Assembly (NCBI RefSeq): GCF_900176135.1
Contig: NZ_FWWW01000057.1
Coordinates: forward strand, 1-64,000
Length of the DNA: 64,000 bases
From: Hymenobacter roseosalivarius DSM 11622
GTDB lineage: Bacteria > Bacteroidota > Bacteroidia > Cytophagales > Hymenobacteraceae
Direction: 5' to 3'
Part shown: positions 1 to 64,000 of the stretch, piece after piece
How positions within the stretch are numbered: position 1 is the first letter of the stretch
How the letters are laid out: every line of letters starts with the position of its first letter
Program-made: the position numbers and the translations under genes
Notes under the pieces: generated by a model
What the model was told of the DNA's origin: nothing
The model's input: only the letters and a program-made list of their open reading frames with translations
Database searches by the model: none

Positions 1-2794
1 CACGCCGACAGCCCAAGCCTCCCACATCCGGGCCGGCGATATACAGGCCAAGTCAGATACTACGTTGCCTGTCAGCGCTCGTAACCCACGGCGCATCTTT
101 TTCAAGATGGTGCTCTTCACCGATAATGCGACTTCCAGCGTTGATGAAGATAAAGTAGCTATATTTTTTGGAGATGGCAGTTGTACAGGACCGCGTGAAA
201 TACCTCGTACTACGCTGCGTCAGGTATCGCCTGGCACCCAGATAAATGTCTATTACTTTGAGCATACGTATAACGCGCCGGGCAGCTATCTGGTTAGCTA
301 CATTGGAGAATTGCGCAATGCGGGAGTACGCAACATGTCGGACTCCAATACGCAAACCTTCTATATATCAACCCGCGTTACGATTGCCCCGGAGCTAAAT
401 ATAAACAGGTCGCCGGTACTCAATGCGCCGGCTTATGATAAGGCCGGAGCCAATCAAGTATGGCTGCATAACCCTGCTGCCTTTGATGCCGACGGCGACT
501 CTCTGGTATTTGAGCTGCGCCCAAGCCGGCAAGTTGCTAACGGCGTAGAAGGATCGATTAATATAGATAAATGTCGGCCTAATCCAGTTGAAACCACTAA
601 TTATCGGTTTCCTAACCTAACGGAGCCGCGTGGGGTGCAGGTGCCCTACTTGAATGCGCCGGGTGGTGGACTGTCAACCTTTACGCAAGATCGGCAGACG
701 GGGCAGATCGTGTGGAATGCGCCCAACGTAGCGGGCATCTATAATTTTGCCTTCGCGGTCATGGAGTATCGACGCAGTGGGACAGGTCCGGCCCGCCTGA
801 TAGGGGAGGTGATCCGCGACATGCAGATTCTGGTAGAGCCTACCAACAACTTGCGCCCTACTATTACCGTTCCGGCCGACATCTGCGTGGTAGCCGGCAC
901 ACCTATCACCCAAACCATCACGGCTACCGATCCGAATAATGATAAAATAACTTTAGCCGCTTTCGGGGGCATTTTCCCGCCGGCCACTTTTGTTCAAAAT
1001 GCGACGGGGCCACCGCTGGCAAGCGGCACTTTCCGCTGGACGCCCCAATGCACGGATGTTGCTTCCGATCCTTACACCGTTCTTTTTAAGGCGGACGACC
1101 AACCACCGTCGGGAACTGTATTAATCGACGAAAAAGCGTGGCGTATCACGGTAGTCGGGCCGCCCCCGCAAAACCTGGGCGTGCGCGGCGAAGGCAATAC
1201 TGCTATCCTGACCTGGGATCGGTATACCTGTACCAATGCCAGCCGGATTTTAATTTATCGGAAAGAAGGGCCATCTACCTTTACTCCTGGCCCTTGCGAA
1301 ACCGGCATTCCGGCCAGCTCTGGTTTTGTGCAGGTTGGGTCAGTGCCAGTCGGGACGGATATTTTCCGCGATGACCGGGGCGGTTTAGGGCTGGAACGGG
1401 GCAAAAACTACTGCTACCGCATCTACGCGGAATTTCCGCGGCCGAAAGGTGGTGCCAGCATTGCCTCCGCGGAGGTATGCCTGAACTTGCAGGGTCGGAG
1501 TGCGGTACTGACCAATGTAACCGTAGATAGGACCGATGCCACAAATGGCGCTATTACGGTGCGCTGGACCAAGCCATTCAGCCAAAGCGGTTTTATCCCG
1601 CCCGTGGGCTACCGTTTGCTGCGTTCGGTAGGCACGGCCACGCCTACGCTGGTGCGCACTACTAATAACCTAGACGAACTATCGTTTGTGGATACCGGCC
1701 TGAATACGCTGGCTAATACCTACACTTACCGACTGGAGTTCTTCAGCAATGCGGTAGCCGGGCCGGGCTCAGCAGTGCTGACGGAAACCTCTACGGCCTC
1801 CAGCGTGCGGCTGGAAGGAACGGCTGATGTTAGCAACCCGAATCTTAACCGCATTACGCTGAACTGGACGTACGCCGTGCCGTGGAATAACGCGCTACGA
1901 CCTACAACTATTTACCGACGCGACCCAGCACCAGGAAGTCAGTTTGTGCAGGTGGGCACCGTGACGGGCACCACCACCGGAGGCACATTTGTCGATCAGG
2001 GTACTACGGCTATCCCCTTGCGCAAAGGGCAGGTGTACTGCTATTATGTGGAAACGAATGGCACGTATAATAACCCTGATATACCTGACCCCTTACTGAA
2101 CCGCAGCCAGGAAAAGTGTATCGCGCTGAATACCGTGCCCTGCCCGCCCGTGCTGACGCTGGTGCCTACCAACTGCGACAGCCTGGCGGCGCTGCCCAAC
2201 TTCCCGGCGCCCAACCAGGTGTATAGCAACAAGCTGCGGTGGACCCTGGGCAACACGCCCGCCGATTGCAGCCGCGAGATTGCATACTATCGAATTCTGT
2301 ATCGGGGGACGCCCGAGGGGCCTTTAGTGGCCATTGACTCCGTGACGCAGCAAAGCTACGTGGATCGGCTGGATCGGGATAGGCCGAACCGACCCGGCAA
2401 GGCCACTTTCGCGGGTTGCTACGCTATTCAGGCCGTTGATGCGGTCGGCAACCGAAGTGTGCTGAGCAACATTGAGTGTAAGGACAACTGTTTGTTCTTT
2501 GTGCTGCCCAACATCTTCACCCCCAATGCCGACCAGCGCAACGACACGTTCCGGCCAAAAGTGGCTAGTCCGATACGGCGCACGCGCTTCCAGGCCTTTA
2601 ACCGCTGGGGCGTTAAGGTGTATGAAAGCGACCAAAACCCGTTAATTGAATGGGAAGGCACCAGCAACGCCACTGAAAGCAAGGGTGGCGTGAAGGTGAC
2701 CGAAGGCGTTTACTACTACATTGCCGAGGTCGAATTCGCCGATTTCAACAGCACGAAGCGTACGTACAAAGGCTGGGTGGAAATCACGCGATAA
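1..2794 (+). CDS. T9SS type B secreted multidomain protein (5' end outside window)
   Basis: Large secreted protein, probably cell-surface or gliding-associated. The frame is already open at the left edge; the residues before position 65 (ASHIRAGDIQAKSD) look like the region just after a signal peptide, so little more than the start and signal is missing. The middle holds repeated Ig/fibronectin-III-like beta domains (for example the TILTWDRYTC and ITVRWTKPF stretches). The last ~95 residues form the gliding-motility C-terminal (CHU_C) domain: FTPNADQRNDTF, FNRWGVKVYES, then YKGWVEI, which is the type B sorting signal of the type IX secretion system. Substrate or ligand is unknown. A factor-independent terminator follows. 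Confidence 0.88.
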   Translation, partial: TPTAQASHIRAGDIQAKSDTTLPVSARNPRRIFFKMVLFTDNATSSVDEDKVAIFFGDGSCTGPREIPRTTLRQVSPGTQINVYYFEHTYNAPGSYLVSYIGELRNAGVRNMSDSNTQTFYISTRVTIAPELNINRSPVLNAPAYDKAGANQVWLHNPAAFDADGDSLVFELRPSRQVANGVEGSINIDKCRPNPVETTNYRFPNLTEPRGVQVPYLNAPGGGLSTFTQDRQTGQIVWNAPNVAGIYNFAFAVMEYRRSGTGPARLIGEVIRDMQILVEPTNNLRPTITVPADICVVAGTPITQTITATDPNNDKITLAAFGGIFPPATFVQNATGPPLASGTFRWTPQCTDVASDPYTVLFKADDQPPSGTVLIDEKAWRITVVGPPPQNLGVRGEGNTAILTWDRYTCTNASRILIYRKEGPSTFTPGPCETGIPASSGFVQVGSVPVGTDIFRDDRGGLGLERGKNYCYRIYAEFPRPKGGASIASAEVCLNLQGRSAVLTNVTVDRTDATNGAITVRWTKPFSQSGFIPPVGYRLLRSVGTATPTLVRTTNNLDELSFVDTGLNTLANTYTYRLEFFSNAVAGPGSAVLTETSTASSVRLEGTADVSNPNLNRITLNWTYAVPWNNALRPTTIYRRDPAPGSQFVQVGTVTGTTTGGTFVDQGTTAIPLRKGQVYCYYVETNGTYNNPDIPDPLLNRSQEKCIALNTVPCPPVLTLVPTNCDSLAALPNFPAPNQVYSNKLRWTLGNTPADCSREIAYYRILYRGTPEGPLVAIDSVTQQSYVDRLDRDRPNRPGKATFAGCYAIQAVDAVGNRSVLSNIECKDNCLFFVLPNIFTPNADQRNDTFRPKVASPIRRTRFQAFNRWGVKVYESDQNPLIEWEGTSNATESKGGVKVTEGVYYYIAEVEFADFNSTKRTYKGWVEITR

Positions 2795-2827
2795 CTTATT
2801 CATCTTTAGGTAATAGGCGAAAGAAAA

Positions 2828-2861
2828 GGGCGGACCACATGGCTCGCCCTGCTCTTTTTTG
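2828..2861 (+). terminator. Terminator after the T9SS type B gene
   Basis: AGGGCG (2828-2833) pairs with CGCCCT (2846-2851) and is followed by a T run. It lies 34 bases after the stop codon. Confidence 0.55.
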
Positions 2862-3013
2862 GTCCGGGGTAAAATAGAGCGGTCGGGGGCTTTTTTGGGC
2901 TTACCAGTCAATTTGTGCAGCTTGCACGCCTGTTTTAATGGGGAAAAAGCTCCCCACAAGCAGATACTCACGAAATCCGTGTAACCCAAAAAATCCGTTC
3001 AAGTCCGCGATTT

Positions 3014-3898
3014 ATGAAAGCAGTAGTTTTTCCCGGCCAGGGCAGTCAGTTTAGCGGTATGGGCCGCGACCTGTACGAGCAGCAGCCTACCGCCCGCCAG
3101 TTGTTCGACCAAGCTAACGACATCCTGGGCTTTCGCCTCACGGATATCATGTTCACCGGCTCCGACGAAGACCTGCGCCAAACCAACGTAACCCAGCCGG
3201 CCATCTTTCTGCACTCGGTAGCTCTGGCCGTCAGTTTCCCGGACCTGGTTCCCGGCATGGTGGCTGGTCATTCGCTAGGTGAGTTTTCGGCTTTGGTGGC
3301 GGCCAAAGTCCTGAAGTTTGAAGATGCCCTTCAACTGGTTGCCCAACGGGCGAAGGCCATGCAAGCTGCCTGTGAAGAGCAGCCCGGCACGATGGCCGCG
3401 ATTCTGGGTCTGGATGATGAGGTAGTGGTGCGTATTTGTCAGGAGATCAGCCAGAACGGTGATACAGTGGTAGCCGCCAACTTCAACTGCCCCGGTCAGC
3501 TAGTTATTTCGGGTACCCAGCAGGGGATTGCAATTGCCTGCGAGCAGATGAAAGCCGCTGGTGCCAAGCGTGCGCTGCCCCTGAGTGTCGGGGGGGCTTT
3601 TCACTCGCCGCTTATGCAATCAGCGGAGGCGGCCTTGGCCCGCGCCATCGAAACGACACCTTTCGCGGCTGGTATTTGCCCGGTGTACCAGAACGTAGAC
3701 GCCGCTCCGCACCGCGACCCCTACGAAATCCGCGAAAACCTCGTGCGCCAGCTAACCGCTCCCGTGCGTTGGACCCAGCTTATTCAGCAGATGGCTCAAG
3801 ACGGCGCCACGGAGTTCGTGGAGTGCGGACCGGGCAAGGTATTGCAGGGCTTAGTGAAGAAAATTGCCCCCCAGGTGGCGGCAAGCTCGGCTGTTTAG
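3014..3898 (+). CDS. fabD: Malonyl-CoA:ACP transacylase FabD
   Basis: Transfers malonyl from CoA to acyl carrier protein to supply fatty-acid elongation in the cytoplasm. 294 residues, the usual length. It shows the N-terminal FPGQGSQ motif, the nucleophile elbow GHSLGE with Ser87, and the later GGAFHSPLM segment carrying the catalytic His. The ATG at 3014 gives the canonical start (MKAVVFPGQG). Two copies of the GCCCCCC core lie inside the gene, at 3590-3597 (coding VGGAF) and 3866-3872 (coding IAPQV). It stands alone and faces the membrane-protein gene at 3974, with a long hairpin between. Confidence 0.95.
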   Translation: MKAVVFPGQGSQFSGMGRDLYEQQPTARQLFDQANDILGFRLTDIMFTGSDEDLRQTNVTQPAIFLHSVALAVSFPDLVPGMVAGHSLGEFSALVAAKVLKFEDALQLVAQRAKAMQAACEEQPGTMAAILGLDDEVVVRICQEISQNGDTVVAANFNCPGQLVISGTQQGIAIACEQMKAAGAKRALPLSVGGAFHSPLMQSAEAALARAIETTPFAAGICPVYQNVDAAPHRDPYEIRENLVRQLTAPVRWTQLIQQMAQDGATEFVECGPGKVLQGLVKKIAPQVAASSAV

Positions 3899-3971
3899 AA
3901 AGTAAGCTCATTCCCAATGGAAACGGCCAGTTATGATAACCGGCCGTTTCCATTGGGAATGAGCTTACTTT
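3899..3971. repeat. 30-bp perfect inverted repeat between convergent genes
   Basis: Arms 3899-3928 and 3942-3971 are perfect complements; the 13-base loop contains a further GTTAT/ATAAC pairing. It starts directly after the fabD stop and ends just before the stop of the convergent gene, so a bidirectional transcription stop is likely even though the T tails are poor. Confidence 0.7.
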
Positions 3972-3973
3972 AT

Positions 3974-4618
3974 TTAGCTGATTAGCATGCTTATAATCAC
4001 GCCGAATATGGCAATGTAACTAAGTGTGTAAATCAAGATAGGCAGGTAGAAAAACCATATTCGGGCTTTCTTAGGGTCAGCATCTGTGACTGCTAAAACA
4101 CCCTGGTAACTAACATATACCGAATAATATACGGCTGTGAGGATGGCCACAAAGGTTGCTAAGCTCACAACAGTAGTATCAGCGTCTGGTTCATAAGGGC
4201 GCTTCTGAATACAAGTCTCAATCAATGCCGAAAGTATAATGACACTGCTGGAGATAATGCCTGAGTAAAGATATAAGTAGCGGGATTTGGTGAAATCTGA
4301 GCTTCCGTTAGCCCACTTAAGGCGAACATTATAAAACCAGCCCCCAATTAGATACACAATATAGCCACCAATAATATCGATGCTGGATATAAGCCAGAAG
4401 CCGCTCCAGTAATTAAGAAAGTCTATCTGATCCAGTTTCCCTTGTAGATCATATTTCACTAGGCGCTGGTCTACTTTATCTATTCCATACCCCAAGCCAA
4501 AAACAAGGAATACCCAGGCTGGGGCATCTTGCTGACCGTACGTAGAACGGAAAAAAGCGGCAGGATTTAACACAAGATCAGTTATCGACCCTTTTGATAA
4601 AGTAGAATCTGGGTGCAT
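3974..4618 (-). CDS. Hypothetical multi-pass membrane protein
   Basis: Unrecognised inner-membrane protein of 214 residues with about five hydrophobic helices (AWVFLVFGLGYGI, WLISSIDIIGGYIVYLIGGW, LYSGIISSSVIILSAL, LATFVAILTAVYYSVYV, YLPILIYTLSYIAIFGV). Its overall shape recalls the Yip1/YIF1-type bacterial membrane family, but I cannot confirm this. The ATG at 4618 (MHPDSTLSKG) is preferred; a GTG at 4651 would add 11 hydrophobic residues. It lies downstream of folK on the same strand with a short gap and may be co-transcribed. Base composition is lower in GC than its neighbours. Confidence 0.7.
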   Translation of the reverse strand: MHPDSTLSKGSITDLVLNPAAFFRSTYGQQDAPAWVFLVFGLGYGIDKVDQRLVKYDLQGKLDQIDFLNYWSGFWLISSIDIIGGYIVYLIGGWFYNVRLKWANGSSDFTKSRYLYLYSGIISSSVIILSALIETCIQKRPYEPDADTTVVSLATFVAILTAVYYSVYVSYQGVLAVTDADPKKARIWFFYLPILIYTLSYIAIFGVIISMLIS

Positions 4619-4666
4619 TGCGAGAAGTATAATGAGCAGTAGCAGCAACACATAAACGTGCCAGCT

Positions 4667-5173
4667 TTACCCATTAAGTACCGCCTGCACATCCAAAGTA
4701 TCGGGGCAAGCTGCCAACAATTCCGCTACCGTTTGACCGAGTACCGGATGTACTTCCGCTGCCGCGATTTCAGCCAGCGGCACCAGCGCGAAGCGTCGCT
4801 CCGGCAGGCGCGGGTGCGGCACCGCTAATCGGGGCGAATCCAGCACCAGCGCATCATACAGGAGAATATCGACATCCAAGGTGCGGGCATCCCAGCGCAC
4901 GCGCCGCTCCCGCCCGGATAGCTGCTCCACGCGAAGGCAAACATCCAAGAGCACTTCGGGGGGCAAATCCGTGTGCAGCCGCACTGCCTGATTCAGAAAA
5001 GCTGGCTGCTCGGATAAGCCCCAGGGTGCCGTTTCGTACAGAGATGACGCGGCAACGACGGTACCCGCCAGCTCGCCGAGCTGTCGCACGGCAGTGCGCA
5101 GAGTGGCGGCCCGGTCGCCGAGGTTGCTGCCGAGCAGGAGGTAAGCCGTGTGGGTAGTCAAGGTGCTGGCCAA
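4667..5173 (-). CDS. folK: 6-hydroxymethyl-7,8-dihydropterin pyrophosphokinase FolK
   Basis: Transfers pyrophosphate from ATP to 6-hydroxymethyl-7,8-dihydropterin in folate synthesis. About 168 residues, as usual. Motifs: LLLGSNLGDR at the N-terminus, LYETAPWG, and the signature RVRWDARTLDVDILLYD followed by VPHPRLPERRFALVPLAE. No ATG precedes the conserved start; TTG at 5173, one base after the TAG of the hydrolase gene, is the most likely initiator, and this tight spacing implies translational coupling. A GCCCCCC-core copy on the coding strand (4958-4964) encodes the DLPPEV turn. Confidence 0.92.
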   Translation of the reverse strand: MASTLTTHTAYLLLGSNLGDRAATLRTAVRQLGELAGTVVAASSLYETAPWGLSEQPAFLNQAVRLHTDLPPEVLLDVCLRVEQLSGRERRVRWDARTLDVDILLYDALVLDSPRLAVPHPRLPERRFALVPLAEIAAAEVHPVLGQTVAELLAACPDTLDVQAVLNG

Positions 5174-5174
5174 G

Positions 5175-6050
5175 CTATTCGATGCCTTTGAAAAAGGCTA
5201 TCGTACGGTCAGCTACTTCCTGGGCTAGAGTGGGCAGCTGGTCTTCCTTCCAGGGATGCTTGCCGCCAAACATATGTCCCGCGCCGGGCAGAATCACTAG
5301 CTCGGCGTCGGGTTTCCAGCTTTTCAGGTCGTGGGCCATGCTCACGGGCAGGGTTTCGTCCTCGTCGCCGTGTAGAATAAGCAGAGGCTGCCGCAGCTTT
5401 TCGCGCACGTTCGTCGGAATATCCAGGCGGTCTTTATTGGCTTTAAAATCCTCTGCCAATTGATAATAGAGTGGCATTCGCTGGCCGGTGCGGGTATTAT
5501 CGATGTACTGTACGCCCTCTGCCTGCCAGCGCTGCATTACCTCCGCCGACCAGCGCTGATCAATATCGCTGATGGGTGCCCAGGCGGCCACGGCCCGCAC
5601 GCGCGCATCTTCGGCCGCCTTGAGCATCGCCAGTCCGCCACCGCGGCTGTGGCCTACCAGAAACAGACGGCTCAAATCCATTTCGGCGGGCGGAATAGCT
5701 GCTTTGCCGGGCCAGTAAAGGCTGTCGAGCAGAGCGCCCAGGTCGTCCAGCTCCAGGCTGAAGTTGTTATTGCCGAAGGCTTCCATGTCTTCCAGGTCGC
5801 CGGTGCCGCCGGGCACAATACCGTTGTGCGAGAGGTTGAGCTTGACAAACACAAAACCCTGGCGCGCAACGTAATCGGCCAACACATTAAAATGGCCCCA
5901 GTCTTTAAAGCCTTTAAAGCCGTGCACAAATATGATTACCGGCTTGGCCTGGCCATCGGGCAGAAAGTGGGCGTCGGCGGCAAAGGGCCGGGTATGGCGG
6001 GCGCAGGTTAATAAGAACTCAACGGCGGTAGGAGAGAGGCTGGGGGGCAT
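5175..6050 (-). CDS. Alpha/beta hydrolase (dienelactone-hydrolase/BAAT-like)
   Basis: Cytoplasmic serine hydrolase of unknown substrate, 291 residues. The oxyanion strand VIIFVHGFKGFKDWG, nucleophile elbow VGHSRGGG, acid in ILHGDEDETLPV and His in PGAGHMFGG are all present, so the triad is complete. ATG at 6050 is preferred over an upstream TTG because the longer form adds only a leucine-rich tail. The start itself carries the recurrent motif: its first codons ATG CCC CCC AGC are one copy of GCCCCCCAG. It is coupled to folK downstream. Confidence 0.85.
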   Translation of the reverse strand: MPPSLSPTAVEFLLTCARHTRPFAADAHFLPDGQAKPVIIFVHGFKGFKDWGHFNVLADYVARQGFVFVKLNLSHNGIVPGGTGDLEDMEAFGNNNFSLELDDLGALLDSLYWPGKAAIPPAEMDLSRLFLVGHSRGGGLAMLKAAEDARVRAVAAWAPISDIDQRWSAEVMQRWQAEGVQYIDNTRTGQRMPLYYQLAEDFKANKDRLDIPTNVREKLRQPLLILHGDEDETLPVSMAHDLKSWKPDAELVILPGAGHMFGGKHPWKEDQLPTLAQEVADRTIAFFKGIE

Positions 6051-6199
6051 TTTGGTACCAATTAAGGAGAGTAGCAAAAGTAAGCTACGAAATTTGCCCC
6101 CCACAGAGTTAGGATGAACAAAGCGGAAGGTCAGCGCCGTGCTAGCTGGTTAGGAAACCGGGCGGCGGCCGCGTATCATTGTGGCGCCCAATGCCCCGC

Positions 6200-7180
6200 A
6201 TGAAAGGAACGCTCGACGTGATACAGGCCCCGATAGCGGCCGAAATGGAGGAATTTGAACGCAAATTCCGGGCTTCGATGCAAACTAAGGTGCTCCTGCT
6301 CGATAAGATCATGGGCTACATCATCAAGCGCAAAGGCAAGCAGCTGCGCCCGATGTTCGTGTTCTTTACGGCCAAAATCAGCGGCGGCGACCCGCTGCCC
6401 GAAGCTACTTTTCGGGGTGCGGCCCTCATCGAACTGCTGCACACGGCCACGCTCGTGCACGATGATGTGGTGGATGAGAGCAACTACCGCCGCGGCTTCT
6501 TCTCCATCAATGCGCTCTGGAAAAACAAGATTGCCGTGCTCGTGGGCGACTATCTGCTCTCGCGCGGCTTGCAGCTGGCGCTGGAGCACGACGATTTCGA
6601 TCTGCTCAAAATCGTGAATAATGCCGTGCGGGAGTTGAGTGAGGGCGAGCTTTTGCAAATTGAGAAAGCGCGCCGCCTCGACATTACGGAGGATGTGTAT
6701 TTTGACATCATTCGCCAAAAAACGGCTTCGCTCATCGCTTCCTGCTGTGCCGTAGGGGCCGCCTCGGCCGGGGCCGACAAAGAAACCATTGAGCGCGCCC
6801 GGCTTTTTGGCGAGAAAGTAGGCATGGCTTTTCAAATCAAAGACGACCTGTTCGACTTTGGTACCGATGAAATTGGCAAGCCCGTGGGCATTGATATCAA
6901 AGAGAAAAAGATGACGCTGCCCCTCATTTACTCCTTGCAGCAAGTCGATTGGCTGACCAAGCGCCGCGTTATCTTCAACGTGAAAAACAACGACGGCCGC
7001 AAAGACCGGGTGCAGGCCGTCATCGAGTTCGTGAAGAAAACCGGCGGCCTCGACTACGCTATCCGGGTGATGGAACGCTACCGCGATGAGGCGCTGACCA
7101 TCCTGCGTACCTTCCCCGATTCGCCCTCCCGCGATTCGTTGGAGCAGCTCATTAACTACACGATTGAGCGGGAGAAGTAA
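6200..7180 (+). CDS. Polyprenyl diphosphate synthase (trans-type)
   Basis: Condenses isopentenyl diphosphate units into a long all-trans prenyl diphosphate, most likely the menaquinone side chain. 326 residues from the ATG at 6200 (MKGTLDVIQAP); an ATG at 6191 is possible. The first aspartate-rich region is LVHDDVVDESNYRRG and the second is FQIKDDLFDFG, with GKQLRPMFVFF upstream for isopentenyl diphosphate binding. The pattern is that of the IspB/octaprenyl group; chain length cannot be read from sequence. A motif copy (6096-6102) lies in the upstream gap. Monocistronic. Confidence 0.9.
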   Translation: MKGTLDVIQAPIAAEMEEFERKFRASMQTKVLLLDKIMGYIIKRKGKQLRPMFVFFTAKISGGDPLPEATFRGAALIELLHTATLVHDDVVDESNYRRGFFSINALWKNKIAVLVGDYLLSRGLQLALEHDDFDLLKIVNNAVRELSEGELLQIEKARRLDITEDVYFDIIRQKTASLIASCCAVGAASAGADKETIERARLFGEKVGMAFQIKDDLFDFGTDEIGKPVGIDIKEKKMTLPLIYSLQQVDWLTKRRVIFNVKNNDGRKDRVQAVIEFVKKTGGLDYAIRVMERYRDEALTILRTFPDSPSRDSLEQLINYTIEREK

Positions 7181-7204
7181 GCCTGACTCTTGGGAATTAG
7201 AGAA

Positions 7205-7855
7205 TTAGAGCAGCGTTTTCATAATCGGATCATGAAAGTCGGCGGCGAAATGGAGCACATTATCCAAGACAGCAAACTCCGACTCCTGATGCGTGGTGGT
7301 CAGTACTACGGTTGGCATGCCCGCGTTGCGGGCAGCCTCTACGCCTTTGGGCACGTCTTCGAAGACGATACAGTCGGCGGGCGCAACGTGCAGCGCATCG
7401 GCTGCTTTGAAAAACGTTTCGGGGTGGGGCTTGCTCAGCGTTACATCGTCGGCGCTGACCACAGCTGTGAAATAGTGGCGGATATGCAGGTTATCCAGCA
7501 CAAAGTCAATATTGAAGGGAATGGCCGCCGAGCCGATGGCCATCGGTATATGGCGTCGGTGGGCGTCGGCCAGAAACTCCGCCAAGCCTGGCAATAACCG
7601 TAGATGCGGCCAAAACTCCTGCTGGTAGCGCTTTTCCTTTTCCAGCGCGTAGCGCTGCATTTCTGCCTCCGTAAACCTGTCCGGGCCGAAGAGGCGCACC
7701 AGTACTTCCTGGTTTTTGCCGTACATCTGCGGCTTGACCTCTTCCCAAGTAAAATTGCCCCCCAGGTCATTATTAAGCAGGTATTGCCAGGCGCGGGTGT
7801 GATACTCCATGTCATGGATCATCGTGCCGTTCAGATCGAAAATGAAAGCTTTCAT
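7205..7855 (-). CDS. HAD-family hydrolase, beta-phosphoglucomutase-like
   Basis: Phosphatase or phosphomutase on a small phosphosugar, cytoplasmic, 216 residues. Motif I is FDLNGTMIHD (note Asn in place of the second catalytic Asp normally seen as DxDGT, so general acid function may be altered), motif II IGSAA, motif III Lys in SKPHPETF and motif IV VFEDVPKGVEAA. The ATG at 7855 (MKAFIFDLNGT) is chosen; a GTG at 7873 would start inside the hairpin at 7876-7925's flank. The carboxy terminus nearly meets the convergent prenyl synthase gene. Confidence 0.88.
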   Translation of the reverse strand: MKAFIFDLNGTMIHDMEYHTRAWQYLLNNDLGGNFTWEEVKPQMYGKNQEVLVRLFGPDRFTEAEMQRYALEKEKRYQQEFWPHLRLLPGLAEFLADAHRRHIPMAIGSAAIPFNIDFVLDNLHIRHYFTAVVSADDVTLSKPHPETFFKAADALHVAPADCIVFEDVPKGVEAARNAGMPTVVLTTTHQESEFAVLDNVLHFAADFHDPIMKTLL

Positions 7856-7875
7856 TTGAGGGGTGAGGTCCACTC

Positions 7876-7925
7876 AGCACTACGCCTGCCGGGTGCCTAA
7901 GAAAGCAGCCGGCAGGCGTAGTGCT
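7876..7925. repeat. 17-bp inverted repeat, probable terminator
   Basis: AGCACTACGCCTGCCGG (7876-7892) pairs perfectly with 7909-7925 around a 16-base loop. It sits between two minus-strand genes, downstream of the zinc-ribbon gene, and probably ends its transcript. Confidence 0.6.
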
Positions 7926-7963
7926 CAGAGAAGAGAAAAATCAGAGCTTTTACATAGTAAGGG

Positions 7964-8275
7964 TTACGCTTCCGGCTCGGCTACCTGATAGCTTACGCTG
8001 TCCGGCTTTACTTCCGACACATCAAACTGTACACCTTCGAAGGTGCTGCGCACGGTAAGGGAATGAGTCATGTCGCAGCTGGGGCACTTTATTTCCTCAG
8101 TTTCGAACTGACCGTCGTCTTCCATGGAGTTGGCCAGCAGATCGGGGGCCGGCACCCCAATCAGGTCGGTGAAAACTTCGGTGTTGCAGTGGTTGCACTC
8201 AAATTTGAGGCCTACCGTGCGGCCTTGGAGTTCATCGAGAGGAGCGAGGGTGCCTTGTTTTTGCTGAATCCACAT
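7964..8275 (-). CDS. Small zinc-ribbon protein
   Basis: 103-residue protein of unknown function. Two CxxC pairs are visible, ECNHCNTEV near residue 30 and KCPSCDMTH near residue 65, spaced as in a zinc ribbon. The rest is acidic and polar with no membrane segment, so it is cytoplasmic. The ATG at 8275 (MWIQQKQGTLAP) is the first plausible start; the frame stays open upstream but the extra sequence is not protein-like. A role in RNA or protein binding is possible but not shown. Confidence 0.72.
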   Translation of the reverse strand: MWIQQKQGTLAPLDELQGRTVGLKFECNHCNTEVFTDLIGVPAPDLLANSMEDDGQFETEEIKCPSCDMTHSLTVRSTFEGVQFDVSEVKPDSVSYQVAEPEA

Positions 8276-8511
8276 AGGAAAGTAGGGTTTGGTTTTGGAG
8301 AAAACTAGGGAGCGGCAACGGTAGCGCCACATAATGGGCACTGTTAGGCAGGTGTACGCAGGGCACGGCGTTTTGTGTTGCTCTTCGCCAAAAAGCCCCC
8401 CAGCGCAGCGCGCAAAGCCCGCCACTGAAGTGCGGGAAGATTCAACCCATTTTTCTGCGAGCAGAAAAGCCAGGTAGGCCGTACTTTGAAGTTTATTTAA
8501 CCAGCTTGTGT

Positions 8512-9900
8512 ATGCCTGCTCCTTCTTCCACTGCATCTGCCTTTCTGCCCGTGGTGCCACGCCTGCGGTCATTGCGCAACTCCATCACGCTGGCGGCCAA
8601 CCCGATTCCGGTGCTTGATACTTACCTCAACACGTACGGCGACACCATTGTGGTGTATCTGGGGGGCATTCGGCGTACGGTGCTCACCCGCGATCCTGGC
8701 CTGGTACAGCATATGCTGCAGAAAAACCACCGCAACTACCCCAAGTCCGACTTGTCGCACGGCGTCGCGCGCTACCTCGGCCACGGCCTGCTCACCAGCG
8801 AGGGCAGCTACTGGCTCCGGCAGCGCCGCCTGATTCAGCCCGGCTTCCATCGCCAGCGCATAGCTGGCCTAGTCGCGCTTATGCAGACCGAAATAAATGA
8901 CTGTCTGGAGCCGCTGGAGCGCCAACTAGCCAAGCAGGGCGGCTTTGTGGAAGTAGCCGTGCACGCGCTAATGATCACGACGGCGTTCCGGATTATCGCC
9001 CGCTCGGTGTTTAGTAATAGTCTGGCGGAAAGGCAGTTGCACAGAATGGCCGAGCTGCTGACCGCTATTCAGGCCTTTTATGTGCGCACCGTGCGGCAGC
9101 CGTATCTACGGCCCTGGCAGCACGCCAGGGGGCAATTTCGACGCCACGACCAGCTGGCAGCCGAGCTGCGGGATATCGTGCGCGGCTACATCCGTCAGCG
9201 GAAGGAAGCCAGCGGCCCCGTACCCGACGACCTGCTGCAAATGCTGCTCGATGCGCGCTACGAGGACAACGGCGAGCCCATGACCGAAGAGCAAGTACTC
9301 GACGAGGCGGCTATTCTGCTGGTAGCCGGCCACGAAACCTCCGCCAACGCCTTGTCTTGGATGTGGTATCTGCTGGCCCAACACCCGGAAGTAGTGACCA
9401 AACTGCGCACCGAAATAACCCAGGTGCTCGGCGACCGGCCCGCCACCTTCGCCGATTTGCCTGGCCTGGGTTATTCCCTGCAAGTGATTCAGGAAACTAT
9501 GCGCCTCTACCCGCCTGCCTGGATTCTGGACCGCGTGGCTCAGGAAGATGACACCTACAATGGCCTGGCGCTGCCGAAAGGCACGCTCATCTCAGGATAT
9601 TTGTACGGCATTCACCACTCCGCCAAGCTCTGGGATGAACCCGAAGCCTTCCGCCCCGAGCGCTTCGGTCCCGACCAGGTTCGGCAACAGGTGCCCTACG
9701 CCTACATTCCCTTCGGTGGCGGCCCGCGCCTGTGCATCGGCAATCAGTTTGCCCTCACCGAAATGCAGCTCGTGCTCCTGGAAATGCTGCGCCGCTTCGA
9801 CGTGGAATGGGTTGAACAGCCAGCTATTGACTTGATGCCGCTCATAACACTCCGCCCGCGCCAGGAAATAAAAGTCCGCTTTAGGCGGCACAAGGCCTAA
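8512..9900 (+). CDS. Cytochrome P450
   Basis: Heme-thiolate monooxygenase, soluble, 462 residues. The I-helix oxygen-binding motif AGHETS starts at residue 272, the K-helix ExxR is in QETMRLYPP, the PERF segment is FRPERFG, and the heme loop FGGGPRLCIG carries the axial Cys408. ATG at 8512 is chosen over a TTG two codons earlier. The substrate cannot be told; the N-terminal half resembles bacterial CYP102/CYP4-like fatty-acid hydroxylases in layout. No ferredoxin or reductase gene is adjacent. A copy of the recurrent motif lies at 8661-8667 (YLGGI). Confidence 0.93.
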   Translation: MPAPSSTASAFLPVVPRLRSLRNSITLAANPIPVLDTYLNTYGDTIVVYLGGIRRTVLTRDPGLVQHMLQKNHRNYPKSDLSHGVARYLGHGLLTSEGSYWLRQRRLIQPGFHRQRIAGLVALMQTEINDCLEPLERQLAKQGGFVEVAVHALMITTAFRIIARSVFSNSLAERQLHRMAELLTAIQAFYVRTVRQPYLRPWQHARGQFRRHDQLAAELRDIVRGYIRQRKEASGPVPDDLLQMLLDARYEDNGEPMTEEQVLDEAAILLVAGHETSANALSWMWYLLAQHPEVVTKLRTEITQVLGDRPATFADLPGLGYSLQVIQETMRLYPPAWILDRVAQEDDTYNGLALPKGTLISGYLYGIHHSAKLWDEPEAFRPERFGPDQVRQQVPYAYIPFGGGPRLCIGNQFALTEMQLVLLEMLRRFDVEWVEQPAIDLMPLITLRPRQEIKVRFRRHKA

Positions 9901-9921
9901 CGAAAAAGAGCATTCGTTTTT
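9899..9921 (+). terminator. Weak terminator after P450
   Basis: AACGAA/TTCGTT stem overlapping the stop codon and followed by TTTT. Short stem, so uncertain. Confidence 0.3.
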
Positions 9922-10053
9922 GGGGTCACTCGAACAGTGTCTCCTCGCGTTGTTTAATTGAATGGCGCTACATCAATCGTTCAACGAGAAGACACAAGTA
10001 TGTGTCTCTACCCCGTTTAAGCCGTTTTAGCGGCAGAGCCTCAATGCTGGCGC

Positions 10054-11340
10054 TTACTCCTTCACCAGCTGATCAATCGTCTGGTTGAAATCGGCCACGA
10101 ACTCCTCGTAATACTTGCCCGTGCCTGGTCCCGAAAAGCCGGTGTGAATCTTCCGCACTTCCCCTTTTTTATCCAGAATAATGGTAGTGGGAAAGGCTAA
10201 TACTTTATTGATTTGGGGCAATGCTTTCCCGGCCGCGTCTTTATCGGCAATGCCGGCCACGGCCAGGTCGTAGCCTACATTCAGACGCTCTTTCATTTTG
10301 AGGAGGCGCTGGGAGGCTTTTTTCTGGTCGGGGCTGCGCTCAAAGCCGAGGCCAATTACTTCTACACCGCGGCTCTTGTTCTTCTCGTACCAGGGAGCCA
10401 AAAAGTTGGTTTCGTCCATGCAGTTGGGGCACCAGGAGCCGAGCAACTGCACCACCACTACTTTGCCCCGGTACTTGGGGTCGGAAGGGGAGATGGAGCC
10501 GCCTTCGTAGATGTTGGGAAATTTGAAGTCGAGCTTCTTCTCGCCGGGCTTCAGGAAGGTGAGCGAGTTGGCGTCGGGGAGCTTGGCGTTAGCGTCGAGC
10601 CTGGCGGTCCAGGTTTCGTGGCCGCTTTTGCCGCTGTAGAAGTCGCCGTTGATAATAGTATTGGTGCCGCTGTTGCGCGTAGCGACAAATAGGTACCCGT
10701 GGTTTCCGTCGAAAGTAGAAAGCTGAAGCATATCGCCATTCACCTGGCCATCCAGATACCGATAATCACCGGTAGTCGTAAGGAAAGTGCCGGTTACGTC
10801 GCTACCGTTCTGCTTGAAGACGCCCACCGCGGGATATGTCTGGCCTTCATCATCTTTGAAGGTTACGCTCCAGGTGCCGTCGAAAGAACGCGACGTTTCA
10901 GAGGCGGCGGGGAATGATTTTTGCCCCCCAGCCGTCGCCGCGAACGGCACCCGGTACGGCTCCGGCGCATCGTACTTCACCCAAGCACCCTTCAGCTTAT
11001 CCGCGCCATCGGCCCGCACCACTAAGGCCGCGTCAAACACACCCAGCGTAATCGTCGTTGAGTCGCCGGCCGTGGTAATTTCGTCGAGCTTTAGGCGCTC
11101 CTCGCCGTTGCGCAGGTACACCACCGATTTGCCCCCCACGGCTTCTACATCAAACAAAAACGGAATTTCCTGGCCCTGAGCCGAGAGCACGCCGCGCCAG
11201 GTACCGGGCTTAAGGGCGGAGGCAGATTCATTTTGCACGGCAGCGGTATTTTCGGAGGAGGAATTGGATTGGCAAGCCGCCAGGCCTACGGTCAAGGCAG
11301 CACTTAGTACCAACGAACGAAATGCGAAAGAAAGAGTCAT
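10054..11340 (-). CDS. TlpA-like thioredoxin-fold lipoprotein
   Basis: Exported thiol-disulfide protein, 428 residues from the ATG at 11340. The signal peptide ends in a lipobox (VGLAAC, Cys23). Residues ~45-260 are beta-rich with no recognised catalytic motif; the C-terminal part is a TlpA/ResA thioredoxin fold with VQLLGSWCPNC (Cys304 and Cys307) and the cis-proline region AFPTTIILD. Likely faces the periplasm, reducing or isomerising disulfides. It carries two copies of the recurrent motif (10923, 11131). It is divergent from aconitase. Confidence 0.9.
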   Translation of the reverse strand: MTLSFAFRSLVLSAALTVGLAACQSNSSSENTAAVQNESASALKPGTWRGVLSAQGQEIPFLFDVEAVGGKSVVYLRNGEERLKLDEITTAGDSTTITLGVFDAALVVRADGADKLKGAWVKYDAPEPYRVPFAATAGGQKSFPAASETSRSFDGTWSVTFKDDEGQTYPAVGVFKQNGSDVTGTFLTTTGDYRYLDGQVNGDMLQLSTFDGNHGYLFVATRNSGTNTIINGDFYSGKSGHETWTARLDANAKLPDANSLTFLKPGEKKLDFKFPNIYEGGSISPSDPKYRGKVVVVQLLGSWCPNCMDETNFLAPWYEKNKSRGVEVIGLGFERSPDQKKASQRLLKMKERLNVGYDLAVAGIADKDAAGKALPQINKVLAFPTTIILDKKGEVRKIHTGFSGPGTGKYYEEFVADFNQTIDQLVKE

Positions 11341-11450
11341 GAGGAGGGGCAAATGCAGGAGAAATCGAGACGCAAACCGTGGAGGTAATTTTAAGTTTTA
11401 CCTATGTAGACTCGCAAAGATAAAATGTATGCACCGCAACGCCGGCCGCC

Positions 11451-11458
11451 TATATTTG
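11451..11458 (+). promoter_or_regulatory. Bacteroidota -7 element for aconitase
   Basis: TATATTTG matches TAnnTTTG exactly and lies 49 bases before the ATG. A clear -33 TTTG is not seen. Confidence 0.5.
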
Positions 11459-11507
11459 CGTACTGCTTCTAAGAAGCCTACCACTTTACCCTTTTTCCCT
11501 CCCGACT

Positions 11508-13802
11508 ATGGCGTTTGACTTAGAAATGATTCAGGCCGTGTACGCTGGTATGGGCGAGCGCATCGAAGCCGCCCGCACTGCCGTTGGCCGTCCGCTTACT
11601 CTGACCGAGAAAATTCTGTATTCCCACCTCTACGGCGGCAACGTACAGCAGGCCTACGAGCGTGGCGTTTCCTACGTCGATTTTGCCCCCGACCGCGTGG
11701 CCATGCAGGATGCCACCGCTCAGATGGCCTTGCTCCAATTCATGCAGGCCGGCAAAGACAAAACTGCCGTGCCCAGCACCGTCCACTGCGACCACCTCAT
11801 TCAGGCCCGTGTAGGTGCCGATTCCGACTTGGCTCAGGCCAACGAGGAAAACCGTGAGGTATATGATTTCCTCGCTTCTGTTTCCAATAGATACGGTATC
11901 GGCTTTTGGAAGCCCGGCGCCGGTATTATTCACCAGGTAGTACTCGAGAACTACGCTTTCCCCGGTGGCATGATGATCGGGACCGACTCGCACACGCCAA
12001 ATGCTGGCGGATTGGGAATGATTGCCATCGGCGTTGGCGGGGCCGATGCCGTGGACGTAATGGCCGGCATGGCCTGGGAGCTGAAGTTTCCGAAAGTTAT
12101 TGGCGTGAAGCTGACCGGAAAGCTCAGCGGCTGGACTTCAGCCAAAGACGTAATTCTGCGTGTGGCCGGCATCCTGACCGTGAAAGGCGGCACGGGTGCT
12201 ATTGTCGAGTATTTCGGGGAAGGTGCCAATAACCTCTCGGCTACCGGCAAAGGTACCATCTGCAACATGGGGGCTGAAATCGGGGCTACCACCTCGGTAT
12301 TCAGCTACGACGAGAAGATGGCGGATTATCTGCGCGGCACTAGTCGGGCCGAAATCGCGGACCTCGCCAACGACGTGGCCGCGCACCTACGCGCCGATGA
12401 TGAGGTGTATGCCAACCCTCAGGACTACTACGACCAGCTTATTGAAATAGACCTGAATACGTTGGAGCCCTACGTGAACGGTCCGTTCACGCCGGACGCT
12501 GCCTGGCCAATTTCGCAGTTTGCCGCCGCTGTTCGCGAGAATGGCTGGCCCGCCAAGCTGGAAGTAGGTTTGATCGGTTCGTGCACTAACTCCTCGTACG
12601 AAGACATCACCCGCGCCGCTTCCATCGCCGGCCAGGCCGTGCAAAAAGGCTTAACCGTGAATGCTGAGTTCACCGTAACGCCCGGCTCAGAGCTGGTGCG
12701 CTACACCGTGGAGCGCGACGGTCTGCTCGATACCTTCGCCCAGATGGGCGGCGTGGTACTGGCAAACGCCTGCGGTCCGTGCATCGGCCAGTGGGCGCGG
12801 CACTCCGACGACCCGAAGCGCAAGAACTCAATCATCACAAGCTTCAACCGCAACTTCGCCAAGCGCAACGACGGCAACCCCAACACCCACGCTTTCGTGG
12901 CCTCGCCTGAAATAGTGACGGCCTTCGCCATTGCTGGCGACCTGACGTTCAATCCGCTCACCGACACGCTGGCCACCAAAGACGGCCGCCAGGTGAAGCT
13001 CGACGAGCCCACGGGTGTAGAAATGCCCCCTCAGGGCTACGACGTAGAGGATGCCGGCTACCAGGCCCCCGCCGAGAATGGCTTGGGCGTACAGGTACTC
13101 GTTGACCCGGAGTCCGAGCGTCTGGAGCTGTTGGAGCCCTTCAAGCCCTGGGAAGGCACCGACCTGAAAGGGTTGCGCCTGCTCATCAAAGCCCAGGGCA
13201 AATGCACCACCGACCATATCTCGATGGCTGGCCCGTGGCTGAAATATCGTGGTCATTTGGATAATATTTCCAACAACATGCTCATCGGCGCCATGAATGC
13301 CTTCAACGGCGAGGCAAATGCGGTGAAGGACCAGGTAACCCAGGGCAACCCCTACAATACGGTACCCCAGGTAGCCCGTACCTATAAATCGATGGGTATT
13401 GGAACGGTGGTAGTGGGTGATGAGAACTATGGCGAAGGCTCTTCGCGTGAGCACGCTGCCATGGAACCTCGTCATTTGGGCGTTCGGGCTGTTATCGTGA
13501 AGTCGTTTGCCCGCATTCACGAAACCAACCTGAAGAAGCAGGGCATGCTGGCCCTCACCTTCGTCAACAAGGCTGACTATGACTTGATCGAAGAAAACGA
13601 CACCATCGACATCATCGGTCTGACAAGTTTCGCCCCCGGCAGCCAGATTCAGGCCCGCCTGCACCATGATGATGGCGATACGGATTTGATAAACCTGAAC
13701 CATACCTACAATCAGGGTCAGATTGAATGGTTCAAGGCTGGCTCGGCACTGAACCTGATTCGGTTGAAAGAGTCAGGCGCGGCTCAGATGTCGCAGAAGT
13801 AG
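11508..13802 (+). CDS. acn: Aconitate hydratase (mitochondrial-type)
   Basis: TCA-cycle enzyme converting citrate to isocitrate through a 4Fe-4S cluster. 764 residues, the length of the mitochondrial-type family rather than the ~890-residue AcnA/IRP type. Cluster cysteines lie in GSCTNSS and in [21 protein letters not shown] and the C-terminal swivel-domain motif [11 protein letters not shown] are clear. Transcription likely starts after the -7 element at 11451 and ends at the strong terminator at 13817. Confidence 0.96.
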
Positions 13803-13816
13803 CATTTTGTTTGCAT

Positions 13817-13854
13817 AAAAAAGCCCCCCCAGATCTATTCTGGGGGGCTTTTTT
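13817..13854 (+). terminator. Motif-type terminator after aconitase
   Basis: AAAAAAG plus seven C plus AGA pairs with TCTGGGGGGCTTTTTT around a 5-base loop. Both arms are copies of the recurrent GCCCCCCAG motif, so it can work in both directions, also for the convergent cupin gene. Confidence 0.9.
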
Positions 13855-13897
13855 ATTTAAGTTTAACACCGCGTATGGGGTGAGTTAACCGTAAGGT

Positions 13898-14257
13898 TTA
13901 TAAAACCTCCAACTCCTTGCGGGTCCGCTCATTTTCCACGTTGCCGGTATTCAGGGTGGTTTTTGGCTCAATCATCATAATCCAGGTTTCGCCTTCGGTG
14001 CGGGGGCGGTGCTCCACGCCTTTCGGTACTACCAGCAGTTCGCCGGGCCGTAGCGCCACAGTTTTGTCGCGAAAGTCCATGAGCAGGGTGCCCTGCACCA
14101 CAATAAACAGCTCGTCCTCGTGCTGGTGGCTGTGCCAGATAAACTCGCCCTGTACCTTGGCAATCTTGATGTGCTGGTCATTCAGCTCGCCAATGATGCG
14201 CGGATTCCAATGGTCATGGAACTGCGCAAATTTTTGATTTAGATTGATGGGCTCCAT
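13898..14257 (-). CDS. Cupin-domain protein
   Basis: 119-residue single-domain cupin. The metal-binding motif 1 is HSHQHEDELFIVVQGTL and motif 2 is LRPGELLVVPKGVEHRP, giving the His/His/Glu/His set typical of metal-binding cupins. Small size and lack of signal peptide suggest a cytoplasmic enzyme or sugar-binding protein; the substrate is unknown. ATG at 14257. It ends close to the bidirectional aconitase terminator. Confidence 0.88.
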   Translation of the reverse strand: MEPINLNQKFAQFHDHWNPRIIGELNDQHIKIAKVQGEFIWHSHQHEDELFIVVQGTLLMDFRDKTVALRPGELLVVPKGVEHRPRTEGETWIMMIEPKTTLNTGNVENERTRKELEVL

Positions 14258-14415
14258 AGAAAGAATGTTAATGTTTGGTTAATCACAGCAATGAATCATA
14301 CCAATTCAGACAAGCAAATAAATCAGCAGTCAGCGGTATCCACGATGTAAGCGAAGGCTATCATTATGGTTTGTGGATCTGAAGCATAGCTGGCGCGAGG
14401 GAATCGTTGAACAAA

Positions 14416-14826
14416 CTAAATGGTTGCTACTGGCTCCAAACGCGCTTCCCGTGGCTTCTGCACCAGGTAATAGTAGAGCAAAGTAAAGAGGCCCAGCAGA
14501 AAAGGAAGTAGCGCCATGTGCTTACCCGTAACGTTGCCCCACACCCGGACGGCTTCGAAGTTGAAAAACTCGCTGATCATCCAGTAGGAGTTGGCACTGA
14601 TCCAGAACACGATGGCCAGATTATGGGCTAGCTCAGCCTTGATGGTGCGAGTGCGCCAGGTAATAATTAGGGCGATACTCAGCGTGGGTATAATCATGCT
14701 GAGAGCCAGGGGTTTCCAAATAATGCACCAGCCAATATCTTTCAGTAGCCAGAAGAGAATATGCATGTTTTCCATGCGGCGGTAAGGAGCTGGAATGCTG
14801 TAAACCTGTTCGGTGGGCTGGTCCAT
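14416..14826 (-). CDS. Small four-helix membrane protein
   Basis: 136 residues with about four hydrophobic helices (IIWKPLALSMIIPTLSIALII, NLAIVFWISANSYWMI, LLPFLLGLFTLLYYYLV and a first weaker one around ILFWLLKDIGWCI). No motif that I recognise. ATG at 14826. An exact -7 element (TATATTTG on the minus strand at 14844-14851) lies 18 bases upstream, supporting the start and showing it is its own transcription unit. Confidence 0.7.
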   Translation of the reverse strand: MDQPTEQVYSIPAPYRRMENMHILFWLLKDIGWCIIWKPLALSMIIPTLSIALIITWRTRTIKAELAHNLAIVFWISANSYWMISEFFNFEAVRVWGNVTGKHMALLPFLLGLFTLLYYYLVQKPREARLEPVATI

Positions 14827-14843
14827 AAGGGGATAATTGTCCC

Positions 14844-14851
14844 CAAATATA
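14844..14851 (-). promoter_or_regulatory. -7 promoter element for the small membrane protein
   Basis: TATATTTG on the minus strand, 18 bases before the ATG at 14826. No good -33 box is seen. Confidence 0.45.
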
Positions 14852-15007
14852 TTCTTCGAAATGCTGGTTGGAATTAAGCAGCGAAAAAAGGGTGTCCTGC
14901 TGCGCTACCTGAAAGCAATGGCCGCCAAGTGAGTAGTGTTCGGGTTTCGTGTAAATGCCCTCAGCACGAAACTGCTCGCAACACGATTAGCCGGCTGCCA
15001 ACAAACC

Positions 15008-15050
15008 CCCAAAAAGAAAAACGGCTGCTCCCGAAACTCGGAAACAGCCG
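15008..15050 (-). terminator. Minus-strand terminator after the 15087 gene
   Basis: On the minus strand CGGCTG/CAGCCG with an inner CCGA/TCGG pairing is followed by TTTTTCTTTTT. It lies 37 bases after the stop of the small gene at 15087 and supports that gene as real. Confidence 0.7.
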
Positions 15051-15086
15051 AAAGCCTAAGGTGGGGTGAGGAGAAATACTGGCCAG

Positions 15087-15335
15087 TTAATTAAGCCACA
15101 CCTGTGCCACCATTTCGAAGCGGTGGGGGGCAAATGCGCCGTAAGGACGCTCGGCGTAGAAGCCGAGAACATGTACCTGGGGCTGCCTCGTACGCGCGTT
15201 CGGAAGCACACGCACCGGATACACCTGCTGCGCCGTAGGCCAGTCGCCGATGTAGTCGGTGGGGCGGCGGCTGTCATCCACGCAACGGGCGTATTGTTGT
15301 ACAGGAAGCGGAGTAGGGAGCTTTACTTTCGACAT
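15087..15335 (-). CDS. Small hypothetical protein
   Basis: 82-residue basic and proline-rich protein (MSKVKLPTPLPVQQYARCVD...) with no recognised motif. Support is contextual: ATG at 15335, an exact -7 element immediately upstream, and a terminator just downstream. One motif copy (15125-15131) is inside it. It is divergent from the UmuD-type gene and shares its intergenic region, so joint control is possible but not shown. Confidence 0.55.
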   Translation of the reverse strand: MSKVKLPTPLPVQQYARCVDDSRRPTDYIGDWPTAQQVYPVRVLPNARTRQPQVHVLGFYAERPYGAFAPHRFEMVAQVWLN

Positions 15336-15338
15336 ATA

Positions 15339-15346
15339 CAAAGATA
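15339..15346 (-). promoter_or_regulatory. -7 element abutting the start of the 15087 gene
   Basis: TATCTTTG on the minus strand ends three bases before the ATG at 15335. Transcription would begin at about the start codon, so the mRNA may be leaderless. Confidence 0.45.
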
Positions 15347-15512
15347 CTAATTTTTCTGATAAACTAAATATATTAGTCTGGTCTTTTTAGGTGAAATTTC
15401 TATGAAGAGCCAACAATTTAAACGTTCTATGCTACGAAAAACGGTTATCTAACTGCTAAAACCTGGTGCTAATCAAATTGTTTAATTAAGCTTTTAAGGT
15501 AGCTAAGCGGAA

Positions 15513-15539
15513 CTATTTACTAATTTATTTAGTAAATAG
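15513..15539. promoter_or_regulatory. Palindrome upstream of umuD, possible operator
   Basis: CTATTTACTAA (15513-15523) pairs exactly with TTAGTAAATAG (15529-15539) around TTTAT. It lies 33 bases before the UmuD-type ATG in an AT-rich region. The symmetry suggests a repressor site, possibly for a damage-responsive regulator; it is not a match to the E. coli LexA box. Confidence 0.4.
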
Positions 15540-15572
15540 CACCCTGGGTAGGTACAAGCCGCCCCCTAGCTG

Positions 15573-16046
15573 ATGAGTGCTGTTCTGATCTATGATTTCC
15601 CGCTGGAGAGCCTGAACCTCGAGCTACCATTTTATGCCTGTCCGATACCGGCTGGCTTCCCCGCGCCCGCCGATGACCATCAGGAAGCGGCCCTCGACTT
15701 ATCCCGCCATCTGTTTGCTAACCCCGCCGCTACCTTTCTGGCGCGCGTCACGGGCGACTCTATGGTTGGGGCTGGCATTTATCCCGGCGACCTGATTGCC
15801 GTTGACCGTGCCCTCGCGCCCACCGATGGGCATATCGTGGTGGCGGTGGTTGATGGGGAGCATACGCTGAAGCGCCTGCGCCTGCGCGGTGACCGCACTT
15901 GGCTCGAAGCCGAAAATGAGGTCTATCCGGCATTGGAGCTGCTGGCGGGGGCACGGCTGGACGTGTGGGGCGTCGTGACGCATGTTATCCACGCGCTGAT
16001 TACCAGGAAATCGGCTTTGGTTCGGTCGCTGCCGCCGCGCCCATAG
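15573..16046 (+). CDS. umuD: UmuD-type S24 self-cleaving peptidase
   Basis: Processed subunit of an SOS translesion polymerase. 157 residues without a DNA-binding domain, which separates it from LexA. Cleavage site Ala27-Gly28 (IPAGFP), nucleophile Ser63 in GDSMVGAGIYPGDL and general base Lys100 in HTLKRLR; each is three residues beyond the E. coli UmuD positions, so the core is intact. No umuC follows: a terminator comes about 100 bases later and then a convergent gene. A distant umuC or another Y-family polymerase would be its partner. Confidence 0.87.
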   Translation: MSAVLIYDFPLESLNLELPFYACPIPAGFPAPADDHQEAALDLSRHLFANPAATFLARVTGDSMVGAGIYPGDLIAVDRALAPTDGHIVVAVVDGEHTLKRLRLRGDRTWLEAENEVYPALELLAGARLDVWGVVTHVIHALITRKSALVRSLPPRP

Positions 16047-16146
16047 CAAGGCATCGGAAGACGCCCTGTATTTGGCGTGAATACATGATGCAGCTAGTCA
16101 ATAAACGAAGCTTAGCCAACCCTGAGCTTGTTTAGCCACGCAAAGA

Positions 16147-16181
16147 GCGCCCGGTTTTGCCGGGCGCCTTTCTGGTTTTTA
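16147..16181 (+). terminator. Terminator after umuD
   Basis: GCGCCCGG (16147-16154) pairs with CCGGGCGC (16160-16167) around a 5-base loop, followed by CTTTCTGGTTTTT. Confidence 0.8.
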
Positions 16182-16234
16182 CACAGGTGACAGGGGAGCT
16201 ACTGGCGGCACTCTTATTGCCTGCGAGGGGAAGC

Positions 16235-19081
16235 TTAGCGCCGAACAACTACCCGCCGCTGCAAATTGCCCCCCTGGCCACTGAGTTGAACCACGTAAAG
16301 GCCAGTAGGCAGCTCCGTCAAATCCAAGTCAGTGATAGGTTTGGTAGGGGAGAGGTTTTGGTGCAGCAGCACCTGGCCGAGCGCGTTACGTACGGTCAGC
16401 TCTTGGGCGCCAAAACCAGCGGGCACTTCCATGCGCACCTTGCCGCTGGTTGGGTTCGGATAAAGCTGCCACGCCGTAGGAGCGGCCGCCATGCGGGTCG
16501 GCAGCACCACCGCTCGGTACCGCGTCTGGGCCGCCGTAGCGGCCGCTCGTATATCCAGCAAAGAATTGCCCCCCAGTAAGGCGAAAGCCACCTTGATGGA
16601 GTCGCCGGGGGCCAATGCACCTAAGCTGGCACCAGCTACCTGCGATACGTCGCTGCCGGCTATGGCGCCGGCCGTGCGCTTGGCGGTGCCGCTGCTGAGG
16701 GCGGCAAATTTCTCGGCCGTGCTGAAGCCATTGCCCATCGTAACGGCTTCGTTAGTCACGACCTGGTTATCAATAGCATAATACGTTGCCGTGCCGCCGC
16801 CCAAGTGTTTGACGCCTGTGTACTGAGACGAGGAGCCGAAGGCGCGCACGTAGCCAAAGCTGCCCACCGCATCCCACTCCGCTAAGTTGCTGCTAATGGC
16901 GGGCGGCAAATCCCAATCGAGGTAAAGGCCCGCGTGCAGCGACTTGAGCGTATCCGGCGTGATGTTGGTGAGCTGATATTCCAGCATCACATAGTCGCGG
17001 TGCGGGGCATCGGCCCAGGCAGCAGCCCGCTGCCGAACGCGTACCCCCACCGAGGCCGCGCCTAACTCGCCGGCGGGTCGCGAATTCTGGAAATTAGCCT
17101 CTCCCTCCTGCGTAGCCCGAACCGGCTGAGTCTGCAAGGCAACTTGGCTGAGGGCTTGAAAGTCATCGTCAATCCGCCACCGACCCCCACTGCTTTGGTC
17201 ATTGTGTATCCGGTCGGCAACGCGGGTAGGTGAGGTGCCCACCAGCAAACCACCCTCTGCCAACAGCGAGGGGCTTTCCTGGTACGTTACACCTGCGCCC
17301 ACACTAGAATACGCGTCGTCGTAGGCCAGATTGCCGCGGCTATTCAAGGAAACACGCAGGTTGCCAGCGTCGAGCACCACGTAATCGGGGTTGAGCACTA
17401 CCTCCAACAACTGCTCATCGGTGTAGCCGTCGGTACTGGTAAAGGCGTAGCGTAGCGTGGCGTGGGTGTTGGGTGGCACCGCGACGGCCACCGTCAGCAA
17501 AAAGGGCGAAGCGGTATTAGTAGCGCGGCCCAGCGTCATCATGGAGCCCACTGAAAACGTGCCACTCTGCACACTTAGGTAAGGCGAAAGCGAGGTGAGC
17601 GTGACCGTGAGCCCTGCTATTGCCCGGAGCTGATTTTGCAGCTCGGCAGTGAGGCGTAAGGCTTCGTTGGGGCGAAAAAACGTGCGCTGGGGGGCAAATC
17701 GGCTGGCTACCACGCGTACCTGATGCCGATCAGTGAGCGCCACGGCGCGGTGCACATTCAGGCGGCCCGTGCCCAGCTTTCCGCGGAACGGCGCATTGGC
17801 CGCCAGGCTATAAATATCATCCGTGGTTTGCCGAAGCTGCGCGGCCACCTGCACGGCCGAGTATTGCGGGAAGCGTGCCCGTACGAGAGCGGCCGCGCCC
17901 GCCACGATGGGGGCCGCGAAAGAGGAGCCCCGCACCGCCGCGTAAGAACTATCACCCACATACCAGGCAGTCAGAATGTCGCGGCCCGGCGCCGAAAGGG
18001 TAACGTGGGTGCTGTACGTGGCATCCTGGGTATCCTGGGCGGTAAGAGCCGCCACCGAGAGCACGTTAGCATAGCTGGCCGGGTAGTAATCCGACTCGCG
18101 GCCATCGTTGCCGGCAGCCGCCACAACCACGGCATCGCGGTTGATAGCGGCGTAGTTAATCACGTCCTGCTCGTACTGCGACTGCCCCCCAACCGAGCCC
18201 CAGGAAAGATTGATAATCCGGCAGCCGTGGTCAGCGGCGTATACTATGGCCTCGAACCCGCCGCCAAACGGCCGGCCGGGTCGGTTAGAGAATACCTTAA
18301 TGGGTAGTACTTTGCACCGAAAGCCCACGCCCGCGATACCCTTTTTATTATCGGGACGGGCGCTGGCGCAGCCGGCTACCATCAGACCATGGTCGAAGGT
18401 GGGCCGGATGGCCGGGTCGTTGTCCTGGTCGGCAAAGTCCCAGCCGCGAAAGTTATCTACGTAGCCGTCACCGTCATTATCAATACCATCAATTGGATCG
18501 GCATAGTTGTATTTTATCTGGCCCTGCATGTCCTGATGGGAGAACAGCATGCCCGTATCCAGTACGCCAATGACGATGCTGGTATCGCCCTGCGTAACAT
18601 CCCAGGCCCGGTAAGCCTGAATTTTCTTTAGATAATACTGACCATCGGCGCGGGTAGAGTCGGCAAAGGGGTCGTTGGGCTGGCGCAGGAGGCCACGGTC
18701 GTAGAGCGGCTCGGCATACTCCAGAGTGCCCGTTTGAAGCAGAGCAAAGCGGGCTTTTTGGAGCGAAGCAGTGGGCGCGAACCACACCTGATATACCCCT
18801 CGCAGGTCCACGGAGCCGGGCTGGTAGGCGGTGGGTGGAAGTGCCCGCGGAAACTTCTGCTCCACTTTTGTAGCACCCAGCATCCGCAGGGCCGCGGCGA
18901 GCTGGGGGGCTATTTCGGGCGGTAGCGCGCCGGTAGCGGCTGATTTAAGCTTAAAAACCAACGTGCCTGACTGAGTATCTGGCTCCGAGGTTTGAGCTTC
19001 GCCCGGCTGCGCTTGTGCCGCCAGCGGTAGCCCCAGGCTGGTACTTAGCAAAAAGATAAAAGCAAGTACTTGTGACTTCAT
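16235..19081 (-). CDS. Secreted S8 (subtilisin-like) peptidase with T9SS type A tail
   Basis: 948-residue secreted serine protease. A signal peptide (to about AAQAQ, residue 25) precedes an N-terminal domain, then the peptidase: Asp175 in GVLDTG, His231 in FDHGLMVAG (the usual Thr after HG is Leu), oxyanion Asn325 in AAAGNDG and Ser387 in RGSSFAAP. Beta-rich domains follow, and the last ~80 residues (LYPNPTSGKVRME, LPTGLYVVQL) are a type A T9SS sorting domain. It is thus exported across the outer membrane and likely cleaved from its tail. Motif copies lie at 16268, 16568, 17689, 18184 and 18904. Confidence 0.94.
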   Translation of the reverse strand: MKSQVLAFIFLLSTSLGLPLAAQAQPGEAQTSEPDTQSGTLVFKLKSAATGALPPEIAPQLAAALRMLGATKVEQKFPRALPPTAYQPGSVDLRGVYQVWFAPTASLQKARFALLQTGTLEYAEPLYDRGLLRQPNDPFADSTRADGQYYLKKIQAYRAWDVTQGDTSIVIGVLDTGMLFSHQDMQGQIKYNYADPIDGIDNDGDGYVDNFRGWDFADQDNDPAIRPTFDHGLMVAGCASARPDNKKGIAGVGFRCKVLPIKVFSNRPGRPFGGGFEAIVYAADHGCRIINLSWGSVGGQSQYEQDVINYAAINRDAVVVAAAGNDGRESDYYPASYANVLSVAALTAQDTQDATYSTHVTLSAPGRDILTAWYVGDSSYAAVRGSSFAAPIVAGAAALVRARFPQYSAVQVAAQLRQTTDDIYSLAANAPFRGKLGTGRLNVHRAVALTDRHQVRVVASRFAPQRTFFRPNEALRLTAELQNQLRAIAGLTVTLTSLSPYLSVQSGTFSVGSMMTLGRATNTASPFLLTVAVAVPPNTHATLRYAFTSTDGYTDEQLLEVVLNPDYVVLDAGNLRVSLNSRGNLAYDDAYSSVGAGVTYQESPSLLAEGGLLVGTSPTRVADRIHNDQSSGGRWRIDDDFQALSQVALQTQPVRATQEGEANFQNSRPAGELGAASVGVRVRQRAAAWADAPHRDYVMLEYQLTNITPDTLKSLHAGLYLDWDLPPAISSNLAEWDAVGSFGYVRAFGSSSQYTGVKHLGGGTATYYAIDNQVVTNEAVTMGNGFSTAEKFAALSSGTAKRTAGAIAGSDVSQVAGASLGALAPGDSIKVAFALLGGNSLLDIRAAATAAQTRYRAVVLPTRMAAAPTAWQLYPNPTSGKVRMEVPAGFGAQELTVRNALGQVLLHQNLSPTKPITDLDLTELPTGLYVVQLSGQGGNLQRRVVVRR

Positions 19082-19231
19082 ACGCGGGGTGCAATAGGGG
19101 CTATTCGGGGCGGATTACGTAAATTTAGGCTCTGCAAAGTGAAAACACTTTTCATGCCGTGGTTTCACTTTTCAAGGAAACCACTTCACCCTGCACCCTT
19201 TCACAAGCTACGGTTCTTTTTTGACTCCCCG

Positions 19232-20908
19232 ATGACTGAAACTACCCAAAAACACCAGTCCACCCTCGACACGGCAATCAAAGCCCTGCACGGTCGTACG
19301 TTCTTCGCCCACTTCCCCGAAAACCCTTCCCCCGACATCTACGGACCCGATGCCGACCGCCTCGGCCGCGAGGCCTTCGAGGCCCGCCGCAACCAGCACT
19401 ACACCGAGCTGCTACAAGGTGAGCCCGAAGCCTGGGCCGGGCAGGAAGACTCGCCTTATGAGCAGCAGCCGTTGGGCATCAAGTACCCGTATTTTGCCCC
19501 CCAGATCCTGATTGAGCGGGCCGAAAAGGCCTTTGGTGAGTGGCGCAAAATAAAGCCCGCCCAGCGCGCCGCCCTGCTCACCGAAGCCCTCGACGGCATG
19601 AAGGAGCGGTTTTTTGAGATTGCCTACGCCACCATGCACACCACCGGCCAGGCCTATATGATGTCGTTTCAGGCCAGCGGCCCCCACGCCGCCGACCGCG
19701 CCCTGGAGGCCATCGCGGCCGGCTACGAGGAGCAGACGCGCTTTCCGGAGGAGACCACCTGGGAGAAGCCCATGGGCAAGTACAACATCACCCTGCAAAA
19801 AACCTGGCGAGCCGTGCCGAAGGGCGTAGGGCTGGTTATCGGCTGCTCTACCTTCCCGACCTGGAACACGGTGCCGGGGATGTTTGCCTCGCTGGTCACC
19901 GGCAACCCGGTCATTATCAAGCCTCACCCTAAGGCCGTGCTGCCCATCGCCATCGTGATTGCTGAGGTGCAGAAGGTGCTGGCCGCCTACGGCCTCGACC
20001 CCAACATCTGCCAACTAGCCGTGGACGCGGAGGACCGCCTCATCACCAAGGACCTCTGCGAAAGCCCCGCCGTCAAGCTCATCGACTACACCGGCGGCAA
20101 CCAGTTTGGCGATTACGTGGAAGGCCTGAAAGGCAAAACCGTGTTCACCGAAAAAACCGGCGTCAACAGCATCATCCTCGACTCCTGCGACGACCTAGAC
20201 AAGGTGGCCCAGAACCTGGCCTTCTCGGTCAGCCTGTACTCCGGGCAGATGTGCACCGCTCCGCAGAACTTCTTTATTCCCGAAACCGGCGTAACGGTGA
20301 ATGGTGAGCCAGTGCCCTACGAAGACGTGGTGCAGAAGCTGGCTGCCGCCGTTACGGGCCTGGCCCAGAACCCGAAAGCCGGCCCGCATGTGCTGGGGGC
20401 CATTCAGAGCCCCGCTACCCAGGCGCGGGTGGAGCAGCTGGCCCTCAACGGCGGCCGCAGTATTCTGGCCCACGGCACCGTAAACAACCCCACGTTTCAG
20501 AATGCCCGCACCTGCTCGCCGAGCATCTATGAGGTGCAGTCGAGCCAGGTGGAGCAGTACAGTCAGGAGTTGTTCGGGCCGATTATGCTGATTATCAAGA
20601 CTAAAGACACCCAGGAAAGCATCCGGCTGGCGGCTCAGCTGGCACGCGAGCACGGTGCCATCAGCTGCGGGGCTTACACCACCGACCAGGAAATAAAAGA
20701 GCAAATTATGGATGAGATGAGCCTGGCTGGTACACCGGTGAGCTTCAACCTCACGGGGGGCATTTATGTAAACCAGAACGCCGGCTTCTCCGATTTCCAC
20801 GTAACGGGCGGCAATCCGGCGGGTAACGCTTCGTTTACCAATCCTGAGTTTGTAATCAAGCGCTTTACGTGGGTTGGCTTCCGCGAGCCGGCGCAGGCTA
20901 CTGGTTAG
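19232..20908 (+). CDS. paaN: PaaN-type aldehyde dehydrogenase family protein
   Basis: 558 residues, matching the PaaN_2 branch of phenylacetic-acid degradation proteins in the aldehyde dehydrogenase superfamily. Visible: VIGCSTFPTWNTVPGMFASL and GNPVIIKPHPKAVL (NAD-binding Lys), FTEKTGVNS, catalytic-loop Cys in YSGQMCTAPQNF, and ELFGPIMLII. ATG at 19232 (MTETTQKHQS) fits the family; an upstream in-frame start adds an unlikely leader. No other paa genes are nearby, so its pathway partners must lie elsewhere or it acts on another acyl-CoA-linked aldehyde. Confidence 0.87.
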   Translation: MTETTQKHQSTLDTAIKALHGRTFFAHFPENPSPDIYGPDADRLGREAFEARRNQHYTELLQGEPEAWAGQEDSPYEQQPLGIKYPYFAPQILIERAEKAFGEWRKIKPAQRAALLTEALDGMKERFFEIAYATMHTTGQAYMMSFQASGPHAADRALEAIAAGYEEQTRFPEETTWEKPMGKYNITLQKTWRAVPKGVGLVIGCSTFPTWNTVPGMFASLVTGNPVIIKPHPKAVLPIAIVIAEVQKVLAAYGLDPNICQLAVDAEDRLITKDLCESPAVKLIDYTGGNQFGDYVEGLKGKTVFTEKTGVNSIILDSCDDLDKVAQNLAFSVSLYSGQMCTAPQNFFIPETGVTVNGEPVPYEDVVQKLAAAVTGLAQNPKAGPHVLGAIQSPATQARVEQLALNGGRSILAHGTVNNPTFQNARTCSPSIYEVQSSQVEQYSQELFGPIMLIIKTKDTQESIRLAAQLAREHGAISCGAYTTDQEIKEQIMDEMSLAGTPVSFNLTGGIYVNQNAGFSDFHVTGGNPAGNASFTNPEFVIKRFTWVGFREPAQATG

Positions 20909-20936
20909 AGCTTCGTTGAACGGGGGGTAAAGCCCC

Positions 20937-21665
20937 TCATAAGCTCATCACCTCCCGAAACCGCACCGACTGCTGGCGCGATACCTCTACCTCCGGGCCG
21001 TCTTTGAGCTTGATCTTCAGCGTATTGCTAAACCACGGCTCGATGGTGTCAATCCACTTTAGGTTGATGATCTGCTGACGGTTGGCGCGGAAAAAAACCT
21101 TCGGGTCAAGCCTGGTTTCGAGGTGTTGAAGCGTGCGCGGGATGAGGGGGCGGCAGTCGTTGAAATAGATCTGGGTGTAGCTGCCGTTGATTTCGAACAG
21201 CCGGATGTCGGAGAGGCGCACGAACCAGCACCGCTCGCCGTCCTTCACGAATACCTGATCGTGGGCGGTGAGGGGCGCGGAGGCAGGCTCGCTTGAATAG
21301 GAAACAGGTGGAGAGCCGTTCTGGGTACGGGCTTTGTCCAGGGCGGCGGCCAGGCGGTTTTCCTGCACCGGCTTGAGCAGATAATCCAAGGCGTTGACCT
21401 CAAAAGCGCGCAGGGCATACTCATCGTAGGCGGTGGTGAAAATGACCTGGGGGACAATTTCCAGCGAGGCCAGCAAATCGAAGCCGCTGCCGCCGGGCAT
21501 GTGAATGTCCAGAAACAGAAGGTCGGGGTTGAGCGCCTGAATTTGAATGCGGGCTTCGGCGGCGTTTTTGGCTTCGCCTACTACGGTTACGTCGGGGAAG
21601 GCTTGCAGGAGGTGGCGCAGCTCGGTGCGGGCCAGGCGGGAGTCGTCGATGAGCAGGGCGTTCAT
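20937..21665 (-). CDS. LytTR-family response regulator
   Basis: 242-residue transcriptional regulator. Receiver domain residues 1-120 with acidic pocket at IDDS, phospho-acceptor Asp53 in LLFLDIHMPGG and Lys in YLLKPV; C-terminal LytTR DNA-binding domain (VKDGERCWFVRLSDIRLFE through FFRANRQQIINL). Its start overlaps the kinase stop by four bases (ATGA), so the two are translationally coupled and form one signalling pair. Targets unknown. Confidence 0.93.
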   Translation of the reverse strand: MNALLIDDSRLARTELRHLLQAFPDVTVVGEAKNAAEARIQIQALNPDLLFLDIHMPGGSGFDLLASLEIVPQVIFTTAYDEYALRAFEVNALDYLLKPVQENRLAAALDKARTQNGSPPVSYSSEPASAPLTAHDQVFVKDGERCWFVRLSDIRLFEINGSYTQIYFNDCRPLIPRTLQHLETRLDPKVFFRANRQQIINLKWIDTIEPWFSNTLKIKLKDGPEVEVSRQQSVRFREVMSL

Positions 21666-22738
21666 ACCGGTTGCAGTTGGGCGGTGAGCGGAAGTTGAAG
21701 CCGGGCCGTCACGACATCGGGCGCTGCGGCGTCGTTCCCGATGGTGAGGGCGGCTTTCTGCCCAAATAAGAGTTGCAGCCGTTCCCGCGCGTTGCGCAGC
21801 CCTACGCCCTCGTGGCCGGAAACAGGTTGGTAATGGCCCGTGTTGCGCACTGTTACCTGTAAGTATTCGTGGGCGTCGTCGAGGCGGGCACTCAAGGAAA
21901 TTTGCCCCCCGGCGGGCCGGGGCGCGATGCCGTGCTTAATGCTGTTCTCCACCAAAAGCTGCAAGGTCATGGGCGGAATGAGCACGTCAAGGGCCGCCGG
22001 ATCAACGTTGAGGGAATAAGTCAGACGCTCCTCCAGCTGCACCGCTTCGAGCTCCAGATAATGCGCTACGATTTCCAGCTCGCGGGCCAGCGTCACCTGC
22101 TCCGTGCTGTTGAGCTGAATGGAGTAGCGCAGCAAATCCGACAGGTGCGTAATCATCTCACGGGCGCGCAACGGGTCTTCCATCACCAGAGCCCGGATGT
22201 TATTGAGGCCGTTAAACATAAAATGCGGGTTAATCTGGGCCTTCAGCGTACGCATTTCGGCTTCGCGCACGGCGGCGGCCAGCTTCCATTTATCAATGTC
22301 GGCCCGCTTGTAGTTGTCGAGGTAGTGAAGGCTGAAGTACAAGCCCGCCCAAAGCCAGAACACGAAGTTCATATTCAGAGTGTACAGCAGCAAAAAGCTC
22401 CACCGAAACTGCTCTGGCGTGAACACTTTCAACCCGTACATCATGAGCACGCAGACCACGCACTGGGTCAGGAAAGCCAGCGTCAGGTTGAGCGGCAGCA
22501 GCCGGAGCACCACCCGAGGCACCGACAGCCTCAACCAGTCGCCGCGCTGAATAAGAGCGCGTAATCCGTGCGTGGTGGCGATGTAAAGGGCCATCATAAA
22601 CGCCTGCGTGGCCAGCATGCCGGGCGTAAGCTTTTGCCCCAGGAGCACGATAATTAGGCTGCCTAAGGCCCCAAACAGTCCCCAGCAAACTACCTGCAAA
22701 GTCCAGTAAAGCCGACGGCGCGAGATGGAAAACGACAT
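21662..22738 (-). CDS. LytS/YehU-type sensor histidine kinase
   Basis: 358-residue membrane kinase. Four hydrophobic helices fill residues ~10-135, then a short coiled linker and the His_kinase domain with phospho-acceptor His in QINPHFMFNGLNNIRAL, followed by an ATPase domain (LVENSIKHGIAPRPAGG, GVGLRNARERL). It phosphorylates the LytTR regulator encoded directly downstream. No extracellular sensor domain is present, so the signal is probably membrane-borne. Motif copy at 21904. Confidence 0.93.
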   Translation of the reverse strand: MSFSISRRRLYWTLQVVCWGLFGALGSLIIVLLGQKLTPGMLATQAFMMALYIATTHGLRALIQRGDWLRLSVPRVVLRLLPLNLTLAFLTQCVVCVLMMYGLKVFTPEQFRWSFLLLYTLNMNFVFWLWAGLYFSLHYLDNYKRADIDKWKLAAAVREAEMRTLKAQINPHFMFNGLNNIRALVMEDPLRAREMITHLSDLLRYSIQLNSTEQVTLARELEIVAHYLELEAVQLEERLTYSLNVDPAALDVLIPPMTLQLLVENSIKHGIAPRPAGGQISLSARLDDAHEYLQVTVRNTGHYQPVSGHEGVGLRNARERLQLLFGQKAALTIGNDAAAPDVVTARLQLPLTAQLQPV

Positions 22739-22750
22739 AAGGAAATAAGG

Positions 22751-23353
22751 TTAAGCCAGCTGTACCACCACTTGCTCTGGCGGGCCGGAAAGCTGATACA
22801 CTGCTTTGTTTCTTCGGTAAGAAACAGAAAGCAGAACGCTTAGGATGACGAGTGAAACCACGATAAAAAGCGGAATCAAATACAGGTCTTGAACAGCGGC
22901 GTTCAGGCCGATGAACATGCAGCCAAAGGCAATGACGCCGGCCATAACTGCGTAGGCTTTTACATTATAAAACCAGGCATAAGGAAAAAAATGAGCACCG
23001 GTTATAATGCCATAAGTCATGATAAACCATTGAGGTTGTTTTATATAAATGAAAATCAGGAAAGGAAAATAAAAGAGCTGCGCAAAATTCAGCCACAAGC
23101 CCAACGGCTGCAACGGATTGCTTTTTATGGTCCAGGTCGTCTTGAATACTTTGGAAAAAGTAAAGGCCAGGGGCAGCATGGCGCCGCCAATGATAAAGGT
23201 ATATAGACTATTCAGCGCCGGAGACCGGGGCTGTAGCCAGATAACGGTAATGACCGACCACAATATGCTGGCCGCCACGATAAAGTCGATTCCGCCTTTT
23301 GCCTTCACCGCCAGCTCCAGTTTCAGGGCAGCGAAGTCTTTTTCGAGTATCAT
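22751..23353 (-). CDS. Hypothetical membrane protein of the LytTR operon
   Basis: 200 residues, about six hydrophobic helices, lysine-rich N-terminus (MILEKDFAALKLELAVKAKGG) and short cytoplasmic tail. The layout, with KGGIDFIVAASILWSVI early on, recalls the DUF7010 group of small bacterial membrane proteins; this is a weak recognition. It is first in the operon, 12 bases upstream of the kinase, and may be its sensory partner. ATG at 23353. Confidence 0.72.
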   Translation of the reverse strand: MILEKDFAALKLELAVKAKGGIDFIVAASILWSVITVIWLQPRSPALNSLYTFIIGGAMLPLAFTFSKVFKTTWTIKSNPLQPLGLWLNFAQLFYFPFLIFIYIKQPQWFIMTYGIITGAHFFPYAWFYNVKAYAVMAGVIAFGCMFIGLNAAVQDLYLIPLFIVVSLVILSVLLSVSYRRNKAVYQLSGPPEQVVVQLA

Positions 23354-23448
23354 TAGCAGCTGCTTTTTAGGGTTTCTTCAGATGATATTTTGCCTGCCGC
23401 CGGCACCCGGCATTGAAGCCGGACGCCGGTGAAATAGAGGCGGTATGG

Positions 23449-24375
23449 CTATTTTTTGGCGATACCATTCTGCTTTAAAAATGCATCGGTTTGGGCAAAA
23501 AACCACGCCGTATCATCCCACATCAGAAAATGCTTGCCGGCTTCCGACATTTCGATGCGGTGCTGGGGAAGCTTGGTGTATTGCTGGGCGAAAATGGCGC
23601 GGGTGCTTTCCTTGGTCGAGCCGTAGGCTTTGTAGGCTGCCCAGGCACCCAGCACCAGCGTTGGCTGCTGAATGCGGCCCAAGTCGGCACGCAAATCAGT
23701 GGTGTAAAGGTCGTACATGGCCTGGGCCACGGTACGGGCGTCGGAGGCCTGGCCCCAGCGCGTGGCCTGACTGATGCGGGCCGTGTCAGTTATCAGGCCC
23801 GCTACCATCCGGCGCTGCGCCGCCACCGGCATTTTGCCCCCCAGCATCTGCTGGCGCATGCCTTCGGCCATCGGCTTAGCCATTTCGGCGGTCATAGCCG
23901 GGTTTTGAACAGCCGCCAGAAACGGCAGTGAATCGATGATGACCAGCGGGCCGATGGCCTCGGGGGCGGAGGTGCTCATCCAGAGGCCCAAAAAGCCCCC
24001 CAGACTATGTCCAACCACAATGGGCCGGTTGAGCTTCTGGGTTTTGATGTAGGTGAGCAGCTCGTCGCGGACGGTTTGCAGCAAGTGCTCGGGCGCGGCC
24101 GTTTGGGCCGGCTGGCCACTAAAGCCCGCCAACGATACGACGTGGCATTGGTACTGCTTCTGATAGCGCGCCACCGTTTCGTCCCACACGGCGCCGGGGC
24201 AGGTGAGGCCCGGAATCAGCAGCATGGGCCGGCCTTTGCCCGTTACGGTTACCGAAAAAGAAGGGTGAGCGGTGGGGTTATCGGTGGCGCTCAGCAACAC
24301 GGGCAGACAGAGGCTCAGCAGCAATAGCAGAATGAGCGAGTAGCAATACTGGCGGAAGGAAAAGGGCTTGTTCAC
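23449..24375 (-). CDS. Secreted alpha/beta hydrolase
   Basis: 308-residue exported hydrolase. GTG at 24375 is preferred, giving a classic signal peptide (hydrophobic SLILLLLLSLCLPVLLS). The fold shows LLIPGLTCPGAVWDE, nucleophile elbow VVGHSLGGFLG, acid region TLVLGAW and a C-terminal His in EAGKHFLMWDD. Substrate unknown. Motif copies at 23836 (coding LGGKM) and 23995 (LGGFLG), the second one being in the nucleophile elbow itself. A motif-type terminator lies upstream and would stop transcription entering from the other side. Confidence 0.85.
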   Translation of the reverse strand: MNKPFSFRQYCYSLILLLLLSLCLPVLLSATDNPTAHPSFSVTVTGKGRPMLLIPGLTCPGAVWDETVARYQKQYQCHVVSLAGFSGQPAQTAAPEHLLQTVRDELLTYIKTQKLNRPIVVGHSLGGFLGLWMSTSAPEAIGPLVIIDSLPFLAAVQNPAMTAEMAKPMAEGMRQQMLGGKMPVAAQRRMVAGLITDTARISQATRWGQASDARTVAQAMYDLYTTDLRADLGRIQQPTLVLGAWAAYKAYGSTKESTRAIFAQQYTKLPQHRIEMSEAGKHFLMWDDTAWFFAQTDAFLKQNGIAKK

Positions 24376-24493
24376 GGCTGAGGCTTTTGAGGTGAATAAC
24401 TGACTCAAACCTAGTCGTGAATTTGCCCCCCGGAAACGCAATTTCAGCGAACGGTAACAGCGGCGGGTTAGTGGGGAATAATCCGGCTGAATG

Positions 24494-24528
24494 GAAAAAG
24501 CCCCCCAACGTTGCTTTGAGGGGCTTTC
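24494..24528. terminator. Degenerate motif-type hairpin
   Basis: GAAAAAGCCCC pairs with GGGGCTTTC; the left arm is a full GCCCCCCA copy, the right arm has four G. Between divergently placed genes, its direction of use is unclear. Confidence 0.5.
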
Positions 24529-24551
24529 TAGCGAATGCGGATGTTGGGTTC

Positions 24552-24592
24552 CCGCAGAGGTCCGCAGAGGTCCGCAGAGGTCCGCAGAGGTC
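24552..24592 (+). repeat. Four tandem 10-bp repeats
   Basis: Four exact copies of CCGCAGAGGT in a row, with no coding sequence across them. Copy number is likely variable between strains. Confidence 0.85.
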
Positions 24593-24623
24593 TACCTGAA
24601 AACCAGGACAGTCTGTTTAACCA

Positions 24624-24650
24624 GCTTCTCACCTCTGATTTCTCACTTTT
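24624..24650 (+). repeat. Dispersed CTTCTCACCTCTGA repeat, copy 1
   Basis: CTTCTCACCTCTGATTTCTC here matches the stretch inside the ligase gene (59911-59940) at 19 of 20 bases. It lies immediately downstream of, and touches, the stop codon of the small lipoprotein gene. Confidence 0.6.
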
Positions 24651-24966
24651 AATTGCCCGTGGGCCGCTCGGAGCCGGAGGCCTGGGGGGCGCATTGCTTG
24701 GCCTTTACCCGGCCATCGTCGCCGAACTCGATGCGGATGGGGCTGGTGTCGGTGGCGCTGCCGAATAGGTACGACCAGGTTTGGCCGGGCGCGGCGGTGG
24801 TGTCGCGGCCGGTGGGCTCACCCATAATACGGCGCACCTGCTCCTGGCTCATCCCAATCTCGACCTCGGCGCAGCTCTTGGCATTCTGGTAGCTTTCCTG
24901 AGCCGTGCAAGCCGGCAACAGCCATAACAAGGCGGCTAGAGCAGCCAGGGAAAAGGTGTTTTTCAT
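24649..24966 (-). CDS. Small SmpA/OmlA-like lipoprotein
   Basis: 105-residue lipoprotein. Signal peptide with lipobox LLPAC; the mature part has the BamE/SmpA-like start EIGMSQEQVRRIMGEPTGRD, which folds as a helix-turn followed by strands. Outer-membrane or periplasmic location is expected; a link to outer-membrane assembly is only suggested by the fold. ATG at 24966 is chosen; the open frame upstream is read from a repeat and is not protein-like. Motif copy at 24684. Confidence 0.72.
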   Translation of the reverse strand: MKNTFSLAALAALLWLLPACTAQESYQNAKSCAEVEIGMSQEQVRRIMGEPTGRDTTAAPGQTWSYLFGSATDTSPIRIEFGDDGRVKAKQCAPQASGSERPTGN

Positions 24967-24976
24967 GCGAAATGGT

Positions 24977-25067
24977 GAAGTAGTGAGATGGTGAGTTTGA
25001 TGTTCGGTTTGCGCCATCCGCGCAGTTTGCGCAAGACTGTACGTCAAACTCACCATCTCACCACTTC
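24977..25067. repeat. Inverted repeat of the GGTGAGATGGTGAG family, copy 1
   Basis: Arms 24977-25002 and 25042-25067 pair at 24 of 26 positions. The same purine-rich words recur at 60774-60893. It fills the gap between two minus-strand genes and overlaps the stop of the 25066 gene. Confidence 0.65.
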
Positions 25068-25368
25068 AAATAAGGTTGCGTAAATCGTCGCGCAGGGTGT
25101 CGATGCCGCGCCGGATTTCATCCCAGGTGCTGGGGGCGCGGTTCGTGCTGTCGGTGTCGCGGCCGAGCATTTCGGCCAGCTTGGCGCGCTTCACTTCCAA
25201 GGCGGCTACGTGCTCGTGGTAGGTGTGGTGGGAGCTGGCGGTGGTGGCGTGGGCGCGGTTTTGCAGCGTTTTAATCTTGCTGTCCAGCTCTTCCAGTGCC
25301 TGTTGTAATTCAGCGTCGGAGAGATGGTTGGGCACACGCACATTTTCGGGTTTGGGAGTGTAAGACAT
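25066..25368 (-). CDS. Hypothetical coiled-coil protein
   Basis: 100 residues, very hydrophilic and predicted mostly helical. Leu/Ala heptads in ELQQALEELDSKIKTLQNRA and VAALEVKRAKLAEML suggest a coiled coil; the C-terminal WDEIRRGIDTLRDDLRNLI is another amphipathic helix. No signal or membrane segment. Function unknown. ATG at 25368; nothing close downstream except the repeat. Confidence 0.65.
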   Translation of the reverse strand: MSYTPKPENVRVPNHLSDAELQQALEELDSKIKTLQNRAHATTASSHHTYHEHVAALEVKRAKLAEMLGRDTDSTNRAPSTWDEIRRGIDTLRDDLRNLI

Positions 25369-25585
25369 ACAGATTCGGCAAAAGCGGCAGCCCGCGCGGG
25401 CTCACCAAAAGAAATAGATACGTTGAGCTGTTCCTATGTACTGTTTTTGCCAACTAAAGGATGCCCGCCAGCGCTAGTAATGCCTACCCTCCAGTAGCAC
25501 CACTCCCCTATTCACTTCGCGAAAATATCCCCTCCTTGAGTAGGAGAAGAGTAGTCATTCTTCTTATTTCTGCCGAAAAAAAGCA

Positions 25586-26143
25586 TTAAAAAGCCCCCCA
25601 GTGCGGCGGCAAGCCCAGTTCCCGCGCCAACGGTGCCGCGCCCGAAGCCCACAAACCCGCCAGCATTATATTAATGGCGTCGGCCAGCTCCAGGTGATAG
25701 TCGGGGTGAAGCTTTTCGGCTTGCCGCAAGGCCTCCTGCGCGCGGCGGGCCAGGTGTTGCAGCAGCGGTTGGGTGGGGCCGTGCAGGCGCGCCACGGCAG
25801 CAGGCTGGTGTTCGAATACATTATTCAACAGGCGCACCGTTAGCTCCACTTCCCCAAATACGTCGCCCGTGATTTTGGCGTGGTAGCCGATGCGCGCCTG
25901 CAGCTGCCGCACGATAACCAGCAAGTCGTTGGGGGTCTGATGGTAGCCGCGCACGGGGTCGTCTATCTGCGTGCGCAGAAACGTGCGGCGGTCTTCCAAA
26001 GCTTCCGGACCTTCGAGCAGGCGGTAGGCCAGCTGTTCGGTGAGTACTGCATCCTGACTCACGAGGCGGGCGAGGAGCTGGTCTTTCTCCTTTTGGGGCA
26101 GATTGAGAAGGGCTTTGCGCAGGTCGGGTGGGAGGGCGGCCAT
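25586..26143 (-). CDS. Hypothetical cytoplasmic protein
   Basis: 185-residue helical, charged protein (MAALPPDLRKALLNLPQKEKD...) of no family I recognise. No signal peptide or membrane segment. Its C-terminus is made by the recurrent motif: CACTGGGGGGCTTTTTAA codes HWGAF-stop (25593-25599), so the gene ends in half of a motif-type terminator. The 217 bases downstream, to 25369, contain no gene that I can see. Confidence 0.65.
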   Translation of the reverse strand: MAALPPDLRKALLNLPQKEKDQLLARLVSQDAVLTEQLAYRLLEGPEALEDRRTFLRTQIDDPVRGYHQTPNDLLVIVRQLQARIGYHAKITGDVFGEVELTVRLLNNVFEHQPAAVARLHGPTQPLLQHLARRAQEALRQAEKLHPDYHLELADAINIMLAGLWASGAAPLARELGLPPHWGAF

Positions 26144-26187
26144 AGAAGGTCAAAGCTACAACACCGCTCAATATGCTCTGAGCCCCG

Positions 26188-26298
26188 TAGCGCGGAAATC
26201 CGTTCCGCGACGAGCACGGCGAGTTCCGACGCGTAGGTGCCAACAGTGCGGTACCGGATTCTCGCCGACGGCTCGACGCGGAACGGATTCCCGCGCTA
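26188..26298. repeat. Long imperfect inverted repeat (28-base arms)
   Basis: Left arm 26188-26215 and right arm 26271-26298 pair at 26 of 28 positions (core GCGGAAATCCGTTCCGCG); CGGCGAG/CTCGCCG (26217-26223, 26261-26267) extends the stem. GC-rich intergenic element of unknown function between divergent genes. Confidence 0.7.
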
Positions 26299-26380
26299 TG
26301 GCTCTTACCATATAGCCTAACTTGGCCGTATCTTACAGCACAGCCGCTCGCGGTGGCCCCAACCGTTCTATTCTTTCCTT

Positions 26381-27190
26381 ATGCGACCTTTTACTCAATC
26401 TCTGCGCCTGGCCGCAGCTGCCATTTTCAGTGGGTTGTTGCTGGCTGGCCCGGCTCAGGCCCAAAAAGCGCCGACGAAAAAAGGTGCTTACCCGGCCGCC
26501 GAAGGTTTCGACCAGGCCGGCTCCGATCCGAAGGCCATAGCCATTGCCGACAAGGTGGTGAACGCCATGGGTGGCTACGATGCTTGGCGTAACACCCGCT
26601 TTCTGGGCTGGAGTTTCTTTGGGGGGCAATATCAGATCTGGGACAAATACACCGGCGATTTTCACTGGGAAAAAGATACGCTGGTGGCCAACTACAACCT
26701 CAACTCGAAGAAGGGCGAAGTATACAGCCGTGGCCAGGATATTTCGGCCACGCCTGCCGGGCAGAAAGTGCTCGACAAGCTCACGCCCATCTGGATTAAT
26801 AACTCCTACTGGCTCGTAATGCCCTTCAAGCTCAAAGACTCCGGCGTGACGCTGACCTACAAGGGCGAGGGCAAAACCATGGACGGTGCCCCGGCCGATA
26901 TCCTGCAAATGACCTTCAAAAACGTGGGCGTCACGCCTCAGAACCGCTACGAAGTGCTGGTAAACCGCGCTACTAATCTGGTGGAAGAATGGACTTATTT
27001 TCCCAAAGCCACCGATGAGCAGCCCGCTTTCCGCCGCCGCTGGAACGAATACGCCAAGCACGGACAATTGATGCTAGCCGCCGGCCGCGACGAGGCCACC
27101 AAACCCAGCCGCCTTGACAACATCGCCGCTGCTCAGCTGGTACCCGAGGGCGTGATGACCAGCAAAACGCCCGTCGCCAAGATTAAATAA
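26381..27190 (+). CDS. Secreted hypothetical protein (DUF6503/LolA-like)
   Basis: 269-residue periplasmic protein. Signal peptide ends near GPAQAQ. The mature part starts with ADKVVNAMGGYDAWRNTRFLGWSFFGGQY and continues as a beta-rich outer-membrane-lipoprotein-sorting-like fold (ILQMTFKNVGVTPQNRYEVLVNRATN). It fits the group annotated DUF6503 in Bacteroidota, recalled without a search. Function unknown. Motif copy at 26621 encodes FGGQ. Monocistronic. Confidence 0.75.
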   Translation: MRPFTQSLRLAAAAIFSGLLLAGPAQAQKAPTKKGAYPAAEGFDQAGSDPKAIAIADKVVNAMGGYDAWRNTRFLGWSFFGGQYQIWDKYTGDFHWEKDTLVANYNLNSKKGEVYSRGQDISATPAGQKVLDKLTPIWINNSYWLVMPFKLKDSGVTLTYKGEGKTMDGAPADILQMTFKNVGVTPQNRYEVLVNRATNLVEEWTYFPKATDEQPAFRRRWNEYAKHGQLMLAAGRDEATKPSRLDNIAAAQLVPEGVMTSKTPVAKIK

Positions 27191-27219
27191 GCACCAACCT
27201 ACGCTTCGAGACTTGCTCC

Positions 27220-28326
27220 CTAGCGGCTTCGTGTTTTCTTCACTGATTTGCCCCCCGGTGCGGCCGCAGCATACGCCACCCGATAAATTACGCCATTCGC
27301 GTCGTCCGACACCAACAGAGAGCCGTCGGCGTGCTGGGCAATGCCGCAGACGCGCCCGAACTGCTCCTTGTTGTTATTCACCAGCCAGCCCGTCACGAAG
27401 TCCTCAAACTTCTCGGGCTGGCCTTGGTCGTTGAAGTGCACGCGCACGATTTTGTAGCCACTAGGCTCGGCGCGATTCCAGGAGCCGTGCATCGTTACGA
27501 AAGCGTCGTGGTGGTACTCTTTGGGAAATTGCCCCCCAGTGTTAAATACCATACCCAGCGGGGCCGCATGGGCCGTGTACAGCAGCTTGGGCTTCTCCGT
27601 TTTGGCCGCGTACTGCTCGTGGGTCATGCCGCCGGGCGGCTCGTCGGCGGGGTTAGCTTTGCCGTCGGCAAACACGTAAGGCCAGCCGTAGTCGGCTCCT
27701 TCTTTCAGCTCGTTTAGCTCCTCGCGCTGGTCCTCGTCGCCGAGCCAGTCGATGCCGTGGTCAAAGCCGTAGAGCACTTTGGTGGTGGGGTGCCAGCCGA
27801 AGCCGATGGTATTGCGCAGGCCCTTGGCCACCACGCGCCGGCCGGAGCCGTCGGGCTTGATTTCCAGCAGTGTCGCATTTTCCTTGTTGGGCTCGTCGCA
27901 GGCGTTGCAGGTGCTGCCCACCGAGAGGTAAAGCTTGCCATCGGGCCCGAAGTTGAGCGTGCGGTTGGGGTGCTGGCCCGCGTCGGGCAGATCTTTGTAC
28001 AGCGTTTTCAGCTCGGTTAGCGTGCCATCGGCTTTCACATCAGCCGAGTAAACTTCGCGCACGGCGGCTAAGTAGAGCTTGCCATCTTTCAGGGCCAGCC
28101 CGTGCAGATTGTCGCGCTGGGCTACTTGCTTGGTGAGGTCGGCTTTGCCGTCTTTGTTGGTGTCGCGCAACAGCGTGATGGTGCCTTTGTCGCGGTTGCT
28201 CACGTACACGTCGCCGTTGGGTGCCACGGCCAGCATGCGGGGCTTTTCGAGCTTGTCGGCAAACTTGGTGACGGCGAAGCCGGCGGGTGCTTTGAGCTGG
28301 GCTACGCGGGCGTCGGTGGCTTCCAC
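27220..28326 (-). CDS. PQQ-dependent sugar dehydrogenase family protein (mature domain)
   Basis: Six-bladed propeller of the sorbosone/glucose dehydrogenase family: PNGDVYVSNRDKGTITLL, HPNRTLNFGPDGKLYLSVGS, GFDHGIDWLGDEDQREELN and MHGSWNRAEPSGYKI. The family oxidises sugars in the periplasm. The open frame starts at a GTG (28326), but the same frame continues upstream through KTVTASYKGNIFKPGQ to a TAG at 28375-28377, preceded by a perfect signal peptide (next entry). As it stands, the domain lacks its export signal. Motif copies at 27250 and 27531. Activity depends on whether the TAG is real. Confidence 0.8.
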   Translation of the reverse strand: MEATDARVAQLKAPAGFAVTKFADKLEKPRMLAVAPNGDVYVSNRDKGTITLLRDTNKDGKADLTKQVAQRDNLHGLALKDGKLYLAAVREVYSADVKADGTLTELKTLYKDLPDAGQHPNRTLNFGPDGKLYLSVGSTCNACDEPNKENATLLEIKPDGSGRRVVAKGLRNTIGFGWHPTTKVLYGFDHGIDWLGDEDQREELNELKEGADYGWPYVFADGKANPADEPPGGMTHEQYAAKTEKPKLLYTAHAAPLGMVFNTGGQFPKEYHHDAFVTMHGSWNRAEPSGYKIVRVHFNDQGQPEKFEDFVTGWLVNNNKEQFGRVCGIAQHADGSLLVSDDANGVIYRVAYAAAAPGGKSVKKTRSR

Positions 28327-28452
28327 TTGGCCGGGCTTGAAGATGTTGCCTTTGTAGGACGCTGTGACGGTCTTCTAGTAATCGTTCTGGGCAACAGCGG
28401 TGAGAGCCGAGCAAAGTGCCGCGGCCGTGAGCGTATTTTTAAGAATGGTCAT
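28327..28452 (-). pseudogene. Signal-peptide part of the PQQ dehydrogenase gene, cut by in-frame TAG
   Basis: ATG at 28452 opens a 25-residue leader (MTILKNTLTAAALCSAL then TAVAQNDY) ending in a TAG at 28375-28377. Downstream of the TAG the same frame runs without interruption into the dehydrogenase domain. One base change (for example CAG to TAG) explains it. It could be a pseudogene, a sequencing error or a read-through codon. Confidence 0.75.
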
Positions 28453-28667
28453 AGCTGAATAGATGAGATCGTTCTATTCAACTGAACTAGATAGAATTGG
28501 GTTACGAAAAGGTTGAGGTGGTTGAGTATTCACCGTAATCATTCTAATCTTACTGAGAAACAATGTTCTGTACAACAACTCCCTGCAAGGGAATGCATAG
28601 GACTACGAAAGGCGGATGAATGCAAAGAAGTTAGCTTCTGATAATTAAAGCTATTGTGGAGTCAATC

Positions 28668-29168
28668 TTACTTTATATAGGTGCACTTAAGCTGTCTTTG
28701 ACTGGCTACCCCGCTGTCTATAACATATACTGTTGGAGTGGGGACACGCATATCAAAAGCGTACCTTCTTATGCCTAGCTCATTCATATAAGAAAACGCC
28801 TTAACTACATATTTATATTTGGCCTTCTGACGGAAACGGATTCTAATGCCATGTGCGGAATCTGGAGCGTTATGCAATAATTTAATGCTTCGTTGGGCTA
28901 GTTGCCAGTTATACCAATCTAAAAGGGAGTTCCCTGTTATTTCAAAATCATTCCATTGAGTTGCTTTTGCATGCGGTGAAGAGAAAAAAAGCCTATTCTC
29001 AAATTCGTTTCTGGCATAAAGAGGCGAGAAGCGTATTTGTAAAACTCTGTAGCTGTGCCCAATGCTTCGTGCAATCACTCCACACCCCAGCAACAGCAGA
29101 AACGCCAGCGCTAGCAGGCCCGGCGGAAGCAGCAGTTTGCGACGGTGGCGGCGCGGATTGTAAAGCAT
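28668..29168 (-). CDS. Hypothetical single-pass membrane protein
   Basis: 166 residues: basic N-terminus (MLYNPRRHRRK), one hydrophobic helix (LPPGLLALAFLLLLGCGVIA), then a polar beta-rich domain outside the membrane (IRIRFRQKAKYKYVV...). No family recognised. ATG at 29168 is favoured because the arginine cluster plus helix is a normal membrane anchor. Codon use is more AT-rich than most neighbours. Not in an operon. Confidence 0.6.
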   Translation of the reverse strand: MLYNPRRHRRKLLLPPGLLALAFLLLLGCGVIARSIGHSYRVLQIRFSPLYARNEFENRLFFSSPHAKATQWNDFEITGNSLLDWYNWQLAQRSIKLLHNAPDSAHGIRIRFRQKAKYKYVVKAFSYMNELGIRRYAFDMRVPTPTVYVIDSGVASQRQLKCTYIK

Positions 29169-29240
29169 AACTGGCAGTGAAAAGGGAGGTAATGTAAGGT
29201 AAGAATAAGCCAATAGTCTTTAGCCGATTTCACTACACAA

Positions 29241-29408
29241 CGTCATGCAGAGCGCAGCGAAGCATCTCGCGTGTTTGGTTGCCAAGCTAACTCACCCAAA
29301 TAGGCGGTCATGCTTGATCTGGCGTCCGCTGGTCGAAGCATCTCTACTGCAATGGTAACATCAACGAAGCGGGAGAGATGCTTCGGCTTCGCTCAGCATG
29401 ACCGCCTA
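29241..29408. repeat. Cluster of GTCATGC...GAAGCATCTC repeat units
   Basis: Three units: 29241-29273 and 29302-29349 in direct orientation, 29373-29408 inverted. Each runs from GTCATGC through about 20 variable bases to GAAGCATCTC. Units two and three can form a long hairpin. The same family is at 48852-48963. REP-like; fills most of the 340-base gap before the TonB receptor. Confidence 0.8.
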
Positions 29409-29509
29409 ATAGTGAGATGCTTTCAAGGTTTAAATTCAGCTTGGGGGCTTTTTTACCAACCTGCCCGGCCGCTTTCCCGTTCGGGCAAAGGTTACGCTAC
29501 ACTTCCCCA

Positions 29510-31627
29510 ATGCTTCCTCGTTCCTGCCAGCTTCTGCCGCTGCTTTTGCTGCTTCAGCTTCCTCTGCGCGCCCAAACCCCCGATACTGCCCGCACCGTGC
29601 GCTTGCCCGAGGCCACGGTGGTTGGCTACGGCCAGAACCTGCCGCTGCGGCGCACGGCGGCCGGCGTGAGCGTGCTCGATGCCATCGTCATCGACCGGTT
29701 CAACCAGACTTCGCTTACCCAGGCCGTGAATACGCTGCCGGGCGTGCGGCTGGAGGAGCGGGCCACGGCCAGCTACCGCCTGAGCGTGCGCGGCAGCACG
29801 CTTCGCTCGCCGTTTGGGGTGCGCAATGTGAAGCTCTACTACAATGATATTCCCTTCACCGAAGCCAGCGGCAGCAGTCCGCTCAACTTGCTGGATCCGG
29901 CCTCTATCGGGCAGATTGAGGTGATAAAAGGGCCGGCGGGTAGCGTGTATGGGGCCGGCACCGGCGGAGCGGTACTGCTGAGCACCCGCCGCCCAACGCC
30001 TGGCGAGGCGCGAGTGCAGGCGGGCTTCACGGCGGGTAGCTTCGGACTGCGGCGCTACACAGTGGCGGCCGAAACCGGCTCGGCCACGGCCATTCTGCGC
30101 GCCCAATACACCCGCCAGACCCTCGATGGCTACCGCCAGAACAGCGCCCTGCGCCGCGACGTGCTGACCGTGGACGGTGAATTTGCCCCCTCAGCCCAGC
30201 GCACCGTGGCCGTCCACGCGCTCTACGCCGATCTGGACTACCAAATTCCGGGCAGCCTGACCAGAGCGCAGTTTGAGCAGAATCCGCGGCAGGCGCGGCC
30301 GACCGTTGGCACCCAACCGGGCACCGTGGCGCAGCAGGCGGGCTACGCCTCGCGCTCGGCGCTGCTGGGCGTCACGCACGAATACCAGTTTACCAGCCGC
30401 TGGTCGAATAAGACGACGCTCTACGCCTCGGGCACCACAATCAAAACACCGTTTCTAGTTGATATAGAGCGTAATACGGCGCTGGGCTGGGGGGCGCGCT
30501 CGGTGGTGAGCTACCGCACGGCCCTGGCCGGCCACCTGTTGCGGCTGAGCGCGGGTGGTGAGTTGCAAAACAGCTTCGAGAATGCCCGCAACTACCAGAA
30601 CCGCCGCGGCACGCCCGGCCCGCTGCGCTACGACGACGAAATCATGACCAGCGCGGGCTTCGGCTTCGCGCAGGCCGATTGGGAGCTGCCCGCCGACTTT
30701 CTGCTGACCGTGGGCGCGAGCCTGAACGGTTTGCGCTACCGCATCGTGCGGGTGTCGGACGCAGCGGCGCGGCCAGATGGCTTCGCGTTGCGGCGCGGAT
30801 TTCGGCCTGTAGTGTCGCCGCGGGTGGCGCTGCTCAAAGAAATTGCCCCCCAGGTATCGGCCTACGCCAGCGTGAGCAGCGGATTTTCGCCCCCCAGCGA
30901 GGAAGAAATACGCCCTTCCGACGGCAGCATCAACCGCGACCTGGAAGCCGAGCGCGGCACGAGCTATGAGCTGGGCACGCGGGGCACGCTATTTAATAAC
31001 CGCCTCACCTTCGACGTGGCCGCGTTCGATTTTCGCCTGCGGCAAACCATCGTTACGCGCACTACGGCGGCGGGCGTGAATGTGTTTTTCAACTCCGGCT
31101 CGACCCGGCAGCGCGGGGTGGAGGCGGCGCTAAGCGGCTGGCTGTGGCGGCCCGTCACTGCTGCGGGGGGCATTTCCAGCGCTTCGCCCACTAGCCTGTC
31201 TCCCGGTCTGCGCGCCTGGGCCAGCTACGCCTACAATCATTTCCGCTTCCGTGACTATCAGCAACGCGATCAGGACTTTAGCGGCAACCGCCTCACCGGC
31301 ACCGCCCCACACACCCTCACCGCCGGCCTCGATTTTAGTGAGCAGTTCGGCTTTTACCTCCAGCCCACCCTCAGTCACCAGGCGCAGATTCCTCTCAACG
31401 ATGCTAACACCGTATACGCGGCCGGCTACTGGACACTTGCCGCGCGCGCCGGCTGGCGACGGGTGTTGGGGGGCAAATTGGAAACCGACATTTTCGCTGG
31501 CCTCGAAAACGCCACCGACCGGCGCTACAGTCTCGGCAACGATTTGAATGCCTTTGGGCAACGGTATTTCCAGCCCGCGCCGGGGCGAAATTGGTACAGT
31601 GGCGTGCAGCTGGGGTGGCGGTGGTAA
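29510..31627 (+). CDS. TonB-dependent outer-membrane receptor
   Basis: 705-residue beta-barrel transporter for an iron complex or other large ligand. Signal peptide (LLPLLLLLQLPLRAQ), a TonB-box-like stretch (TVRLPEATVVGY), then the plug with QAVNTLPGVRLEERATASYRLSVRG and IGQIEVIKGPAGSVYGAGTGG, and a C-terminal barrel ending in an aromatic residue (QLGWRW). No CarboxypepD-like domain precedes the plug, so it is FecA/CirA-like rather than SusC-like. ATG at 29510. Six motif copies between 30181 and 31474 if near-matches are counted. Confidence 0.92.
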   Translation: MLPRSCQLLPLLLLLQLPLRAQTPDTARTVRLPEATVVGYGQNLPLRRTAAGVSVLDAIVIDRFNQTSLTQAVNTLPGVRLEERATASYRLSVRGSTLRSPFGVRNVKLYYNDIPFTEASGSSPLNLLDPASIGQIEVIKGPAGSVYGAGTGGAVLLSTRRPTPGEARVQAGFTAGSFGLRRYTVAAETGSATAILRAQYTRQTLDGYRQNSALRRDVLTVDGEFAPSAQRTVAVHALYADLDYQIPGSLTRAQFEQNPRQARPTVGTQPGTVAQQAGYASRSALLGVTHEYQFTSRWSNKTTLYASGTTIKTPFLVDIERNTALGWGARSVVSYRTALAGHLLRLSAGGELQNSFENARNYQNRRGTPGPLRYDDEIMTSAGFGFAQADWELPADFLLTVGASLNGLRYRIVRVSDAAARPDGFALRRGFRPVVSPRVALLKEIAPQVSAYASVSSGFSPPSEEEIRPSDGSINRDLEAERGTSYELGTRGTLFNNRLTFDVAAFDFRLRQTIVTRTTAAGVNVFFNSGSTRQRGVEAALSGWLWRPVTAAGGISSASPTSLSPGLRAWASYAYNHFRFRDYQQRDQDFSGNRLTGTAPHTLTAGLDFSEQFGFYLQPTLSHQAQIPLNDANTVYAAGYWTLAARAGWRRVLGGKLETDIFAGLENATDRRYSLGNDLNAFGQRYFQPAPGRNWYSGVQLGWRW

Positions 31628-31650
31628 TTTTCGTGGCTATTGGCCCAACC

Positions 31651-32469
31651 TTACGGCTGCGCCGGCAATACCAGCACCGGGCCCAGGCTACGCCGCACCA
31701 CCTGCGCCGATACGCTTTGGTAAAACAGCCGTTGCAGGATGCTGTGTTGCCGGGCAATAAGGATCAGCAGACCCCCACCATCTTCTTCTGCCGCCGCCAA
31801 AATTCCATCTATAGGGTGTAAGTGGCGCTGTCCCCGCATCGTGACGCGCTGAAACCCAGCGGTGAGGCCGCTTTTTTCAACCTGTTGGCAGGCCAACGAC
31901 GAGGTATCGTCGTCTTCGGGCTCTACCACATGCGCGACGTTTATGGTGGCGTTGAAGGCGCTCAGCAGCCGTTGACCCAACTCCACTACCTGGGGGCTCA
32001 GCGAGAAAGACTGATTATCGGCTCCGATGGTTACGCGGCACAAATTGGGCTTGGCGGGAGCCATAACGGGCACTACCAATAGCGGCACGGGCGAATGGCG
32101 CAACAAGTTTAACGAGGTAGTATCGATGAGTTCATCGGGCTTGTTATAGTCGGGGCGACCCAACACAATGAGCTGGGGTTGATGCTGTTCTACCGCCGCC
32201 GCTACCGCATTCTCCAATATGTCGTTGGAAATCTCTACCGTAACGGGCACTGTCAGCGTCGCCGTGCGGCTACTCAGCTCCGCGGCAATTTCGCCCTCGC
32301 TCCGGTGCGGAATTCGACCGCTTAAGGCTTCCGGGTCGAGCAGAGAAGTACGGCGCACATGCAGCAGCACGAGTGGCGCCCGCAACTCCGCGGCTATTGC
32401 GGCGGCGTAAGCTAGACCGCGGTCGGCAGCGGGCGTAAAATCGGTGAGCAGTAGGAGCGGAGCAGGCAT
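31651..32469 (-). CDS. Universal stress protein, two tandem domains
   Basis: 272 residues with two Usp folds. Domain 1: LLLLTDFTPAADRGLAYAAAIA and IVLGRPDYN...HSPVPLLVVP; domain 2: VTIGADNQSFSL and the end IARQHSILQRLFYQSV...GPVLVLP. The G-2x-G-9x-G(S/T) ATP signature is incomplete in both halves, so nucleotide binding is uncertain. Cytoplasmic stress-response role is typical. ATG at 32469. Convergent with the TonB receptor, 24 bases apart. Confidence 0.88.
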   Translation of the reverse strand: MPAPLLLLTDFTPAADRGLAYAAAIAAELRAPLVLLHVRRTSLLDPEALSGRIPHRSEGEIAAELSSRTATLTVPVTVEISNDILENAVAAAVEQHQPQLIVLGRPDYNKPDELIDTTSLNLLRHSPVPLLVVPVMAPAKPNLCRVTIGADNQSFSLSPQVVELGQRLLSAFNATINVAHVVEPEDDDTSSLACQQVEKSGLTAGFQRVTMRGQRHLHPIDGILAAAEEDGGGLLILIARQHSILQRLFYQSVSAQVVRRSLGPVLVLPAQP

Positions 32470-32626
32470 AGCAGGCGCGTAAGGAAGGCGGTATCCGATG
32501 CTATACGCCACCGCTGCCGTCAGGGATGCTTTAGGGTGAGTCGTTGGTCGCGTGCGTGCGTGCGGGGCTTTTTTCAGCAGGAAGGTGCGTTAGGCTTCGG
32601 GCAAGTAAGACAAAGAAAAAATGACC

Positions 32627-33118
32627 CTAGACGCCCACCACGGCGCTGCGGCGCTCCAGCAGCACTGTGTCGCGCCACGCGCCGGACAGCCTTCCGATGC
32701 GCACGCGCCGCCCCAGCACCCGGAAGCCCTGGGTTTCGTGCAGACGGATGCTGGCCGTATTCTCGGGAAAAATACCTGCCTGTAACGTCCAGATACCATT
32801 CTTTTCTGACTCGGCTACCAGCGCGCTCAGTAGCTGCCGGCCTACGCCCTGCCCGCGGGCGGCATCGGCTACATATACGCTCACTTCCGCCACACCCCCG
32901 TACACGCACCGCCCCGAAACTGCCGACAACGCCGCCCAGCCTAGCACGTTGCCATTGGCATCAGCGGCTACCAGCCGGCTGTGTGCCAAATGGCCGGCAT
33001 CCCAGGCTTCCCAGCTCGGGCTTTGGGTCTCGAATGTAGCGTTGCCGGTGGCAATGCCCTGGGTATAAATGGCGGCCACAGCAGGCCAGTGAGCGGCCGT
33101 GGCTGATAGGAGTGGCAT
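32627..33118 (-). CDS. GNAT N-acetyltransferase (phosphinothricin-acetyltransferase type)
   Basis: 163-residue acetyl-CoA-dependent transferase. Features of the PAT/MnaT branch: IYTQGIATGNATFETQ near the N-terminus, acetyl-CoA loop YVADAARGQGVGRQLLSAL, and GIFPENTASIRLHETQGFRVLGRR. Likely acetylates a small amine such as methionine derivatives or amino-acid analogues. Cytoplasmic. ATG at 33118. It may give tolerance to toxic amino-acid analogues, but the substrate cannot be told from sequence. Confidence 0.92.
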   Translation of the reverse strand: MPLLSATAAHWPAVAAIYTQGIATGNATFETQSPSWEAWDAGHLAHSRLVAADANGNVLGWAALSAVSGRCVYGGVAEVSVYVADAARGQGVGRQLLSALVAESEKNGIWTLQAGIFPENTASIRLHETQGFRVLGRRVRIGRLSGAWRDTVLLERRSAVVGV

Positions 33119-33229
33119 GGGCGTAAGAGAGTAGGTGTGCTTAGGTACCAGTGCTTAATCATAGTGTTAAGGTCAAGCGTAAGCTGTGCAAGTATACTAG
33201 TGCTTCGCGTTCCAGGTACCTCCGCTCAC

Positions 33230-33265
33230 AAAAAAGCCCCCCAAAGTACGATGGGGGGCTTTTTG
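33230..33265. terminator. Motif-type bidirectional terminator
   Basis: AAAAAAGCCCCCCA pairs with TGGGGGGCTTTTT. It lies just after the 33281 gene (minus strand) and upstream of the acetyltransferase. Confidence 0.88.
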
Positions 33266-33280
33266 CCGGTGTTTCAACTT

Positions 33281-33520
33281 TTAATCTTCGTCCGCAGCCG
33301 GTGCCTGTTCAGCGCCGGGGTTCATGCGCTCATCCGTCATATCGGAGGTGTCGGGGTCGGGTGTAGTACCACCCAACACCTGGCCGTGGGTAGCGGCATC
33401 CAGCATGGCAGCCGAGCCGGCGCTTTCGTCGGAGCCGGCGTCTACGCGGGGCGCATCAGTGGGCTGGGCGGCGGCCGGATTAATCTGTTGATTACTCGCT
33501 TGTTCTTCGGGCGTTTTCAT
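33281..33520 (-). CDS. Small acidic disordered protein with MLDxxTHGQ motif
   Basis: 79 residues, strongly acidic and rich in Ala, Pro, Asp and Gln, with no predicted fold. It contains AMLDAATHGQVL, closely matching SMLDRETHGQLL in the protein at 34637, so the two are paralogues around that motif. Function unknown; such hydrophilic proteins are sometimes stress protectants. ATG at 33520, terminator directly after the stop. Confidence 0.7.
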   Translation of the reverse strand: MKTPEEQASNQQINPAAAQPTDAPRVDAGSDESAGSAAMLDAATHGQVLGGTTPDPDTSDMTDERMNPGAEQAPAADED

Positions 33521-33607
33521 CGGTGTATGGCGTTCAAATAAAGGTGAAAGAAAACGCCGGGCCTCGCACCTCGCGACACCCGGCGTTTTCCGGAAGCTAA
33601 AACCAGC

Positions 33608-34084
33608 TTAGTCGGCGGCGGGCCGATACTCTTCATTCGTGTCAATATCGGCCTGCGTGGTGCGGTTGGCGGGCTCGGCGGTTTCCCAGTTGCGGGTGCC
33701 GCTGCCGTAGCGCGGGTCGTCGAGCTTGGCGGCCTCGCGCCGGTCGTCCGACTCATCGTTTGTGGTGGCGCGCACCGCTTCATTGTTCAGGTTTTGCGGA
33801 GCCGCGCCCCGTTGGTCGGGGGCGGGCGTGCTCGACGCGGCCGCACCCCGGTTAGCGCCCGCCGCTACCGGACCGTTCATTTCCTCGTCCGAGAGAGGCG
33901 CGTGGCCAAAGTCACCATAGTTTGGCGTGTCTTGCGAAGTCTGGGGCACGGCGTTTTTGCCAGCTGTTCTCCCGGTGGTGTGTTCCGGATTTTCCTGGGC
34001 CAGCTTAGCGCCTACCTTCTCATTTTCGGCTAACGAACGACTGTTGTTATCGTCGGTATTAGGGTCATCTGCTTGTGTTTTCAT
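33608..34084 (-). CDS. Acidic disordered protein
   Basis: 158 residues, hydrophilic throughout, rich in Asn, Asp, Ala, Thr and Glu, with no hydrophobic core. It begins MKTQADDP, like the MKTPEEQ start of its downstream neighbour at 33281, and ends TNEEYRPAAD, but lacks the MLDxxTHGQ motif. No family recognised. It lies 87 bases upstream of the 33281 gene on the same strand; both may be one transcript. Confidence 0.68.
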   Translation of the reverse strand: MKTQADDPNTDDNNSRSLAENEKVGAKLAQENPEHTTGRTAGKNAVPQTSQDTPNYGDFGHAPLSDEEMNGPVAAGANRGAAASSTPAPDQRGAAPQNLNNEAVRATTNDESDDRREAAKLDDPRYGSGTRNWETAEPANRTTQADIDTNEEYRPAAD

Positions 34085-34280
34085 AGGGAAGGTGGAGTGA
34101 AGAGTGAAGGTGTAACAAGATACTTAGTATCAGGCAACTAGTTGGCTAGTACGCAAAACGACGGTTGAAGGGTCAATAAAATTCCATCCATATGGCCCCA
34201 GCCGCGTAGTGAGTAACAAGCTGCCCCGATTGTTAGCGGCGGCCAGACTGGCTTTTACCCGTTTTATAACCCTTACTCAT

Positions 34281-34565
34281 ATGGCCGTTTCCGTCATTCA
34301 TAATCAGGAAGATCAAGCATTCTACGCTACCGTTCATGGCTACGAAGCCGAGCTAGCATACAGCATGCCCGCGGCCGACACCATTGATTTTACGCATACG
34401 TTCGTCGATGAGAACCTGCGCGGCCAGGGGGTAGGCGAAGAAATGGCCCGTGCTGCCCTGGCCTATGCCCGCGACCAACACTTTAAGGTGCTTACCAGCT
34501 GTCATTTTGTGGCCGCCTTCGTGAAGCGCCATCAGGCGGAATACGAAAACTTACTATCAAAATAA
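34281..34565 (+). CDS. Short GNAT N-acetyltransferase (YjdJ/NATD1 type)
   Basis: 94-residue minimal acetyltransferase of the Acetyltransf_CG group. Signature: VDENLRGQGVGEEMARAALAYARDQ (acetyl-CoA loop) and VLTSCHFVAAFVKRH with the conserved Cys. ATG at 34281 (MAVSVIHNQEDQ) fits the family length; an earlier in-frame GTG gives a leader without homology. Substrate unknown. A 17-bp hairpin follows the stop. Confidence 0.88.
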   Translation: MAVSVIHNQEDQAFYATVHGYEAELAYSMPAADTIDFTHTFVDENLRGQGVGEEMARAALAYARDQHFKVLTSCHFVAAFVKRHQAEYENLLSK

Positions 34566-34614
34566 AGCCTGTCCGGCGCACGAATCGTACAGTTCGCGCG
34601 CCGGACAGGCTTTA
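34563..34614 (+). terminator. Long hairpin after the short GNAT gene
   Basis: TAAAGCCTGTCCGGCGC (34563-34579, including the stop TAA) pairs exactly with 34598-34614; the loop holds further CGAA/TTCG pairing. No long T tract. Confidence 0.6.
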
Positions 34615-34636
34615 TACCAACGGTTAGAAGAGCAGT

Positions 34637-35008
34637 TTACTCGCCGCGGTTATTGTCTTCGAGCCTGCTCGACTGCGCAATGACGGGGGTAATCACGCTG
34701 TCGCTGATGCCGGACTTGCCATCCGGCGCGGGCTCATCGAGGAGCTGGCCGTGGGTTTCGCGGTCCAGCATTGATGTTTCGGCCGCGGCAGGCTCACCAG
34801 CCGCCGTAGCCTGTGGCTCCGAGGGGTTGCGGGGCTGGGGCTCCTGCATTTCGGGTAGCGTATAAAGGTTTTCGCCGGGCCGATGCTCATCGGCGGTGCC
34901 GGGAAACGCGGCATTCGGGTCAGCCGTCGTAGCCGGCTGGTTCTGCGTAGTCCGACGCGGGGGCTTCTCGTCGGAGTTTTGGGGGGCTTTTTTCGAAGAG
35001 TCTTTCAT
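34637..35008 (-). CDS. Acidic disordered protein with MLDxxTHGQ motif
   Basis: 123 residues, hydrophilic and disordered. SMLDRETHGQLLDEP near residue 80 matches the motif in the 33281 protein, and both are followed by a P-D-x-S/D segment. N-terminus MKDSSKKAPQNSDEKPP is basic and includes a KKAPQ tetrad encoded by a recurrent-motif copy (34981-34987). ATG at 35008 is chosen over a longer open frame. Function unknown. Confidence 0.7.
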   Translation of the reverse strand: MKDSSKKAPQNSDEKPPRRTTQNQPATTADPNAAFPGTADEHRPGENLYTLPEMQEPQPRNPSEPQATAAGEPAAAETSMLDRETHGQLLDEPAPDGKSGISDSVITPVIAQSSRLEDNNRGE

Positions 35009-35185
35009 AGGTAGAGGTTGGAAGCCTGTTTGGGACAGTATCCTCATTCTACGCAAAACGTCTGCCCGACAACTGTTGACGCCCGGAAAAATATTTTGCT
35101 CGAAGTGAGGCCAGCCCAAACCAGCCGGCCGAAGCCACAATAGGGATAACCTAACCTTTCGCGGCATCGCGCCAAGTTAACTGCT

Positions 35186-35227
35186 CACAAAAAAGTCCCC
35201 CGGAGTAGTCCGGGGGGCTTTTTTGTG
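35186..35227. terminator. Motif-type terminator after the fasciclin gene
   Basis: CACAAAAAAGTCCCCCGG pairs with CCGGGGGGCTTTTTTGTG. One arm is an exact motif copy, the other has T in place of the first C. It serves the minus-strand fasciclin gene. Confidence 0.85.
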
Positions 35228-35240
35228 AGATTAATGCCGC

Positions 35241-35978
35241 TTATTTGGCAGGCATCAAAACGCTGTCGATAACGTGGGTCACGCCGTTGCTGGAGATTAC
35301 ATCGGCGGTGGTTACGGTGGCCATCCCGCCTTTCGCGTCTTTTAGCATCACGCTCGTGCCACTTTTCATCACCGTCAAGGTTTCACCCTGAACCGTGGTT
35401 AAGGTCTGGTCGTTTTGCAGGTCGGCCGCGCGCACGGCACCGGGCACCACATGATAGGTCAGGATGGTAGTAAGCTTGGCTTTGTTTTCGGGCATTACCA
35501 AGGTGTTCACCGTGCCAGCGGGCAGCTTGTCAAAGGCCGCGTTGGTGGGCGCAAATACGGTGAAAGGGCCGGCGCTTTTCAGCGTTTCTACCAAGCCAGC
35601 TGCCTTCACGGCCGCTACCAGCGTGCCATGCTCCGACGACATCACGGCATTGTCGACGATGTCTTTGCTTGGCACCATCATGGCGCCGCCTACCATTATC
35701 CCTTCGGCGCTGCTCATGGGCAGGTCGGCGGCATTCACCATCGTCTCAGCGGCTTTGCCGGGCTTGCCTTTGGCTCTCATTTTGTCGCCAGCGGCCGTCT
35801 TGCCCTTCATTTTCATCTTGCCGTCGTCGGCCATCTTGGTCTTCGACATGTTGCCGTCTTCTTTGGTTTTGATCTTGTCGGCGTCTGACTTGGTTTTGGC
35901 AGTGGTTTGGGCCAGCGCCGGCGTGGTCAGGCTTATGGCGAAGGCAAATGCGAGGGTAGTCAACAAAGACTTTTTCAT
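35241..35978 (-). CDS. Secreted fasciclin-domain protein
   Basis: 245 residues. Signal peptide ends near TPALAQ; residues ~25-75 are a Lys/Met/Asp-rich low-complexity stretch (KTKMADDGKMKMKGK), then a FAS1 domain with the H1 box GPFTVFAPTNAAFDKLP, the YH motif LTYHVVPG and the final GVTHVIDSVLMP. FAS1 domains mediate adhesion at the cell surface. ATG at 35978. The low-complexity linker could bind metal or anionic polymers, which is inference. Confidence 0.92.
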   Translation of the reverse strand: MKKSLLTTLAFAFAISLTTPALAQTTAKTKSDADKIKTKEDGNMSKTKMADDGKMKMKGKTAAGDKMRAKGKPGKAAETMVNAADLPMSSAEGIMVGGAMMVPSKDIVDNAVMSSEHGTLVAAVKAAGLVETLKSAGPFTVFAPTNAAFDKLPAGTVNTLVMPENKAKLTTILTYHVVPGAVRAADLQNDQTLTTVQGETLTVMKSGTSVMLKDAKGGMATVTTADVISSNGVTHVIDSVLMPAK

Positions 35979-36191
35979 TACGGTTGAGTTAAGGAATAAA
36001 TGGATTTGCACTACTATACGATAACGCGTCAATATTGGATTATAAAAATAAGCTCAACAGCTGATCGAAGTGAAGGCAAAACCCGCGGGCTAGTTGTGAT
36101 TATGTTTATAAAATGCTTTTAGCTAATTAATTAACCGTTTTTATACCCGATCGAAGTAACTGAGTAGCATTTCGATCTGAATTCTATAACC

Positions 36192-36222
36192 TTTGTAGCG
36201 GCCCATAAAAATTATATATTTG
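36192..36222 (+). promoter_or_regulatory. Bacteroidota promoter (-33 TTTG, -7 TATATTTG)
   Basis: TTTG (36192-36195) and TATATTTG (36215-36222) are 19 bases apart, the normal spacing. The start codon of the downstream gene is 45 bases further. Confidence 0.7.
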
Positions 36223-36266
36223 CCATGGCAATACGGTCATTTCTGGCCCAATCTCAGTAAAAAGTA

Positions 36267-36764
36267 ATGGTGGGCAGCACGCACTATCTTGATCAGCAGA
36301 ATGGCTTCCGTGAGGTTCGGTTCGGACAGAAGGTAAATGAGCTAAGTAGGCTGGTGCTGGTGTCGGTCTTGCATGATCCACGCGTATCCACGTACGCCCG
36401 CGAAGTGGATGAGCTGCTTTACTTAAGCTATCCGCTGCGGCAGATTCATTACCGCTTCTTCGACGAGCAGCTCTACCGCATCGACCTGCTGGCCACCGGT
36501 GCTGAAGTAATAGCCGGCCTGCGACAAGAATTTATTCGGCTTTATGGCCTGCCTACCAGCGGCCCGCTGGGGGAGGAGTGGGTAGGGCAGCAGGTAACGG
36601 CCTCTATCGTCTCGTTTCGTACTCGTACCGAGAATGCCTATTTCACTTTAAGCAGCCAGTCGCTGCTGGCTAGCGCCACCGCTTACGTGTATCGTCGGGG
36701 CCTGATGGTGAGCACGGCAAGCGAGGAGAGCAAGCGGGGCCTGGGGGGGCTACTGGTTCACTAG
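36267..36764 (+). CDS. Conserved hypothetical protein (NGFRxxxFG type)
   Basis: 165 residues. The start YLDQQNGFREVRFGQKV and the middle IHYRFFDEQLYRIDLLATG resemble a widespread uncharacterised family that reads D-x-x-N-G-F-R-x-x-x-F-G at the N-terminus and Y-x-F-Y-x-x-x-L-Y-x-V mid-protein; that recognition is from memory. No signal peptide here. Good promoter upstream. Its C-terminus overlaps a motif copy (36744, seven G). Convergent with the 36767 gene. Confidence 0.7.
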   Translation: MVGSTHYLDQQNGFREVRFGQKVNELSRLVLVSVLHDPRVSTYAREVDELLYLSYPLRQIHYRFFDEQLYRIDLLATGAEVIAGLRQEFIRLYGLPTSGPLGEEWVGQQVTASIVSFRTRTENAYFTLSSQSLLASATAYVYRRGLMVSTASEESKRGLGGLLVH

Positions 36765-36766
36765 TA

Positions 36767-37171
36767 CTAGTTTTTCTGGAGCCAGTCGGCCGCTTCCCGC
36801 ACGGTTGGAAAGTAGTGGTAGCGTAGCGGTTGCATAAGGCTATTGCCAATAGAGCGAGCCGCGAGCTGGCTCAGGGGGGCGTCGGCCTCTACCACGGCGC
36901 ATCTGTCGTAGCCCGCTTCCTCCATAGCCCGTGGCACCCACTGGGCGGTAAGCCACTCCTGAATCTGCGGCGGAATAGGCGGCCGCTGCCCATGTACGCT
37001 CATCAGCCGGGTACAGCCATAATGATGCATAGCCCGCAGGACGTGCTCATAAATGGCCTGCAAGTCGGCCACAGATACAACCGTTGGATGCCAGGTAACT
37101 CGCAGATAGCCCGGCGCGTGATAGGAGATAACCGCGGCAGCATTGTGAAAATATTGAGTAGCGATGCTCAC
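36767..37171 (-). CDS. Hypothetical protein, possibly SpoIIAA-like
   Basis: About 134 residues. An alternating beta/alpha pattern (AAVISYHAPGYLRVTWHP, LQAIYEHVLRAMHHYGCTRLMSVHG, AVVEADAPLSQLAARSIGNS, REAADWLQKN) resembles STAS/SpoIIAA-like proteins common in Hymenobacter, but no motif proves it. The start is uncertain: a GTG at 37171 is favoured; an upstream TTG would extend it to 37213. Cytoplasmic. Motif copy at 36874. Confidence 0.6.
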   Translation of the reverse strand: MSIATQYFHNAAAVISYHAPGYLRVTWHPTVVSVADLQAIYEHVLRAMHHYGCTRLMSVHGQRPPIPPQIQEWLTAQWVPRAMEEAGYDRCAVVEADAPLSQLAARSIGNSLMQPLRYHYFPTVREAADWLQKN

Positions 37172-37515
37172 AAATGGAGGAAGAAAAAAAGAGCAATAGA
37201 GCCTTGGGGGCAACCCTCTCTACGACCCCTTGGAGGAAATAGCACTTGGTGCGAATAGCTTGCCAGACTCTGCATCAGCACTCCTGCATAATAAAGGCTA
37301 GGAGAGCATAAATTTTTTTGGTTGCCGTGCTGATTTACCCGCCAAATATGCTCTAAGGAGTTCGAAGACACAAAAACGGCCCGCATATCTGTTGAGGCTC
37401 ATCCGCGAGGGAGCACTGGTAGAACTTGGCTCCGCAATCATAAGCCCGTACGGGCGCTATGCACTCGTTATGCACTCGTGTAGTACCTTGCCAGCTGATT
37501 TCTGACAGACACAGC
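37172..37515. other. Gene-free stretch
   Basis: No coding region, hairpin or promoter that I can support. It separates two divergent genes and must hold both promoters. A five-G near-match of the recurrent motif is at 37205-37211. Confidence 0.4.
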
Positions 37516-38070
37516 ATGACAAAAATAATTGAACCCTGGAAGACGCTTAAATCGGAGCTGATCTTTGATCATCCGTGGTACAAGGTTCGTCGCGACCATG
37601 TGGAGCTGCCCGATGGGCAACAGCTTGACGACTACTTTGTGAGTGTGCGCCACAATGTGGTGCTGATATTTGCCGTGACCGAAGACGAACAAGTAGTCCT
37701 GGTTCGCCAGTACAAGCACGGTATCGGCCAGATACTGATTGAACTGCCAGGCGGCGTGATAGACGAGGATGAAAATGCCCCCCAGGAAGCGGCCAGACGC
37801 GAGCTACTGGAGGAAACCGGCTACACTGCCCACGAGCTGGAGCTGTTGCTGGCGGTAAACGATAACCCCACCAAAGACACGAATACTACTTACTTCTTTC
37901 TGGCCCGCAACGCGCGCCAGATAGCCTCACAACAGCTCGACGCAACTGAAAATATTGAGGTCCTGACCGCGCCCCTCGCGCAGATAGAAAGCATGATTCT
38001 CAGCGGCCAGATTCGGGTGGCGGGCTCCGTAGCCTTATGTCTGCTGGCCCTGCGTAAACTACAGCGTTAG
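37516..38070 (+). CDS. Nudix hydrolase (ADP-ribose pyrophosphatase-like)
   Basis: 184-residue nucleoside-diphosphate-X hydrolase. The Nudix box is complete: GGVIDEDENAPQEAARRELLEETGY, read as G-5x-E-7x-REUxEExGU with one extra residue allowed early. The N-terminal strand WKTLKSELIFDHPWYKVRRD and VVLVRQYKHGIGQILIELPGG match the ADP-ribose/NDP-sugar branch. ATG at 37516. A motif copy (37777-37783) lies in the Nudix box itself, coding NAPQ. Confidence 0.9.
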   Translation: MTKIIEPWKTLKSELIFDHPWYKVRRDHVELPDGQQLDDYFVSVRHNVVLIFAVTEDEQVVLVRQYKHGIGQILIELPGGVIDEDENAPQEAARRELLEETGYTAHELELLLAVNDNPTKDTNTTYFFLARNARQIASQQLDATENIEVLTAPLAQIESMILSGQIRVAGSVALCLLALRKLQR

Positions 38071-38073
38071 AGG

Positions 38074-38117
38074 AGCAAGTCTTCTCTGTAGCTAAAGCTA
38101 CGAATAAGACTCGCTCC
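38074..38117 (+). terminator. Possible terminator after the Nudix gene
   Basis: GAGCAAGTCTT pairs imperfectly with AAGACTCGCTC, with an inner GTAGCT/AGCTAC stem. No T run, so weak. The remaining ~230 bases to the next gene show nothing else. Confidence 0.35.
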
Positions 38118-38350
38118 GAAGGCTGCTTTTTAGAGACTTATACTGCTTTATACTCGTTTTAAAGACGACGAGGGGTGGGGTATCTATTTTATAAATTTCG
38201 GCTACCTCCGCTTCTTTATATGGCTCTTGGTCGCGAATTGTTTTTTAGCTCATTTACAATTACTTACATTCATAGGTAAATGCGGGGGAAATGGGCAGCT
38301 TGGTTAGCTGCTCTGGCGGGGGGGTCAAAATTTTATTTGCACACGCTCTC

Positions 38351-38992
38351 ATGATTCGCCTGTTCCTGGTCGACGACCACTGCCTTATTCGCGATGGCAT
38401 GAGGGCCCTGCTAACGGGGGCTCCCGGCCTGCTTATAGTAGGCGATGCCAGCAACGGGCAGGAACTACTCGACCGCCTGTCAACTACTCCGGCCGATATT
38501 GTGCTGATGGACCTGCAAATGCCGGTACTCGATGGCTTCGCGACGCTGCCTTTGTTGCTGGCCCGTTTTCCGGAGGTGCGCGTGCTGGTGCTCACGATGT
38601 TGGCGCACGAGCGGTACGTGGGACAGGCGCTGGATGCCGGCGCGGCGGGCTACATTCTCAAAAGCGCGGATCAGACCGAAATAATCGCCGCCATCTGGGC
38701 CGTCTCCTCCGGGAAGCGCTTTCTGTGCAGCGAAATTGGCTTGATGCTGCTGCAAAAAGTTCTGCACCCGGAAGCGTCCGCGGAGACCAAAAAAGTGGAT
38801 GGCTTGTCGTATCGGGAGCTGGAGGTACTCCGGCTCATCGCGGAAGGCCTCACCAACAACGCCATCGCAGAAAAGCTATTTGTCAGCCGGCGCACGATAG
38901 AAACGCACCGACAGAATATTCTGGAAAAGACTCAGGTAAAAAACACGGCCGCTTTAATCAAATATGCCGTTGCGCACGGCCTGCTGGACTAA
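38351..38992 (+). CDS. NarL/LuxR-type response regulator
   Basis: 213-residue regulator. Receiver: LFLVDDHCLIRDGM, phospho-acceptor Asp54 in VLMDLQMPVLDG, Thr in VLVLTM and Lys in YILKSAD. The C-terminal LuxR helix-turn-helix is LSYRELEVLRLIAEGLTNNAIAEKLFVSRRTIETHRQNIL. The cognate kinase is very likely the gene 137 bases downstream, whose HisKA_3 domain pairs with this regulator class. ATG at 38351. Confidence 0.95.
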   Translation: MIRLFLVDDHCLIRDGMRALLTGAPGLLIVGDASNGQELLDRLSTTPADIVLMDLQMPVLDGFATLPLLLARFPEVRVLVLTMLAHERYVGQALDAGAAGYILKSADQTEIIAAIWAVSSGKRFLCSEIGLMLLQKVLHPEASAETKKVDGLSYRELEVLRLIAEGLTNNAIAEKLFVSRRTIETHRQNILEKTQVKNTAALIKYAVAHGLLD

Positions 38993-39129
38993 TGGCGGCT
39001 TACTGCTTCACCAAGTGCTCTACCCAGAAAACGGTCAGCTTAGTTTCTGAGGGCACTGGGGGGCAAATTCATCACTATTCGAACTGTTCGGTCAGCAATG
39101 GCCGCATGCCGTAGCCAGTCGATCTGATC

Positions 39130-41499
39130 ATGGGTAGATTTTCCCCTTCTCCATTATCCGCAGAGCTTAGCGCGCTGCACCAACAGGCATTGCAGCACCT
39201 GGCCGCCACAGATGCCGCCAGCTTGGCGGCGGAGCCGCCTGCGGAACTGCTGTATCACACCATGCTGACGTTGCAGCGGCAGGAGCTGCACCGCGCCCAA
39301 GCCCAGATAAAAGCCCTGCAGCAAGCCGCTGCGGTGGCGGCCGCTCACGCCACTGCCGCTGCCGACCCCGCCGCCGATAAATTCCGGCGCCTGTTTGAGC
39401 ACAGTAGCGATGCCGTATTTCTGCTGCTCGACAATTACTTCGTCGACTGCAATGCCGCTATGTTGGCCCTGATTGGGGCCACGGATAAGCAACAGCTTCT
39501 GGGTCAGCATATGGCGGAGCTGGCTCCTTCGCACCAACCTGATGGCCATCCCAGCCGCGAGCGCGCCGACGATTATTGCCGGCTGGCCATAGCTCAGGGG
39601 CGCCATCGCTACGAGTGGCTGGGCCAACGCTGCACCGGGGAGGAGTTTTGGGGAGAAATCCTGCTCACCCCAGTCCAGATGGACACGCACACCTTACTGC
39701 ATGCCGTGTGGCGCGATACCACTCCGCTCAAAATGGCGGAGCAGCAGCGTCGCGAGAGCGAGGAAGACCGGCGGCGGGTGTTGGCGGCAGCGGGTGTAGG
39801 CACCGTGATATATATCTTAGGGAGCAAAGAAGTGGTGCTTGATGAGCGTGCCCGCGCCTTACTCGGTTTGCCCCCCGCCGCAGGGCCTCTGCCCTCTACG
39901 GAAGTTATCAGGCAAGTGTACCCTGAAGATTTGGTCCCGGCCAGCGAGATTATGACGAGGGCGCAGCAAACCGGCCAACCCGTAGTGCTGGAGTTTCGGG
40001 TGGTATGGGCCGATAATTCGATTCACCACATTCGGTTTCGCGGCGAGATCGAGAAAAAGGAAGGCCAACCAGGTCGGCTACTCGGGGTAATGCGCGATAT
40101 CAGTGCTAAGCGCCAGGCCCAAGAAGAGCTAAGCTACAAAAACCGGCTGCTGGAGCATGTGGTGCACAATATGCCGCTGGTGTTGGGCAGGCTCAGTAAT
40201 ACGGGAGTATTTCTGGAGCTGATAGGGCTGGGCCTGCGGCATCTGAATATCCAGGATAATCAGCTCCGGGGCGTGAGTACGTTCGAGGCATTCCCTGAGC
40301 ATGCTGAGCCCATGCGCCGCCTGTTGGCCGGGGAGTCGGTTAAGTATGTAACTTTTGTCGTTGAGCAGGGCGAGCGGATTTACTATCAGAACTACGGCTT
40401 CTTCGACCAGGAAAGGCATGAAGCCGTCATCTTCGCCATCGATGTTACGGAGTCAGAGCAGACAAAGCAGAAGCTACACGCCGAGAAGGCTTTTACCAAG
40501 CAGGTAATTGACCACAGTCCGGATGCCCTGATCGCTCTGGACCTGAACCTGCGCGTGACGGCGTGGAACCAGAAGGTCGCTCAGTATGCTTCCGTGCCTG
40601 AGGAAAAGGCGATAGGTCAGTCATTTTTCGAACTCCTCCCTCATCACCTCGAAACAGCTGAATTTCCCCATCTGCTGGAGCAGGTACGGCAAGGAAAGTC
40701 AATCACTTTATTTAACCAGACCTTAGGGCGCCGACCTGGTAGCTACGATATCTACTGCGTGCCCCTACAGAACCCTGACAGTAGCGAAGTGACCGGTATT
40801 CTAATCACCATTCGTGATATAACCGAACGTAACCGGATGCTCGCCGCCGCTGTCCAGCTTCAGCGCCAGCAGCAGCAAGCTGTTGTTCGGGCCGTATTTG
40901 CCGCCCAGGAAGCTGAGCGTAAGCGTATCGCCGAGGCATTGCACAATGGTGTCGGCCAACTGCTCTACGTTACCAAGCTTACCCTCGAAAATGGCAGCCG
41001 GTTCCCGCCCGATCCGGCTGTGTTGCAGGTACTGAACGAAGCCATTCAGGCCACGCGCAACGTGTCGCACCAACTGACGCCCGGCATCCTGGAAGACTTT
41101 GGTTTACAAGTAGCATTGCAGGAGTTGGTCAAGCATATTCCGCAGGGCACGCTTAAGGTTTACCTGCATTTGACTGGTTTGCACCAGCTCCGCCCGCTGC
41201 TCCTCGAGCTGGCTGTATACCGCATTATTCAGGAACTGCTCAGCAACGTTATCAAACACGCGCACGCCCATGAAGTACATATTCAAGTGGAGCACGAGGA
41301 TGACCAGGTAGTTCTCAGCGTGCAAGACGACGGTCGGGGTATGCCCGCTACCCCACTGCCCGCCGCCGATCCGGGGATGGGTATTGTCAGTATTCGCAAC
41401 CGTGCTGAGCTACTTGGGGGGCGTTTTTCGCTTGACTCTCATCCCGAACTCGGAACTACTGTACGGGTGGCCCTTCCCATTCCTGCGAAAAGCCAATAG
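39130..41499 (+). CDS. PAS-rich soluble histidine kinase (HisKA_3)
   Basis: 789-residue cytoplasmic kinase without membrane helices. An N-terminal helical region is followed by about four PAS modules (starting near DKFRRLFEHSSDAVFLLLDN, around residue 220, around 345, and at TKQVIDHSPDALIALDLNLR). The dimerisation helix EAERKRIAEALHNGVGQLLYVTKLTL carries phospho-acceptor His605, and the C-terminal ATPase shows VIKHAHAHEV and DDGRGMPA. Signals are probably small molecules or redox state inside the cell. Partner: the regulator at 38351. Motif copies at 39058 (upstream), 39870 and 41416. Confidence 0.93.
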   Translation: MGRFSPSPLSAELSALHQQALQHLAATDAASLAAEPPAELLYHTMLTLQRQELHRAQAQIKALQQAAAVAAAHATAAADPAADKFRRLFEHSSDAVFLLLDNYFVDCNAAMLALIGATDKQQLLGQHMAELAPSHQPDGHPSRERADDYCRLAIAQGRHRYEWLGQRCTGEEFWGEILLTPVQMDTHTLLHAVWRDTTPLKMAEQQRRESEEDRRRVLAAAGVGTVIYILGSKEVVLDERARALLGLPPAAGPLPSTEVIRQVYPEDLVPASEIMTRAQQTGQPVVLEFRVVWADNSIHHIRFRGEIEKKEGQPGRLLGVMRDISAKRQAQEELSYKNRLLEHVVHNMPLVLGRLSNTGVFLELIGLGLRHLNIQDNQLRGVSTFEAFPEHAEPMRRLLAGESVKYVTFVVEQGERIYYQNYGFFDQERHEAVIFAIDVTESEQTKQKLHAEKAFTKQVIDHSPDALIALDLNLRVTAWNQKVAQYASVPEEKAIGQSFFELLPHHLETAEFPHLLEQVRQGKSITLFNQTLGRRPGSYDIYCVPLQNPDSSEVTGILITIRDITERNRMLAAAVQLQRQQQQAVVRAVFAAQEAERKRIAEALHNGVGQLLYVTKLTLENGSRFPPDPAVLQVLNEAIQATRNVSHQLTPGILEDFGLQVALQELVKHIPQGTLKVYLHLTGLHQLRPLLLELAVYRIIQELLSNVIKHAHAHEVHIQVEHEDDQVVLSVQDDGRGMPATPLPAADPGMGIVSIRNRAELLGGRFSLDSHPELGTTVRVALPIPAKSQ

Positions 41500-41669
41500 C
41501 GCTGCCCTGAGTTGTATATGCACAAGCGACGGCTGGTAGAATATACTTAGCTAATAATAGGTATTGCGACCCAATTCAATCCGTAGTAAAACGGAGGAGC
41601 TAGCTACCCGATTATGATATATTTGGTGTAAGAGTCGGATTTGGCTCCGGTGCTGCTATAGTGCTTGTA

Positions 41670-42032
41670 ATGCCACATATCACTTCTTTTGTGCTGCTCA
41701 AAAGTGTTCATCCTCGGTACTTCAGCATCGGACTTCAGGGCCACTGCGTAGGAGCAGCCGCATGCGCGCAGCTGGATGCACTGCTAGGAGAGGCCCACGC
41801 AACGCATGCCGCCGAAATCTGGCTTGATTGTGAGCAATTAGCCGATGTTGACACCCAGGGACTGCGAATGGTTTTTTCCTGGTTTCGTAAGCTCCATGCC
41901 GATGGCTCAGCCCTGCATGTGTGCGGTCTGTGCCCGGCGGTGCGGGCACGGGTAGAGAACTGTGGTCTTGCCGCCGTGCTTCCCCTATTGCCCGCTGATG
42001 CTTTTCGCGGTCCCCGACCACTGCTGCGTTAA
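41670..42032 (+). CDS. STAS-domain protein (anti-sigma-antagonist-like)
   Basis: 120 residues with the STAS pattern: FSIGLQGHCVGAAACAQLDAL, EIWLDCEQLADVDTQGLRMVFSWFRKLHADG and LHVCGLCPAVRARVE. The phosphorylatable Ser of true SpoIIAA is replaced here by Asp-Thr in DVDTQG, so regulation by phosphorylation is uncertain. It follows the kinase gene by 170 bases, which suggests a shared signalling pathway. ATG at 41670. Confidence 0.75.
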   Translation: MPHITSFVLLKSVHPRYFSIGLQGHCVGAAACAQLDALLGEAHATHAAEIWLDCEQLADVDTQGLRMVFSWFRKLHADGSALHVCGLCPAVRARVENCGLAAVLPLLPADAFRGPRPLLR

Positions 42033-42117
42033 AGTATATAGGTCTGCAATTCGCCCCGGCAGGTAGGATGGGCAGCAACGATAGTCAATGGAATTTCAAA
42101 GATGCCCGATTGCTGCT

Positions 42118-42330
42118 CTATTTTGCAGTTGTAACCTGCTTACTATCAGGCATAATAATCGGAATCTCGATCTTGTCACTAATGAAGTGGCGCATAGCGC
42201 TGCCGGTGGAGGATATTGTCTTTGGCTTATCCTCAGAGTGGTAAGCTCTCTGCCTATGGCGGTTGCTCAACAGCCAAAAAAGTACTACACTCATAACAGC
42301 AGAAAAAGGAACATATATACCCAGCCCCAA
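42118..42330 (-). CDS. Possible small membrane protein
   Basis: 70 residues from a TTG start: one hydrophobic segment (IYVPFSAVMSVVLFWLL) followed by a basic, polar tail. It begins four bases after the stop of the 42335 gene, so it could be co-translated with it. No family recognised and the frame could be chance. Confidence 0.33.
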   Translation of the reverse strand: MGLGIYVPFSAVMSVVLFWLLSNRHRQRAYHSEDKPKTISSTGSAMRHFISDKIEIPIIMPDSKQVTTAK

Positions 42331-42334
42331 GTAC

Positions 42335-42526
42335 TCAGTTGGCTGCCTTTCCTTCCTTTACTTGAGCAATTAATAAGTCCCCATTCGGCCGGAAAATATA
42401 CTTGACTTTGCGCGCCGTTTCATTATCCGTTACTATCCAATGCTGACTTGTGAGCAGGGCTGTTTGCGCTGCTTTTTTGCTGAGTCGTTGAGAATCTGGA
42501 GTGGTATTGAGTAGATGTAGTTCCAT
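42335..42526 (-). CDS. Small hypothetical protein
   Basis: 63 residues (MELHLLNTTPDSQRLSKKAAQ...), hydrophilic with a beta-like C-terminal half (VKYIFRPNGDLLIAQVKEG). ATG at 42526. The codon pattern looks like coding sequence and it is the only reasonable frame here, but nothing identifies it. Confidence 0.45.
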   Translation of the reverse strand: MELHLLNTTPDSQRLSKKAAQTALLTSQHWIVTDNETARKVKYIFRPNGDLLIAQVKEGKAAN

Positions 42527-42620
42527 AAAGGCATAAAGATGATTTGGTTTGCAAGATGCTATCCGCGGAGTTAATAGCCGGGGGAGCTAGGATCAAATAT
42601 AATACCCTTTACTACCCTTA

Positions 42621-43023
42621 TTAATAACTATATCCTAAACCTGAATTTGCACTCGTTACTCGCACAGCAGCTAATTGCTGCTCATCAGTCGAGAGGGTGA
42701 CCTGGTTGCGCGCCCAGTACACATCAGTTTCATCGGGAAACACGATGGTAACAGAGGCCGAAGCGCGAGAAGGAACCCACCTCTTGCACGTCGGGAATGG
42801 TCGCAATAGCCTGCTCAATGGGAGAGGTGACCAGCCGCTCCACGTCGGGCGCACCGAACAAGGGAGTTTGGGTGATGATCTGTACTTGGTTGTTGGTGAT
42901 GTTGGGCACGGCATCGATGGGCAGATGTGCCACCGAGTATCCACCCCAGCCTACCAAAGCCAGCGTGAGCAGGCCGACGAGCAGCTTATGGGTGATGGAA
43001 AAGTGAGTGATGCAGTCGAGCAT
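42621..43023 (-). pseudogene. Start of a CzcA/CusA-type RND metal efflux pump, truncated and frameshifted
   Basis: ATG at 43023 opens a classic heavy-metal RND N-terminus: ITHFSITHKLLVGLLTLALVGW, HLPIDAVPNITNNQVQIIT and PIEQAIATIPDVQEV, with SRFGL. The frame then shifts (around 42755) and the family continues in the next frame as TIVFPDETDVYWARNQV, after which similarity stops near 42700. Only ~110 of ~1040 residues remain, so it is a dead fragment. It would have exported divalent or monovalent metal cations. Confidence 0.82.
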
Positions 43024-43235
43024 GGACTGCTAAGCGAAAGGAGGATAAGCTAGAACTATAGGGGGACCGGCCAGAGCCGGTGCGCAAAAAGGTCCGCACC
43101 GGAACGGACATAGCCATTCCAGCGCGGACTTTACGAATCGCGGGGCATCAGATTACCAGTGAACCGAGGCATCCAGAATGGCGTCGATGATAACCAGGCC
43201 CACGATGCCGAACCCGTCTACCACGATACCCTAGC

Positions 43236-43358
43236 CTGGTCTGGCTGCTGATGTTGCTGGTCGCGCTTTACCGCTTCAGGGTAAACATAATTTTTTGGAT
43301 TGTGAGTAGTGCCCTGGCCGGGCTGCTTTACTATTTGCTCCTGGTTCTCGTAAGCTGA
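43236..43358 (+). pseudogene. C-terminal remnant of a chromate transporter (ChrA-like)
   Basis: An open stretch with no start of its own reads VWLLMLLVALYRFRVNIIFWIVSSALAGLLYYLL and ends at TGA 43356-43358, 33 bases before the DUF1259 start. The pattern of two helices split by a short R-x-R-V-N loop resembles the C-terminus of ChrA. Recognition is moderate. Bases 43140-43220 contain another short hydrophobic open stretch on the minus strand that I cannot identify. Confidence 0.4.
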
Positions 43359-43391
43359 TATTCTACACGCCAATCCTCTTGCCTGCGCTCT

Positions 43392-44431
43392 ATGATACTT
43401 CCATCCCACTTTTCCCGTCGCGACTGGCTAAAGACCGCCGCGCTGGCCACTACTCCTGCCTTGCTGGGGGGCTGCCCGCCCTGCCTATTATAGCCGCCCC
43501 AGCTCCGGGCAAAACCCCCACTTTAACGGCCGCAGAAATCACTGCCGTGGAGGCCGCCTTAGGCAAGAAAGGAATCTACGTGCAAGCCCAAGCCACCCAT
43601 AGCACTCCACTACCGCGCAACGATTTAAAAGTAACCATTAAGGGAGAGCCGGTACCCATTTCCTTTGGCTTCGGTGGGTGGGTGGCTATCAAGCATACGC
43701 TCGACGGTAAGTCAGCCATGCTCATGAGTGATACGGTCCTGCTTCAAGAAGAAGTGAATCCTCTGATATCGGCTGCCCTAGCCAACGGGTTGGAAATTGG
43801 CGCCGTGCACAACCATTTTTTCTGCGAGGAGCCCCGCATCTTCTATATGCACATTCACGGTATGGGCTCCCCGGCTGAGCTGGCGCAGAAGTTCGCGGCC
43901 ACGCTAAAAAATTCCAAGCTACTGCCCGCTAACTAGCCCCAGCCAGCCGCGGGTGTTACGGCGGCCCAACCCGGCAACAATGCGACACCTAGCGCCGGCT
44001 CACCAACTGGCAAGGAGCTGTTCGATCTTCCAGCCTTGAATAAACTAGTGGGCTATCAGGGGGTAGTCAATGGCCCCACCTACAAGTATACGGTGGGCCG
44101 CGCCGATGTGCAATCCATTATGATGGGTACGGAGATGACCGCAGCCATCGGTCTAAACTCCTGGGCCGCCCTCGCGGGGAAACAGGCCGACGCCCATATT
44201 GCGGGCGATATTGCCATGCTGGAGCACGAGGTCAACCCCGTCATTAAGGCCTTGCGGGCGCACAACTTGGAAGTCGTAGCCGTACACAATCACATGCTCT
44301 TCGACCAGCCTCGGATGATGTTTCTGCATTATTACGGTCGGGGGCCAGCCATGCAGATTGCCACGGGCTTTCGAGCCGCGCTCGACCAGTTGGGGAAGGG
44401 TAAGATGGGAGCGATGCCCATGAAGCATTAG
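43392..44431 (+). pseudogene. Broken Tat-exported DUF1259 (LppY/LpqO-like) double-domain gene
   Basis: ATG 43392 opens a Tat signal (MILPSHFSRRDWLKTAALA, then LATTPALLGG) that runs out of frame in the six-G run at 43466-43471; seven G would restore the frame. The first DUF1259 domain follows in the next frame (ALGKKGIYVQAQATHS to KNSKLLPAN) and ends at a TAG (43934-43936). In the same frame a linker and the second DUF1259 domain continue (LVGYQGVVNGPTYKY, VAVHNHMLFDQPRMMFLHYYG) to 44431. Two lesions make it a pseudogene. DUF1259 genes are often found with chromate or copper resistance. Confidence 0.82.
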
Positions 44432-44732
44432 TCTCAAAAACTTCCCCTATGACATCTCCCTTAGTTACGCTGCGCGTAGTAAAGGAGACTTTCGTGTGCC
44501 TTCGTAACAGGACTTGGAGATTATAGTTAATCCCTGAAATGTTGGAGTCAGGTGATGATATGGCTTGCGCGGATACGGCACGGGTAAACTGACGGAGTCG
44601 GGTTGGGGAATCATCTTTAAATCGCCCTCACTTAATTTCATTTCGTACAAACTTTCACTCCGTATGAGGCGCGTTATTGTCTCCCTGCTTGGAATATAAC
44701 GATACCCAGACGATACCAGAGTGAAACAAAAA
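44432..44732. other. Gene-poor stretch
   Basis: A 91-codon minus-strand open frame (44465-44740) covers it, but its ATG lies inside the tRNA terminator hairpin and it resembles nothing known, so it is not called. Confidence 0.4.
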
Positions 44733-44772
44733 AAACTCATAACTAGCTAAAAAAACAGCTAGTTATGAGTTT
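44733..44772 (-). terminator. Terminator after tRNA-Arg
   Basis: A 16-bp perfect stem (44733-44748 with 44757-44772) around AAAAAAAC; on the minus strand it is followed by a long T run. It lies seven bases after the tRNA 3' end. Confidence 0.85.
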
Positions 44773-44778
44773 AGACAG

Positions 44779-44850
44779 TGATCACGCTAGGAATCGAACC
44801 TAGATCAAGAGCTTCGGAAACTCTCATACTATCCGTTGTACGACGTGACC
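44779..44850 (-). tRNA. tRNA-Arg (anticodon CCG)
   Basis: Folds as a standard cloverleaf on the minus strand: acceptor GGTCACG with CGTGATC, D stem GTAC/GTAT, anticodon stem AGAGT/GCTCT with loop TTCCGAA, T stem CTAGG/CCTAG with loop TTCGATT, discriminator A. The anticodon CCG reads CGG (Arg). The 3' CCA is not encoded. About 72 bases. Confidence 0.92.
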
Positions 44851-44984
44851 GGAAGGTGGGCAAAAGTAGAGAGAAAAATACGCCTGGCCAAACGTGGGGG
44901 GCAGTTTTGGTGGTTCTGCGAGTCAGTATAACCTTAAAGGGCCAAAATCAGTTAATCCCAACATACAACCCGAACCTTTACCTT

Positions 44985-45512
44985 ATGTCTACAAACGAAA
45001 AAAAAACGCTTTATACGGCCGATGCTGCGGCCGTAGGCGGCCGCAGCGGCCACGTACGCTCCGCTACGGGCATCATTGATCTGGATATGTCGGTGCCAGA
45101 GGGCCTGGGGGGCAAAAAAGGCGCTACCAACCCCGAGGAGCTATTTGCAGCAGGTTATGCCTCTTGCTTTCAGCAGGCGCTATTGGTAATTGCCCAGCGC
45201 GCCGGCGACCGGCTCGACTCACAAAGTGAGGTGAAATGCTCCGTAACTCTGTTTCAGGAAGGTGAGGCGTATGGTCTGAGCGCCATTCTTGATGTCGATT
45301 TGAAGAAATTTGACGAGGAGAAAACCATCGATATGGTTCGTCAGGCTCACAAAATCTGCCCTTACTCGGTGGGTACCCGCGGCAATATGGAAGTAGAATT
45401 GCGTGTAATGGGCAAGACCGTTCCAGTACAGCCGGAAGAAAACGCTGGCGTAGCCGGAAATAATGGTGTTGAAGCTTCTAGTACTACTGAGAATACGAAC
45501 GTTACAGCTTAG
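44985..45512 (+). CDS. Ohr/OsmC-family organic hydroperoxide reductase
   Basis: 175 residues. Ohr hallmarks: TADAAAVGGRSGHVRS, LGGKKGATNPEELFAAGYASCFQQAL (peroxidatic Cys) and AHKICPYSVGTRGN (resolving Cys). It reduces organic peroxides with lipoyl-type donors in the cytoplasm. The ~35-residue C-terminal extension is acidic and disordered, unlike the short paralogue at 53907. ATG at 44985; a longer open frame reads backwards through the tRNA and is not real. Motif copies at 44896 and 45107, and a motif-like terminator follows. Confidence 0.93.
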   Translation: MSTNEKKTLYTADAAAVGGRSGHVRSATGIIDLDMSVPEGLGGKKGATNPEELFAAGYASCFQQALLVIAQRAGDRLDSQSEVKCSVTLFQEGEAYGLSAILDVDLKKFDEEKTIDMVRQAHKICPYSVGTRGNMEVELRVMGKTVPVQPEENAGVAGNNGVEASSTTENTNVTA

Positions 45513-45529
45513 TTCTTTTTGCTCTAACG

Positions 45530-45567
45530 TAAAAATCCCCCCAGAGCATCTCTGGGGGGATTTTTTA
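45530..45567. terminator. Motif-variant bidirectional terminator
   Basis: TAAAAATCCCCCCAGA pairs with TCTGGGGGGATTTTTTA; the core G is replaced by T in both arms. Serves the convergent Ohr and sucC genes. Confidence 0.9.
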
Positions 45568-45587
45568 CTGTTGAACTACTAGCTACT

Positions 45588-46790
45588 TTATGTGCTCTGT
45601 GATTCCAGTACTTCTTTTACTTTTTGAGCAGCATCCTTCAGCAATACGGCCGAGAATACTTTTAAACCTGACTCGTCGATGATGCGGGCACCTTCCTCAG
45701 CGTTGGTGCCTTGCAAACGCACGATGATGGGCACGCGAATGTCGCCGATGTTCTTGTAGGCTTCTACTACACCATTAGCTACCCGGTCGCAGCGCACGAT
45801 GCCGCCGAAGATGTTGATAAGAATAGCCTGCACGTTCGGGTCCTTGAGGATGATGCGGAAGCCAGCTTCTACCGTCTGCGCGTTGGCCCCACCCCCTACG
45901 TCGAGGAAGTTAGCCGGCTCACCACCCGACAGCTTAATAATATCCATCGTGGCCATGGCCAGGCCGGCGCCGTTTACCATGCAGCCCACGTTGCCATCGA
46001 GCTTCACATAGTTCAGATTAGACTCCGACGCTTCCACTTCCAGCGGGTCTTCCTCGTTGGTGTCGCGCAGGGTAGCGAAATCTTTGTGGCGGTAGAGGGC
46101 GTTTTCGTCGAGGGTTACTTTGGCATCAACGGCCAGGATTTTATTGTCCGAAGTCTTCAACACGGGGTTGATTTCGAACATGGCCGAGTCGGTCTCGTCG
46201 TAAGCTTTGTACAGTGCTGTTACAAACTTCACCATCTCCTTCTGCGCCTCGCCAGTGAGGCCCAGGTTGAAGGCAATCTTGCGGGCCTGAAAGCCCTGCA
46301 AGCCTACGCGGGGATCAATGTGCTCGCGGTGAATCTTCTCGGGATGCTGCTCAGCAACTTCCTCGATGTCCATGCCGCCTTCAGTGGTGTAGATGATAAC
46401 GTTCTGGCCGGTGGAGCGGTCCAGAAGCACGCTCATGTAGTATTCCTTAGGCTCCGAGTCACCGGGGTAGTACACGTCCTGGGCAATGAGTACCTTGTGT
46501 ACTTTACGACCTTCGGCCCCCGTTTGCTTCGTAACCAACTGCATGCCAATGATCTGGCCAGCTATGTCCTTCACTTGCTCCAGGTTTTTGGCCAGCTTTA
46601 CGCCGCCCCCTTTGCCCCGCCCGCCGGCGTGAATCTGCGCTTTGATAACGTACCAGCTGGTGCCGGTTTCCTCCGTTAGGCGCTTGGCGGCGGCAACGGC
46701 TTCCTCGGGCGTATTAGCCACGACGCCTTCCTGAATGCGTACGCCGTAGCTTTTAAGAATTTCTTTACCCTGATACTCGTGAATGTTCAT
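45588..46790 (-). CDS. sucC: Succinyl-CoA synthetase beta subunit
   Basis: TCA-cycle enzyme making ATP or GTP from succinyl-CoA. 400 residues, the usual length. N-terminal [20 protein letters not shown]-grasp residues [37 protein letters not shown] and the CoA-ligase part [32 protein letters not shown]. The alpha subunit sucD is not in the window, so the pair is encoded apart. ATG at 46790 is the family start. Confidence 0.97.
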
Positions 46791-46877
46791 AGAGGTCAGT
46801 TCAATGGGGATGATGGGGTGGTGTACAGTGCACGAAAGTAGGCAAAAATGCGACGCGGGGTGTTACAAATGCAGAAG

Positions 46878-47999
46878 CTACTTGCCAAACCACTGCGCCA
46901 TTACCTGAGCGGCCTCTTTATGCTGGGGCGTAAAATCGGCATGGCGCCGGGCGGGGCCGTCGGCAGCTAGGTTGGGGTACCATTTCCAGACAAAAAGCCC
47001 CCCAAACCATTTCTTGGGCCAAAAGGTCTCGAACATGGCCGCGTAGCAGGCGGCTTGCGTGGCCTCATCGGGCTGGAGAAAGGCGGCCGTGCGGTCGGGC
47101 CACACCCAGGGTTCTACGGCTGCGTCGGGGGTGCATTTGTAGCCCATTTCGGTAAACACAACCGGCTTATTAAAGCGTTTTTGCACTCGTTCGATAGCCT
47201 TCAAATGCGGCTGCCAGCCGGCGAGTAGCTCAGCTTTGGTGGGCTTGCTATTTTTGGTGAGCGGAAAATAGGCCTGAATCCCAATGTAGTCCAGCGCATC
47301 CCAGAAGTGGATATGTTCGTACTCCCCGCTCCAGTTGGCGGCGTAGGTGAGCGGGCCATGATACACTTGGCGTATCTGGCGGATTAGTGCGCGCCACTCG
47401 GTTTCGTGGGCGGCGGTGGTTGTTTGCTCCAGTTCAGTACCGATGCACAGGCCGTCGAGCTTTTGCTGCTCAGCCAGCTTGGCATAGTGCAGGATAAAGG
47501 TGCTGTAGCTCTCAAACCACGCTTTCCAGTCGGCATCGGAGGTCATGCGGATGTCGCCGGGCCAGCTGCCGTCGCCGCGCACCCAGAGGTGGGGTTTGAG
47601 CAGGATTTTCTGGCCGCGCCTGCGGGCTAGTTGGGCGGTCTGAATCAGGCCGGCGTCGCTCTCGCCCCAATACACGCGTCTTCGGCCGGTGTTCATACCA
47701 ATGGTAGGGGAGGTAGCGCCGCGCTGCCAGCCAAAGGGTATTTGAGCTATCCAGGTAACATGGTGCTGGCTGAGTGGGGCCAACTCGGCATCGGTTATAG
47801 AGTCGCTGCCAACCCAGCTCACGCCCCGCATGCGGTTGGGACTGGCTGAGGGGGCAAAGCTGGCGGCCGTGCTTGGGAGGGCGCGCGAGGGAGCCGTGCG
47901 AGGCCACCACCAACTGGCCACGACCACTAGCACAATACTCAAAATCGTCAGGAGTGGGACGAACGCCCACCAGCGGCGGAGCAACAGAGAGGTTGGCAT
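46878..47999 (-). CDS. Membrane-anchored glycoside hydrolase, GH113-like
   Basis: 373 residues: one N-terminal membrane helix (AFVPLLTILSIVLVVVASWWW), then a TIM-barrel of the GH113 mannanase type: RMRGVSWVGSD, IPFGWQ, KILLKPHLWVRGDGSWPGD, acid/base Glu in IGTELEQTT, IGIQAYFPL and nucleophile Glu in VVFTEMGYK, ending LFVWKWYPN. It likely cleaves beta-mannan or related glycans outside the inner membrane; exact specificity is inferred from family. A motif copy is at 46997. Confidence 0.85.
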   Translation of the reverse strand: MPTSLLLRRWWAFVPLLTILSIVLVVVASWWWPRTAPSRALPSTAASFAPSASPNRMRGVSWVGSDSITDAELAPLSQHHVTWIAQIPFGWQRGATSPTIGMNTGRRRVYWGESDAGLIQTAQLARRRGQKILLKPHLWVRGDGSWPGDIRMTSDADWKAWFESYSTFILHYAKLAEQQKLDGLCIGTELEQTTTAAHETEWRALIRQIRQVYHGPLTYAANWSGEYEHIHFWDALDYIGIQAYFPLTKNSKPTKAELLAGWQPHLKAIERVQKRFNKPVVFTEMGYKCTPDAAVEPWVWPDRTAAFLQPDEATQAACYAAMFETFWPKKWFGGLFVWKWYPNLAADGPARRHADFTPQHKEAAQVMAQWFGK

Positions 48000-48127
48000 A
48001 AACAGATTATCAACTAATTATAAGCCGCTTAAAGCTAAAATGTAAGCAGCAAAATCGGGATTTGCCTTCTGATGCTCCCCGGCAAGCTAAGGAATTGAAT
48101 CCGATGCCATAATCTGCGATTCATCCG

Positions 48128-48135
48128 TAGCTTTG
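48128..48135 (+). promoter_or_regulatory. -7 element for the ABC ATPase gene
   Basis: TAGCTTTG fits TAnnTTTG. A transcript starting just after it would begin past the TTG at 48137, which supports the later start at 48173. Confidence 0.45.
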
Positions 48136-48172
48136 TTTGTTCCCAAGTGCTCACCCCCAATCCGCTTATCGT

Positions 48173-48826
48173 TTGCTGCAGGCCATCAATATTCGCAAAA
48201 GCTATAACACGCTGGAAGTGCTCAAGGGCATCGACCTGACGATTGAGAAGTCGGAAATCGTGTCCATCGTCGGTTCGTCGGGGGCGGGCAAAAGTACCTT
48301 GCTGCACATTCTGGGCACGTTAGATAACCCAGATACGGGTGAGGTGCTGTTTGATGGCCAGTCGGTTAGCTCCCTGGGACGCTCCGACTTGGCTCGGTTT
48401 CGCAACCGGCATATTGGCTTCATCTTCCAATTTCATAACCTGCTGCCGGAATTCACAGCGCTGGAAAATGTGTGTTTGCCGGCGTATCTGGCGGGCCGCT
48501 CGGAGAAGGAAGTGCGGGTACGAGCCCGCGAATTGCTTGGGATGTTGAACCTAGAGCGCCGCGCCGACCACAAACCGTCAGAAATGTCGGGTGGGGAGCA
48601 GCAGCGTACAGCGGTAGCTCGGGCCCTTATCAACTCGCCCGAAATCATCTTCGCCGATGAGCCCAGCGGCAATCTCGATTCGCAGAATGCGCAGGAACTG
48701 CACCAGATTTTCTTTCTCCTGCGCAAAGAGCTGGGGCAGACCTTCGTTATCGTTACGCATAACGACCAGCTCGCCGAAATGGCTGACCGGACCATTACTA
48801 TGAAGGATGGCTATATCACGGAATAG
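48173..48826 (+). CDS. ABC transporter ATP-binding protein, LolD/MacB type
   Basis: 217 residues. Walker [17 protein letters not shown] loop [12 protein letters not shown], signature [15 protein letters not shown], Walker [15 protein letters not shown] and His switch VIVTHN. The LolD/FtsE/MacB subgroup drives lipoprotein release or small-molecule export. No permease gene is adjacent, so its LolC/E or MacB-like partner lies elsewhere. TTG at 48173 (coding [11 protein letters not shown]) is chosen; a TTG at 48137 would add 12 residues. Confidence 0.9.
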
Positions 48827-48851
48827 GACTCTCTATTAAGATGTTCCCACT

Positions 48852-48963
48852 AGACAGTCATGCTCTATCTAGCGTCCCGAAGGAAGCATCTCGCGTGTTT
48901 AGTGAGAATAGTGATCTAACATCAGCACGCGAGATGCTTCGCGCTGCGCTGCATGACCGTCTT
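48852..48963. repeat. GTCATGC...GAAGCATCTCGCGTG repeat pair, second site
   Basis: Direct unit 48852-48897 and inverted unit 48926-48963; the CACGCGAGATGCTTC arms pair. Same family as 29241-29408, where one unit shares the word GAAGCATCTCGCGTG exactly. Confidence 0.8.
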
Positions 48964-48978
48964 TTTATTTGCCATAAG

Positions 48979-49016
48979 AAAAAAGCCCCCCAGAAACGTT
49001 TCTGGGGGGCTTTTTT
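48979..49016. terminator. Perfect motif-type terminator
   Basis: A 38-base perfect palindrome: AAAAAAGCCCCCCAGAAA / TTTCTGGGGGGCTTTTTT with CG at the centre. It stops transcription after the ABC ATPase gene and its repeats. Confidence 0.9.
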
Positions 49017-49228
49017 ATGCTATCAACTTAGGCTTACTCAAGCAAAGAAAAGGGTGGTTTGTCGGCTATGAATCCGTATTTTTTTAGTTTTCTAAAAATT
49101 TTAGGAATTTAATTCATAAGTATCTGATAGTCAGTGATAAAAATTACATATAAAAAGTACGCTTTTTGCACCTTTCGAACGTATCCTTAGTTATATACCC
49201 AAATAACAAAACGTACTACAGGACACTT

Positions 49229-50038
49229 ATGGAAACCGCCATGAACGAAGTAACCAAACCCGCTAAAGACCAGGCTCGCAAGAGCAAGATTGAGAGCTAC
49301 GACATTTCGCGCTCCGATGAGACGTTGCACTTGGCTACGGATCTGGCGAAGTTTATCAAAGAAAACAAGCTCACGACGACGGTGCAGGGCAAAGAGTTTG
49401 TGAACGTGGAAGGCTGGCAGTATGCTGGCTCGCGCCTAGGCATCGTGCCCATCGTAGACCACGTCATCAATGTCAGCACCGAGACGGAGTTAAAATATCA
49501 AGCTAAGGTGACCTTGTTCGACCTGCGTTCGGGTCATACTGTAGGCGCTGGCTTTGCTGTGTGCTCGAATAAAGAGTCAGGCAAGAAGTTCTACCAGGAA
49601 TTTGCCATCATGAGCATGGCGCAGACGCGCGCTATCGGCAAGGCATACCGCAATATCCTCGCTTGGATTATTCGCGCTGCCGGCTACGAGCCTACGCCTG
49701 CTGAGGAAATGGAGTATGGTGGCAATCAGCCCGAGGTGAAGCCCGCGCTGGCCGTCGTTCCAACTGCTGCTCCTGCCGCTGTAGCTGCTGAGGCTACGCC
49801 TATGAAGGCCGTACCCGCTGAGCCTACCGAGGCTCCGGCGCCCGCCATTGCGTACGCTACGGCTGCGCAGAAGGAGGAGATTATCCGTCTGCTCAACCAT
49901 CCGGTAATCACGCGCCAGGAAAAGACCAAGATGTTGCTCAACATCAATCGTCTGGACGAGGAGCGTGCTAACCAGGCCGTGGCTAAGCTGCGCAAGGCCA
50001 TCGAAGACCGTGAGAACGGCGAGTCGGCTGCCGCTTAA
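49229..50038 (+). CDS. Phage-like hypothetical protein
   Basis: 269 residues. The core AIMSMAQTRAIGKAYRNILAWIIRAAGYEPTPAEEM matches a sequence style common in phage and integrated-element proteins near single-strand annealing genes (M-x-x-T-R-A-x-x-R-A-x-R-N ... A-G-Y-x-x-T-P-A-E-E-M). An Ala/Pro linker and a C-terminal helical domain (KEEIIRLLNHPVITRQEKTKM) follow. No other phage genes are near. ATG at 49229; ~200 bases of AT-rich sequence upstream suggest a strong or regulated promoter. Own terminator follows. Confidence 0.72.
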   Translation: METAMNEVTKPAKDQARKSKIESYDISRSDETLHLATDLAKFIKENKLTTTVQGKEFVNVEGWQYAGSRLGIVPIVDHVINVSTETELKYQAKVTLFDLRSGHTVGAGFAVCSNKESGKKFYQEFAIMSMAQTRAIGKAYRNILAWIIRAAGYEPTPAEEMEYGGNQPEVKPALAVVPTAAPAAVAAEATPMKAVPAEPTEAPAPAIAYATAAQKEEIIRLLNHPVITRQEKTKMLLNINRLDEERANQAVAKLRKAIEDRENGESAAA

Positions 50039-50062
50039 GGTTTAGCTTACTTACTATACCGA

Positions 50063-50094
50063 AAGCCCGGTTCCGTTTGGAGCCGGGCTTTTTT
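50063..50094 (+). terminator. Terminator after the phage-like gene
   Basis: AAGCCCGGTTCC pairs with GGAGCCGGGCTT (one G-T) around GTTT, followed by six T. Confidence 0.88.
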
Positions 50095-50139
50095 GTTGAT
50101 ACATTAATCTGCTGGTTACCCTAATTGACTTACAAGGCG

Positions 50140-51288
50140 TTAAAGCGTTCTGCCAAATAAGCCGTTGCAGGTGGTTACATTAATTTGAAGCACCTGTCCG
50201 CCGCCGGTTGCAGCTGGGCTAAAGCCGACATTGGAAACATAGAGTTTACCATCGGGGCCTATCGTTATGCCGGTAGGCAAAGAAAGCCCTGACGTAATGG
50301 TTTCTCTGCTTCCCGATGGATTAAGGCGTACAACCCTGCCAGTGCCGGGCGTTGGAAAGGGATTTCCGGTAGTATTCTCCAGCACGTACAGCCGGCCCAA
50401 CTTATCGAAAACAATACCCAGAACAGTTGTAAACCCAGTTGCATAGACACTTATTTCGCCGCCAGGGGTAACCTGGTAAATACTAGAACTCCCCTGAACG
50501 ATTGGAAACAGACCCAAATTGCTAACATAAAAATTGCCCCCCCCCGTGATGCTACGACAGTCGGGGTGATGTGCTTGTTTAACTTGGCTGAGATATCAAT
50601 GACACGACTAACGGTACCACTAGTTGTTACCTTGAGCATTTGATCTTGGTTAGGTTCGATGACGTAAAGATCACCACCCACACTGATCATGCTATATGGA
50701 ACCCCATCAGGTTCAAATCCACCACCCTCGTGCGGTAACTGCACAGGATTAGCCATTAGAAAACGCACTGATATCGGCAATCTGTGTAAAGGACCCGTTC
50801 AGATTTATTCTTACAACTCCGTTAGGCATGGATGTAACGCCATGTGAGCACCCTGCTCCGGCAAGTAGCGCATACATCGTATTGCCAATGAAGGCAACAT
50901 CTGCTACACCTTCTACATCTCCTCCAATTAATTCCTGCGCCTGACTTGAAGGTAGTTTGTCGGTAACAGTAGTGCGTATACCAGCAGAGCTAATTTTAGA
51001 AACGCGCCCTCCGGTCGGGCTGCCTGTGTAAGGTCCTACTGGGCCGCCTACTTGCTCACATTGGCCCGCCGTGGAATTGGTTCCGCCTGTGCCGGCCTCT
51101 GCTACGTAAAGGTTGCCATCGGGGCCAAATTTTAATCCACGGGGATTATTCAGGCCGGTGGCAAAGGTGGTAACTGGTGCAACCGCGTGGTTCACGCACT
51201 GGGGAGTGTCATCTAATAAATCACAGCCCGCAAAAAGTAGCGCAATGGGAAATAGTAGGCCCATCTGCCACGTAACAGTCTTTTTCAT
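50140..51288 (-). pseudogene. ScyD/ScyE-type secreted propeller gene with two frameshifts
   Basis: ATG 51288 opens a lipoprotein signal (FPIALLFAGC) and repeated propeller blades (ATGLNNPRGLKFGPDGNLYVAEAG). The first part runs to a stop after ADISAFSNG (around 50745-50770): one extra T in TTTTC breaks the frame, which continues as LMANPVQLPHEGGGFEPDGVPYSM. A second break lies in the C9 run at 50537-50545 (nine C where seven or ten keep frame); the gene then continues as NFYVSNLGLFPIVQGSS to GLFGRTL. With both repaired it is one ~380-residue ScyD/ScyE-family secreted protein. Pseudogene, phase-variable gene, or homopolymer sequencing errors. Confidence 0.8.
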
Positions 51289-51837
51289 AAAACCTGCTTT
51301 AAAAAATCGATCTAAAAAGGCATAGGTCTCCCTGCTAGCCAGAAAGGCAGTCCGAAATTGCTCGTCGAGCCCAGGAATGACTTCAGAATTTCTATAAGAA
51401 GCTGCTTGATGTAGCCTCTTGCCGGCGTTGGCGCTATGGCCAAGGGTCTCTTCTACTCACTCGAACAGGGCGCTATTGCTCTGTTGGTTAAGCACTGCTG
51501 TTTCGGGGCAGCGTATTATCACCCTCCACGGAGCGATGCTGATAGTCAATTGACTACTGAATATAAGCAGTTGTACGTTGGGTTTCAACAATAATATCAT
51601 ATTTATTATTAAAAATGTTTAATTACAGTTCAGCTAGCCAGTGCTTTTTGTTCCCTTGACTTTTGGTGCCGTTCTGAGAAGCCGTAAAGTGTTTAAGCTA
51701 AAAATAGGATTACCAGATAACTATCTGGCCTGTATGGAGCATTACATGTCAGCTAAAAGCAGGAGGCGCAAACTGCGTTTGATTCGGTTTCCCACGCGGT
51801 AGTAGTATCTTCGTTATCCTACCTGCGCTTCAAAACC
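51289..51837. other. Long intergenic stretch before recQ
   Basis: 549 bases without a gene I can support. A 52-codon plus-strand open frame at 51436-51594 is the best candidate, with nothing to confirm it. A possible promoter (TTTG at 51778, TATCTTCG at 51806) lies just before recQ, but the spacing (24) is long. Confidence 0.45.
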
Positions 51838-53760
51838 TTGCCTCTACCCACCGACGACATCCTGCACTTGCTGCGCCAGCATTGGGGCCACACGGCCTTT
51901 CGGCCGTTGCAGGAGGATATAATTCGCTCAGTATTGGCGGGCCAGGATACGCTGGCGCTGCTGCCCACGGGCGGGGGCAAAAGCGTGTGCTTTCAGGTGC
52001 CGGCACTAGCGCGGGAAGGTATTTGCGTGGTCGTGTCGCCGCTGATTGCGCTGATGAAGGATCAGGTGGAGCAGCTGCGGGCGCGGGGCATTAAGGCCGA
52101 AGCGGTGTACGCGGGCATGAGCCACCAGGAAATCGACCAGACGCTGGACAACTGCGTGTACGGGCCGGTAAAGTTTCTGTACGTATCGCCCGAGCGGCTG
52201 CTGACGGAGATGTTTCGGGTGCGGGTGGCGAAGATGAAAGTGAACCTGCTGGCCGTAGATGAAGCGCACTGCCTCTCGCAGTGGGGCTACGATTTCCGGC
52301 CGCCTTACCTGCAAATTGCGGAGCTGCGCGAGTTGTTGCCCTTGGTGCCGGTCATTGCTCTCACGGCCACGGCAACCAAGCCCGTAAAGGCGGATATCAT
52401 CGAAAGGTTGCGGTTTAGCTCCAACCATCAGGTTTTTCAGCAAAGCTTTGCCCGGCCCAATTTGTCCTACTCCGTCTTACAGACCGAAGATAAGCTGCGG
52501 CGCTTGCAGGAGGTTTTGCGCGGCGTGGGGCCCGACAAAACGGCCATCGTGTACGGCCGCACGCGCCGGCAGGTAGAGGACGCGGCGGCGTTTTTGCAGC
52601 ATCATAGGGTGTCGGCGGCGGCTTACCACGCCGGCTTGCCCAGCGAGCAGCGCCACCGCACCCAGCAGGACTGGATGCAGAACAAAACCCGCGTAATAGT
52701 TGCGACCAATGCCTTCGGCATGGGCATCGATAAGCCCGACGTGCGCCTGGTTGTGCACCTCGACGCGCCTGATACGCTGGAAGCCTATTACCAGGAAGCC
52801 GGCCGCGCCGGCCGCGACGAAAAGTACGCCTTTGCCGTGTTGCTCGCCGGCCCCAACGAGGCGGCCGACCAGCGCCGCCGGGCCGAGCTGGCTCACCCAC
52901 CCCTCGATACGGTACGGCGTGTGTACCAAGCGCTGGCCAACTTCTCGCGGACGGCCGTGGGCGGGGGCGAGCTGGTAGCGTTTGACTTCGACATTCAGCA
53001 GTTCGCCGAAACCTACCGAATCAAAGCCCTCGACGCCCATAATGCCTTGAAAGCGCTGGCCCGGCAAGGCCTGGTGCAGATAAATGAGGCCGTAAACAAT
53101 CCGGCCCGCGTCCATATTCCCATCGACCACAACGACTTGTACCGCTTTCAGGTCGCCAACGCGGCGCACGATAAGCTCATCAAGTCCTTACTGCGCCTGA
53201 ACGGGGGCGAAATCTTCGCGGGCTTTCAGAAAATATCCGAGAACAGCCTGGCCCAGCACCTGCGCCTAAGCGTGGTAGACGTGCGCAAAATGCTGCTGTT
53301 TCTGCACCGCTCGGGCATACTTCAGTATCAGCCTCAGCATAATGCCCCCCAGGCCCTGTTTACCACGCCCCGCCACGACGTGGACAAACTGCCCCTGAAT
53401 CAGCCGGCGCTGCGGGCCGCCTGCCAGCTGGCCCAGCACCAAACCGAGGCCGTGATTCAGTACAGTCTGGGCGGGCGGTGCCGGCAGCAGCTATTACTGG
53501 AATATTTTGGTGAAATGGATGCGCCCGCCTGCCGGGTCTGCGATTTTTGCCTGGCCAGAAAGAAAGCCGAGCAACCTGCCGCGCCCAACCCCACTTTAAG
53601 CACCCAGCTCGTGGACTTGCTGAAAAAAGCCCCCCAGACGCCCCGCGAGCTGCTCACTCAATTTGCTCCCCAGCAGGCCGAAACCGTAACCCAGCTGCTC
53701 CGCGAGTTGATAGATACGCGGGTGCTGCGCTATGAGGCCAACGGCCAGCTGCGGGCGTAA
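51838..53760 (+). CDS. recQ: RecQ-family ATP-dependent DNA helicase
   Basis: 640 residues; 3'-5' helicase for recombination and repair. Motif 0 FRPLQEDII, Walker A LLPTGGGKSVCF, DEAHCLSQWG, motif III ALTATAT, motif VI YYQEAGRAGRD. The RQC zinc is formed by RCRQQLL...ACRVCDFC and a winged helix follows; the final ~40 residues form a helical extra. No HRDC domain is evident. Start is TTG 51838 (MPLPTDDILHLL). Motif copies at 53344 (NAPQ) and 53629 (KKAPQ). Confidence 0.93.
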   Translation: MPLPTDDILHLLRQHWGHTAFRPLQEDIIRSVLAGQDTLALLPTGGGKSVCFQVPALAREGICVVVSPLIALMKDQVEQLRARGIKAEAVYAGMSHQEIDQTLDNCVYGPVKFLYVSPERLLTEMFRVRVAKMKVNLLAVDEAHCLSQWGYDFRPPYLQIAELRELLPLVPVIALTATATKPVKADIIERLRFSSNHQVFQQSFARPNLSYSVLQTEDKLRRLQEVLRGVGPDKTAIVYGRTRRQVEDAAAFLQHHRVSAAAYHAGLPSEQRHRTQQDWMQNKTRVIVATNAFGMGIDKPDVRLVVHLDAPDTLEAYYQEAGRAGRDEKYAFAVLLAGPNEAADQRRRAELAHPPLDTVRRVYQALANFSRTAVGGGELVAFDFDIQQFAETYRIKALDAHNALKALARQGLVQINEAVNNPARVHIPIDHNDLYRFQVANAAHDKLIKSLLRLNGGEIFAGFQKISENSLAQHLRLSVVDVRKMLLFLHRSGILQYQPQHNAPQALFTTPRHDVDKLPLNQPALRAACQLAQHQTEAVIQYSLGGRCRQQLLLEYFGEMDAPACRVCDFCLARKKAEQPAAPNPTLSTQLVDLLKKAPQTPRELLTQFAPQQAETVTQLLRELIDTRVLRYEANGQLRA

Positions 53761-53780
53761 CCGGAAAGCGTAAGCACCTA

Positions 53781-53818
53781 AAAAGAGGGCACAGCCGGTT
53801 GGCCGTGCCCTCTTTTTT
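53781..53818 (+). terminator. Terminator after recQ
   Basis: AAAAGAGGGCAC pairs with GTGCCCTCTTTT around 12 bases, then T run. Not of the recurrent-motif type. Confidence 0.85.
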
Positions 53819-53824
53819 CCTTAA

Positions 53825-53894
53825 TAGGACTACCGCAGTTGCGGTTGCTGGAGGGGTAAGAGCTGCTTCAGCAACCGCAACTGCGATAGTCCTA
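53825..53894. repeat. 26-bp inverted repeat
   Basis: Arms 53825-53850 and 53869-53894 pair at 25 of 26 bases (core CCGCAGTTGCGGTTGCTG). Intergenic hairpin immediately after the recQ terminator, before the convergent Ohr gene. Confidence 0.75.
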
Positions 53895-53906
53895 CTTAAA
53901 AAGGAG

Positions 53907-54338
53907 TTATGCGTTTGTCGTCGTGGTCAGGTTAACCTCAATGTTGCCGCGGGTGGCGCGAGAGTAGGGGCAGATCTGGTGGGCCTTAGCCACGAGGTCT
54001 TCGGCCTGGGCCTGCTCCATGCCGGGGATGTTCACATGCAGGTCCACGGCGATGTCGTATTTGTCGCCCTCGTGGCCCAGGCTGACGTCGGCGGCGACGG
54101 AGCTGCCGGCAATGGGCTGGTTCTCGAAGCGAGCCACCAGGTTCAGCGCGCTGTCGAAGCAGGCCGCGTAGCCGGCCGCGAACAACTGCTCGGGGTTGGT
54201 AGCGCCGACTTTACCGGAGCCGCCCATCTCTTTGGGTGTGGTCAGGGGCAGGTCAATCACGTTGTCGGAGGAGATGGCGCGGCCGTCGCGGCCACCGGTG
54301 GCTTTGGCTTTGGCAGTGTACAGTCGTTTGAAGCTCAT
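53907..54338 (-). CDS. ohr: Organic hydroperoxide resistance protein Ohr
   Basis: 143 residues, the normal length. LYTAKAKATGGRDGRAI, GGSGKVGATNPEQLFAAGYAACFDSAL (peroxidatic Cys) and AHQICPYSRATRGNIEVNL (resolving Cys). Detoxifies organic and fatty-acid peroxides. A second, longer paralogue is at 44985, 9 kb away. No adjacent ohrR regulator. ATG at 54338. Confidence 0.95.
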   Translation of the reverse strand: MSFKRLYTAKAKATGGRDGRAISSDNVIDLPLTTPKEMGGSGKVGATNPEQLFAAGYAACFDSALNLVARFENQPIAGSSVAADVSLGHEGDKYDIAVDLHVNIPGMEQAQAEDLVAKAHQICPYSRATRGNIEVNLTTTTNA

Positions 54339-54592
54339 GGAGTTGGTTGTAAAAAAAGGAAGCGCTCACTGGTGGCGTTCGGTGAAGAAGCAGGCTGTAT
54401 TAGCTGCGGGCTGATGCCTTTCGGGCTTTTTCCATCAAGGTGTTGGGCTGCTGTCATTGGCTGTCTAATGCAGGCCAGGCTTTTAGCGATCAAATCAGCC
54501 ACGATTGTGTGTAAGAGCTTTGCCCGTAGCCTGACATCTCTGGACCGGCTACTTAAACAGCAATACGCTTCCGGGGGTTATAGTGCAAAGGG

Positions 54593-54636
54593 AAAAAAGC
54601 CCCCCGGACCTAGTAAGTTGGCTGGGGGGCTTTTTT
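54593..54636. terminator. Motif-type terminator
   Basis: AAAAAAGCCCCCC pairs with GGGGGGCTTTTTT; GG/CT continue imperfectly around a 14-base loop. It lies ~250 bases upstream of the ohr start, so it may protect ohr or end an unseen transcript. Confidence 0.82.
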
Positions 54637-54654
54637 AACAATTCCTTATTTCAG

Positions 54655-54746
54655 CCAAGTGGCAGAGCTGCCGCCGCACGGCGGCTAGGGTACACTATCT
54701 ACCCGTTTTCTAATACATAACGCCGCCCGGCGGCTACTCCACTTGG
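54655..54746. repeat. Imperfect inverted repeat
   Basis: CCAAGTGG (54655-54662) with CCACTTGG (54739-54746), and between them GCCGCCG/CGGCGGC blocks that also pair. Just downstream of the rhodanese gene stop. Confidence 0.5.
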
Positions 54747-54768
54747 GTCAGCCATCAGCCAACAGCAG

Positions 54769-55065
54769 CTACTGCTGATACGCCGTGATGCCACCGATCA
54801 GATTGCGCACGTTGCGAAAGCCATTTTGAGCCAGAAAAGCTTTAGCGGAATTTGCCCGGCTACCGCCTTTGCAGTGCACTATGACTTCCCCTTCCTTAAA
54901 GTCTTCTAACTCATCAACGCGCTGGGGCAAGGAGCCCAAAGGAATGTGCTGGCTGCCTTCAATGCGCGACTCCTCGTATTCCCAGCCTTCACGAACGTCC
55001 AAGATAACCAGTTTTTCACCAGCGGCCTGCCGCTGTTTCAACTCATCGGAAGCAATATCACTCAT
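54769..55065 (-). CDS. Rhodanese-domain protein
   Basis: 98 residues, a single rhodanese fold. LVILDVREGWEYEESRIEGSQHIPLGSL and the active-site loop VIVHCKGGSRANSAKAFLAQNGF with the catalytic Cys, then NLIGGITAYQQ. Transfers sulfane sulfur to an acceptor such as cyanide or a carrier protein; the in vivo acceptor is unknown. The six-residue active loop (CKGGSR) is typical of single-domain members. ATG at 55065. Motif copy 55071-55077 just upstream. Confidence 0.92.
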   Translation of the reverse strand: MSDIASDELKQRQAAGEKLVILDVREGWEYEESRIEGSQHIPLGSLPQRVDELEDFKEGEVIVHCKGGSRANSAKAFLAQNGFRNVRNLIGGITAYQQ

Positions 55066-55169
55066 ACTCTGGGGGGCTATTTGTGGGAGAGAAGCGTCTG
55101 TTTAGATGCGTAGTTTAGGAAGAAAATTTAACTCCTCACACCTTACGCGTTTCATTATTGTGTCCAAAC

Positions 55170-57026
55170 TTATTGGTTTAATGCTAGACGCTTCATTATT
55201 GTCTGACCTCCAGGCAACGTAAAACGTATTGTATACACTCCAGAAGGCAGATTTTGTAGGGTTAGCTCTCCTTGGCCAGCCTGGTTTTTTTGTTGCTCCC
55301 AAACAGTGCGCCCCAAGGCATCGAGCACTATAGCCTGGGTATAACGGCCTTGCACGCGCACTTGGCCCGCACTCGGATTGGGATATATACTAATGGTAGC
55401 GGCTAAGGCTGGATCAGCACTGGCCGTAACGGTACTGCCCGTCATGACAGGACGCATCAGGGGCGCGCCAGCGGGCGTGGTCGAGGTGATGGTCCAGGCG
55501 TTGGCCGCGTTGGTAAGCAGGTAGCCTTCCGGGGCGGTGCTGTTTAAGTCAATGCCAAACGGTATAAAAAAGCCTAGCGAAGCTTGTCCATAGCCTACAT
55601 AAAAGGTGGCGCTCACATTTATTGGTTGGGCAAAGGGAATATCTACAAAAGCCTGTCCGGGGGGCAATGTTGCCGGAATAGTGAAGCTCTGAGAAGCCTT
55701 GGGCTCGGCCGTAGGCAAGTTAGTTCGCGGGTCATGGTCCCACACGTTCACCGTAATTGCTCGGCTAACACCAGTAGGCGAGGGGTAAAGACGCACACTG
55801 AGCACCCGGTCCGGGCGGTTCAAATCGAAGCGGTAGGCAAGGTAGCTGGCCGGCCCGGTGGATAAGGCCGGCAGGCTTATGGTAGCTTCGGCCGAGCCAT
55901 CGTCATAGGCGTAGTAATCAGCCAGTTCCGTAACGCGCGAAATGGTGTCGTTGGAGAGCGTAAGGGGATTGGTTTCGTTGGTTTGAATAGCAATACGGTG
56001 CGTGATACGCTTCGCCTGGGGAGTAACAGGGATGGGAGCAGTACGGACGTTGCCGGCAATAACATCCTGCTGCTGGCGCGCCGACAACGATTTGTTGCCG
56101 GTCAGGAAGGTAGTTCGCGGACCATTCGGCAGTACTTGTAGGGTGCCGTTCCAGGCAATGGGCGTAGGAGCGGGGCCTACGTCGAAGTTGTTGATGGTCG
56201 TAAGCGTATTGGGGTTTAGCTCATCGACGGCATTGACATTAAATTGCTCCACTGGCATAGCCGCGAAGCGCCGCAGCAGGCTGGTAAGCGGGGCACTGGT
56301 GGCAATATCGCGGTAGGAATTGTCGGTGGCTGAGCGGCCCTGGTTGAGCAGAATATAGTCCAGACTCCAGGCGTCGCGGGTGTTAGCCAGGTTGCCCGTC
56401 GCCCGAAACCGAAACTGAAAACCCGAGTGGAAGTAGCGAGGCTGATTGACGGCAATAAGCTGCTGCTGAAAATTGGTGCGCGTACCTGTACTCAACTGTA
56501 CCCACACCTGTTGCCACAGGCCTGTGTTGTCCAGCATTTCCAGCTCCAGGCGCACGGGCTGGCTACCCGTGCTTACCTTCGGCGGACCGACGATGCTACC
56601 CGATTGCCAGAAAAAGCTTAGGTACACGCCGCTGGCGGCCGTAAGGCCACTCAAATCAATGAGCTGAGACGTGAGGGTGTCCGTATCGTTGTAAGCCGAG
56701 GAGCTGCCGTACGGCTGACCGCTGGCCGAAAGCCCGTCAAAGGTGACCACGCCCCGCGAGGGCGGCGCTACCGGAAAGCGGTTATTTACCAAGGTGCCTC
56801 CACCCGGCACCCAGTACCGCGGATTGGGTAATCCTTCGCCCTGGGGGGCAAAATCATCGAATAACGGCAAGGCTACAGCTGTGCCGCGCCCGGCAACGGG
56901 GGGCGTACGGGCAGCTGGCGCACGGCCAGGGTCAGTGCTGAGCGGGGCTAGTAGCTGGGCCTGTCCGACTAAGGGCACAAGCAGGCCCAGTGCCACTACG
57001 TAAAGTAGAAATCTCGGGTAGATCAT
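55170..57026 (-). CDS. T9SS type A secreted protein
   Basis: 618 residues with a signal peptide ending near VGQAQ. The body is a beta-rich concanavalin/jelly-roll-like protein of no named family, with a stretch FDDFAPQGEGLPNPRYW and repeated DYYAYDDGSAEA-like motifs. The last ~80 residues (ISIYPNPSAGQVRVQGRY, LGRTVWEQ, LPSGVYTIRFTLPGG) are the type A T9SS sorting signal. Surface-attached or released; role unknown. Motif copies at 55659, 56843 and 56898. ATG at 57026. Confidence 0.88.
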   Translation of the reverse strand: MIYPRFLLYVVALGLLVPLVGQAQLLAPLSTDPGRAPAARTPPVAGRGTAVALPLFDDFAPQGEGLPNPRYWVPGGGTLVNNRFPVAPPSRGVVTFDGLSASGQPYGSSSAYNDTDTLTSQLIDLSGLTAASGVYLSFFWQSGSIVGPPKVSTGSQPVRLELEMLDNTGLWQQVWVQLSTGTRTNFQQQLIAVNQPRYFHSGFQFRFRATGNLANTRDAWSLDYILLNQGRSATDNSYRDIATSAPLTSLLRRFAAMPVEQFNVNAVDELNPNTLTTINNFDVGPAPTPIAWNGTLQVLPNGPRTTFLTGNKSLSARQQQDVIAGNVRTAPIPVTPQAKRITHRIAIQTNETNPLTLSNDTISRVTELADYYAYDDGSAEATISLPALSTGPASYLAYRFDLNRPDRVLSVRLYPSPTGVSRAITVNVWDHDPRTNLPTAEPKASQSFTIPATLPPGQAFVDIPFAQPINVSATFYVGYGQASLGFFIPFGIDLNSTAPEGYLLTNAANAWTITSTTPAGAPLMRPVMTGSTVTASADPALAATISIYPNPSAGQVRVQGRYTQAIVLDALGRTVWEQQKNQAGQGELTLQNLPSGVYTIRFTLPGGQTIMKRLALNQ

Positions 57027-57096
57027 AGACAGACATTTACGCAGGGTAAACGGCTGCGGATGGAAGAAAATTTTTCGGAATGCTCTCTAGAGCCGC

Positions 57097-57882
57097 TTAC
57101 TGCACCGCTTTCAGGGGCTCGTTGCCGGCCACCCACAAATCAACCAGCTGACCCATACGAATAGTAGCCCCAAGTGCCGCCACCGGGCGCTGCTTCACAA
57201 TAGTACCTTCCACCTCACCTTCCACAGCGGGCTGATAGAAAATCTCACCCACCTGCAAGCCCTGGCCCACGAGCAGGGTAGAAGCTTCATCGGCGGGCAT
57301 ATTAATGACATTAGGGACCGGAAATTCCTGGTTGCCCTGCCCATCACCGACCACCAGATCCACGCGGGTACCTTTGGCTATGGGTGAGCCGGGCTCTATT
57401 TCCTTGCCGTTCACCAGCTGCTTCAATACTGAGTTCTGAGCCAGGTCTGGCACCTTTCTGATGTCGCCCACCACCAGGTCGTAGCTGGCCAGAATCATCT
57501 GTGCGTTCTTCACCGAGCCTTCCGTGAGCTTGGGCATTTTGATCACCGGCGGGTTTTTCATGCTCACCGAGATGTAAATCTTGCGGTCTTCCTTTACCTG
57601 CTGGCCGGGAGCCGGGTCCTGGGTCAGCACGGTATAAGCCGGGATATTGGGGCTATAGCTGGAGTCGTCCACGAAGTAGCGCAGGTTGCGCTCGTCGAGG
57701 TAGTCTTCCAGGTCGCTTTGCCGCATGCCGGTCACCTTCGGTACCACGATGGTTTCGCCGTGGTTGGTGGTCATGGGCAGATACACGAAGAAAAAGCCGA
57801 ACAGCAGCAGGGCCACCGCCAAGCCAATCACCACCAAGTGCTTTAGGACGTCGAAGGGAGTATCAGATTTAAGAAAAGCCAT
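57097..57882 (-). CDS. Membrane-anchored PASTA-domain protein
   Basis: 261 residues: short cytoplasmic start, one helix (HLVVIGLAVALLLFGFFFVYLP), then three PASTA domains outside (PKVTGMRQSDLEDYLDERNL; PKLTEGSVKNAQMILASYDL; PNVINMPADEASTLLVGQGL). PASTA domains bind peptidoglycan stems. There is no kinase domain, so it is not a PASTA kinase. It lies directly downstream of the D-Ala-D-Ala ligase gene, which fits a cell-wall role. ATG at 57882. Confidence 0.9.
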   Translation of the reverse strand: MAFLKSDTPFDVLKHLVVIGLAVALLLFGFFFVYLPMTTNHGETIVVPKVTGMRQSDLEDYLDERNLRYFVDDSSYSPNIPAYTVLTQDPAPGQQVKEDRKIYISVSMKNPPVIKMPKLTEGSVKNAQMILASYDLVVGDIRKVPDLAQNSVLKQLVNGKEIEPGSPIAKGTRVDLVVGDGQGNQEFPVPNVINMPADEASTLLVGQGLQVGEIFYQPAVEGEVEGTIVKQRPVAALGATIRMGQLVDLWVAGNEPLKAVQ

Positions 57883-57927
57883 TTTTAAGGAAGAAGCTTG
57901 AAGTCAGAAGAAGCGAAATTAGCTGGA

Positions 57928-57992
57928 AGAACGACAACTGCCCTCCTTAGCTACGCTGACCTTCGGTTGGTAAGGAGGGCAGTTGTCGTTCT
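57928..57992. repeat. 22-bp perfect inverted repeat
   Basis: AGAACGACAACTGCCCTCC... (57928-57949) pairs exactly with 57971-57992 around a 21-base loop. The right arm includes the ligase stop codon; probable transcription end or mRNA stabiliser between ligase and PASTA genes. Confidence 0.8.
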
Positions 57993-60750
57993 ATCCTTTA
58001 TTCTTCGTTTCTACTTGTAGTTTGCGCTGGCGCTCTTTGCCAAATTCCAGAATCCGATCAATGAAGTCGTAGGGCGTGTAGCCGCTCAGGGCGGTTTGGT
58101 GGAAAATGCAGGTGGCGGGCGTCATCCCAGGCAACGAGTTTACCTCGATAATTAGTACCTCCACCGCTCCCGTTTCGCGCACCCGCACGAAGGCATCGAT
58201 GCGGGCATAGCCCTGAATGTTGAGCACTTCGGCCACGCGGCGCAACTCCTTCTTCACTTCCTCCGAAATGCGCTGCCGCTCGGCAGGGTCGAGGGCGTAG
58301 CGGGCGGGAGTAATATTCTGACCTTCGCCAGCCAGGAATTTCTCTTCCAGACTCAGCACTTCACCCGTGGCCAGGGCCTCAGAGGCTTCGAATACTTCAA
58401 TCTTTAAGGTGCCATCGGGTTGCCAGTGGGTGAGCAAGCCCCCGGTTACTTCGAGGAAGTGCTGGGCACCGTCGCGGCTGATGAGGGTTTCTACCAGGAA
58501 GGCGTCTTTCTGCGGAAATTCCTCTTTAAACCCAAGGTTTAGGGTGCGGGCCGCTTCGGGCAGCAGGTCTTCCTGGTCGCGGAAAATGAGCTGACTGAAG
58601 GCCTCCAGCTCCTGTCGGTTCTTGATTTTCTTCACCGCCGAAGAGCAGCCGTCGTCGGCGGGCTTGGCGATGAAGGGGTAGTGAAACTGCGTTTCCAGTG
58701 CGCGGTAGAAACTCTCAGCATCGGCCTGCCACTCCAGGCGGTTGGCCATGCGGTGCTCGGCTACGCGCAAGCCGGCTCCGCGCAGGCGGCGGTTCGTCTC
58801 AAATTTGTTGATGGTAATGCTGCTCGACTCCACGCCGGAGCCATTGTAAGGCAAGCCAAATTGCTCCAGCTCTTTCTGCAAAGCGCCATCCTCGCCGGGG
58901 CGGCCGTGCAGAGCAATGAATACCTCATCTACCATCTCGGCCAGCTCAGCGAAGGAAATGCGGCGGGGTTGGGCCGTGGGCTGCCCGGCATAGGTGCCGG
59001 TAATGGCTTCGGCCTCACGGCGGATACGAGCCAGCACCGGGTGCAGTTCGTGGCCGGCTTCGGTGTACTCGATTTTCTCGCGAATATCGTCGGCGTTGTC
59101 CTTGAGCATCACGTTGATGGGCAGCACGTAGAGCTGGTGCTCCTGGGCCGAGCCCGTCAGGAACACCGGGATGGGCTCGTACTTCACGGAAGAGCTGAGC
59201 TTCTCGTAAATATTGCGGCCGCTTTCCACCGAGATGTGGCGCTCGGAGGAGTAGCCGCCCATAATTACGGCTACGCGGGTGCGCTGCTGCTCCTGCTGCT
59301 GGCGCGAGGCCACGGCCACATCCAGCCGCGCCAAAATGCCCCCCAGCCGCACTGGCTGCATCCCGCCGCGCCGGCGCGCCGCCAGCGAGGTTCGAATCAG
59401 ATAGGTCAGAAACTGGGATGGATTCAGCCCGATTTCGGCGGCCTGATGGAAGAAGAACGACGCCGGTAACATACCCGAAGTCGTGTTCGGGTCATTGAGG
59501 AAAAGGCTGCCATCGGTGGCTTGAATAAAGCCATCTAAGCGGGCGTAAACCTGAAAGCCGAAGGTGCGAAACATCTCCTGGCAAGCCTCGCGGATTTCCT
59601 GAATCTTGTCTTCCGGCAGGTCGATGGGCGTGATTTTGCGGCTCAGGCCGGGCAGGTACTTGGAGCGGTAATCGAACATCTCCTCGCCCTTCACAATCTC
59701 GGTGGGGGGCAAAGCCAGCGGCTCACCGTTGGGGTCTTCCACCACGATGCACGAAAACTCGCGCCCCGCCACAAAGCTTTCGATCAGCACCTGCGACTCG
59801 CCATCGACGTTGGTCAGCAACACCTGCTCCCCCGTTTCAAACTGCTCGTTGAGGGTGTGCAGCAGCTTTTCGGGATGATAAATGATTTGGTCGTTTGTGG
59901 GGGACAAATGCTCACTTCTCACCTCTGACTTCTCGCCTCCAACGTTCAGTACCACCGGCAGGCCGATGCCTTCCCGAATATCGGTAAGCTGCTGGAGCCA
60001 CAGGATTTTTTGCTCGTCGCTCTTTCCCTGCCACTCACTGCGCGTCAGGGTTTTGCGAAACAGGCTCCGCTCGACGGCCGCTACGAACTGGGGGGTATTT
60101 TGCTCGCGCACAATCGAGACGCCGATGCTGGAGCCCTGGCGCGGGGCTTTGAAGACGAGCGGCAAGCCCAGTTCGCGCACCAGGTAGTCGAGCGTAGCTT
60201 CCGGGTCAGCGGCGTCCCACTCTTCGGTGCTAATAACGCGGAAAGCAGGCGTAGGACGGTTTAGGGCGTGCAGCAGCTTCTTCTGCGCAATTTTATCTAT
60301 GCCAAACGCGGAGGGCAGAATACCGGAGCCCGAATACGGAATGCCGTACCACTCCAGCAAGCCCTGAATGGCGCCGTCTTCGCCGCCGGGGCCGTGCAGG
60401 GCTAGGAAGGCGAAATTCATCAGCTCGCGCAGCTCATTGGGCTGCACGCGCCGGCCAACTTCCGCAATGATGCCGTCCTGCTCCTGCTGACTTAGCTCGC
60501 CCAGGCTCTCCAGATACACCTGCAAGCGGTGCTCGGAGGGCGGCAGCGCCGAAACGGGCGGGAAAAAGTCCCGGATGGTACCTTTATAGATGTAGTGCCA
60601 GTCGAGCAAAATGAAGTTGCCCCGGCTGTCCACGAAGATGGGCACGGCCTGAAACAAGCCTTTGTCCAAGTTATCGTACACGGTGCGGCCGCCCGCAAAG
60701 GATATTTCCCGCTCACGCGACGGGCCGCCGAAGAAGATGCCTATTTTCAT
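57991..60750 (-). CDS. ddl: Double-length D-alanine--D-alanine ligase (two ATP-grasp halves)
   Basis: 919 residues, about 2.5 times a normal Ddl. N-half: IGIFFGGPSREREISFAGG, LHGPGGEDGAIQGLLEWYGIPYSGSG, and GFIQATDGSLFLNDPNTTSGM (canonical E-x-N changed to D-P-N). C-half: VAVIMGGYSSERHISVESG, LHGRPGEDGALQKELEQFGLPYNGSG and VLIIEVNSLPGMTP (canonical). Both halves look like full ligases, so it is a tandem fusion that makes the D-Ala-D-Ala dipeptide for peptidoglycan, perhaps with one half changed. A repeat-derived insert (GEKSEVRSEHLS) lies in the first half. PASTA gene downstream. Confidence 0.9.
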   Translation of the reverse strand: MKIGIFFGGPSREREISFAGGRTVYDNLDKGLFQAVPIFVDSRGNFILLDWHYIYKGTIRDFFPPVSALPPSEHRLQVYLESLGELSQQEQDGIIAEVGRRVQPNELRELMNFAFLALHGPGGEDGAIQGLLEWYGIPYSGSGILPSAFGIDKIAQKKLLHALNRPTPAFRVISTEEWDAADPEATLDYLVRELGLPLVFKAPRQGSSIGVSIVREQNTPQFVAAVERSLFRKTLTRSEWQGKSDEQKILWLQQLTDIREGIGLPVVLNVGGEKSEVRSEHLSPTNDQIIYHPEKLLHTLNEQFETGEQVLLTNVDGESQVLIESFVAGREFSCIVVEDPNGEPLALPPTEIVKGEEMFDYRSKYLPGLSRKITPIDLPEDKIQEIREACQEMFRTFGFQVYARLDGFIQATDGSLFLNDPNTTSGMLPASFFFHQAAEIGLNPSQFLTYLIRTSLAARRRGGMQPVRLGGILARLDVAVASRQQQEQQRTRVAVIMGGYSSERHISVESGRNIYEKLSSSVKYEPIPVFLTGSAQEHQLYVLPINVMLKDNADDIREKIEYTEAGHELHPVLARIRREAEAITGTYAGQPTAQPRRISFAELAEMVDEVFIALHGRPGEDGALQKELEQFGLPYNGSGVESSSITINKFETNRRLRGAGLRVAEHRMANRLEWQADAESFYRALETQFHYPFIAKPADDGCSSAVKKIKNRQELEAFSQLIFRDQEDLLPEAARTLNLGFKEEFPQKDAFLVETLISRDGAQHFLEVTGGLLTHWQPDGTLKIEVFEASEALATGEVLSLEEKFLAGEGQNITPARYALDPAERQRISEEVKKELRRVAEVLNIQGYARIDAFVRVRETGAVEVLIIEVNSLPGMTPATCIFHQTALSGYTPYDFIDRILEFGKERQRKLQVETKNKG
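59911..59940 (+). repeat. Repeat inserted in frame in the ligase gene, copy 2
   Basis: CTTCTCACCTCTGACTTCTC (59914-59933) equals the intergenic copy at 24624 with one change. In the ligase it adds a short hydrophilic segment (GEKSEVRSEH) without breaking the frame. Confidence 0.6.
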
Positions 60751-60758
60751 ACGTAGCG

Positions 60759-60766
60759 CAAAGGTA
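60759..60766 (-). promoter_or_regulatory. -7 element abutting the ligase start
   Basis: TACCTTTG on the minus strand ends nine bases before the ATG at 60750, so the mRNA would be almost leaderless. Confidence 0.45.
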
Positions 60767-60773
60767 CGGGAAA

Positions 60774-60893
60774 GGTGAAATGGTGAGTGGTGAAATGGTG
60801 AGTTTGATGTTTTTGAGGCTCATACTGCGTTAATGGTGCGGCTAGAACATAGAACTTACCATCTCACAACCTCACCATTTCACCACTTCACCT
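60774..60893. repeat. Inverted repeat of the GGTGAAATGGTGAG family, copy 2
   Basis: GGTGAAATGG-rich words near 60774-60802 face CCATTTCACCACTTCACC-type words near 60863-60893. Same family as 24977-25067. It lies between the divergent ligase and pgk genes, taking up most of the gap. Confidence 0.6.
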
Positions 60894-60937
60894 TTACATT
60901 CGTCCCGTATAAGGCCTACCAAACCCTACAAACTACT

Positions 60938-62134
60938 ATGCAAACCCTCGATCAGTACAACTTCGTCGGCAAACGAGCCCTGGTGCGCGTCGATTTCAAC
61001 GTGCCCCTCGACGACGAACTGCACATCACCGATGACACCCGCATTCGGGCCGCCACGCCCACCATTCGCAAGATTCTCTCCGACGGCGGCAGTGTTATCC
61101 TGCTGTCCCACCTGGGCCGGCCCAAAGGCGGCCCGGAAAAGAAGTTCTCTTTGCAAAGCATCGTGTCCCGCTTGGGGGAAGAATACGGTACGCAGGTGTT
61201 GTTTGCCAATGATGTAATGAGTCCCGACGCCGCTAAAATGGCCGCTGAGCTGCAACCAGGCCAGATTCTGCTTTGCGAAAACGTGCGTTTCTACAAAGAG
61301 GAAGAAGCCGGCGACACTGCTTTCGCCGAGAAATTGGCAAAGCTGGGCGACGTGTACGTGAACGATGCCTTCGGGGCCGCGCACCGCCGCCACGCTTCCA
61401 CGGCTGTTGCCGCCCAATATTTTGCCCCCCAGGACCGCGTAGCCGGCTACCTCATGCAGAGTGAGCTGGATAATGCCCACCGCGTACTCACCCAAGCCGA
61501 GCGCCCGTTCACCGCTATTATGGGCGGGGCGAAAATTTCGGATAAGATTCAGCTTATCGAGCAGCTGCTGGATAAAGTAGATAACCTGCTAATCGGCGGT
61601 GGCATGGCCTACACCTTTTCTAAAGCGGAAGGCGGTGAAATTGGTGGCTCGTTGCTCGAAGCGGATAAGCTCGATCTGGCCCTGCACCTGATCCAAAAAG
61701 CCAAGGAAAAAGGTGTGAACCTCGTGCTGCCCACCGATTCGCTTATTGCTGACCGCTTCGCCAACGATGCCAACGTAGAAACGGCTCCTAACCACCACAT
61801 TCCCAACGGTTGGATGGGCCTGGACATCGGCCCGGAGTCGCGCGAAAACTTCGCCGATATCATTCGCCAGTCCCGCACTATTCTCTGGAATGGCCCGATG
61901 GGCGTGTTTGAGATGTCGAACTTCTCGGCTGGCACCGAGTTCGTGGCCGCCGCTATTGCCGATGCTACCGCCAACGGCGCTTTCAGCCTCATCGGCGGCG
62001 GCGACTCGGCCGCAGCTGTCAACCAAATGGGCTACGCCGACCGCGTGAGCTACATCAGCACCGGCGGCGGCGCGCTGCTGGAATACATGGAAGGCAAAGA
62101 GCTCCCCGGCGTGGCCGCGCTGGAAGGACGGTAG
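60938..62134 (+). CDS. pgk: Phosphoglycerate kinase
   Basis: 398 residues, the standard length. [53 protein letters not shown] and the C-terminal GGGDSAAAV nucleotide site. Makes ATP and 3-phosphoglycerate in glycolysis. ATG at 60938; the open frame upstream is read from the repeat and gives a false leader. A motif copy (61424-61430) encodes FAPQD where other pgk genes have an equal-length FxPxD, so it arose without insertion. Confidence 0.97.
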
Positions 62135-62200
62135 AAAGTAGTGTAGCGCAACGACGCACCAACCGAAGGACAGCGGAGCTAAGCTGGGGCTTGGCGTTAC

Positions 62201-62236
62201 AAAAAAGCCCCCCGGAAATAATCTGAGGGGCTTTTT
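62201..62236. terminator. Motif-type terminator after pgk
   Basis: AAAAAAGCCCC(CC) pairs with GGGGCTTTTTT; one arm is a full motif copy, the other has four G. Bidirectional for pgk and the convergent 62239 gene. Confidence 0.85.
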
Positions 62237-62238
62237 TA

Positions 62239-62862
62239 TCAGTTTGCGTAAGGCGCTTCCAATTTCTGGCCCATACTCCGTAGCGGCGAATCATCCATTC
62301 TGCCGGTGAGGCGGGTAGAAAGTGCGCGGGCTTCTGTATCGGTGAGTACTTCCAGCTTGTGCAGCCAGCGCAGGCGCTGTAGCTGAGGCTCTATCAGGCC
62401 CAACGGGTTAATACTGCCATAGTGCTCGCGCAGATACTCTTTGGTGCGCTGCTCCAGGGCTTCGGTGAAGCGGAAGAGAGCTTTGCGCTCATTGGGGCGG
62501 TCGGCCAGCACCACGCGGGCGTGGGTGGTCGTGATGATAAAATAGTGCCACCAGTTGCGGCGGCCGTACCAATAGAGCGCCACCAAACCCAAGCCTACGC
62601 CCAGCGCAATAAGGCCATAGAACTGTTGTGGCTGTTTAAGAGCGTATTGGGTGCAAATTATCCAGGTATAGAGTATGCTCAGGAGTTGCCACCGCGACGG
62701 CAAGTTGCGCCGCCGCTCTACGCGCACAGGCAGCACCTCCTCGTAAGGCATCTCCACTTCCAGCGTAATCTGACCACGCCGATCTTTGCGACAGATATAT
62801 AGTCCGTGGGGGCGGAGAGCCAGCTGCGTGGTTTGCGTCAGTTGGCGTTGTTCAATGAGCAT
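62239..62862 (-). CDS. Hypothetical membrane-associated protein
   Basis: About 207 residues: a conserved-looking N-terminal segment (MLIEQRQLTQTTQLALRPHGLYI), two closely spaced hydrophobic helices (LSILYTWIICTQYAL, YGLIALGVGLGLVALYWYG) and a C-terminal charged helical half. No family recognised. An ATG at 62877 would add five residues. Convergent with pgk at the shared terminator. Confidence 0.65.
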   Translation of the reverse strand: MLIEQRQLTQTTQLALRPHGLYICRKDRRGQITLEVEMPYEEVLPVRVERRRNLPSRWQLLSILYTWIICTQYALKQPQQFYGLIALGVGLGLVALYWYGRRNWWHYFIITTTHARVVLADRPNERKALFRFTEALEQRTKEYLREHYGSINPLGLIEPQLQRLRWLHKLEVLTDTEARALSTRLTGRMDDSPLRSMGQKLEAPYAN

Positions 62863-62897
62863 AGAATAAGAAAACAAGCAATGGTGCGCCCGCCGAC

Positions 62898-64000
62898 TTA
62901 GCCGAAGGGCGAAGGCGTGAAGCAGAGCACAAAAATAGCCAGCATTACCCAGCCCAGCACCTTGCGGCCCGCACTCAGGGGGCTTTCGTCGGGTGCCGGT
63001 GGATGATAAATGCCCATCACGCGGCCCAGCAGCAACCCAAATACCAGCCAGCCCGGATTGCCCTCAATGCCCGGCATTGCCAGACTCAGCGCCAACTGCG
63101 CTGCCAGGACGCCCAGTACTAGCATTATCGCCCGGCGCGGTGTGGGTACGGCCCGCCGAAACACCGTGAACAAGTAAATCAAGTAAATCGGCCCACCATA
63201 AAGCAGCGAGTCATTCGAGCTACCCACCGTAAACAAGCCCAGTCCGGCGTAAAATATAAACCCGATAAACAGCAGCGCCGATACCTGATTGGCCCGCTGA
63301 AAACCCAGCAAACCGTACAGAATATGCCCCCCATCGAGCTGCCCGATAGGCAAGAGGTTGAGCGCCGTAAAGAACAGCGCCAACGAGCCCGCGAGCAGCA
63401 CCGGATAATGCATCAGCTCATTGGGGTGGGGAAGTAAAGCCGGGTCAGCCAGCCAGGATTCCAGAAACTGATAGATCAGCGACTTCCCCAGGACCAGGCC
63501 GCCGCCATCAGCGTTTTTGTAGACATACTGCGCATAGTCGGCCCCATACACGCGGTATTCGGGGTGAACCTGAAACAGGTACTCCAGCGGAGGCAAGTGA
63601 GTGAAACCGTACATGAGTACCGGAATGGCCACCAGAAAACCCGCCAGCGGCCCCGCCAGGCCAATATCAAAGAACTCCTTGCGGGAGAAAATTCGGTCTT
63701 TAATGCGAATGACCGCCCCAAACGTACCGATGGTATTGAAGAACCCCGTGAAAAACGGAATGTAGTAGGGCAGGGTAGCCCGCACCTTATAGTAGCGCGC
63801 CGTGAAATAATGCCCAAACTCATGTACCGTGAGCACGCCCAGAAACGGCAGCGAGAACCAGAGCCCTTCCCGGATTTCGGCCCGCGACAGCCACACACTG
63901 AGCGAGCCCACGCTCCGCGGGTCGAAAAACGTACGGCCCGTCATCCACTCCGCCCCGGCCAGCGTAGTCGTTATCAGCGTGATGACGAACAGCAGCAAAT
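62898..64000 (-). CDS. Site-2-type membrane metalloprotease (M50), N-terminus outside window
   Basis: At least 366 residues, open at the right edge. Zinc-binding HEFGH (in VLTVHEFGHYFTARYY) and the second motif LDGGH (in PIGQLDGGHILYGLLGF) sit in membrane helices, as in S2P intramembrane proteases. About eight hydrophobic segments. It probably cleaves a membrane-bound anti-sigma factor or signal peptide; the substrate is unknown. Stop at 62898. Confidence 0.9.
   Translation of the reverse strand, partial: LLLFVITLITTTLAGAEWMTGRTFFDPRSVGSLSVWLSRAEIREGLWFSLPFLGVLTVHEFGHYFTARYYKVRATLPYYIPFFTGFFNTIGTFGAVIRIKDRIFSRKEFFDIGLAGPLAGFLVAIPVLMYGFTHLPPLEYLFQVHPEYRVYGADYAQYVYKNADGGGLVLGKSLIYQFLESWLADPALLPHPNELMHYPVLLAGSLALFFTALNLLPIGQLDGGHILYGLLGFQRANQVSALLFIGFIFYAGLGLFTVGSSNDSLLYGGPIYLIYLFTVFRRAVPTPRRAIMLVLGVLAAQLALSLAMPGIEGNPGWLVFGLLLGRVMGIYHPPAPDESPLSAGRKVLGWVMLAIFVLCFTPSPFG

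Follow-up and report, generated by a model that had tools for sequence, protein, structure and literature searches.

Two genes in the genome of Hymenobacter roseosalivarius DSM 11622 change reading frame at runs of C/G, and the question raised by this locus is whether such runs act as reversible switches or merely mark genes that have decayed. The window, i.e., the whole stretch of 64,000 nucleotides that was analysed, comes from a draft assembly (4.95 Mb, 122 contigs) and carries copies of a non-palindromic motif with the consensus AAAWWTG-C6-AG, an AT-rich arm joined to C6. The initial annotation placed both frame breaks in the C/G run of this motif, and proposed that the motif is a slippage site permitting on/off switching of surface or exported proteins or, alternatively, that the breaks are homopolymer errors of the assembly. 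The first of the two genes has the following features.

43392..44431, plus strand: broken DUF1259 gene with two PF07485 domains and a Tat-type signal (profile search, three-frame translation, homolog alignment, dN/dS)
43466..43471, plus strand: G6 run at the frame break, with flanks that are not motif-like (three-frame translation, homolog alignment, flank score)
43934..43936, plus strand: in-frame stop (TAG) separating the two DUF1259 domains; 7/7 homologs read CAA or CAG (translation, alignment)

Both halves of the DUF1259 gene match PF07485 (E values of 1.6e-36 and 3.7e-36) and share a single frame within 43379-44428. The Tat-type signal SRRDWLKTAALATTPALLGG lies in a different frame by three-frame translation (its type was assigned by eye), and the two frames separate at the G6 run (43466-43471) contained in CTGGGGGGC at 43464-43472. 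Seven homologs were aligned (two from G010, two from G198, one from G215, and two paralogs from the same genome); relative to them, the window copy is shorter by one base around the run, and G6 is absent from this site in all seven. The TAG at 43934-43936 is a C-to-T nonsense change outside the run, and it and the run-region shift are two independent disabling lesions. Open frames of 342-360 codons are found in five of the seven homologs. Repeated decay within the DUF1259 family seems to have occurred, because no ATG-started frame was returned for the near-identical copies G198:C4 and G215:C1, the linker of the G215 copy is aligned with a gap of one base, and G003 has split copies whose open frames span 222 and 176 codons.

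50140..51288, minus strand: broken ScyD/ScyE-family (NF033206) gene with a lipoprotein-type signal, the latter by eye (translation, profile search, G198 comparison, dN/dS)
50537..50545, plus strand: C9 run at the frame break, with motif-like flanks; the G198 run is A-interrupted and two bases shorter
50760..50763, minus strand: TTTT, the second frame break; G198 has one T fewer (G198 alignment)
50749..50751, minus strand: TAA, in frame directly after the extra T (translation)

The ScyE-type gene, the second of the two, passes from a first frame to a second and back to the first by three-frame translation, and its outer pieces score 109.3 and 88.9 bits, both above the cut-off of 80 bits for NCBIfam profile NF033206 (ScyE_fam). 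One change of frame falls at C9 (50537-50545), which sits after ATTG, and the other, at the minus-strand TTTT (50763-50760), lies upstream of that run by about 215 bases. The G198 gene at the same place is an open frame of 416 codons with a C/G run interrupted by A; relative to it, the window copy has one additional T at a TTT run, with an immediate TAA, and two additional bases in the C/G run. The two indels together amount to three bases, an odd coincidence for a decayed gene, although they are separated by the TAA. For two of the three sister genomes (G010 and G215), no matching DNA was listed at this place. A search of 59 genomes with the N-terminal piece gave seven matches at E <= 0.001, the source genome included, and the strong matches other than the source genome, in G032 and G022, are open over 431 and 480 codons. 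The run coordinates, the ATTG before C9, and the breaks of frame at both runs were confirmed by sequence and translation, and the frame arithmetic of the initial annotation was right: six G are present where seven would join the two DUF1259 frames, and nine C are present where seven or ten would keep the ScyE-type frame. The TAG and the second ScyE-type frame break had escaped it. Flanks were scored against the motif, ranked over 70 C/G runs of at least six, and compared with random window positions as background. The assignment of both runs to the motif holds for the ScyE-type C9, with a score of +7.6 that 0.1% of random positions reach (rank 41/70), and not for the DUF1259 G6, with a score of -4.9 that 16% of random positions reach (rank 66/70).

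Both loci are very probably recent pseudogenes of accessory genes, inactivated by ordinary mutation, with indels at their longest homopolymers. This reading is favored because each gene carries two independent lesions, only one of which is in a C/G run, and because open-frame homologs exist without a homopolymer at the site. Each gene thus shows, relative to open-frame homologs, the more than one disabling lesion expected of a pseudogene. In a gene that has become dispensable, indels would gather at the longest homopolymers, and in this lineage the longest homopolymers would often be copies of the abundant C6 motif, otherwise held at six; C/G runs may then be weak spots that record gene decay and not reversible switches. 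The loci resemble recent bacterial pseudogenes with homopolymer indels in having several lesions, a site unshared with homologs, intact relatives, and an accessory function, but differ in that the longest homopolymers here mostly belong to a single lineage-specific motif.

The dN/dS ratio bears on the age of the loss. Comparison with three homologs gives the DUF1259 gene dN/dS values (NG86) of 0.05, 0.055, and 0.044, at saturated dS, and the ScyE-type gene has 0.07 against G198 (380 codons), values comparable to those of 30 intact neighbors of the two broken genes (0.014-0.128, median 0.054). Relaxed selection, a further mark of a pseudogene, was therefore not visible by dN/dS in either gene, which is compatible only with recent loss. 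Because the values are like those of intact neighbors, either normal selection acted on both genes until a short time ago or the lesions are errors.

Errors in the assembly of homopolymers, leaving one or both genes intact in the living strain, would account for the low dN/dS of both genes, and the sister assembly G010 shows what such errors may look like. Relative to G198, a six-to-five change is found at 48/163 runs of G010 and the reverse at 9/133, and the longest C/G run near G010 frame junctions is one of five in 27 of 44 cases. In addition, codon usage places a frame shift at G010 runs of five preceded by the motif G in 13 of the 40 same-strand calls that were confident, although this method with 150-base flanks is too noisy alone (59-70% of random positions are low-confidence). 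For G215, the counts of six-to-five changes and of the reverse relative to G198 are 36/173 and 7/148. The pattern looks like homopolymer under-calling in the G010 assembly, and run lengths from assemblies like G010 and G215 should not serve as an argument for switching. Nevertheless, assembly error is an unlikely explanation of the two window genes, and this part of the initial annotation is not favored: the DUF1259 TAG is a substitution rather than an indel, the source genome is without the G010 pattern, comparison with 51 G198 genes shows the rest of the window to be clean, and a third broken gene of the same genome carries a 50-base deletion.

That third gene, a GH2 glycosidase gene on contig C17 (families assigned from its G198 counterpart), carries G7 at a site that reads G6 in all three sisters (G198, G010, and G215), and the 50-base deletion is additional to this change. 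It therefore repeats the pattern of the two window genes, a run change accompanied by an independent lesion. A C7 in the same gene (G000:C17:46321) was considered as a second slippage event and rejected, since the alignment is gap-free at the run.

The GH2 gene and the ScyE-type gene (two junctions) are the only accepted within-gene frame junctions of a survey with G198 proteins, which covered 51 ortholog-like genes in the window and 72 on C17 and flagged 13 and 12 of them, respectively, mostly where the alignment just has a stop inside or at its edge. Junctions at 35011 and 58001 in this survey were attributed by eye to a shadow frame and to a gene boundary and set aside. With G215 proteins, 8 of 50 window genes and 16 of 78 C17 genes were flagged, with further junctions, several near motif runs. 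Two of these (26625 and 61428) were rejected as window breaks, as the window frames are open there, and four on C17 were read as breaks in the G215 queries, being unflagged with G198 proteins; one further candidate junction lies in the window at 33544. The annotated claim that all other coding copies keep frame accordingly holds in the comparison with the 51 G198 genes, whose accepted window junctions lie only in the ScyE-type gene, and is qualified by the candidate junction at 33544, which remains with G215 proteins.

Slipped-strand phase variation, in which fast changes of a C/G run would toggle an exported protein, draws on the export-type signals of both products (by eye), on the six-to-seven change at the motif run of the GH2 gene, and on the length of C9, which falls inside the range given for Campylobacter jejuni, where switching tracts have seven or more residues, mainly nine and ten (PMC4965091, PMC8355987). 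G6 is below these lengths. The C. jejuni poly-G/C loci are like the present ones in having a G/C run within the frame of an exported-type protein, and unlike them in three respects: the second lesions outside the run, the homologs without a run, and a length fixed at six between species. Furthermore, altering the run length would not by itself switch either gene, because a second inactivating change lies outside the run in each (TAG at 43934-43936 and TAA at 50751-50749), and no full-length product would be restored. Nor is the tract kept in relatives with varying length: the run is present in 0/7 DUF1259 homologs and is A-interrupted in the one ScyE-type ortholog of the clade. Phase variation is therefore very unlikely at these loci, and the same two observations, the independent lesions (also in the GH2 gene) and the compared homologs without runs, speak against the on/off switching proposed in the initial annotation.

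Run length across the genomes adds to this. The length distribution has a sharp maximum at six: a sample of 864 kb taken from four genomes, counted on both strands, contains 739 runs of exactly six, against 28 of seven and 7 that exceed seven. Within the window, C17, and C50, motif-flanked runs of length 4/5/6/7/9 number 110/48/163/7/1 inside open frames, and those of length 4/5/6/7/10 number 11/11/23/2/1 outside them. Among 59 aligned G-preceded runs of the window and G198, 43 are six in both and one is seven in both, and at the remaining 15 G198 is without a run of at least six, mostly through substitutions, with few gapped or poor alignments. Runs of at least six in both are thus of equal length in 44/44 cases at about 16% divergence, a stability between species that speaks against switching; the run-length behavior of the motif appears from these alignments to be the opposite of that of a hypervariable tract.

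Long tracts also keep frame. WTG followed by eight C occurs 14 times in the source genome, against 2 for the reversed pattern, and 3, 2, and 4 times in G198, G215, and G010, with 0-5 in four other Hymenobacter genomes; the source genome thus has an excess of motif tracts of at least eight (14 versus 2-4 in the sisters), which counts against the decay reading. The frame is kept in 11 of the 14, a further result against switching. Ten lie inside open frames of 202-872 codons that continue past the run, and an eleventh, a C9 in an alpha-galactosidase-type gene, adds one residue without loss of frame when compared with G198. Of the other three, one sits five codons short of the end of a frame of 507 codons, another falls outside long frames, and the third belongs to the ScyE-type gene. 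In-frame tracts of eight are found inside adenylosuccinate synthetase (purA) and a UvrA-type gene, where frequent slipping would be costly, which again argues against phase variation. MutS1 scored above the cut-off in 6/6 genomes tested, a result that also disfavors phase variation; loss of mismatch repair, assessed by MutS1 alone among repair genes, was rejected as a cause on the same grounds. What survives of the slippage-site proposal is a mutational weak spot, as supported by G7 versus G6 in the GH2 gene and by the additional residue at the alpha-galactosidase-type C9.

Long G/C runs can be slippery, and programmed ribosomal or transcriptional slippage could in principle join the frames. 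The site is unconserved in the compared homologs, and translation would still end at the TAG and at the upstream TAA. A survey of frame transitions (PMC3711429) links conserved sites to programmed cases and singletons mostly to indels or errors. Programmed slippage is accordingly the most improbable of the explanations considered, with hardly any chance of being correct, and recent gene decay is retained as the preferred reading of both loci.

Surface switching in Hymenobacter, a tempting reading of these loci, is thereby removed as unsupported, and no paper in the library searched joins Hymenobacter with phase variation. A cheap check before calling a switch is to seek a second lesion and to look for the run in homologs. 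The motif is a stronger lead than the two frame breaks, and the real puzzle is a fixed-length motif present in hundreds of copies in 4/120 Hymenobacter genomes and nearly absent elsewhere. Exact copies of AWTTGCCCCCCAG number 357 in the source genome, against 0 for the reversed pattern, an abundance well outside what chance would give, and 357-465 in the four motif-rich genomes, with 0-3 in the other 116; in a 200-genome sample of the family, the 196 genomes outside the motif-rich four have 0-3. In a RecQ tree the four form one group with support of 100/99, in which the G010 row is long-branched. The RecQ of the source genome has its best named matches in Hymenobacter species, at identities of up to 80%, and groups with these species in the tree. 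The motif is therefore confined in its abundance to one lineage, as expected of a genome motif of the HIP or uptake type. It is also conserved above background: GCCCCCC is kept exactly from the window to G198 in 42/60 places (mean 7-mer, 0.33), from G215 to G198 in 114/149, and from G198 to G215 in 114/175 (7-mer mean, 0.40). One copy indicates how the motif may originate.

53345..53350, plus strand: intact motif copy in recQ

The motif is present here in the source genome (G000), G010, and G198, i.e., three of the four clade members, and absent from G215 and from 7/7 aligned outgroup species, with no length difference. The recQ copy appears to have arisen by substitution, because the non-motif sequences differ without a change in length.

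The motif can be compared with two known kinds of genome motif. Cyanobacterial HIP1 (PMC4390886) is likewise short, of very high copy number, lineage specific, and often intragenic, but it is a palindrome linked to methyltransferases, whereas the present motif is an AT-rich arm with C6 and no palindrome. The DNA uptake sequences of Haemophilus and Neisseria (PMC1939737) are non-palindromic and present in hundreds of copies on both strands, a likeness that extends to the lack of orientation bias in the samples and to some inverted pairs; the motif, at most a candidate uptake signal, has a different sequence and occurs in a different phylum. The only match for Hymenobacter and an overrepresented motif concerns, by its title, LexA, and the matches listed for Hymenobacter and DNA uptake included no Hymenobacter. 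It is an evenly balanced proposition that one Hymenobacter clade has filled its genome with the signal AAAWWTG-C6-AG, which would have originated by point substitution, be conserved well above background and held at six C, and presumably be read by a clade-specific protein for uptake, repair, or modification; the cost would be hundreds of weak spots for indels, visible as frame breaks in disused genes.

Copies of the motif fall in each of the six gene-relative phases, though in unequal numbers (8 to 101 cases), and no replication-strand polarity was seen in the samples counted, with 32 plus- and 24 minus-strand copies of WWGC6 in the window and 28-85 per strand in five other samples. A tRNA was rejected as the explanation of a dispersed repeat at 48883-48957, as the one tRNA found in the window lies at 44778-44850. 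Four inverted motif pairs in the window resemble terminators.

The AAAWWTG-C6-AG motif is abundant in only 4 of 120 Hymenobacter genomes, one of which is that of H. roseosalivarius DSM 11622 (G000), where the 13-mer core pattern occurs in 357 exact copies genome-wide. Motif tracts with at least eight C are found at 14 places in G000, versus 2 to 4 in the sister genomes. The copies and the gene considered here are as follows:

53345-53350, window: example copy of the motif
48979-49016, window: inverted motif pair, terminator-like
G000:C17:43500-46350 (contig C17): GH2 glycosidase gene, G7 replacing G6, plus a 50-base deletion

The frames of the sister GH2 glycosidase genes are open across G6. 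Many six-to-five changes are present at motif runs in a motif-rich sister assembly (G010:C1:160001-360000), with frame breaks at the same places, and these probably reflect homopolymer under-calling.

A tRNA-Arg gene (44778-44850) lies just downstream of the broken DUF1259 gene (43392-44431, + strand; region 43392-44850), and related sister copies are located on other contigs, often small ones. This setting, beside a tRNA gene and with sister copies elsewhere, is what one would expect if the gene were mobile or accessory.

The window contains four inverted pairs of motif copies which, together with A and T tracts, resemble terminators. A REP-like palindromic repeat of ~75 bases is located at 48883-48957; it is not a tRNA, and many similar copies are present among the matches listed, in all four motif-rich genomes. 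At 24552-24592, CCGCAGAGGT forms a perfect tandem repeat of 4.1 copies.
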